A stretch of DNA of 40,284 nt from an uncultured Actinomycetes bacterium (GTDB lineage: Bacteria; Actinomycetota; Actinomycetes; Nanopelagicales; Nanopelagicaceae): NCBI GenBank assembly GCA_903916385.1, contig CAIWWH010000025.1:1-40284 (forward strand). Reading direction: 5' to 3'. The notes beneath the pieces are model-generated. The model did no database searches, was not told where the DNA came from, and saw only the letters and a program-made list of their open reading frames with translations. Below are positions 1 through 40,284 of the stretch, one piece after another. The stretch's first letter is position 1. Every line of letters begins with the position of its first letter. A program made the translations under genes and the position numbers.

Positions 1-108
1 GGCGAGGGCTTTGCGGCCAGCAGGATCTAAATCGGCAAAGTGGCGCGGTGGCTTAACGCGCTGCTTTGGTTCATCAAAGACCAATTTCAAAGAGTTATCT
101 TCGCTCAT
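1..108 (-). CDS. rlmN: 23S rRNA (adenine-C2)-methyltransferase RlmN, N-terminal fragment (runs off left edge)
   Basis: Minus-strand translation from ATG at 108: MSEDNSLKLVFDEPKQRVKPPRHFADLDPAGRKALA. The KPPRHFADLDPA.R motif is typical of actinobacterial RlmN N-termini, and the position directly after cdsA fits. Confidence 0.72.
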   Translation of the reverse strand, partial: MSEDNSLKLVFDEPKQRVKPPRHFADLDPAGRKALA

Positions 109-118
109 ATCCGCCGCC

Positions 119-967
119 TTATAACTTGAAGTGTTGAATGAGTTCGAAGACGAACCAGACAGATGGTGCTGTGAAGAGAAGTGAATCTACTCGATCGAGA
201 ATTCCACCGTGTCCCGGCAGGATCGTTCCCATATCTTTTATATGGAGATCACGCTTAACAGCAGATTCGATGAGGTCGCCACAGGTTGCTGTGACTACTC
301 CCAGCGCGCCAACGAGCGCTCCCAACCACCAGTAATCGTCAAGGACATAGACAAAGACAAAGCCCGCCGCGACAGTTGTTGCCACTATCGCACCTGCCAG
401 ACCCTCCCAGGTCTTCTTGGGGCTGATATGTGGAGCCATTGGGTGTTTGCCAAAGAGGACCCCCGAGAAATAGGCAAAGGTATCGTTGAAGCTCACGAGA
501 ACGACCAAGGTGAAGACCTTTGGAATCGGACTGTGTGCGTGGGCCAGCAAGAGCACGAAGCCCGCTAGGAATGGAATATAGAAGATGGCAAATACCGCGG
601 CAGTCGAGCGCTGTACAAAATCTTTGGGTGATACGAGGAGCAGGTAGACCATGACATTAGGGATAACAATCGCCAGCGAGACGGCGAGGCCTTCGATCTT
701 TCCGTACCAAGTAGCGCCAAGAATTCCAGTTGCCGCGATGTAAAGAGGTAGTTCGGAGATCTCGATGCCACCCAATTTGTAAGCGCGCAGCATCTCTCGC
801 ATCGCCAACAGAATCGCGATCCAGACAATTACAGCAAAGATAATTGGGGTAATTTTTAAAGCACCAAATACGACTCCCAGAATTCCAAGCGATACCGCGA
901 TTGATGGGAGGAGATCTCTTCCCGCGCGCTTATTAATTGCCTCGTTTATCGAATGTAAATCATCCAT
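119..967 (-). CDS. cdsA: Phosphatidate cytidylyltransferase
   Basis: 282 aa multi-TM protein with C-terminal CDP-diglyceride synthase signature (SPKKTWEGLAGAI...GDLIESAVKRDLHIKDMGTILPGHGGILDRVDSLL). Confidence 0.95.
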   Translation of the reverse strand: MDDLHSINEAINKRAGRDLLPSIAVSLGILGVVFGALKITPIIFAVIVWIAILLAMREMLRAYKLGGIEISELPLYIAATGILGATWYGKIEGLAVSLAIVIPNVMVYLLLVSPKDFVQRSTAAVFAIFYIPFLAGFVLLLAHAHSPIPKVFTLVVLVSFNDTFAYFSGVLFGKHPMAPHISPKKTWEGLAGAIVATTVAAGFVFVYVLDDYWWLGALVGALGVVTATCGDLIESAVKRDLHIKDMGTILPGHGGILDRVDSLLFTAPSVWFVFELIQHFKL

Positions 968-983
968 AGGTGAGTAAACCCCA

Positions 984-1001
984 GAGGTGTAGTTACACCT
1001 C
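984..1001 (-). repeat. Perfect inverted repeat GAGGTGTA-GT-TACACCTC spanning the frr stop codon
   Basis: 8-nt arms with a 2-nt centre (7 bp if a 4-nt loop forms); frr TAA lies at 995-993; no clear U-tract follows. Confidence 0.7.
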
Positions 1002-1556
1002 GAGGAGTTCGGACTCCTTATGCTTTAAAAGCTCGTCGATCTTGGCTACGTGATCGGTCGTTACCTTCTCAAGTTCCTTTTCCGAACGGGAGAGATCGTC
1101 TTTTCCAATCTCGCCATCCTTCTCTAACTTCTCCATCGTCTCTTTAGCTGCGCGACGGATATTTCGGATTGATACGCGCGACTCTTCAGCCTTTACGCGA
1201 GCGACCTTAATAAAATCTTTACGGCGCTCTTCAGTAAGTTGAGGGAAATTAACGCGGATGACAGCGCCATCATTAGCGGGATTTACACCGAGATCTGATT
1301 CGCGGATCGCCTTCTCGATCGATGCCATAGTGCCTTTGTCGAAGGGAGAGATGATCGCCATACGCGCCTCAGGGACCTGAAAAGTAGCCAACTGGGCAAG
1401 AGGGGTGTAAGTCCCGTAATAATCAACCATGATCTTCTGGAACATAGCGGGGTGGGCGCGTCCGGTGCGGATGGAGCCGAAATCCTCTTTTGCGACCTCA
1501 ACGGCCTTGCTCATCTTGGCGCCGGCATCGGCCAGCGTGGTTGCTAAATCAGACAT
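993..1556 (-). CDS. frr: Ribosome recycling factor
   Basis: 187 aa; RTGRAHPAMFQKIMVDYYGTYTPLAQLA and RRDFIK/IRNIRR motifs; AAGGAG Shine-Dalgarno before ATG. Confidence 0.97.
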   Translation of the reverse strand: MSDLATTLADAGAKMSKAVEVAKEDFGSIRTGRAHPAMFQKIMVDYYGTYTPLAQLATFQVPEARMAIISPFDKGTMASIEKAIRESDLGVNPANDGAVIRVNFPQLTEERRKDFIKVARVKAEESRVSIRNIRRAAKETMEKLEKDGEIGKDDLSRSEKELEKVTTDHVAKIDELLKHKESELLEV

Positions 1557-1611
1557 CTCGCTCCTTCAAGGTGAGGCGAATCGGTACCCGCTCGGGCGAG
1601 GGGAAGAACCT

Positions 1612-2328
1612 TTAGGAGACTAGAGTACCAATTGCATCGCCGCGCACCGCGCGCGCAATATTGCCCTTGCTCTTGAGGTCAAAAACGACAATCGGTAACT
1701 TATTTTCGCGGCAGAGGCTGAAGGCCGCCGCATCTGCAACGGCCAATGACTTGGCAATGACATCATCAAAGCTGATCGAAGAGTACTTAGTAGCCGTTGG
1801 ATCCTTCTTCGGATCTGCGGTGTAAACCCCATCGACTCCGCTCTTAGCGAGCAGTAGGGCCTCTGAACCAATTTCAAGGGCGCGCTGCGCAGCCACAGTA
1901 TCGGTGGTGAAGTACGGCATTCCTGCACCAGCGCCAAAGATGACGACGCGACCCTTTTCAAGGTGGCGGATAGCGCGTAGTGGAATGTAAGGCTCGGCGA
2001 CCTGACCCATAGTGATGGCGGTCTGCACGCGGGTTTCAATACCCTCTTTTTCTAGAAAATCTTGCAGCGCCAAGCAGTTCATCACAGTGCCAAGCATGCC
2101 CATGTAGTCGGCGCGCGCCCGGTCCATACCGCGCTGTTGTAGTTCGGCACCGCGGAAGTAATTACCGCCGCCGACCACAATCGCGATCTGGGTTCCACCG
2201 CGGACAACCTCTGCGATCTGCTCTGCAATATCGTGCACGACATCGGGATCAACACCGATGCCCTTCGCTCCGCCAAAGACCTCTCCAGAAAGTTTAAGGA
2301 GCACTCGCTTATAACCTGAGTTGGTCAT
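1612..2328 (-). CDS. pyrH: UMP kinase
   Basis: 238 aa; [36 protein letters not shown] and [13 protein letters not shown] motifs. Confidence 0.97.
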
Positions 2329-2385
2329 GGCAAGTGCTCCTAACTTTAAGTGGAACTTTAAGCGGCAGAATCTATGGTGCTGAGA

Positions 2386-3216
2386 TTACTGTCCAACTCG
2401 GAAACGGTGAAACGCCGACACGGCTGTCTTTGCCTCGTCGAGAACCTGCTGCACTGTCTTCTTGGCATCCTTCGCGAAGGCTTGCTCGAGAAGGCTAACT
2501 TCCTTCACAAATCCAGTCACTCGGCCGGCAACGATCTTCTCGATTGCGGCTTCAGGCTTACCCTCATTGCGAGCAGTCTCTTCAGCGATATGACGCTCGT
2601 TTGCGATCGCCTCTGCTGGAACTGAGTCGCGGTCGAGGTATTGCGGAGCAAACGCTGCGATGTGCTGCGCAACATCCTTGCCTGCTTCAGGAGCTTCTGT
2701 GGTTGTTTGTACAAGCACGCCGAGCTGTGGAGGTAGGTCAGGGTTGGTGCGGTGCAGGTAGAGCGCAACAGGTGAACCTTCAAGAACTGCGATGCGACGC
2801 AATTCAATCTTCTCACCGAGAGTTGCATTGCCCTCATCGATGCGAGCCTGAACGGTTGCACCGGATGGAAGGGTCGAAGCCAAGAAGGCATCGAGAGCAG
2901 AGATCTTTGAGGTAAAGAGATGTGCCAAGAGTTCTTCAGCCAACTCAACGAAACGCTCACCCTTTGCGACGAAATCTGTCTCGCATGCGAGTTCAAGCAT
3001 GACACCGAGGTTGCCCTCAGCCTTTGCCAGTACTACGCCATTTGAGGTGGTACGACCTTCGCGCTTGGTAACTCCCTTGAGTCCCTTTACCCGAATGATC
3101 TCAACGGCCTTATCAAAATCGCCATCGGCCTCATCGAGCGCCTTCTTGCAATCAAGCATGCCGGCGGCTGTTGCCTCGCGCAGACGCTTTACATCTTCAG
3201 CTGTATATGAAGCCAC
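2386..3216 (-). CDS. tsf: Elongation factor Ts (GTG start)
   Basis: 276 aa; VKRLREATAAGMLDCKKALDEADGDFDKAVEIIRVKG and CETDFVAKGERF motifs. Confidence 0.97.
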   Translation of the reverse strand: MASYTAEDVKRLREATAAGMLDCKKALDEADGDFDKAVEIIRVKGLKGVTKREGRTTSNGVVLAKAEGNLGVMLELACETDFVAKGERFVELAEELLAHLFTSKISALDAFLASTLPSGATVQARIDEGNATLGEKIELRRIAVLEGSPVALYLHRTNPDLPPQLGVLVQTTTEAPEAGKDVAQHIAAFAPQYLDRDSVPAEAIANERHIAEETARNEGKPEAAIEKIVAGRVTGFVKEVSLLEQAFAKDAKKTVQQVLDEAKTAVSAFHRFRVGQ

Positions 3217-3219
3217 GAA

Positions 3220-4116
3220 TTATTCTCCCTTTACTTCTTCTGGTGCTGCTGTCTCTGTAACAGTAATTTCTACGACTGGGGCCTCACCGGCTCCAACTTC
3301 AAACTCTGCTGATTCACCGATTGGTGCCTCAAGTTCTGGCGCGACGGTTTCGGTAGCAGCGAGCGCAGACTCAACCTCTGTGAACTGCTCATCAGCTTTG
3401 GCGACCTTGTCAGCAAGTGCGGCAGCTGCTGCAGAGCGTGCTGCAAGACCAGCAACTGCTGCATCTGCGATCACGCGAGTCAAGAGTCCGATAGAACGGA
3501 TTGCATCGTCGTTACCAGGAATCTTGTAATCGACTTCATCTGGATCACAGTTGGTATCCAAGATAGCAACAACAGGAATACCGAGCTTCTTAGCTTCGGC
3601 AACTGCGAGGTGCTCTTTCTTGGTATCGACTACCCAGATTGCGCTAGGCAACTTGGTCATGTTGCGAATACCTTCAAGGTTCTTAGTGAGCTTCTCGCGC
3701 TCGCGACGAAGAACCAAGAGCTCCTTCTTTGTTAAAACTTGATCGTTCTTCTGCTCGAGTTGCTCGAGCTCCTTCAAACGCTGAATACGCTTGTAGACAG
3801 TTGGGAAGTTGGTCAACATTCCACCCAACCAACGCTCGGTGACGTAAGGCATTCCAACGCGAGCAGCCTGCTCGATGATTGGCTGATGTGCCTGCTTCTT
3901 GGTGCCAACAAAGAGGATATGTCCACCCTTTGCGACTGTATCTTTAATGAAGTCGTAGGCTGAATCGATAAGCCCGAGCGACTGCTGAATGTCGATGATG
4001 TAGATACCGTTACGTTCAGCGAAGATAAAACGCTTCATCTTTGGATTCCAACGACGGGTCTGATGTCCGAAATGGACTCCGCTGTCGAGGAGTTCTCGCA
4101 TTGTTACAACCGCCAT
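3220..4116 (-). CDS. rpsB: 30S ribosomal protein S2
   Basis: [43 protein letters not shown]...; start placed at 4116 (GGAGAG SD upstream) rather than the ORF-track start 4155. Confidence 0.96.
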
Positions 4117-4293
4117 GGCGGCACTCTCCTTTATTGCATGCAGTAGCGCATGCACTCGGTTGTCGAAGCGGCAATTTGCCGTTTCCCTAGCATCTGGGCA
4201 CCGACTTACTCGTTGAGTAAGACCGAAATGGTTTCCAGCCTGAACTGGATAGATGCGTGAAGTCAGACCTTGCGATCTGCTGGGGTAATTCTA
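4117..4293 (-). promoter_or_regulatory. Putative rpsB-tsf promoter and structured 5' leader
   Basis: TAGAAT -10-like hexamer at 4293-4288 (no good -35). Leader holds TGCATGC-AGTAGC-GCATGCA (4135-4154), CGGCAA-T-TTGCCG (4169-4181) and CTTACTC-GTT-GAGTAAG (4205-4221). Confidence 0.45.
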
Positions 4294-4329
4294 AGGGGAC
4301 TGGTCTACTTCCCTGAAATCGAAGGTAAT

Positions 4330-5229
4330 TCAGGCCCGGGGGTGGGCGTTATCGAAGGCCTTTTGCAGTCTGTCTGGCGAAACGTGGGTGTAAATCTGGG
4401 TCGTTGAGAGCGAAGAGTGTCCCAAAATCTCCTGAACGGTGCGTAAATCAGCTCCGCCCTCCAAAAGGTGGGTTGCCGCCGTGTGGCGCAGACCGTGCGG
4501 CCCCATCTTCGAACCAACCGCTGCCATCGCCTCATAGACCACACCGCGGACGGTCCGTTGATCAATCCGACTCCCCCGCGATCCCAAAAAGACGGCGCTA
4601 CCGGACTTCTCGCTGGCTAACGCTGGTCGCGCCTTGGCCAAGTAATTATTTAACGCCTGAACGGCCGGGACCCCCATTGGAACGACCCGCTCCTTGCTCC
4701 CCTTACCCATCACCTGCAGAGTGTTACGGGATTCGTCGATCGAACGAATGTCCAAACCGCAGAGCTCTGAGACGCGAATCCCTGTCGCGTACAGAACTTC
4801 GATCATTGCAAGATCGCGGATGGTTAAAGGAGTTGGCTCTTCATCGACGCGCATCTGCATGCTGGCCAACACAGTTTCGGTATCGGTTAAATCCAAAACT
4901 TCGGGGAGCGTCCTATGTGGTTTTGGAATCGCGAGTTCAGCACCAAGATCGCTCTTGAGCCACCCTTGGCTTGCCGCCCAATACGTGAATGCGCGAATCG
5001 AAACAATCCGCCTGGCCATCGTCGATCGCGCGACACCCGCACCTTGCAATTCAGCCAACCACGAGCGAACGTGAGTGAGCTCTAGTTGCGAGAACTCATC
5101 GATATGCAACTTCTCCAGATGCTTGAGAAAAGACTCGAGGTCACTTACATATCCCTTGATCGAGTTCTCGGCCAGATTGCGGACGAGAACAAGATGTTCC
5201 TCGTACTGCGCAATCAACTCTGAACTCAT
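4330..5229 (-). CDS. xerC: Tyrosine recombinase XerC
   Basis: 299 aa; ATGIRVSELCGLD, GKGSKERVVPMG, GPHGLRHTAATHLLEGGADLRTVQEILGHSSLSTTQIYTHV (R-HxxR-H/Y catalytic residues). Confidence 0.9.
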   Translation of the reverse strand: MSSELIAQYEEHLVLVRNLAENSIKGYVSDLESFLKHLEKLHIDEFSQLELTHVRSWLAELQGAGVARSTMARRIVSIRAFTYWAASQGWLKSDLGAELAIPKPHRTLPEVLDLTDTETVLASMQMRVDEEPTPLTIRDLAMIEVLYATGIRVSELCGLDIRSIDESRNTLQVMGKGSKERVVPMGVPAVQALNNYLAKARPALASEKSGSAVFLGSRGSRIDQRTVRGVVYEAMAAVGSKMGPHGLRHTAATHLLEGGADLRTVQEILGHSSLSTTQIYTHVSPDRLQKAFDNAHPRA

Positions 5230-5239
5230 GCCTTAAAGG

Positions 5240-6829
5240 CTACTCGGGTTTGCGTCCCTGTCTGAGTAGGCCATAGGTAACGGCATCTTCCAGCGCCATC
5301 GCGGATGCGGCAATGACATTCTCATGAACTCCGACAGTGGTCCACGATCCATCGCTATCGCTAGTTTCTACCAGAACGCGGGTAACAGCGCCGGTACCGA
5401 GGCGACCTTCGAGGATACGAACCTTGTAATCGGTGAGTTCTAGGCGCTCGAGTTCTGGGTAGAACTTCTGCAAGCCCGAACGCAGCGCAGTATCAATCGC
5501 GTTAACTGGGCCGTTTCCTGAACCTTCAGTAACGATGCTCTCACCATGAGCGGTGAGCGTGACCGTTGCCTTTGAGGTGACTCCCCCGTTGGCATCGCCA
5601 TCGACGGTGGTCTTCCAATCTTCGATCGTGAAGAAGTTGGCGCGCTTGCCCGCGATCTCTTCACGCAACAAGAGTTCGAAGGAGGCGTCTGCTGCTTCGA
5701 AGGTGAAGCCGCGAGACTCCATCTCTTTGACCCGCTCTACGACGCGAGCGACTACTTCTTTATCGCCACCGAGATCTATTCCAAGTTCCTTTGATTTCAA
5801 TTCGATAGAGGCGCGGCCGGCCATCTCTGAGACCAACATCCTCATATCGTTTCCAACACTTGCTGGATCTTCATGCTGATACATCGCAGGATCGACTTTG
5901 ATAGCGCTGGCGTGCAGTCCTGCCTTGTGGGCGAAGGCAGATGTCCCTACATATGGTTGACGAGCGCTAGGTGCCACATTGGTTACTTCGGCAACGGCAT
6001 GTGAAATTCTGAATGACTCTTGCAGGGCTCCTGCTGGGAGCACAGGCTTCTTCATCTTGAGTTCAAGATTTGCGATGATGCTTACTAGATCTGCGTTGCC
6101 AGTCCGCTCGCCGTATCCGTTGAGCGTTCCTTGCACGTGCGTAACTCCGGCATCAATAGCAGCAAGAGAGTTTGCGATCGCACATCCAGTGTCGTTGTGG
6201 CAATGGATGCCTAGGCGAGCAGATGATGCATGTAGGACCTCGTGCACCACATCCGTTAGTTCAGTGGGAAGCATGCCTCCGTTGGTATCGCAGAGCGCGA
6301 TGACGTCGGCGCCAGATTCTGCGGCAACTCGAACGACTTCTAAGGCATAAGCCTTATTGGAGCGGTAACCGTCGAAGAAGTGTTCGGCGTCAAGGAAGAC
6401 GCGTTGACCGCCTTCGCGGAGAAATTTAATCGAGCTGCGAATCATTTCGAGGTTCTCATCAAGGGTGGTCTTGAGAGCAAGCTCGACATGGCGATCATGA
6501 CTCTTTGCCACGAGAGTTACTGCGGGTGCGCCTGAATCTTGCAAGGCGCGCAGCAGTACATCATCGGCCGCCTGCACTCCTGGACGACGAGTTGCACCAA
6601 AGGCAACGAAGGTGGCGTTCTTGAGTTTTAACTCGGTCTGAGCCAACTTGAAGAACTCGGTGTCCTTTGGGTTTGCTCCCGGCCACCCACCTTCAATAAA
6701 TCCAACGCCCAGATCATCCAAGTGGCGTGCAATAGCCAACTTGTCATGCACCGAGAGGTTGAGCCCCTCTTGCTGCGCGCCATCGCGCAGAGTGGTGTCA
6801 TAGATATGAAATGCGTCAGAAACTGCCAT
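5240..6829 (-). CDS. cimA: Citramalate synthase
   Basis: 529 aa; IYDTTLRDGAQQEGLNLSVHDKLAIARHLDDLGVGFIEGGWPGANPKDTEFF is CimA-type rather than LeuA-type; HCHNDTGCAIANSLAAIDAG motif; C-terminal regulatory domain. Confidence 0.92.
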   Translation of the reverse strand: MAVSDAFHIYDTTLRDGAQQEGLNLSVHDKLAIARHLDDLGVGFIEGGWPGANPKDTEFFKLAQTELKLKNATFVAFGATRRPGVQAADDVLLRALQDSGAPAVTLVAKSHDRHVELALKTTLDENLEMIRSSIKFLREGGQRVFLDAEHFFDGYRSNKAYALEVVRVAAESGADVIALCDTNGGMLPTELTDVVHEVLHASSARLGIHCHNDTGCAIANSLAAIDAGVTHVQGTLNGYGERTGNADLVSIIANLELKMKKPVLPAGALQESFRISHAVAEVTNVAPSARQPYVGTSAFAHKAGLHASAIKVDPAMYQHEDPASVGNDMRMLVSEMAGRASIELKSKELGIDLGGDKEVVARVVERVKEMESRGFTFEAADASFELLLREEIAGKRANFFTIEDWKTTVDGDANGGVTSKATVTLTAHGESIVTEGSGNGPVNAIDTALRSGLQKFYPELERLELTDYKVRILEGRLGTGAVTRVLVETSDSDGSWTTVGVHENVIAASAMALEDAVTYGLLRQGRKPE

Positions 6830-7914
6830 TAAGAGACTCGCTTATTCCAGCCGTGCTTGTCTTCGAGAGTGCCATGTTGAATTCCAAGTAAGGTCTCACG
6901 AATCTGATTTGTGATCGGACCAGGGTTTCCATCCCCGGTTGGCCAAGTACCTGCAGCACTCTTGGCTGCACCAACGGGGGTGATTACAGCTGCTGTGCCG
7001 CAAGCAAAAACTTCTGTGATCTCGCCGGATGTAACGCCATCGCGCCAATCATCGATGGAGATCATTCCCTCTTCAACCTGATATCCGAGGTCTTGAGCGA
7101 CTTGAAGAATCGAACTACGAGTCACTCCAGCGAGCAGAGTTCCGGTGAGCTTGGGAGTAAAGACTGTTGCTCCAGAGCCTGCACCCTTTACGAAGAAGAG
7201 ATTCATTCCACCCATCTCTTCGACCCACTTACGTTCAATTGCGTCGAGCCAAACCACTTGGTCACAACCCTCTGCTGCAGCTTGCTTCTGAGCAAGAAGT
7301 GAGCCTGCGTAATTTCCGCCGGTCTTGGCCTCTCCGGTACCACCCGGAGCGGCACGGACAAACTCTGTTGAGATCCAGACGGTGACGGCTTTACCGGGAT
7401 TAAAATATGCCGATGCTGGGGTGGTGATGACTAAGTAGGTCGCCTGGTTGCTTGGGCGTACTCCTAGACCAATTTCGCTACCGAACATGAATGGACGGAT
7501 GTAGAGGGATTCGCCAATATTTTGCGGAACCCATGCGCGATCTTTGCTGACAAGCGCTTCGACCGTCGCGATGAAATCCGCGATCGACAATTCTGGAAGT
7601 GCTAGTCGAATTGCGCTGCGACGAAAACGCTCAGCGTTTGCCTCCGGGCGGAAGAGGCTGACTCCCCCATCAGGTTGGCTATATGCCTTCAGTCCTTCGA
7701 AGATCTCTTGTCCGTAGTGCAGTACCGATGTGGCGGGATCAATAGAAAGTGGGCCATACGCCTTGAGTTCGGCATCTCCCCAACCTTCTGCCTCAGTCCA
7801 TTCGGCGATCACCATGTTGTCGGTGTAATACTTTCCAAATCCGCCTGCGGCAATCTTGGCAGCGCGATCCGCATCGCTCGCAGGATTGGGATTCGGGTTG
7901 AGGTTGATCTTCAT
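6829..7914 (-). CDS. ilvE: Branched-chain amino-acid aminotransferase
   Basis: 361 aa; LHYGQEIFEGLKAY, GGNYAGSLLAQ, EEMGGMNLFFV, GEITEVFACGTAAVITPVG motifs. Confidence 0.96.
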   Translation of the reverse strand: MKINLNPNPNPASDADRAAKIAAGGFGKYYTDNMVIAEWTEAEGWGDAELKAYGPLSIDPATSVLHYGQEIFEGLKAYSQPDGGVSLFRPEANAERFRRSAIRLALPELSIADFIATVEALVSKDRAWVPQNIGESLYIRPFMFGSEIGLGVRPSNQATYLVITTPASAYFNPGKAVTVWISTEFVRAAPGGTGEAKTGGNYAGSLLAQKQAAAEGCDQVVWLDAIERKWVEEMGGMNLFFVKGAGSGATVFTPKLTGTLLAGVTRSSILQVAQDLGYQVEEGMISIDDWRDGVTSGEITEVFACGTAAVITPVGAAKSAAGTWPTGDGNPGPITNQIRETLLGIQHGTLEDKHGWNKRVS

Positions 7915-8948
7915 TTAGAGGGCTCCTGCCAGTGCGTCGCCGATTTGTACGGTGCTTCTCTTTGTATCTGCACGGGTCAATAAATCTGCAGCGACTGCAC
8001 GCTCGACATCAGCGGCCGCATCTAACTCACCGAGGTGGGCTAAGAGCATCGCAACTGACATAACTGTCGCTGTTGGATCGGCGAGTGATTTTCCAGCGAT
8101 ATCTGGAGCAGATCCATGTACTGGCTCAAACATCGAAGGGAACTTCCCAGTTGGGTTGATATTGCCAGATGCGGCAAGGCCGATTCCACCACAGATTGCA
8201 GCGGCGATATCAGTCAAGATATCTCCGAAGAGATTATCTGTAACCACGACATCAAAGCGCTCTGGGTTAGTCACAAAGAACATCGAAGCCGCATCAACGT
8301 GGATGTAATCAGTTGTGATATCCGGAAACTCTTTTGCTACTTCATTGAAGGTACGAGTCCAGAGCCCACCCGCATGAGTAAGAACATTGTTCTTATGTAC
8401 CAGTGTCAACTTTTTGCGCGGGCGAGCAGATGCGCGAGCAAAGGCATCACGGATGACGCGCTCTGCACCGCGACGAGTGTTGAGTGACTCTTCGGTTGCA
8501 ATCTCCGCATCTGTGCCAAAGGCAAGATTTCCGCCTGCACCAACGTACGGACCCTCGGTTCCTTCGCGAACAACGATGAAGTCAATAGGTGCTTGAGTCG
8601 CAAGTGGTGATTTCACACCAGCGTGCAACTTTGCGGGACGGAGGTTGACGTATTGATCAAAGGCGAAGCGCAGCTTAAGAAGAAGCCCGCGCTCAAGAAC
8701 GCCGCTAGGGACAGTTGGGTCCCCAACCGCGCCGAGAAGGATGACATCGTTCTCGGCGATCTCTGCCATCGTCTCATCGCTCAATACTTCTCCGGTTGCA
8801 TGCCAGTGGGCTGCTCCCAAGTTGTAATGAATTTTGGTGAAGGAGAGGTCGTACTTAGCGGCAACCTTGTCGAGGACTTTCAGTCCCTCAGCAACGACCT
8901 CGGGCCCAATGCCATCTCCAGCGATGACCGCTAATTTAAATTCCTTCA

Positions 8949-8949
<1 letters not shown>
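7915..8949 (-). CDS. leuB: 3-isopropylmalate dehydrogenase
   Basis: 344 aa; [78 protein letters not shown]. Confidence 0.96.
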
Positions 8950-12098
<3,149 letters not shown>

Positions 12099-13838
12099 TT
12101 ATAGCTCCTGAGAATCCCAGATAGGTGCCATTGACTTTGCTATAACGATGTCATCGTTCGAGGTGCCTGCAGCCACCATCGGCCAAACCATCGCGTCGCG
12201 ATGTACGCTGAAATCAACCACGACAGGGCGATCATTGATCGCCATCGCCTCGTTGATAACGCGATCCACATCTTCTTTACTCTCGCAACGCAAGCCAACG
12301 CAACCCATCGCTTCGGCGAGCTTTGCAAAATCGGGAATGCGCTTGGAGTGCAGATCAGTGTTGGAGTAGCGCTCGTTGTAGAACAGGGTCTGCCACTGGC
12401 GAACCATTCCGAGCGATTCATTGTTAATGATGGCTACCTTGATAGGAATATTGTTCAATGCGCAGGTAACTAGCTCTTGATTAGTCATCTGGAAGCATCC
12501 GTCGCCATCAATCGCCCATACAACAGCATCTGGGGCTCCGACCTTGGCGCCCATCGCGGCAGGAACAGCAAAGCCCATCGTGCCGAGTCCACCCGAGTTA
12601 ATCCAGGTGCGCGGCTTCTCGTAGTTAACAAATTGCGAAGACCACATCTGGTGCTGCCCGACGCCGGCAACATAAATTGCATCTGGACCGGCGATCTGAC
12701 CTAAACGTTGAATGACATATTGCGGCGAGACAGAGCCATCGGTTGGCTCGTCGAAGCCAAGTGGATACTTGATACGCCAGCTGTTGCATTGCGCCCACCA
12801 TTCGGTGAGATCAGGCTTTGCACTTTCAAACTTCTTCTTCAACTCAGGCAACAAGGCGCTGATGGTCGCCTTGAGATCGCCGATCAACGCGACATCGACG
12901 ATACGGTTCTTGCCGATTTCAGCGGGGTCGATATCCGCGTGGATAACTTTCGCGTTAGGTGCGAAAGAGGAGAGCTTGCCTGTCACGCGATCATCAAACC
13001 TGGCACCGAGGGTGATGAGCAGGTCGGCTTTCTGCAGCGCAGTAACGGCGGCAACAGTGCCGTGCATTCCGGGCATGCCGAGGTGTTGTGGGTGGCTATC
13101 AGGAAATGTGCCTAACGCCATCAAAGTTGTAACAACTGGAGCGCCAGTGAGCTCTGCAAGCTTCATCAGCTCTGCAGAGGCATTGGATTTGATTGCTCCA
13201 CCGCCAACGTAGAGCACAGGGCTCTTTGAGTCCGCAATAAGCGCTACCGCATCGCGAACCGACTCAGCGGTCGGATCCATGATCGGGTTGTACCCCGGCA
13301 GCGAGAGCGATGATGGCCATTCGAAATCAGTCATCTTGGTCAGGGCATCCTTGGCAATGTCGACCAGAACTGCGCCAGGACGTCCGGTGCCTGCAATATG
13401 GAAGGCCTCAGCGATCGCGCGTGGAATGTCGCGTGGATCTGTGATTAGGAAGTTGTGTTTAGTAACGGGCATCGTTATGCCGCGGATATCAGCCTCTTGG
13501 AAGGCGTCAGTGCCGATCGCAGCCGAAGCGACCTGACCAGTAATTGCAACGATTGGGACGGAGTCCATCTGCGCATCGGCGAGCGGAGTCACTAAGTTGG
13601 TGGCGCCAGGTCCGGAAGTCGCAATACAAACTCCTACGCGTCCAGTCGCTTGGGCATAGCCCGTGGCGGCGTGGCCAGCGCCCTGCTCGTGGCGAACCAA
13701 GATATGGCGAATGGAGCTATCAAAGATCGGGTCGTAAGCAGGAAGGATTGCGCCGCCAGGGATTCCGAACATGACATCGACTCCAGCAGACTCAAGTGAA
13801 TTCACGAGTGACTGCGCTCCGGTGATTTGTGCTGACAT
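12099..13838 (-). CDS. ilvB: Acetolactate synthase large (catalytic) subunit
   Basis: [37 protein letters not shown]..., ThDP-binding [15 protein letters not shown]...N. Start placed at 13838 (AAGGAG, 6-nt spacing); the ORF-track start 13928 lies inside the leader terminator. Confidence 0.95.
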
Positions 13839-13895
13839 ATTCATCTCCTTCCCTGTCGGTTTACTCGAAAGACATTTACCCCGTGAAATACGAAA

Positions 13896-13917
13896 CCCCT
13901 CAGTTTCCACTGAGGGG
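13896..13917 (-). terminator. Intrinsic terminator of the ilvB leader (attenuator)
   Basis: Minus strand: CCCCTCAGT-GGAA-ACTGAGGGG (9-bp perfect stem, GGAA GNRA-type loop) followed by TTTCGTATTT. Confidence 0.8.
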
Positions 13918-13919
13918 TA

Positions 13920-13950
13920 GCGCACCATCTAGTCAGACTAGATCGCGCGC
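13920..13950 (-). promoter_or_regulatory. Leader hairpin just upstream of the attenuator terminator
   Basis: Minus strand GCGCGCGATCTAGT-CTG-ACTAGATGGTGCGC; 7-bp perfect inner stem plus a mostly paired GCGC outer stem. Confidence 0.65.
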
Positions 13951-13976
13951 TCTCGAATCACCACTGATGATGTCAT
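13938..13976 (-). CDS. Branched-chain amino-acid leader peptide (ilvB leader)
   Basis: ATG ACA TCA TCA GTG GTG ATT CGA GAG CGC GCG ATC TAG = MTSSVVIRERAI*; Val-Val-Ile plus Ile, just before the hairpins and terminator. Confidence 0.75.
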   Translation of the reverse strand: MTSSVVIRERAI

Positions 13977-13982
13977 GGTGCA

Positions 13983-14011
13983 ATTCTCGCTGGTCGAGAG
14001 AACTCCGTCAA
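13983..14011 (-). promoter_or_regulatory. Putative promoter of the ilvBNC-serA-leuB-ilvE-cimA operon
   Basis: TTGACG (14011-14006), 17-bp spacer, GAGAAT (13988-13983); predicted start at or next to the A of the leader-peptide ATG (13976). Confidence 0.6.
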
Positions 14012-14035
14012 CCCCAACACGACCCATCTCAAAAT

Positions 14036-14053
14036 ATGAGAAGTTGGTCTCAT
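14036..14053 (-). terminator. Possible weak terminator after ilvD
   Basis: ATGAGA-N6-TCTCAT inverted repeat, followed on the minus strand by ATTTT. Confidence 0.35.
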
Positions 14054-14058
14054 GTTAT

Positions 14059-15744
14059 TTAACTACAGACAGCGCCCTGTGAGGCGGAGCCAACGACCTT
14101 TGCGTACTTGGCCAGGACCCCACGGCGGAACTTATGGGGTACGGGAACGAAGTCCTTACGACGCTTTTCGAGTTCGGCTGGGTCGACCTGAAGATCCAAA
14201 GTGCGCTTGGCAATGTCAATGCGGATTAAGTCGCCATCCTTAATGAAGGCAATGGGTCCGCCGTCAACGGCCTCTGGCGAAACGTGACCTACGCAGAGTC
14301 CGGTACTTCCCCCAGAGAAACGGCCATCAGTTAGAAGAAGTGTGGACTTACCAAGTCCAGCACCTTTGATTGCGCCAGTGATCATTAACATCTCGCGCAT
14401 ACCCGGGCCACCCTTAGGGCCTTCGTAGCGGATGACGACAACATCGCCGGCTTTGATGGCTCCATTTTCCAGGGCGGTCATCGCAGCCTGTTCGCGCTCG
14501 AAGACGCGGGCCGGTCCTTCAAAGAAATCGACCCCCACGCCAGCAGTTTTACAAACTGCGCCATCGGTCGCCAAGGTGCCGTGCAAGATGGTGATTCCTC
14601 CACCAGCTGAAAGTGGGTTCTTAATAGAGTGCAGAACTTCGCCATCTGGATCTAACGGAGTGAGCTCTGCCAAATTCTCGGCCATGGTCTTGCCAGTGAC
14701 TGTTAAGCAATCGCCGTGCAAGAAACCGGCATCAAGGAGTGCTCGGAGCACGACTGGAATACCACCAACGCGATCGATATCGGTCATAACAAATTTTCCG
14801 AATGGCTTGAGGTCACCGAGTAGTGGGGTGCGCTCGCTGATGCGTTGGAAATCCGCCAGGTCAAGTTCAACCTCGGCTTCGTTTGCAATCGCCAACAAGT
14901 GGAGCACCGCGTTGGTCGAACCACCTAGTGCCATGACTACCGTGATGGCGTTTTCAAATGCTTTCTTGGTCAGGATGTCGCGCGTAGTAATTCCTAAGCG
15001 AATCAACTCGACGACTGCGGCGCCCGCTTTAACGGCGTAATCGTCGCGTCGACGATCAACAGATGGAGGAGATGCAGATCCAGGAAGTGAAAGTCCGAGC
15101 GCCTCACCAACTGCAGCCATCGTATTTGCGGTGTACATACCGCCACAAGCACCTTCACCTGGACAGATAGCGCGCTCAATTTCATCGACCTTCTCTTGGG
15201 TGATCAGCCCACGCGCACATGCGCCCACTGCCTCAAAGGCATCGATGATGGTGACATCTTTCCCGTCAACCTGACCTGCAAGAGTCGAACCTGCATATAC
15301 AAAGACACTCGCGACGTCGATACGCGCGGCGGCCATCATCATGCCGGGTAAGGATTTATCGCAACCTGCAAAGGTCACCATTCCGTCGAGACGTTCTGCT
15401 TGCATAACAGTTTCGACAGAGTCGGCGATGACTTCACGAGATACCAGCGAGAAATGCATACCTTCATGGCCCATTGAAATTCCATCAGAGACGGAGATAG
15501 TTCCAAATTGCATTGGGAATCCACCTGCGTCAATGACTCCCTTGCGCGAAGCTTTGGCGAGGCGATCTAGAGAGAGATTGCAGGGTGTAATTTCATTCCA
15601 AGAGGAGGCGATACCGATCTGCGGCTTCACCCAGTCGTCATCGGTCATACCGACGGCGCGTAACATTCCACGCGCTGGCGCACGCTCTAAGCCATCAGTA
15701 ACTAAACCCGATCGCGGCTTCATGGGATTCTTTGGCTCGGTCAT
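14059..15744 (-). CDS. ilvD: Dihydroxy-acid dehydratase
   Basis: 561 aa; [81 protein letters not shown]. Confidence 0.97.
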
Positions 15745-15748
15745 CTTT

Positions 15749-17266
15749 TTACTCTCCCGTTGCTTTCTCGAATTGTCCTAAGTGTTTCAACAGCAGTTCG
15801 CGAACCTTGGCAGCATCTGCCTGTCCGCCAGTTGCCTTCATCACCGCACCGATAAGCGCACCAGCTGCTGGAATATTTCCACCGCGAATTCTCTCGGCAG
15901 TTTCTGGTTGCGCAGCGATGGCAGCCTCAATGGCAAGCATCAACGCTCCATCATCTGAAACCACTTTGAGTCCGCGTTTTGCAATGACCTCGCTTGGAGT
16001 TCCTTCCCCAGCGATCACACCTTCAACAACTTGGCGTGCAAGTTTGTCGGTAAGTTCTCCGCTTTGAATGAGGGAAATTACTTCGGCAACCTGGCTTGGG
16101 GTGATGAGAGAAGTTGGATCGACTTCACGCTCATTTGCCAAACGCGAAATCTCACCAAGCCACCACGAACGAGCGCGGGTAGGTTCTGCGCCGAAAGCGA
16201 TGGTCTCTTCAACAGCATCAAGCAACCCTGCGTTAACGAGCGAGGTCATCTCTTTATCCGGGACCGACCACTCACTCTTAAGGCGTGCACGACGCACAGA
16301 TGGACGCTCTGGCAGAGTTGCACGTAACTCTTCAATCCAAGCGCTCTCTGGAACGACAGGTACTAAATCTGGCTCTGGGAAGTAGCGGTAATCCTCGGCC
16401 TGCTCTTTGGAACGACCGGGACGAGTCTGCCCACTCTCCTCAAGGAAGTGGCGCGTCTCTTGGACGATGCGCTCCCCCGCCTCGAGGCGATTGGATTGAC
16501 GGATAACTTCACCGATAACCGCTCGTTCAACGGAGCGGAGCGAGTTAACGTTCTTGGTTTCGCTACGCGTACCAAGGCTTCCGCTTCCGATTGGTGCAAG
16601 TGAGAGGTTTACATCGCAGCGCATTGAGCCCTGCTCCATCTTTACATCTGAAACACCTAAAGAGCGCAAGATATCGCGCAGCTCAGTCACATATGCGCGA
16701 GCAACCTGCGGAGCGTACTTACCAGTGCCACCAACAATCTTGGTCACGATTTCAACGAGAGGAATACCAGCGCGGTTGTAATCGAGGAGCGAATATTCGG
16801 CGCCATGGATGCGACCTGTTGCTCCACCTACGTGCAGGGACTTACCGGTGTCCTCTTCCATATGCACACGTTCGATCTCTACGCGGAATTGCTTTGGACC
16901 TTCCTCAGTTTCGATTTCAACATCGAGATATCCATTGACACAGATTGGCTCGTCATATTGTGAGGTCTGGAAGTTCTTTGGCATATCGGGATAGAAGTAG
17001 TTCTTGCGGGCAAAGCGCGAAAAGGGAGCGATAGAACAGTTGAGAGCCAGGCCGATCAAGATCGTACTCTCGATCGCTTTGCCATTTACGACTGGCAAGG
17101 CACCAGGGAGTCCAAGGCACACAGGACAAGTCTGGGTATTCGGCTCGCCGCCAAACTCGGTGGAGCAAGAGCAGAACATCTTTGACTTGGTATTGAGCTC
17201 AACGTGAACTTCAAGTCCCAGAGTTGGTTCGTACTTTGCTACCGCTTCATCGTAGTTAAGGGCCAT
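15749..17266 (-). CDS. gatB: Asp-tRNA(Asn)/Glu-tRNA(Gln) amidotransferase subunit B
   Basis: 505 aa; [46 protein letters not shown]. Confidence 0.97.
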
Positions 17267-18765
17267 TAGCGCGCCGCCAATACTGGTGCCTTATCGAGGA
17301 TCGGCGCTCCCCATTTGGCGAGGAGTGCGGCCTCAAGTGTTCCGCCAACTTGATACATCAAATCATCGCGCATCGCGGGTGACATAATCTGGAATCCCAC
17401 AGGCAGTCCGTCCTCTTGCGCCAGTCCACAGGGCAGCGACATGCCTCCGATACCCGCCATGTTAACTGGGATGGTGGCAATGTCGTTGAGATACATCGCT
17501 AGTGGATCATCAACCTGCTCGCCAATTTTGAAGGCAGTAGTCGGTGCGGTTGGAGAGACGAGAACATCGGCTTGGGCAAAGGCGTTAGCGAAATCGCGCA
17601 TCAACAATGTGCGCACCTTCTGGGCCGATCCGTAATAGGCATCGTAATAACCAGAAGAGAGTGCATAGGTTCCCAAAATAATTCGGCGTTTAACTTCAGG
17701 GCCAAAACCCTTGTGGCGCGTGAGCTTCATAACCTCTTCGGCGCTGCGCTCACCATTGTCGCCAACTCGAATTCCGTAACGCATCGAATCAAAGCGCGCG
17801 AGATTGGATGAGCATTCACTCGGTGCGATCAAGTAATAAGCAGCAAGTGCGTAGTCAAAAGTAGGGCAGGAAACTTCGACCAGTTCTGCACCTGCGCTTA
17901 CCAAGGCATCGAGACCATCATGGAAGCGGTCAAGAACCCCGGCTTGGAATCCCTCGCCCTGCAACTCTTTGACGACGCCGATCTTCATTCCCTTGACATC
18001 AAGTTTCTTGGCGGCCTTAACAACTTGAGGAACGGGTGCGTTGATAGATGTTGAATCGCGCTCATCATGGCCAGCAATTACTTCGTGAAGGAGGGCTGCA
18101 TCCAAAACCGTGCGCGCGCAAGGTCCGGCCTGATCAAGGCTGGAGGAGAATGCGATGAGTCCGTAGCGCGAGACTCCGCCATACGTTGGCTTTACGCCAA
18201 CAGTGCCGGTCACCGCTGCGGGCTGGCGAATTGAGCCGCCGGTATCTGTGCCAATAGCCAAAGGTGCTTCAAATGCAGCCAGTGCAGCGGCGGAACCTCC
18301 ACCCGAGCCGCCCGGGATACGAGTGAGATCCCACGGATTGTGTGTAGGTCCGTAAGCTGAGTTCTCTGTTGAAGATCCCATTGCAAATTCATCCATATTG
18401 GTCTTACCCAAGATGACAACGCCAGCCTCTTTCAGGCGCGTCACGACGGTTGCATCGTAAGGCGGGCGCCAACCTTCAAGCATCTTTGAACCGCAAGTGG
18501 TTGGAACTCCTTTCTGCGCCAAGACATCCTTCAGGGCAAGTGGAATACCGGCGAGCGGACCAAGCTCTTCTCCGCTTTGGCGTTTAGCATCGACAGCAGC
18601 GGCCTGTTCGAGTGCGCCCTCTTTATCGAGATACAAGAAGGCATGCACATCTTCATCAACCTGCGCGATCCGGTCGTAGTGCAGTTGGGTTAGTTCAACC
18701 GAGGTCGTTGTTCCTGCCGCCAGGGCAGTTGCCATTTCAGCCGCTGAAGACTTAGTCGTTGTCAT
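17266..18765 (-). CDS. gatA: Asp-tRNA(Asn)/Glu-tRNA(Gln) amidotransferase subunit A
   Basis: 499 aa amidase; [33 protein letters not shown] signature. Confidence 0.97.
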
Positions 18766-19058
18766 TCTTCACCCAGAATCTGCGGGACTTTGAAACGATC
18801 TTCACTTTGCGCAGGTGCACCCGAGAGGGCCTCCTGCGGAGTAAGGCTGGGACGAACTACATCTTGGCGAACAACATTGTTGACGGGAATCGGATGTGAC
18901 GTTGGGGGCACATCGCTGGCAGCGACCTCTTGCACTCGCGCGACGGCTCCGAGGATCAGATCCATCTCTTGTGCCAGGTGATCAAGTTCTGCATCACTCA
19001 TGCTGATCCGAGCCAATTTTGCGAGATGTGCAACATCATCGCGAGAGATAGCGGACAT
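18762..19058 (-). CDS. gatC: Asp-tRNA(Asn)/Glu-tRNA(Gln) amidotransferase subunit C
   Basis: 98 aa; [22 protein letters not shown]..., next to gatA. Confidence 0.94.
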
Positions 19059-19076
19059 GACCCAACCTTATCTGAT

Positions 19077-20195
19077 TCAGAGAAGTACGAGATCGTCGCG
19101 ATGTACGAGCTCGCGTTCGTATTCAGGCCCCAACTCTGCGGCCAACTGCTTAGTGGTTTTTCCGAGCATTGCAGGAATTTCCGAGGAGTCAAAGGCGACC
19201 AACCCACGGGCAATTACTTCGCGCATCGGTGAGAGCAATTCCACAGTATCGCCCGCGATGAACTCACCCTCGACACCATTAACACCGGCCGCTAAGAGAG
19301 ATGTACCCCGCTCCTTGATCGCGGTAGTGGCTCCCTTATCCAGGAGAAGTTTTCCGTGAGGGGTAGCAGCGTGAGCTAACCAGAGGAGTCTGGAAGGTTT
19401 GCGATCGGTGCGCGCAGCAAAGACGGTACCTAGGTCAGCGCCACCGAGCGCTTCTGGCAACTCATTCAAGGTACTGAGGAGCATTGAGACTCCGGCACCT
19501 GTCGCGATCCTTGCCGCTTCAATCTTTGTCACCATGCCACCGCTGCCGACTCCCGAAGAACCAACTCCCCCGATTTCGATATCGCCCAGGCGGCTGACAT
19601 CAGGTACTTCCGAGATACGGGTAGCGCCAGGGTGAGAAGGTGGTGCGTCATACAAACCATCAACATCTGTGACGAGAACAAGGAGGTCTGCGCTAATAAG
19701 GTGTGAGACGAGCGCCGCTAGGCGATCATTGTCGCCAAAGCGGATCTCTGAAACGCCAACCGTGTCATTCTCATTAATGATCGGCACGACTCCCATTTGA
19801 ATAAGTCGAAAGAGAGTGCGTTGCGCATTTTGATAGTGAGAGCGGCGCACCACATCATCAATCGTGAGCAAGATTTGGGAGGCAACAATCTGGTGAGCTT
19901 CAAAGGCTCTGTTATAACTCGCGATCAATCGACCCTGACCGACTGAAGCGGCAGCTTGTTGTGTTGCAAGATCCTTCGGGCGCGAAGTCAACCCAAGAGG
20001 CGCCAGACCAGCTGCGATCGCCCCTGACGAGACAAGTACAACTTCTGTGCCGCGTTCACGTAATTGTGCGACAACGTTTACAAGAGCTGTAACCGCGCTC
20101 TCATCGAGTTCATGACCAGCACTTCCAGTCAATGTGGAAGAGCCAACTTTGATGACAACTCGCTTAGCGCCGAGAACTACCTGACGAGACATCAA
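19077..20195 (-). CDS. proB: Glutamate 5-kinase (with C-terminal PUA domain)
   Basis: RVVIKVGSSTLTG, VSSGAIAAGLAPLG, INENDTVGVSEIRFGDNDRLAALVS, GSGGMVTKIEAARIA. Confidence 0.96.
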   Translation of the reverse strand: MMSRQVVLGAKRVVIKVGSSTLTGSAGHELDESAVTALVNVVAQLRERGTEVVLVSSGAIAAGLAPLGLTSRPKDLATQQAAASVGQGRLIASYNRAFEAHQIVASQILLTIDDVVRRSHYQNAQRTLFRLIQMGVVPIINENDTVGVSEIRFGDNDRLAALVSHLISADLLVLVTDVDGLYDAPPSHPGATRISEVPDVSRLGDIEIGGVGSSGVGSGGMVTKIEAARIATGAGVSMLLSTLNELPEALGGADLGTVFAARTDRKPSRLLWLAHAATPHGKLLLDKGATTAIKERGTSLLAAGVNGVEGEFIAGDTVELLSPMREVIARGLVAFDSSEIPAMLGKTTKQLAAELGPEYERELVHRDDLVLL

Positions 20196-21662
20196 TCAGC
20201 CTGAGATCCTTGGATTCTTAGGATCTGCCACGTTGTATTCCCATTGCATCGCAATCTCATCTTCGGATAACTCATCAACGTCATCTTCGATATAGCGACC
20301 TGCCCAAGGAGATTCGAGACGGAGATCAGTTCCACGTGGGCTAGCCAAGAGTTCAGCGCCCGCTTCAATGGATGGCTCCCAATCGAAGATAACAGCTTTG
20401 TCACCGGTACCGATGCGCACCTCTGATTTGGGCCGTGCGCCCTTCTTGAAAAGTTCCTTCTCAACCCCCAGCGCCGCCAGGCGATCGGCCAAGTAGCCAA
20501 CTGCCTCGGCATTGCCGAAGTCAGTTTGGCGTACAAAGCGCTCTGGCTTATCACCTGTGACCGTAAATGAACCGTCCTCATTTTTAACAACCTTAAACCC
20601 ATTGTCATTCACTGCCAGAGGACGCAAGACAATACGAGTCTTAACCTCTTTCGCCTTGTTGCGACGCTCCTCTTGAATGATGCGCGCCATTCCATAATTA
20701 AGTTCTGTTAGACCTAGGTGTCCGGCAGCTGAGACTTGATAGACCTCGTAACCGCGCGCTTCAAAGAGTGGTTGCACCATATCTGCCATGGCTTTTCCGT
20801 CGGGAAGATCGATCTTGTTGAGGGCGATGATACGAGGGCGTTCGGATAACCCACCGTAGTGAGAGAGCTCCTCTTCAATAATGTCGAAGTCGCGAACTGG
20901 ATCGCGATCGGTTTCTAAAGTTCCACAATCGAGAACATGAACGAGGGCCGCGCAACGCTCGACGTGGCGCAAAAATTCAAGACCCAGCCCTTTGCCCTGC
21001 GATGCACCGGGAATCAATCCAGGAACATCCGCGACGGTAAAGCGAGTGTCCCCGGCTTGGACAACGCCAAGATTAGGAACGAGAGTGGTGAATGGATAAT
21101 CAGCAATCTTGGGGCGAGCCGCTGAGATTGATGCGATGAGTGATGATTTACCGGCGCTCGGAAATCCGATCAAGCCGATATCTGCAACGCTCTTGAGTTC
21201 AAGAATGAGTGTGCGCTCTTCGCCGTCTTCGCCCTTAAGTGCGAAACCTGGGGCACGACGCTTACGAGAGGCAAGGCCAGCATTTCCTAGGCCACCCTTA
21301 CCGCCCTGCGCAGCAACGAAGCGAGTACCGGCTCCAACTAAATCAGCTAATACTGTTCCATTGGTATCTTTAACAACAGTTCCGTTTGGAACTGACATGA
21401 CGAGGTCCCCACCTTCGCCGCCATTGCAGTAATCACCGTAACCAGGGCGCCCATTGCCAGCTTTGCGATGGGGTGAATGATGGAAATCCAAGAGGGTGGT
21501 TACATTGTCATCAACCACGAGAATGATGTCGCCGCCGCGTCCACCGTTGCCACCATCAGGACCACCAAGGGGAACAAACTTTTCGCGGTGAATCGATACA
21601 CAACCGTCGCCACCACTACCGGCAGAGGCATGCAGAGTTACGCGATCTACGAATGTAGCCAT
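20196..21662 (-). CDS. obgE: GTPase Obg/CgtA
   Basis: 488 aa; N-terminal Gly-rich Obg fold ([17 protein letters not shown]), [32 protein letters not shown]-terminal OCT domain. Confidence 0.97.
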
Positions 21663-21700
21663 CTGCTCCTCCTTACTCCTAAATGGACTTAGTACTGCCT

Positions 21701-21736
21701 AGAAAAATAAAAGCGGGTCCGCAGTCGCGGACCCGC
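21701..21736 (-). terminator. Strong intrinsic terminator after rpmA
   Basis: 10-bp perfect stem GCGGGTCCGC-4 nt-GCGGACCCGC (21713-21736), minus strand followed by TTTTATTTTTCT. Confidence 0.92.
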
Positions 21737-21755
21737 CAAAGTTATTTTGCGCGAG

Positions 21756-22019
21756 TTAGGCGACAGGAACTACCGGGACGATATTTACAACCTTACGTCC
21801 ACGTGCCTTACCGAACTCAACTGCACCTGCTGCGAGGGCAAAGAGTGTGTCATCCTTTCCGATGCCAACATTCTTGCCAGGGTGGAAGACAGTTCCGCGT
21901 TGACGGACCAAGATTTCGCCACTCTTTACAACCTGACCACCAAAGCGCTTGATGCCGAGGTACTGAGCATTTGAATCGCGACCATTTCGAGTCGAGGAGA
22001 CTCCCTTTTTACTTGCCAT
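21756..22019 (-). CDS. rpmA: 50S ribosomal protein L27
   Basis: 87 aa; [43 protein letters not shown]. Confidence 0.97.
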
Positions 22020-22034
22020 CTCTTACTCGCCTCC

Positions 22035-22343
22035 TTAGTTGTTAATCGCGGTGATTTTGACCCGCGTGAGTTGGGAACGGAAACCTGAACGACGGCGATA
22101 GCCAGTCTTGTTCTTGTAACGCAAGATGTCGATCTTTGGACCCTTGGTCTCTTCGATGATCTCGCCGGTGACCTTGGTAGCAGCCAAGACCTTTGGATCA
22201 GTGGTGATATTTGCACCATCAACGAGAAGAAGAGCCGCGAAATTTACCGATGCGCCAACGGCAGCATCGATACGATCAACGGTAATTGTGTCGCCAACAG
22301 CAACCTTCTCCTGACGGCCGCCAGCTTTAACAATCGCGTACAC
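22035..22343 (-). CDS. rplU: 50S ribosomal protein L21
   Basis: 102 aa; [25 protein letters not shown]...[34 protein letters not shown] start with AAGGAG SD. Confidence 0.97.
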
Positions 22344-22430
22344 GGTGAACTCCTTTTAAATTGCGGTGCATGGTAGATCGGGGGCCTCTTGTAGGCAGAG
22401 GATAAGGGTACGGATTACAGGGGTCTGGGG

Positions 22431-24650
22431 TCAAACTGGCGTAATTACGCCCGTGCTAACTGCCCGACGACGCTTACGCGGCGCCCCTGAGCGTGGTTCA
22501 GCAGGGGTTTCATCCCGAAGAACGGGTGGCGCAACCTCTGCAACAGTCTCGATCTCTTCCGCATCATCGCGAGAGGTAGATGGGACGTAGCGCTGCTCCA
22601 TATCCTTTTCGAGAGCGACCTTGCGGACTGGCTCCGAGTGGATATGAATTCCGCGACCGCCACAGGATTCGCATGTGGTCGAGAAGGCCTCGATGAGGCC
22701 CTGTCCAACGCGCTTGCGGGTCATTTGGACGAGTCCAAGAGAGGTAACTTCGGCAACCTGGTGCTTGGTGCGATCGCGACCTAGACATTCGACAAGTCGA
22801 CGCAGGACCTGATCACGGTTGGATTCCAAAGCCATATCAATGAAGTCGATAACGATGATTCCACCCATATCGCGCAGGCGGAGTTGGCGGGCAATCTCTT
22901 CTGCAGCCTCCAAGTTGTTCTTGGTCACGGTCTCTTCGAGATTTCCACCCTTACCGATGAACTTTCCAGTGTTGACGTCGATCACGATCATGGCTTCGGT
23001 CCGGTCGATAACCAGGGATCCGCCAGAGGGGAGGTAAACCTTGCGATCAAATGCCTTTGCTAGTTGCTCTTCAATACGATTTTCAGCGAAGAGGTCGCGA
23101 GCGCCACTCCACTTCTCAATCTTGGCGGTGAGCTCAGGAGCAATATGTCCTAGATAGTTATTGATGTCATCCCATGCCTCATCACCCTGCACGACCATCT
23201 TGCGGAAATCTTCATTGAAGATATCGCGGATGACGCGGACAGTGAGATCCGGTTCGCTGTAAAGAAGTGAAGGAGCCGAAGTTGAAGGATTTTCTGCCTT
23301 CTCCTGAATGTCATCCCATTGCGCCTTGAGGCGAATGACATCGCGCTCGAGCTCTTCTTCACTCGCTCCCTCTGAAGCAGTTCTGACAATTACGCCGGCC
23401 TCCTCGGGGATCAAATTCTTCAAAATTGATTTCAAACGGCTGCGCTCTTGATCGGGAAGGCGACGACTAATTCCGCTCATCGCTCCGCCTGGAACGTAGA
23501 CAAGGTAACGACCTGGAAGCGAGATCTGCGAGGTTAGGCGCGCACCCTTCTGTCCGATCGGATCCTTTGTGACCTGAACTAATACTGATTGACCGGTCTT
23601 GAGAACATGCTCAATTTTGCGGGTCTGGCCCTCGGCAATACCTGCGGCATCCCAATTAACTTCACCGGCATAGAGAACAGCGTTGCGACCCTTGCCAATA
23701 TCGACGAAGGCAGCTTCCATTGATGGAAGAACATTCTGCACGCGACCAAGGTAAACGTTGCCGACATACGAGATATTGCTATTTCGGTTGACGTAGTGCT
23801 CGACCATGATCTTGTCTTCAAGAACTGCGATCTGCGTGCGATCGCCAGTCTGGCGGACCAGCATCTCGCGATCGACATTTTCACGGCGAGCTAAGAATTC
23901 TTGTTCAGTGATGATGGTGCCACGACGGCGCGTGAAGTCGCGTGGTGCACGATCATCGCGACGATCTCTGTCGCGGTCACGATCACGGCTACGACCACGA
24001 TCGCGATCGCGCTCACGATTATTTCGAGAAGGACGTTCAGTGCGGGTCGGTGAACTCTCACGTGGTGGGCGGACCTTTACAACGGTAACGACGCCATCTT
24101 CTTCAACGGTCTCGCCAGCCTCAACACCTTCGCCCTTAGCGCGACGGCGACGACGGCGACGATGTGTCGTGCCATCGGCGTTAAGACCATCCTCTTCACC
24201 ATCTAAGGAATCTGGATCGAGCGTTTCGCCATCTTCATTAACAGGATCTTCCGCAGAGCCTTCTCCTGTTGGGCGGCGGCGGCCGCGGCCACCCCGACGA
24301 CGACGGCGGCGCTGCTCTTGATCTTCACTTTCAGCCGGTCCCGCTGAGGGGGAATCTTCCGCCTCGGCGGCTGCGACTGCTCGAGGGGGACGCGCCTTCT
24401 TGGGTGCGACTTCGATAGGCGCCTCTTGAAATAGTGGAACTGGAACCGGGGTGGTGGCCTTTTTGACCTTTGCCGGGGCTACCGACTCCGTCGGAACTTC
24501 AGCGATGACCTTCTTAGCCGCGCGCTTGGCCGCTGGCTTGCTCTCTTGCGTATCAGTGGAGGAGTCAGAAGTTACTTCTGCTGCACCCTCACTCTTTGTC
24601 GCAGCGGGTTTAGCCGCGCGCTTACGCGATTTCTTTGGCTCTGGCGCCAT
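22431..24650 (-). CDS. rne: Ribonuclease E/G with long low-complexity N-terminal extension
   Basis: 739 aa; YVGNVYLGRVQNVLPSMEAAFVDIGKGRNAVLYAGEV (S1), MIVIDVNTGKFIGKGGNLEETVTKNNLEAAEEIARQLRLRDMGGIIVIDFIDM catalytic core, CESCGGRG Zn-link motif. Confidence 0.95.
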   Translation of the reverse strand: MAPEPKKSRKRAAKPAATKSEGAAEVTSDSSTDTQESKPAAKRAAKKVIAEVPTESVAPAKVKKATTPVPVPLFQEAPIEVAPKKARPPRAVAAAEAEDSPSAGPAESEDQEQRRRRRRGGRGRRRPTGEGSAEDPVNEDGETLDPDSLDGEEDGLNADGTTHRRRRRRRAKGEGVEAGETVEEDGVVTVVKVRPPRESSPTRTERPSRNNRERDRDRGRSRDRDRDRDRRDDRAPRDFTRRRGTIITEQEFLARRENVDREMLVRQTGDRTQIAVLEDKIMVEHYVNRNSNISYVGNVYLGRVQNVLPSMEAAFVDIGKGRNAVLYAGEVNWDAAGIAEGQTRKIEHVLKTGQSVLVQVTKDPIGQKGARLTSQISLPGRYLVYVPGGAMSGISRRLPDQERSRLKSILKNLIPEEAGVIVRTASEGASEEELERDVIRLKAQWDDIQEKAENPSTSAPSLLYSEPDLTVRVIRDIFNEDFRKMVVQGDEAWDDINNYLGHIAPELTAKIEKWSGARDLFAENRIEEQLAKAFDRKVYLPSGGSLVIDRTEAMIVIDVNTGKFIGKGGNLEETVTKNNLEAAEEIARQLRLRDMGGIIVIDFIDMALESNRDQVLRRLVECLGRDRTKHQVAEVTSLGLVQMTRKRVGQGLIEAFSTTCESCGGRGIHIHSEPVRKVALEKDMEQRYVPSTSRDDAEEIETVAEVAPPVLRDETPAEPRSGAPRKRRRAVSTGVITPV

Positions 24651-24804
24651 AAAACAAATCCTCTTCTAAATAATTCTCTAAAAAACCTGGTTTAAATCCT
24701 GACAAAAACCTCAAATTTCCCAATTTCGCGGCGGGCGATTCGCGCTGAAATCCTGAAATCTTGACTTAAGTATCGCAGATGGATGGCTGATAGCCAATTT
24801 GACG

Positions 24805-25956
24805 CTACCGAGAGCGCAGATGGACATTTTGGAGGAGGCCAAAGCCCACCAGAGTGGCGAACATGGAGGATCCCCCGTAGGAGATAAAGGGCAGGGGTAC
24901 CCCCGTCATCGGCATCAACCCCATAGCCATCCCGATATTTTCGAAGGTCTGGAAGGCAAACCAGGCGATCACCCCAACGCAGACCAACCTGCCGAAGAGA
25001 TCATTGGTGCGCTGGGCGATCAAGAACGCTCGCCAGAAGAAGAGGCCAAAGAAGAGGAGCATCAGCCCAGATCCGAGAAAGCCGGTCTCCTCCCCTGCCA
25101 CTGTAAAGATGAAGTCAGTCTGTTGTTCAGGGACGAAGCGGCCATTGGTCTGTGGTCCGTGGAAGAGGCCGCGACCCAAGATTCCGCCGGAACCGATGGT
25201 TATACGAGCCTGCCGAAGTTGATATCCACTTTGCTGCGGATCTGCAGTTGGATCAACGAATGATTGCAATCTCTTGATCTGATACTCGCTCACAACGCCA
25301 GCTTTGATCGCGACAAACCCACCAAGGATTGCCAGCAAAAGCAGTCCAACTATCCAACGAGTAGGAGCTCCAGAAACTGCGATCATGATGACGATCGCTG
25401 CGCTGATAATGAGTGTCGTGCCAAGATCAGGTTGCAACATGATGAGCATGATGGGAACTGCAGCGACGGCGAGTGATCGGAGAACATCTCGATCAGTTGG
25501 ATCAGCGCTCGCCCCATCGCGCTCTGCAAGCACCATTGCGATTCCAAGGATGATGGAGATCTTTGCTAGTTCAGCTGGTTGAATCTGAAAACCTCCGGGC
25601 AGTCCAATCCACGCCTTCGCTCCGTTTACGGTTGAGCCAACTCCTGGAGTTAATACTGCGATGAGTCCAAGAACTCCCAGTCCCCAGACGATCGGGGTAT
25701 AGGCACGTAACAATCGGTAGTCAATAAGTGTCGTTCCATATGCCAGCGCCAAACCAATAACGATATTGATGATGTGTCGCTTCAAGTAATACTGTGGGTC
25801 CAGATGTTGCGAGGCAAACCAATTCTTTGTCGCCGCATAAACCAAAACTGTTCCAAAGGCCAGCAGAGATAACGTGGCGAAAGTTAACCAACGGTCGTAA
25901 CCTGCCAGATTTCGAAAGCGACCCTGATTGCGAGTGCGACTGCGATATGTAGTCAT
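24805..25956 (-). CDS. rodA: SEDS peptidoglycan polymerase RodA (FtsW/RodA/SpoVE family)
   Basis: 383 aa; GFQIQPAELAKISIIL, MLQPDLGTTLI, IPEQQTDFIFTVAGEE-like and PFISYGGSSMFATLVGFGLLQNV motifs; next to PBP2 gene. Confidence 0.93.
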   Translation of the reverse strand: MTTYRSRTRNQGRFRNLAGYDRWLTFATLSLLAFGTVLVYAATKNWFASQHLDPQYYLKRHIINIVIGLALAYGTTLIDYRLLRAYTPIVWGLGVLGLIAVLTPGVGSTVNGAKAWIGLPGGFQIQPAELAKISIILGIAMVLAERDGASADPTDRDVLRSLAVAAVPIMLIMLQPDLGTTLIISAAIVIMIAVSGAPTRWIVGLLLLAILGGFVAIKAGVVSEYQIKRLQSFVDPTADPQQSGYQLRQARITIGSGGILGRGLFHGPQTNGRFVPEQQTDFIFTVAGEETGFLGSGLMLLFFGLFFWRAFLIAQRTNDLFGRLVCVGVIAWFAFQTFENIGMAMGLMPMTGVPLPFISYGGSSMFATLVGFGLLQNVHLRSR

Positions 25957-28040
25957 GGTGTCTTCACCGTCGCATTTCTGAGATCGATTTTAGGAAGAGT
26001 ACTAGGTGGAGCGCCGTTGGGAAAGATTGCCTTCTTTGGATCAACCGTATTTCCTGTGACTCCAAAGAGCGCGTTGTAAATCTCCTTTACGCCGACGGCT
26101 GAGGTAGAAGCACCATATCCGCCCTGGCTCACCATCATCACAACCGCATACTCAGGCTTATTTGATGGTGCGTAAGAGGCGAACCAAGAAGTTGGATCCT
26201 TCGCGGTTCCATTGGCATTTCGGCCCTGTACCTGTCCCGTTCCCGTCTTACCGCTGACTTGAATGGGGTAATTTCCGAATACCCCTGCGGCGGTTCCCGA
26301 TGTAGCAACGGCACGAAGAGCTCCGTGCAAAAAGTTGAGAGTGCTCGTAGAAGCAGGGATGAGTCCGTTCTCCTGTGGCTGAATTTCCTGCAACACAGTT
26401 CCATCGGGCTTCACGATCGCACGAGCTACCTCTGGTTTGAAGAGGATTCCACCGTTGGCAACGGCAGCATAGACATCTGTCATCTGCAATGGAGTCATCA
26501 AGACATCTCCCTGCCCGATAGCGAAGTTGATCGCATCACCGGCACGAACTATGTACCCGTCGGTGCAATCCTCTTTAGCAATTGCGATCAAGAAGGGAGT
26601 GAGGTCAGCTGGCTTAGCCCGCGAGGTGTAATTGCAGTAGAAGTTCTTATTCTCCTTGTAATAAGCCAACTTCCAAGCGCGATCGGGCAAGCGTCCGGAT
26701 GCCTCTGAAGGAAGATCAATGCCTGTTGGTTGTCCTACTCCAAATGCCGCAGCATTCTTGAAGAAGAAGTCGTTTGGGTTACTCTTGGGATGCAGACCAC
26801 CATCTTTCACCCATTGGTCGTAACCAATCTGATACCAGATCGTGTCACATGAGACGGCGATCGCAGTCTGCAAAGACATGCTTCCAGAAACCTTGGTGTC
26901 ATCATTGTGGAATGTTTGATTTCCAAACTTGATGGAGTATGGACAGTTGTAGTTTGCATTGAGGTCATAACCCGCATGAGACGCAGCGGCAACTGAGAGG
27001 ACCTTGAATGCAGAGGCGGGGGCATAGGTACCATCGATCGCGCGGGAGAGTGCTGGCACGCCATCCGCATCACTAAAGAGCGCCGTTGCCTGTGCAGTGG
27101 TCAGGCCCTTCTGCCAAATATTTGGATCATAAGTTGGATACGAAGCCATCGCCAATATCCGCCCGGTATGGACATCCATAACGATTGCGGCACCCGAGTC
27201 AGCTTTATTTCCTTGGGCCCGGGCGCTCAGAACTGAACTCGCCAGAGCTTGCTCCGTGGCCGCTTGCAACTTGGCATTGATATTGGTGACGATATTATTT
27301 CCGGCTACCGGAGCGGTCGTCGTAGCTGTGCGCGTTATGTTTTCGGTGCGATCAACAATAACTGTTTTAATTCCAGGAGTGCCCTGTAAATATTGGTCGT
27401 ACTGCGCTTCAAGTCCAGTCTTTCCAACTGTCTCATTGAGGTAGTACTGCTTGCTGGTGTTAGCTAAATCTGCGGTCGTAATTGAACCAACATATCCCAA
27501 GACGTGAGCTGCATTTTCTCCAGCGAGTGATGGGTAACTTCTAATTGGTACAGGTGATGCACTGATGCCAGGGTAGATATCTGGGTTTTCCAGAATCTTC
27601 AGCGCCTGCACCTGTGTTGCCTCTTTAGTGACTGGAATTGGTTGATAGAGCGTTCCATTCCAGCAACCCGTGCGTTTTCCAAATGCGATCTCACCGCATA
27701 GACGGGTTCGGGTGTATAGGTCGCTGTAGGCAATTCCCATAAGAGATGCGACCCGCTCTAAGACTGCTTGACCTTTATCTGGCATCTTGCCGAGAACGCT
27801 GCGATCAACAGTGATGACCATGCCCGGACGATCCATCGCCATCGGGAGACCAGTGTCATCAACAATTGCGCCTCGGACTGCTGGCGTCACGATGTCGCGA
27901 CTTTGAATACTCAGAGCGGCGTTCTGATATTTGAGGCCGGCGGCTACTTGCAGGTAGAAGAGCCGTCCCAACATCGCGAGGACAAGTGAGAGAACAAGCA
28001 TCTGCACCACGATGAGATTGAGTCTGGAACGTTGACTCAT
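25953..28040 (-). CDS. mrdA: Penicillin-binding protein 2 (transpeptidase, elongasome)
   Basis: 695 aa; SxxK motif in APASAFKVLS, KTGTGQ motif, N-terminal TM helix; overlaps rodA by ATGA. Confidence 0.92.
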   Translation of the reverse strand: MSQRSRLNLIVVQMLVLSLVLAMLGRLFYLQVAAGLKYQNAALSIQSRDIVTPAVRGAIVDDTGLPMAMDRPGMVITVDRSVLGKMPDKGQAVLERVASLMGIAYSDLYTRTRLCGEIAFGKRTGCWNGTLYQPIPVTKEATQVQALKILENPDIYPGISASPVPIRSYPSLAGENAAHVLGYVGSITTADLANTSKQYYLNETVGKTGLEAQYDQYLQGTPGIKTVIVDRTENITRTATTTAPVAGNNIVTNINAKLQAATEQALASSVLSARAQGNKADSGAAIVMDVHTGRILAMASYPTYDPNIWQKGLTTAQATALFSDADGVPALSRAIDGTYAPASAFKVLSVAAASHAGYDLNANYNCPYSIKFGNQTFHNDDTKVSGSMSLQTAIAVSCDTIWYQIGYDQWVKDGGLHPKSNPNDFFFKNAAAFGVGQPTGIDLPSEASGRLPDRAWKLAYYKENKNFYCNYTSRAKPADLTPFLIAIAKEDCTDGYIVRAGDAINFAIGQGDVLMTPLQMTDVYAAVANGGILFKPEVARAIVKPDGTVLQEIQPQENGLIPASTSTLNFLHGALRAVATSGTAAGVFGNYPIQVSGKTGTGQVQGRNANGTAKDPTSWFASYAPSNKPEYAVVMMVSQGGYGASTSAVGVKEIYNALFGVTGNTVDPKKAIFPNGAPPSTLPKIDLRNATVKTP

Positions 28041-28558
28041 TAGCGTTCCCTCGCAGTTAAGGAGTACTCACGGACGCGCTCTAGAGCAGGCAGGAACATG
28101 GGGGTGAAGACCAGAGTCCAGATCGTGTTGCCGAGTAGGACTTTGCCATCGTGGCCGAGGGAGCCATTCTGCTCGCCGAGGAGCGCCCCAAAAGCTAAAT
28201 AAGTGACCAGTGCAATCGCGACGCCACCGGCAACAAATAAGACAAAGGTGATTGGCGACGAGGTTAGGTCAGCGATCGAATCACGATTAACAGCGAAGAG
28301 AAATCCAATGCCAGTCAGGATGAGGGCCCATTGGCCAAAGGGTGCATTCGAGGTTGGCGATAGGTCGAGCACGATTCCAGCCAAGAAGCCTGTGACAAGG
28401 GCACCATTGTGATCTTCAAAGGCGATGAGTGAGATCGCAATTGCTAGGTATAGCGAAAAACCTGAAAGTGGGAAGTGAATCAGTGAAACCGCAGACTCTT
28501 GAATAACAAAGAGGGCAAAGAAGAAGCCCAGTGTCGTAAAGATTCGAGTCGGACTCAT
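28040..28558 (-). CDS. mreD: Rod shape-determining protein MreD
   Basis: 172 aa multi-TM protein between mreC and mrdA. Confidence 0.85.
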   Translation of the reverse strand: MSPTRIFTTLGFFFALFVIQESAVSLIHFPLSGFSLYLAIAISLIAFEDHNGALVTGFLAGIVLDLSPTSNAPFGQWALILTGIGFLFAVNRDSIADLTSSPITFVLFVAGGVAIALVTYLAFGALLGEQNGSLGHDGKVLLGNTIWTLVFTPMFLPALERVREYSLTARER

Positions 28559-29539
28559 CTACTTCTTCTTTGTCGCTACCGATGAAGGAGTTGAAGTTGG
28601 AGTCGGGATAGCTGAAGCAGTTGCACCGGGCGAGAGCAGTGGGATGGGGGCAGGAGTCACATAGACAGTGACTACTGGATTAGGAGTGGGAAGAATTGGA
28701 GTTGTCGGCGCAGTTGTAGGTGCAGAGACGATCACTGAGACAACGCCAAGATCATTGAGGTTGGCATAGGAATTAACGGTGGCAGTTTGCGTAAGTGTTC
28801 CGGTTGAATCATCAACTGATGTAACAACACCGACAGGTACGCCAGGAACAAAAGGCTTATTTCCGGCCGAGCCATTGGTTAAAAGGGTGTCGCCGATCTT
28901 GATACTCCCTGAGGGATCGAGCAAGACCAGGGAGTAGTTATTGGAGCCGAGGCCAGATAAGACACCGACGCTCTGGCTACGCGCGATACGCACCCCGACT
29001 CTAAAACTTGGATCGCTCATCAAAAGAACGATGGCTGAGCTACTGGTTGTAGTTTTAACAACTCCAATCAACCCATTCTGCGATATCACGGTCATGTTGG
29101 AGCGAATACCGCTTGAACTGCCGGAATCAATTGTGATTGTCTGCGAGAAGCTAGATGCTGAACCACGGGCTATCACTCGCGCCGCAACCACTTTAAAATT
29201 CCCACGGCCCGCTAGATCAAGTACGCCTTTTAGTTGAGTCAACTGACCTTTAATATCGGCGTTCGTCGCGATTTCAGCCTTTAATAATTTGTTAGTCGCG
29301 AGTTCGTTCTGCAACTCCGCATTCGTCTTACCAAAATTCTTAATATCACCGAAGAAGCGACCGACCGGGGAAAAGATATCTGAAACCGTGCGTTGCACTG
29401 GAGAGAGGATCGTCTGCGATATCGAACGGGAACCCTTGGTGAGATTTACTCCCCGGAGATCCAAAGTAATAAAGAAGAGAGCGGTCACCAATAAAATGAC
29501 GAGCAGTAACCTGGAACGATTACCGCCACCTCGTGCCAC
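28559..29539 (-). CDS. mreC: Rod shape-determining protein MreC with Ser/Thr/Pro-rich tail
   Basis: 326 aa; single TM, coiled coil, VVAARVIARGSASSFSQTITIDSGSSSGI and GLIGVVKTTTSSSAIVLLMSDPSFRVGVRI MreC motifs. Confidence 0.93.
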   Translation of the reverse strand: MARGGGNRSRLLLVILLVTALFFITLDLRGVNLTKGSRSISQTILSPVQRTVSDIFSPVGRFFGDIKNFGKTNAELQNELATNKLLKAEIATNADIKGQLTQLKGVLDLAGRGNFKVVAARVIARGSASSFSQTITIDSGSSSGIRSNMTVISQNGLIGVVKTTTSSSAIVLLMSDPSFRVGVRIARSQSVGVLSGLGSNNYSLVLLDPSGSIKIGDTLLTNGSAGNKPFVPGVPVGVVTSVDDSTGTLTQTATVNSYANLNDLGVVSVIVSAPTTAPTTPILPTPNPVVTVYVTPAPIPLLSPGATASAIPTPTSTPSSVATKKK

Positions 29540-29569
29540 AGATCTCCCTTAAAGAATAGGTATTAAGAG

Positions 29570-30613
29570 TTAACGGCGTGGCTCAGAGATCAAGACCTTT
29601 TCAAGAGCCTCGAACTCTTCAACACACTTGCCCGAACCTTCGGCGACAGCCTGCAGTGGACGCTCACAGATATGCACTGGCATGCCTGTCTCTTGGCGGA
29701 GGCGCTCATCAAGGCCACGTAGAAGTGCCCCACCACCGGTGAGAACGATTCCACGATCCATGAGATCACTAGCGAGCTCTGGAGGAGTCTTATCGAGAGT
29801 GCTCTTTACGGCGTTAATAATCTGATTGACCGGCTCTTCAAGGGCTTGACGAATCTCTTCGGCGGAGACAAAGATCGTCTTTGGAAGACCTGTTGCGAGA
29901 TCGCGACCCCGAATTTCAGCATCAAGTTCGCCAGGCAACTTATAAGCCGATCCGATGGCCATCTTGATCTCTTCTGCCGTGCGCTCACCAAGGAGCAGCG
30001 AGTATTCGCGCTTCACCCAATCGATGATGGCCTGGTCGAGTTCATCGCCACCAATACGGATCGAGAGAGACACAACAATTCCACCAAGGGAGATAACTGC
30101 TACTTCGGTTGTTCCTCCACCGATATCGACAACCATGTTCCCGGTTGGCTCGTGGATCGGTAAGCCTGCGCCAATTGCGGCAGCCATTGGCTCTTCGATG
30201 ATGTAAACCTTACGTGCACCTGCGGCATAACCTGCGTCTTTAACCGCGCGCTGCTCAACGCCAGTAATACCTGAGGGAACACATACGACGATTCTTGGCT
30301 TTGCCAAGTAGCGACGACGATGCACCTTCTGAATGAAGTAGCGCAACATACGCTCAGTGGTATCAAAGTCTGCAATAACTCCATCGCGCAGTGGACGGAT
30401 AGCGACAATATTGCCAGGGGTACGACCGATCATCCGCTTGGCTTCGATACCAACAGCCAAGATCGCGCCAGTATCTTGATTGATTGCAACGACGCTAGGC
30501 TCATTGAGAACAATTCCGCGGCCACGGACATAGACCAAGGTGTTGGCTGTGCCAAGATCAACCGCCATATCGCGGCCGATAAATGACATACGGCTCGGCT
30601 TTTGTTTGCTCAC
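29570..30613 (-). CDS. mreB: Actin-like cell-shape protein MreB
   Basis: 347 aa; [63 protein letters not shown]. Confidence 0.97.
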
Positions 30614-30625
30614 AAGAGACCTTTC

Positions 30626-31042
30626 TTAGAGTTCAGGGAAGAAGATGCTGATTTCGCGAGTTGCAGATTCTACCGAATCTGAACCATGGACAATGTTTTG
30701 AACTACTTTGGTTCCTTGATCGCGGGCGAGATCACCACGTATGGTTCCGGGTTCCGCAACAGTCGGATCTGTTGCACCTGCCAACTTTCGAAATCCTTCG
30801 ATGACGCGATTGCCTTCTGCGATTAAAGCGACGATAGGGCCTGATGCCATGAATTCAACGAGCGGTTCAAAGAATGGCTTGCCTTCGTGCTCGGCGTAAT
30901 GACGAACAAGGAGTTCGCGATCTGCGCTCATCATTTTAAGAGCAACGATCGTGTAACCCTTCGTCTCAATTCGAGATAGAACTTCGCCGACCAGATTGCG
31001 CTTTACGCCGTCCGGTTTGACCAAGATCAGGGTTCTCTCCAT
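30626..31042 (-). CDS. ndk: Nucleoside diphosphate kinase
   Basis: 138 aa; MERTLILVKPDGVKRNLVGEVLSRIE...; NIVHGSDSVESATREI active-site His motif. Confidence 0.97.
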   Translation of the reverse strand: MERTLILVKPDGVKRNLVGEVLSRIETKGYTIVALKMMSADRELLVRHYAEHEGKPFFEPLVEFMASGPIVALIAEGNRVIEGFRKLAGATDPTVAEPGTIRGDLARDQGTKVVQNIVHGSDSVESATREISIFFPEL

Positions 31043-31099
31043 GGCGCAAGTGTATTAGGTACTTCGCGAGGCTAATAATTGGAGCGATTTCCCTGCCGT

Positions 31100-31432
31100 T
31101 TACTCCTTTGGAGGGTTCGCCAAAAGTGCAGCCCTGATTGCCTCGCCCTTGCGACCTATATAAAAAGCACACACCCAAAGCACAGCAAAGAGTCCGCCGA
31201 GGAAATACATAGCGGGAACAACTACCCCATAGGCGATGAGGGCCACCTGCCAGATCGTGCCGAGGTACCAACCCGTCATCTTCTTCATGGCTCCGGCGGT
31301 GAGGAGGATTGCAACGGCTAAGGCACCTCCGAGGGAGAGCGCCAGTGCGCCGTGGCTCTCCATGGCCAGCAAGAGTGCAAATCCCATGACAAGAAATTCC
31401 ATCGCAAGGACGGCGGAGCCTAAGACTCTCAT
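31100..31432 (-). CDS. DUF4233-family integral membrane protein
   Basis: MRVLGSAVLAMEFLVMGFALLLA...; start reset to 31432 (ATGA overlap with folC stop); folC-DUF4233-ndk order is known from actinobacteria. Confidence 0.8.
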   Translation of the reverse strand: MRVLGSAVLAMEFLVMGFALLLAMESHGALALSLGGALAVAILLTAGAMKKMTGWYLGTIWQVALIAYGVVVPAMYFLGGLFAVLWVCAFYIGRKGEAIRAALLANPPKE

Positions 31433-32781
31433 TCTGAAAAACCTGCGATGGATCGGACGATGGCGCGGGTCTGCCCCGCTGTGACGACCGAACCGGTCAC
31501 AACAACTGCGGAAATTCCTTCGCTGACCTGATTGATCAAGGTGCACTGCTCCATGGCGTAGGTGATGGCGGTGCGCAGGTCTCCCTCTTTATACACACGA
31601 TCCGCACCAAAGATGGGGATGGCCAGCTCGAAGAGGCGATCTACTGGGAGCGCACGGTCCGAGCTGCTCTGCGTTACGACTAGACGATCAATGACAGGCT
31701 CGAGTTCGGTGAGAACACCAACTACATCTTTATCACCCAAAATCGCGACCACGCCAAAGATCGATTCAAAATCAAATTCTCGGGCCAGGGTCTCAGCTAG
31801 AGCGTGTGCACCATGTGGATTGTGAGCAGCATCGACGATAACGGTGGGATCGCGATAGAGCACTTCAAGACGACCAGGTGATTCAACGCTAGCGAAGGCG
31901 CGGCGTACGACCTCTTCATCAAGAGCGACTCCTGCAAATGCTTCTGCTGCCGCTAGGGCAACCGCAGCATTGGTGGATTGGTGCGCACCGTAAAGTGGAA
32001 TAAAAATATCCTCGTAGGTATCGAAAATTCCCTTGATCGTGATCAGTTGTCCGCCGACCGCGAGTGCTCGCTTTGTTACGGAAAATTCCAGACCCTCACG
32101 ATACGGAATCGCTACACGCTCAATAACTCGAGCAGTGAGCGCAGTTGCGGCATCCACGGGTTGCGCCGCCATGACGACATGCGATTCATGTTTGATGATT
32201 CCCGATTTGGTAAGCGCGATCTCAGCAATCGTGTTGCCTAAATATTCTTGGTGATCAAGACCAATTGGAGTGATGACTGACACCTGGCTTTGTACAACAT
32301 TGGTTGCATCCCACTCCCCTCCCATCCCCGCTTCGATGATTGCGATGTCTACGGGGAATTCTGCAAATGCGACGAAGGCAAGTGCCGTCATGGCTTCGAA
32401 GAACGAAATCGGATGAGGTAGCCGACTATCAATGAGGTCTAAATAGAGTGCAATGTCGTTATAGGTCGCGATCATTCCTTCAGCGGGGATCGGAAGCCCG
32501 TTGATTGAGATGCGCTCCAAGAAACTTTCCAGGTGTGGGCTAGTGAAGCGGCCGGTGCGATATCCCAACTCGCGAAAGAGCGAATCGATCATCCGTGCTG
32601 TCGTGGTCTTGCCGTTCGTCCCCGCAATATGAATTGTTGGATAAGAAAGTTGTGGACTGCCTAATGCGTCACAGAGCGCCGCAATTCGATCAAGCGTTGG
32701 CTCGATCCGCGACTCGGGCCAACGCTTAAGAAGCGCCTGATAAATAAGGTCGAGAACTTGCTGATCTTCTGGGGAGGTCAT
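31429..32781 (-). CDS. folC: Folylpolyglutamate synthase/dihydrofolate synthase
   Basis: 450 aa; IHIAGTNGKTTTARMIDSLF, TSPHLESFLERISING, EAGMGGEWDATNVV, VDAAHNPHGAHALAETL. Confidence 0.95.
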   Translation of the reverse strand: MTSPEDQQVLDLIYQALLKRWPESRIEPTLDRIAALCDALGSPQLSYPTIHIAGTNGKTTTARMIDSLFRELGYRTGRFTSPHLESFLERISINGLPIPAEGMIATYNDIALYLDLIDSRLPHPISFFEAMTALAFVAFAEFPVDIAIIEAGMGGEWDATNVVQSQVSVITPIGLDHQEYLGNTIAEIALTKSGIIKHESHVVMAAQPVDAATALTARVIERVAIPYREGLEFSVTKRALAVGGQLITIKGIFDTYEDIFIPLYGAHQSTNAAVALAAAEAFAGVALDEEVVRRAFASVESPGRLEVLYRDPTVIVDAAHNPHGAHALAETLAREFDFESIFGVVAILGDKDVVGVLTELEPVIDRLVVTQSSSDRALPVDRLFELAIPIFGADRVYKEGDLRTAITYAMEQCTLINQVSEGISAVVVTGSVVTAGQTRAIVRSIAGFSE

Positions 32782-32789
32782 CGAGAGCC

Positions 32790-35372
32790 TTATTCAGTTG
32801 GAAGCGCCGCGAGGGCTGCTTCGATCCGTTCGATATCGGCAGAGGTAACTTCTAGCCGTTCGCGAATTTCAGTGACCACTTCAAGAGGAGCTTTGGCCAT
32901 GAAGCCTTCGTTCTCGAGCTTCACCTTGGCAGTCGCAAGATCCTTTTGGGCCGTTGCAAGGTCTTTGGTGAGGCGGGCGCGCTCTGCCTTAATATCGATC
33001 GCACCCGTGAGATCAAATTCAACAGTCACGGAGCCAACTTCGATCTTCGCGCTGTAACTCCCTTCGCCACGCTCGGCGCGGACGATAAAGCGGATGGCGT
33101 CTTCGTATGCCTCTAATTCCCCAAGTCCAGTAAATCGAGCGACGATCTTTGCCGATGTCTTGATCCCTTGATCATTTCGGAAGCGACGGATCTCAGTGAT
33201 GATCTCTTGAATTGCAGCGACCGCCTTTAGGGAGAGCTCACTGGTATCCGAGCTTTTTACCTGTGGCCAGGAGGCAACAACTAGCGATTCGCCGCCGGTA
33301 ACGCTGCACCAAATCTCTTCAGTAATAAATGGCATCACAGGGTGAAGCAGACGCATAAGTTGATCCAAGACATGACCAAGCACGCGAGCCGTCTTTGCGG
33401 AATCGCTGCTTGCAAAGGTGGACTTGGTTAGTTCTAGGTACCAGTCGCAGAGGTCATCCCATGCGAAGTGATAGAGAAGTTCAAGCGCCTTTGCGAATTC
33501 AAATGTTTCAAGGAGCGCATCAACTTCTGTTGCGGTCTCGTTAAGGCGGGTAAGAATCCATTGGTCAATGAGGTTGAGGGATTCAAAGGCAGGTAGCTCA
33601 CCATTTGTGTGAGCACCATTCATCGTTGCAAAACGGGTTGCATTCCATAACTTGGTGGCGAAGTTACGTGAACCTGCGATCCACTCTTCGGCAAGTGCCT
33701 GATCGGCACCTGGATTTGCCATGCGGGCAAGTGTGAAGCGAAGGGCATCCGAACCGTACTTATCCATGAATTCAATCGGGTCAACGCCATTGCCGCGGCT
33801 CTTTGACATCTTCTTACCGAACTTGTCGCGTACCAGTCCATGTAGGGCGATGGTGTTGAAAGGTTGGACGCCATCCATGGCATACAAGCCCATCATCATC
33901 ATGCGGGCAACCCAGAAGAAGAGGATGTCATAGCCTGTGACAAGAACCGATGTCGGATAGAACTTCGCAAGATCAGCTGTCGATTCAGGCCAGCCCAACG
34001 TTGAGAAGGGCCAGAGGCCAGAGGAGAACCAGGTATCTAGGACATCTGGATCTTGAATATACCCAGCAGGCGGTTCTTCACCAGGGCCGCATACAACTAC
34101 CTCGTCGTTAGGACCGTAATAGACAGGAATGCGATGGCCCCACCAGAGCTGGCGGGAGATGCACCAGTCGTGCATGCCATCGACCCACTCGAAGTAACGT
34201 GGCGAAAGTTCTTCAGGAGAGATCTTTACTCGTCCGTCGCGGACTGCATCTCCCGCAGCCTTTGCGAGTGGCCCAACTTTTACGAACCACTGCTTGGAAA
34301 GAAGCGGCTCGACGATTGTGTCGCAGCGACTGCAATGTCCGACGGAGTGAACGTATGGGCGCACCTCTTTTACAACGCGACCTTGTCTGCGCAGCTCTTC
34401 GACAACAGCAACACGGGCAACGAAGCGATCCATGCCGTCAAACTCGATTCCAGAATTTTCCATCACCGCATGGATGTTCATGATGATCGGCATCTCGATG
34501 CCATGGCGGCTGGCCATCTCAAAGTCATTGGGGTCGTGCGCACCAGTTACCTTTACAGCTCCGGTTCCAAAGTCAGGGTCGACAAGTTCGTCAGCAATGA
34601 TCGGGATCCAACGATTTGCCAGTGGAAGCAATACTTTCTTGCCGATCATATGCGCATAGCGCGGATCGTCCGGGTGAACTGCAACTGCTCCATCACCCAA
34701 CATTGTTTCGGGTCGGGTAGTAGCAACTGTAATTTGTAGCTCATCATCGCCGTATCGCACCGAAACAAATTCGCCAGCAACATCGGAGTGCTCTACTTCG
34801 ATATCCGAAAGAGCGGTCAAACAACGTGGACACCAGTTGATGATCCGTTCGGCGCGGTAGATGAGGCCATCGTCGTAGAGCCGCTTAAAGATTGTGCGGA
34901 CAGCGGTAGAAAGTCCTGGATCCATAGTGAAGCGCTCGCGCGACCAATCGACGCTCGCACCCAAGCGCTTCATCTGATCAAGGATTAAGCCGCCCGATTC
35001 GGCCTTCCACTCCCAGACTTTCTCGACAAACTTTTCGCGCCCAAGATCGTGACGGGATGAACCTTGCGCGGCTAGCTGCTTCTCAACGAGGTTTTGGGTC
35101 GCGATGCCGGCGTGGTCCATGCCGGGAAGCCAGAGCGCCTCGAAGCCCTTCATCCGCTTCATACGGATCAAGATGTCCTGCAAGGTCAGATCAAGCGCGT
35201 GACCGATGTGGAGTGAGCCTGTGACGTTGGGTGGTGGAATGACGATGGTGAAGGGAACCTTGTCTGATTCCGCGTCGGCCTTGAAGTACTCGGCGTCGAG
35301 CCACTTCTTGTAGAGGCCCGGCTCAATGTCGGCTGGCGAGAAATTCGCAGCTAATTCTGGACGCTCATTCAT
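32790..35372 (-). CDS. valS: Valyl-tRNA synthetase
   Basis: 860 aa; PPPNVTGSLHIGHAL (HIGH), GLVRDKFGKKMSKSRGNGVDP (KMSKS), ARYFEWVDGMHDWCISRQLWWGHRIPVYY-like segment. Confidence 0.97.
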   Translation of the reverse strand: MNERPELAANFSPADIEPGLYKKWLDAEYFKADAESDKVPFTIVIPPPNVTGSLHIGHALDLTLQDILIRMKRMKGFEALWLPGMDHAGIATQNLVEKQLAAQGSSRHDLGREKFVEKVWEWKAESGGLILDQMKRLGASVDWSRERFTMDPGLSTAVRTIFKRLYDDGLIYRAERIINWCPRCLTALSDIEVEHSDVAGEFVSVRYGDDELQITVATTRPETMLGDGAVAVHPDDPRYAHMIGKKVLLPLANRWIPIIADELVDPDFGTGAVKVTGAHDPNDFEMASRHGIEMPIIMNIHAVMENSGIEFDGMDRFVARVAVVEELRRQGRVVKEVRPYVHSVGHCSRCDTIVEPLLSKQWFVKVGPLAKAAGDAVRDGRVKISPEELSPRYFEWVDGMHDWCISRQLWWGHRIPVYYGPNDEVVVCGPGEEPPAGYIQDPDVLDTWFSSGLWPFSTLGWPESTADLAKFYPTSVLVTGYDILFFWVARMMMMGLYAMDGVQPFNTIALHGLVRDKFGKKMSKSRGNGVDPIEFMDKYGSDALRFTLARMANPGADQALAEEWIAGSRNFATKLWNATRFATMNGAHTNGELPAFESLNLIDQWILTRLNETATEVDALLETFEFAKALELLYHFAWDDLCDWYLELTKSTFASSDSAKTARVLGHVLDQLMRLLHPVMPFITEEIWCSVTGGESLVVASWPQVKSSDTSELSLKAVAAIQEIITEIRRFRNDQGIKTSAKIVARFTGLGELEAYEDAIRFIVRAERGEGSYSAKIEVGSVTVEFDLTGAIDIKAERARLTKDLATAQKDLATAKVKLENEGFMAKAPLEVVTEIRERLEVTSADIERIEAALAALPTE

Positions 35373-35393
35373 AAGGAGGGAGTCTAGATTAAG

Positions 35394-36689
35394 TTAAGCG
35401 CTCTTCTCTTCCGTGCGCTTTTCGCCCTTAACTGCCCGCTTTGGACCGCTGCCGCGATTGACATAAGTGGGGGTTGATTCCTTGAGCACAACTTCGGGAG
35501 TGATGATGACGCGCTCAACCTCTTTGCGAGAGGGAACTTCGTACATGACGCCAAGGAGGGTCTCCTCCATGATGGCGCGCAAGCCACGAGCTCCGGTGCC
35601 GCGCTTGATCGCGAGGTCGGCGACGACCTCAAGAGCCTCGTGCGTAAATTCGAGCTCCACGCCATCGATATCGAAGAGGCGTTGGTACTGCTTGATGAGC
35701 GCATTCTTTGGCTCGGTCAAGATCTCCATGAGAGCAGCTCGATCGAGATTTTCAACGCTGGTCAAAATCGGCAGGCGCCCGATGAACTCGGGGATCATTC
35801 CGAACTTGAGGAGATCTTCTGGCATGACTTCGCCGAAGATATCAATCTTGTCGATCTCGGATTGGCTCTGCAGAGTTGCGTTGAAGCCGACTCCCGCCTT
35901 GCCCTTGCGACCTTCGATGATCTTTTCGAGGCCAGCGAATGCTCCACCGACAATGAAGAGAATGTTGGTTGTATCGATCTGTAAAAATTCTTGATGCGGG
36001 TGTTTACGTCCACCTTGAGGTGGAACTGACGCAGTAGTGCCTTCGAGAATCTTAAGAAGAGCTTGCTGCACACCCTCGCCAGATACATCGCGAGTGATAG
36101 ATGGGTTCTCGGATTTGCGAGCGACCTTATCGATCTCATCGATGTAGATAATTCCAGTTTCTGCCTTCTTTACATCGAAGTCCGCGGCTTGAATCAACTT
36201 GAGGAGAATATTTTCAACATCTTCACCGACGTAGCCTGCTTCGGTCAAAGCAGTCGCATCAGCGATAGCGAACGGAACATTGAGCATCCGCGCCAGAGTC
36301 TGCGCAAGGAGAGTCTTGCCGCAGCCAGTTGGACCGAGGATAAGAATGTTCGACTTAGCGAGTTCGACAGAGTCCTCGCGATTGCCGACTTCAGATTGCA
36401 CGCGCTTGTAGTGGTTATAGACGGCGACCGAGAGCGACTTCTTGGCACGATCTTGTCCAACGACATATTGGTCGAGGAATGAGTAAATCTCTTGTGGCTT
36501 TGGAACTTCAGTCAGACCCAGTTGGGTCGTCTCGTTGAGCTCTTCGATGATGATCTCGTTGCAGAGATCGATGCACTCGTCGCATATGTAAACGCCGGGA
36601 CCTGCAATCAACTTCTTAACCTGCTTCTGCGTCTTGCCGCAGAAGGAGCATTTAAGAAGGTCGCCGGTCTCGCCAATACGCGTGGTCAT
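35394..36689 (-). CDS. clpX: ATP-dependent Clp protease ATPase subunit ClpX
   Basis: 431 aa; N-terminal Zn finger [59 protein letters not shown]. Confidence 0.97.
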
Positions 36690-36695
36690 GGCTAA

Positions 36696-36701
36696 ATCGT
36701 A
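36696..36701 (-). promoter_or_regulatory. Putative -10 element for a leaderless clpX transcript
   Basis: TACGAT with 6 nt to the A of the clpX ATG; no SD upstream of the ATG. Confidence 0.45.
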
Positions 36702-36709
36702 AATGGAAA

Positions 36710-36743
36710 GGCAAAAGGCGGGGTCGATTTTTCGACCCCGCCT
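36710..36743 (-). terminator. Strong intrinsic terminator after clpP2
   Basis: 12-bp perfect stem AGGCGGGGTCGA-4 nt-TCGACCCCGCCT (36716-36743), minus strand followed by TTTTGCCTTT. Confidence 0.85.
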
Positions 36744-36765
36744 GTTCGCTTATAGAAGAATCAGA

Positions 36766-37401
36766 TTAAGGCTTGATCGCCTTACGGCTAGCAAGCACCT
36801 GGTCGATGATTCCGTATGCGACTGCCTCTTCGGCGGTCAAGATCTTGTCTCGCTCGATATCCTTCGAAACTTCCTCGACCGTCTTCTTGGAATCCTTTGC
36901 GAGCATCTTCTCGAGCAGCGAGCGCATGCGCATGATCTCGGCAGCTTGGATTTCAATATCAGAACCCTGTCCGCCACCCTCTGAGTAAGGCTGGTGGATC
37001 AAGATACGAGCGTTCTCAAGCGCCATGCGCTTACCCTTTGCGCCGCCAGCCAAGAGGACGGCAGCTGCAGAGGCAGCTTGTCCCAGGCAGATGGTCATTA
37101 CATCTGGGCGAACGAATTGCATGGTGTCGTAGATCGCGGTCAATGCGGTGAATGAACCACCGGGAGAGTTGATGTACATCATGATGTCACGATCAGGATC
37201 CATCGACTCGAGAGTCAAGAGCTGCGCCATAACATCGTTTGCCACAGTGTCATCAATTGCCTGACCGACGAAGATGATCCGCTCTTCGAAGAGCTTCGTA
37301 TATGGATCTAGGCGCTTGTAACCATAAGAAGTTTTCTCTTCAATGGTTGGAAGGACATAGCGATTGGTGATCTCTTGTGCGTTCTTCATCTCGTTCTTCA
37401 T
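36766..37401 (-). CDS. clpP2: ATP-dependent Clp protease proteolytic subunit (second paralogue)
   Basis: 211 aa; [69 protein letters not shown]. Confidence 0.95.
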
Positions 37402-38009
37402 GCTGTTCCACCGCTTCCTGAAACTTGTCCTGCAGAGCGAACGACGTGATCAATGAGGCCGTAGGACTTTGCCTCTTCGGCATCAAACCAGCGGTCGCGA
37501 TCAGAGTCTTCGGTAATTTTTTCGACAGTCTGGCCAGAGTGAAAGGCGATCAACTCAGCCATCTTGCGCTTTGTGTACTTCATCTGGTCTGCCTGGATCT
37601 TGATCTCAGTTGCAGTACCTCCGATGCCACCAAGTGGTTGGTGCATTAAGACGCGAGCATTAGGAAGCGCGTAGCGCTTTCCGGGTGCACCAGCAGTCAA
37701 GAGGAACTGACCCATTGAAGCTGCAAGGCCCATTGTCACCGTTGCTACATCGTTCTTGATGTATTGCATGGTGTCATAGATCGCCATACCAGCAGAGACT
37801 GAACCTCCGGGCGAGTTGATGTAAAGATAAATATCTTTCTCTTGATCTTCGGCGGCTAGCAACAGCATCTGAGCAGCGATGGCATTAGCCATGTTGTCTT
37901 CGACCTGTCCGACCATAAAAATGATTCGTTCGCGGAGCAAGCGTTGGTAGACCTGATCGTCTAACCCGCCTGCAAATTGAGCCGCTGAACGCGCGGTGAT
38001 TGGATCCAC
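37398..38009 (-). CDS. clpP1: ATP-dependent Clp protease proteolytic subunit (first paralogue; GTG start inferred)
   Basis: [72 protein letters not shown] 4 nt before GTG 38009. ORF-track start 38027 is probably too far upstream. Confidence 0.93.
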
Positions 38010-38044
38010 TATTCCTCCTGACAGCAACGCCGAAAACTCAGCAT
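38009..38044 (-). CDS. Candidate uORF upstream of clpP1: [11 protein letters not shown]
   Basis: ATG CTG AGT TTT CGG CGT TGC TGT CAG GAG GAA TAG; AGGAG 3 nt upstream; its TAG overlaps the clpP1 GTG by 1 nt (TAGTG). Confidence 0.4.
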
Positions 38045-38117
38045 CTACTCCTGTTATGACAGTAACAATCTTTCAGCGCTAACGCTTCCCAATTCCGTCA
38101 ACTTTCACGCTTGGGGT

Positions 38118-38135
38118 GTTCGCTCTGAGAGAAGT
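38118..38135. promoter_or_regulatory. ClgR-like inverted repeat upstream of clpP1P2
   Basis: GTTCGCTCTGAGAGAAGT; TTCGCTCTGAGAGAA is one mismatch from the palindrome TTCGCTCTGAGCGAA; lies ~25 bp upstream of a TTGACG (38101-38096). Confidence 0.45.
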
Positions 38136-38136
38136 G

Positions 38137-39429
38137 TTATTCCTCGGTGGTTGCTGAGGCTGCAGGTTGTGGGCGAAGAGCTTCAAGGTCAACGCTCTTT
38201 CCAGACTTTGTGATGACCTTAACGCGGCCCAGTACAGCAGCCAGCGCCTTAGCGCGCGCTACCTCGGAGACCATCGTTGAGATCTGTCCGTTGACAGTCA
38301 CTTCTTGAATGAATTGATCCGGGCTCATGCCATAACGCTGCGATTGACGCACGAGGTATTCGGTGAGTTCGTTCTCGTTAACAGAGACGCTCTCGGCTGA
38401 GACGATGGTGTCCAGGATAATTTCATATGTAAGTTGCTTGGTGGTCTGCTCAGTTACTTCTGCGCGGTGAGCGTCATCTTCCAGGCGGCCTTCACCCTGG
38501 AGGTGATTATTAACCTCATCCTCGATGAACTTCTGTGGGAGCGGAACAGTAATTGTTTCAACGAGCGTCTCAACGAGTTGATCGCGCGCAGCTGCACCCT
38601 GTTCAAGAAGCTTTAAACGCTCAATGCGAGCCTGCACATCGTTCTTCAGTTCAGCAAGTGTGTCGAACTCCGAAGCGAGGGTTGCGAAGGAATCATCGAG
38701 TGGAGGAAGTTCGCGAGTCTTAACTGCCTTGACCGTGACATCAACGTCGCCGGGTTCGCCCTCGGCCATACCGACAAGTGTCGTCTCAAAGCGCTTGCTC
38801 TCGCCAGCAGATAAACCCGTCAGCGCTTCATCAAGTCCATCAACCATTGTGTTTGAACCGACTTCATATGAAATGTCATTGGCGGTTCCACCGTCGAGAG
38901 GTTTTCCAGCAGAAGATGCAACAAGATCGATCGTTACGAAGTCACCGAGTTCAACGGCCTTTTCAACAGTCGTAAGAGTTCCAAAGCGAGCGCGCAACGC
39001 ATCCACTTGCTCATCAACCTCTGCATCGCCAACAACAACATCATCAACGGTGATCGTCATTTCAGAGAAGTTAGGTAGCGAAATATCCGGACGAACGTCT
39101 ACTTCAACAGTGAATGAGAGCTTCTCTCTATCGACCAATTCAGTGATATCCACCTCTGGTCGACCAATAGAAGCAATCTTGTGCTCCTTCTTCGCATCCG
39201 AGAAGAAGTCACCCAGTGAAAGGTTGATTGCCTCATCGAGGATCGCAGCACGCCCCACGCGCTGCTCGACGAGAGCTGCTGGAACCTTGCCCTTACGGAA
39301 ACCGGGGATTGCGATCCGCTCACCCAGAGCCTTGTTGGCCCGAGCCATATAGGGGGCGAGTTCTTCAAAGGAGACTTCGATGGAAACTTTCGTACGGGTA
39401 TCACTGAGTTTTTCTACGGCGCTTTTCAC
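38137..39429 (-). CDS. tig: Trigger factor (GTG start at 39429)
   Basis: VKSAVEKLSDTRTKVSIEVSFEELAPYMARANKALGERIAIPGFRKGKVPAALVEQRVG...; ORF-track start 39522 would translate through tRNA-Pro. Confidence 0.95.
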   Translation of the reverse strand: MKSAVEKLSDTRTKVSIEVSFEELAPYMARANKALGERIAIPGFRKGKVPAALVEQRVGRAAILDEAINLSLGDFFSDAKKEHKIASIGRPEVDITELVDREKLSFTVEVDVRPDISLPNFSEMTITVDDVVVGDAEVDEQVDALRARFGTLTTVEKAVELGDFVTIDLVASSAGKPLDGGTANDISYEVGSNTMVDGLDEALTGLSAGESKRFETTLVGMAEGEPGDVDVTVKAVKTRELPPLDDSFATLASEFDTLAELKNDVQARIERLKLLEQGAAARDQLVETLVETITVPLPQKFIEDEVNNHLQGEGRLEDDAHRAEVTEQTTKQLTYEIILDTIVSAESVSVNENELTEYLVRQSQRYGMSPDQFIQEVTVNGQISTMVSEVARAKALAAVLGRVKVITKSGKSVDLEALRPQPAASATTEE

Positions 39430-39460
39430 GAAGGCCCTTTCGACAGTTTGATCTGATTTC

Positions 39461-39536
39461 TGGTCGGGGCGGGGAGATTCGAACTCCCGGTCTCCTGCTC
39501 CCAAAGCAGGCGCGCTAGCCACTACGCTACGCCCCG
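39461..39536 (-). tRNA. tRNA-Pro(TGG), CCA encoded
   Basis: Minus strand CGGGGCGTAGCGTAGTGGCTAGCGCGCCTGCTTTGGGAGCAGGAGACCGGGAGTTCGAATCTCCCCGCCCCGACCA; cloverleaf arms pair, anticodon TGG. Confidence 0.95.
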
Positions 39537-39662
39537 TCGGCGTAAGTGAGGAGTCTAAGGGTAGAAGTTCACAACTCCCAACCAGAGCCGATAGCCTTAC
39601 CCCCTGTACGCACGATCCCCAGGTGGGCGCCCCCTAAAAGGCACCCTCCCCGAGGCAATTAT

Positions 39663-39736
39663 GCGGGTGTAGCTCAATGGTAGAGCCCCAGCCTTCCAAG
39701 CTGGCCATGCCGGTTCGATCCCGGTCACCCGCTCCA
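39663..39736 (+). tRNA. tRNA-Gly(TCC), CCA encoded
   Basis: GCGGGTGTAGCTCAATGGTAGAGCCCCAGCCTTCCAAGCTGGCCATGCCGGTTCGATCCCGGTCACCCGCTCCA; anticodon TCC. Confidence 0.96.
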
Positions 39737-39740
39737 ACCG

Positions 39741-40284
39741 TTAACTGAGGGCTCCCACGAGTTGAATAAACGCAGATCCACTAAGAGTCATTGCGTCAGT
39801 CCCGGTGTTTGGAGCAGAGTCCGTCGCCGTCAGCGAAAGTGTTGATGATGGGTTCAGGGCCGAGGTTTCCACAGTTCCAATAATGACAAAGGATTCCTTC
39901 GAATACGTATTTGAGTCACCATCATTGGAGTATCCAAAGGCGCTTGAGACTGTGTAATTGATTACAGCTGACGCATCCGAACAATGAAGAGTTAATCCCA
40001 CCTTTATTCCGTATGTAGGAGCTTGTAACGTGGCGAGTTTTCCATTCACACCAATCATGAATTGGTAGCTCTTCGAAGCGGCAAGATTCCCGAAAGTGGC
40101 ACTGGTATTTCCGGTACCTGCGGTGGAGGTACTCAACTGCCACGATGAAATGGGAACGACTTGAACTTGCGAAGGACCCGTTGCTCCCTGCGCTCCTTGT
40201 ATCCCTTGAATTCCTTGCGCCCCCTGCGGCCCTTGTGCGCCAGCAGTTCCGGCACTTCCGGTGGCACCTGCTGGACCTGCTGGA
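39741..40284 (-). CDS. Collagen-like Gly-X-Y repeat protein, C-terminal part (5' end beyond right edge)
   Basis: Frame stays open to the edge: PAGPAGATGSAGTAGAQGPQGAQGIQGIQGAQGATG-PSQVQVVPISSWQ-LSTSTAGTGNTSATFG...IQLVGALS*. 12 consecutive triplets with Gly at every third residue, then a Ser/Thr-rich C-terminal domain. ORF-track entry 39741..40136 is only the 3' part from an internal TTG. Confidence 0.85.
   Translation of the reverse strand, partial: PAGPAGATGSAGTAGAQGPQGAQGIQGIQGAQGATGPSQVQVVPISSWQLSTSTAGTGNTSATFGNLAASKSYQFMIGVNGKLATLQAPTYGIKVGLTLHCSDASAVINYTVSSAFGYSNDGDSNTYSKESFVIIGTVETSALNPSSTLSLTATDSAPNTGTDAMTLSGSAFIQLVGALS

Follow-up and report, generated by a model that had tools for sequence, protein, structure and literature searches.

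In the window analysed here, a 40,284-nt stretch from an uncultured Nanopelagicaceae bacterium (contig CAIWWH010000025.1), the minus-strand leader region that separates ilvD (stop at 14059) from ilvB probably encodes an ilvB attenuator of the actinobacterial type, ribosome-mediated and acting on transcription, with a leaderless start and with a hairpin, P1, that would exclude the terminator hairpin, T, by abutment. An attenuator of this kind is already known in actinobacteria, and the new element of the description is class-wide abutment without shared sequence. Branched-chain leader-peptide attenuation of an ilv operon, the central proposal of an earlier note on this DNA, is supported by the comparative evidence set out below and by studied relatives (PMC8079986, PMC11857589, PMC13236596).

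The seven-gene set named in that note, ilvBNC-serA-leuB-ilvE-cimA, was borne out, with each gene identified on the minus strand of the window. The acetolactate synthase large subunit gene ilvB (13838-12099) matched NF005860 with 1077.7 bits, whilst family matches identified ilvN (acetolactate synthase small subunit, 12098-11586), ilvC (ketol-acid reductoisomerase, 11568-10534), serA (phosphoglycerate dehydrogenase, 10568-8949), leuB (3-isopropylmalate dehydrogenase, 8949-7915), ilvE (branched-chain aminotransferase, 7914-6829) and cimA (citramalate synthase, 6829-5240). The true ilvB ATG is at 13838, the mechanical open reading frame (ORF) start at 13928 being an upstream extension; the serA family match runs from residue 15, and its true start is probably just 3' of ilvC. 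A XerC-like recombinase gene lies on the same strand at 4330-5240, and because it starts approximately 10 nt past the cimA stop codon, the attenuated transcript may exceed seven genes.

Re-reading the leader on the minus strand reproduced the previously reported order and coordinates of its elements. A -35 element, TTGACG (14011-14006), is separated by 17 nt from a -10 element, GAGAAT (13988-13983), and 6 nt further lies the ATG (13976) of a predicted leaderless leader peptide ORF, MTSSVVIRERAI (13976-13938, including the TAG stop codon at 13940-13938). Its regulatory codons, GTG GTG ATT (Val-Val-Ile, 13964-13956), sit 13 to 7 nt 5' of the base of P1 (13951-13919; AGCGCGC-g-ATCTAGT-ctg-ACTAGAT-g-GTGCGCT), and the leader stop codon falls inside the P1 5' arm, 11 nt in. 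P1 had been recognized earlier as a hairpin containing the peptide stop codon, which stands, but its length of 31 nt (13920-13950) is corrected to 33 nt, one base pair longer. Likewise, the GGAA-loop terminator hairpin before ilvB was confirmed, with a stem of 10 bp rather than 9 bp (T, 13918-13895; ACCCCTCAGT-GGAA-ACTGAGGGGT). P1 and T have no nucleotides in common and no spacer between them. A U-rich tail, TTCGTATTTC (13894-13885), and the ilvB Shine-Dalgarno sequence AAGGAG (13850-13845) were read from the sequence.

The promoter match alone was at chance level, with two found vs 2.3 expected from shuffles, and relatives were therefore collected. The upstream regions of ilvB were gathered from approximately 100 genomes of the family Nanopelagicaceae and approximately 80 other Actinomycetes, the latter including an order-level set around an Allokutzneria genome (taken as Mycobacteriales); the nearest named relatives of the window are Nanopelagicaceae and other uncultured actinobacteria. 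Of approximately 175 leaders compared, about 95 Nanopelagicaceae-type and 80 from other Actinomycetes shared the layout, and nearly all presented the same order of TTGAC, a -10-like hexamer, 6 nt, ATG or GTG, Val/Ile/Leu codons, P1, T and ilvB. With this many leaders sharing it, the attenuator layout is beyond chance. Like the window, in which MTSSVVIRERAI provides a short ORF with pathway amino acid codons between promoter and structural gene, and in which the 10-bp hairpin with its U-rich tail provides an intrinsic terminator between that ORF and the first structural gene, all clades carried homologous leader ORFs. These vary in length in frame, retain their Val/Ile/Leu codons through synonymous changes and conserve the spacing of those codons to P1. 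Conservation of peptide and terminator in relatives, on which the earlier note had made its reading depend, was thus found for both, the terminator arms co-evolving, whilst the search for Rfam ilv leader families that it had proposed returned no covariance model match at the gathering threshold and nothing relevant at E<=10. One clade (g6; L041, L042, L130, L138 and L139) has a leader, MLSRISVRLERAS, from which the run of adjacent branched-chain codons has been lost, and its terminator sequence is also divergent (CCCTCGG...CCGGGGGG).

Since it is conserved across relatives, we take the promoter as real. Among 65 non-redundant Nanopelagicaceae-type leaders, TTGAC lies 35, 36 or 37 nt from the start codon, with T at -7 in 98% and A at -11 in 86%; overall, the distance from -35 to start is fixed at 35-38 nt and the start codon is ATG or GTG. 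The spacing from T to ilvB, in contrast, is highly variable in Nanopelagicaceae-type leaders (approximately 30-118 nt). With the first distance fixed and the second variable, the start codon is locked to the promoter, which is a leaderless signature. Across 65 + 38 + 22 leaders, the -10 element ends approximately 6 nt before the start, which leaves no room for a Shine-Dalgarno sequence. This promoter geometry, from which the transcription start is deduced, supports a leaderless leader transcript, and the leaderless leader peptide proposed earlier agrees with it and with studied relatives (PMC8079986, PMC11857589). GGAGAAT was also considered as a Shine-Dalgarno sequence instead of a -10 element and was rejected, given that conservation falls on A(-11) and T(-7) and that variants such as GAAACT and GATAAT are not Shine-Dalgarno-like; strings of Shine-Dalgarno type precede the leader start in 26 of the 65 Nanopelagicaceae-type leaders.

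As MAFFT and RNAalifold applied to whole leaders misaligned the variable P1 loops, pairings were instead evaluated with a swap test, in which the duplex energy of a leader's own two segments was compared with that of segments exchanged between species, for every segment pair. The arms of P1 fitted their own partner better than exchanged ones in the Nanopelagicaceae-type leaders (n = 49, p=2e-5) and in the others (n = 51, p=1.5e-6), as did the arms of T (p=3e-12 and 3e-10, respectively). No third co-evolving pair was detected in either set: leader with T 3' arm, P1 loop with T 3' arm and P1 3' arm with T 5' arm were not significant, and no segment pairing with the tail stood out. The folding and covariance check across relatives suggested in the earlier note therefore leaves P1 and T alone as co-evolving, in keeping with its remark that the two hairpins are adjacent and do not share a pairing; no conserved hairpin takes sequence from T. 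In L191 the P1 stem is rewritten, with TAGCTCATCAAC/GTTGATGAGCTA replacing AGCGCG..., whilst pairing and abutment to T are kept, a clear natural compensatory case.

Several further pairings were tried and set aside. Leader TCAGTGG could pair with the T 3' arm in the window; the pairing is absent in several clades and does not co-evolve. Constrained folds paired the P1 3' arm to the tail 3' of T, again without co-evolution, and GCACCAT, 5' of the leader ATG, is perfectly complementary to ATGGTGC in P1 only in the window and would lie outside a leaderless transcript. An anti-antiterminator formed by the leader coding region and the P1 5' arm was not conserved overall and was predicted in one clade, for example in L157. 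In that clade (g16; L156-L165 and other leaders), an early leader segment, such as CACGCGC in L157, shows complementarity to the P1 5' arm and resembles the anti-antiterminator of C. glutamicum, but it is not conserved in other clades.

The position of P1 relative to T was measured in three sets of non-redundant leaders by seeking the best upstream helix with a free end. The spacer between them was -2 to +2 nt in 86% (n = 44), 90% (n = 51) and 96% (n = 26) of leaders, compared with 31%, 28% and 26%, respectively, in shuffled sequence, and the window, in which P1 directly adjoins the terminator base with a spacer of 0 nt, conforms to this arrangement. Overlap was rare, with at least 3 nt common to P1 and T in 1/96, 2/53 and 0/27 leaders (3/176), and the window has no boundary trinucleotide common to both hairpins. 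As nearly all leaders have a spacer of -2 to +2 nt, and given the assignment of the C. glutamicum hairpins, the adjacency of P1 and T appears to be a class design, not a gap. Ribosome spacing is similarly regular: across the class, most leaders place the last branched-chain codon 6-8 nt 5' of the P1 base and the first at a distance of 13-17 nt or more, and the stop codon is at the P1 base or approximately 11 nt inside its 5' arm. In constrained folds, the probability of P1 was 0.87-0.98 with a ribosome at the first branched-chain codon, 0.02-0.08 at the last and 0 at the stop codon. The mean probability of T was 0.93-0.98 in all four states folded, namely no ribosome or a ribosome on the first branched-chain codon, the last one or the stop, and no competitor of T was found. 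Anatomy, conservation, fixed spacings and co-evolution of P1 and T only are thereby directly established.

We infer where transcription starts, that the ribosome stalls and that the abutting P1 excludes T. Transcription would start at the 13976 ATG or within one or two nucleotides of it, and a ribosome would initiate on the leaderless mRNA and read the leader peptide. Under a shortage of Val- or Ile-tRNA it would wait at the Val-Val-Ile codons, and, positioned on the first Val codon, it would end just 5' of the P1 base and allow P1 to form. Flush with T, P1 would stop the T base from closing within the exit channel of RNA polymerase, and the enzyme would continue into ilvBNC-serA-leuB-ilvE-cimA. 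With ample Val and Ile, the ribosome would instead reach the stop codon within the 5' arm of P1, P1 would be lost, T would fold and transcription would end. Most likely, then, P1 is the antiterminator, a role suggested by its occupying the same position as the antiterminator of C. glutamicum, and steric exclusion is the likelier route because P1 and T have nothing in common in the window and share at least 3 nt in so few leaders. As T folds in all ribosome states, such that there is no thermodynamic exclusion, the abutment step depends on a steric or kinetic argument. Two considerations count against the scheme. P1 alone would form without translation, predicting high expression, yet an ATG-to-AGG change of the C. 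glutamicum leader start codon lowered expression by 80% (PMC11857589). P1 is also removed by a ribosome at the last branched-chain codon, so that stalling confined to the Ile codon would not be sensed through P1. Extended to the whole class Actinomycetes, the proposal that a flush hairpin prevents terminator closure in the exit channel, that the ribosome leaves or removes this hairpin and that no sequence-sharing antiterminator operates is put forward tentatively, as somewhat less likely to hold than to fail.

The closest studied counterpart is C. glutamicum ilvBNC, which has a three-hairpin 'fast attenuator' (PMC11857589) and an ilvB-II motif (PMC10272879). A Val/Ile/Leu-rich leader peptide begins within a nucleotide of +1, as is predicted for the window, the C. 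glutamicum +1 being a single nucleotide away from the start codon of its leader. As in the window, a hairpin directly precedes the terminator; that hairpin was assigned as antiterminator with mutational support, and a Val-to-Ala change in the leader abolished the response (PMC11857589). By our derivation from coordinates in the same paper, 16 nt separate its first Val codon from the hairpin and its stop is 11 nt inside, compared with 13 and 11 nt in the window. The bases of its antiterminator (36-78) and terminator (76-113) adjoin, and their overlap is a GCC trinucleotide only (PMC11857589), whereas P1 and T of the window share 0 nt. Further differences are that no conserved leader hairpin competes with P1 here and that no conserved pairing joins the terminator 3' arm to the P1 loop, in contrast to C. 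glutamicum and the ilvB-II motif.

Leaders of Streptomyces similarly combine a leaderless leader peptide with hairpins and a U-rich intrinsic terminator 5' of ilvB, and P1-T abutment is present in Streptomyces-type leaders (L072, L078, L100 and others), although peptide and terminator sequences differ from those of the window and P1 loops are longer in Streptomyces. The IlvL peptide of S. lividans, MRTRILVLGKRVG, is transcribed leaderless (PMC8079986). A Streptomyces ilvB leader candidate has been described in PMC1262725, in which leader peptides and terminators are present and the mode of regulation is called unclear; as cited there, changes to the ilvB leader codons of S. coelicolor were reported to be without effect, which counts against the reading of the window given here. 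The M. tuberculosis ilvB1NC leader (166 nt) is comparable as described in the literature: it has branched-chain codons (LVVI) in a short ORF and an intrinsic terminator, LVVI is needed for induction, its replacement by AAAA gave low, unresponsive expression, and in the proposed model a ribosome that has reached the stop covers the antiterminator (PMC13236596). Mycobacterial polycysteine short ORFs (Canestrari et al. 2020, as cited in PMC13236596) are likewise leaderless regulatory short ORFs that sense an amino acid, but according to that citing account they sense cysteine and are described as attenuation at the level of translation, not transcription termination.

Alternative hairpins that share sequence are the textbook design of trp, his and ilv leaders, and a classical attenuator of this type, in which a stalled ribosome favours a third hairpin (2:3) sharing T sequence and P1 serves as the 1:2 protector or a pause hairpin, is one competitor. 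It is also encouraged by the similarity of leader TCAGTGG to the T 5' arm in the window and by the proposal in the ilvB-II paper that the terminator right arm pairs with the P1 loop (PMC10272879). Neither feature survived comparison, as the TCAG leader motif is missing from clades such as L043/L144/L150/L170 that keep the T arm, and P1 and T alone co-evolve in both leader sets; with T at a probability above 0.9 throughout and facing no competitor in constrained folds, a classical antiterminator capturing T sequence is not supported by the leaders compared, and we regard this design as improbable. A related explanation makes P1 a pause hairpin only, holding polymerase until a ribosome loads on the leaderless 5' end, with ribosome-polymerase coupling or another factor deciding readthrough. 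The placement of P1, which would halt polymerase over the T 5' arm, its lack of thermodynamic exclusion of T and the suggestion that the first C. glutamicum hairpin is a pausing element (PMC11857589) all fit, yet a pause hairpin does not require the fixed spacing to T that prevails class-wide, nor a stop codon always positioned so that the finishing ribosome removes P1. Pausing as the sole role is consequently judged unlikely, if slightly less so than the classical design, and exclusion of T by an abutting P1 is preferred to both.

Control might also lie upstream of the transcript. A palindrome, TGRGAY-N4-RTCYCA, usually occurs 4 nt 5' of the ilvB -35 element and is near-perfect in most relatives, scoring at least 11/12 in 75 of 92 vs 0.4% in shuffles, with a GC-richer form, TGGGAC-N4-GTCCCA, in part of the other Actinomycetes; the leaders concerned, from within and beyond the family, are numbered L003-L053, L112-L171 and L054-L111. 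At this consensus position the window carries a degenerate copy, TGAGAT-GGGT-CGTGTT (14031-14016, minus strand), whose right half is lost, whilst a pattern search of its own genome located an intact copy, TGAGACCAACTTCTCA (14052-14037, minus strand), approximately 21 nt further upstream. In the few genomes scanned, the palindrome was found outside genes at ilvB alone, the other exact matches examined being inside genes. NdgR/LtbR was considered as the palindrome's protein and rejected, as the published motif does not match, and a literature search for the palindrome found nothing. We regard it as an additional conserved element and a putative operator. That a DNA-binding protein at this site is the main control, with leader peptide and hairpins minor, would accord with its conservation and with the S. 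coelicolor codon changes cited in PMC1262725. Such an arrangement is nevertheless very improbable: conservation of the leader, P1 and T extends over the class and the hairpin arms co-evolve, swapping leader codons in C. glutamicum and M. tuberculosis did away with regulation, and the window has an intact attenuator next to a degenerate near copy.

Attenuation through the leader peptide, P1 and T accordingly remains the favoured reading. Conserved in the class geometry are the leaderless start, the 6-17 nt that separate the regulatory codons from P1, and the placement of P1 flush with the terminator, and through the P1-terminator distance the long-standing doubt over the mode of regulation expressed in PMC1262725 becomes experimentally simple to address. 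On this reading, the known actinobacterial ilvB attenuator would extend to freshwater actinobacteria with small genomes.
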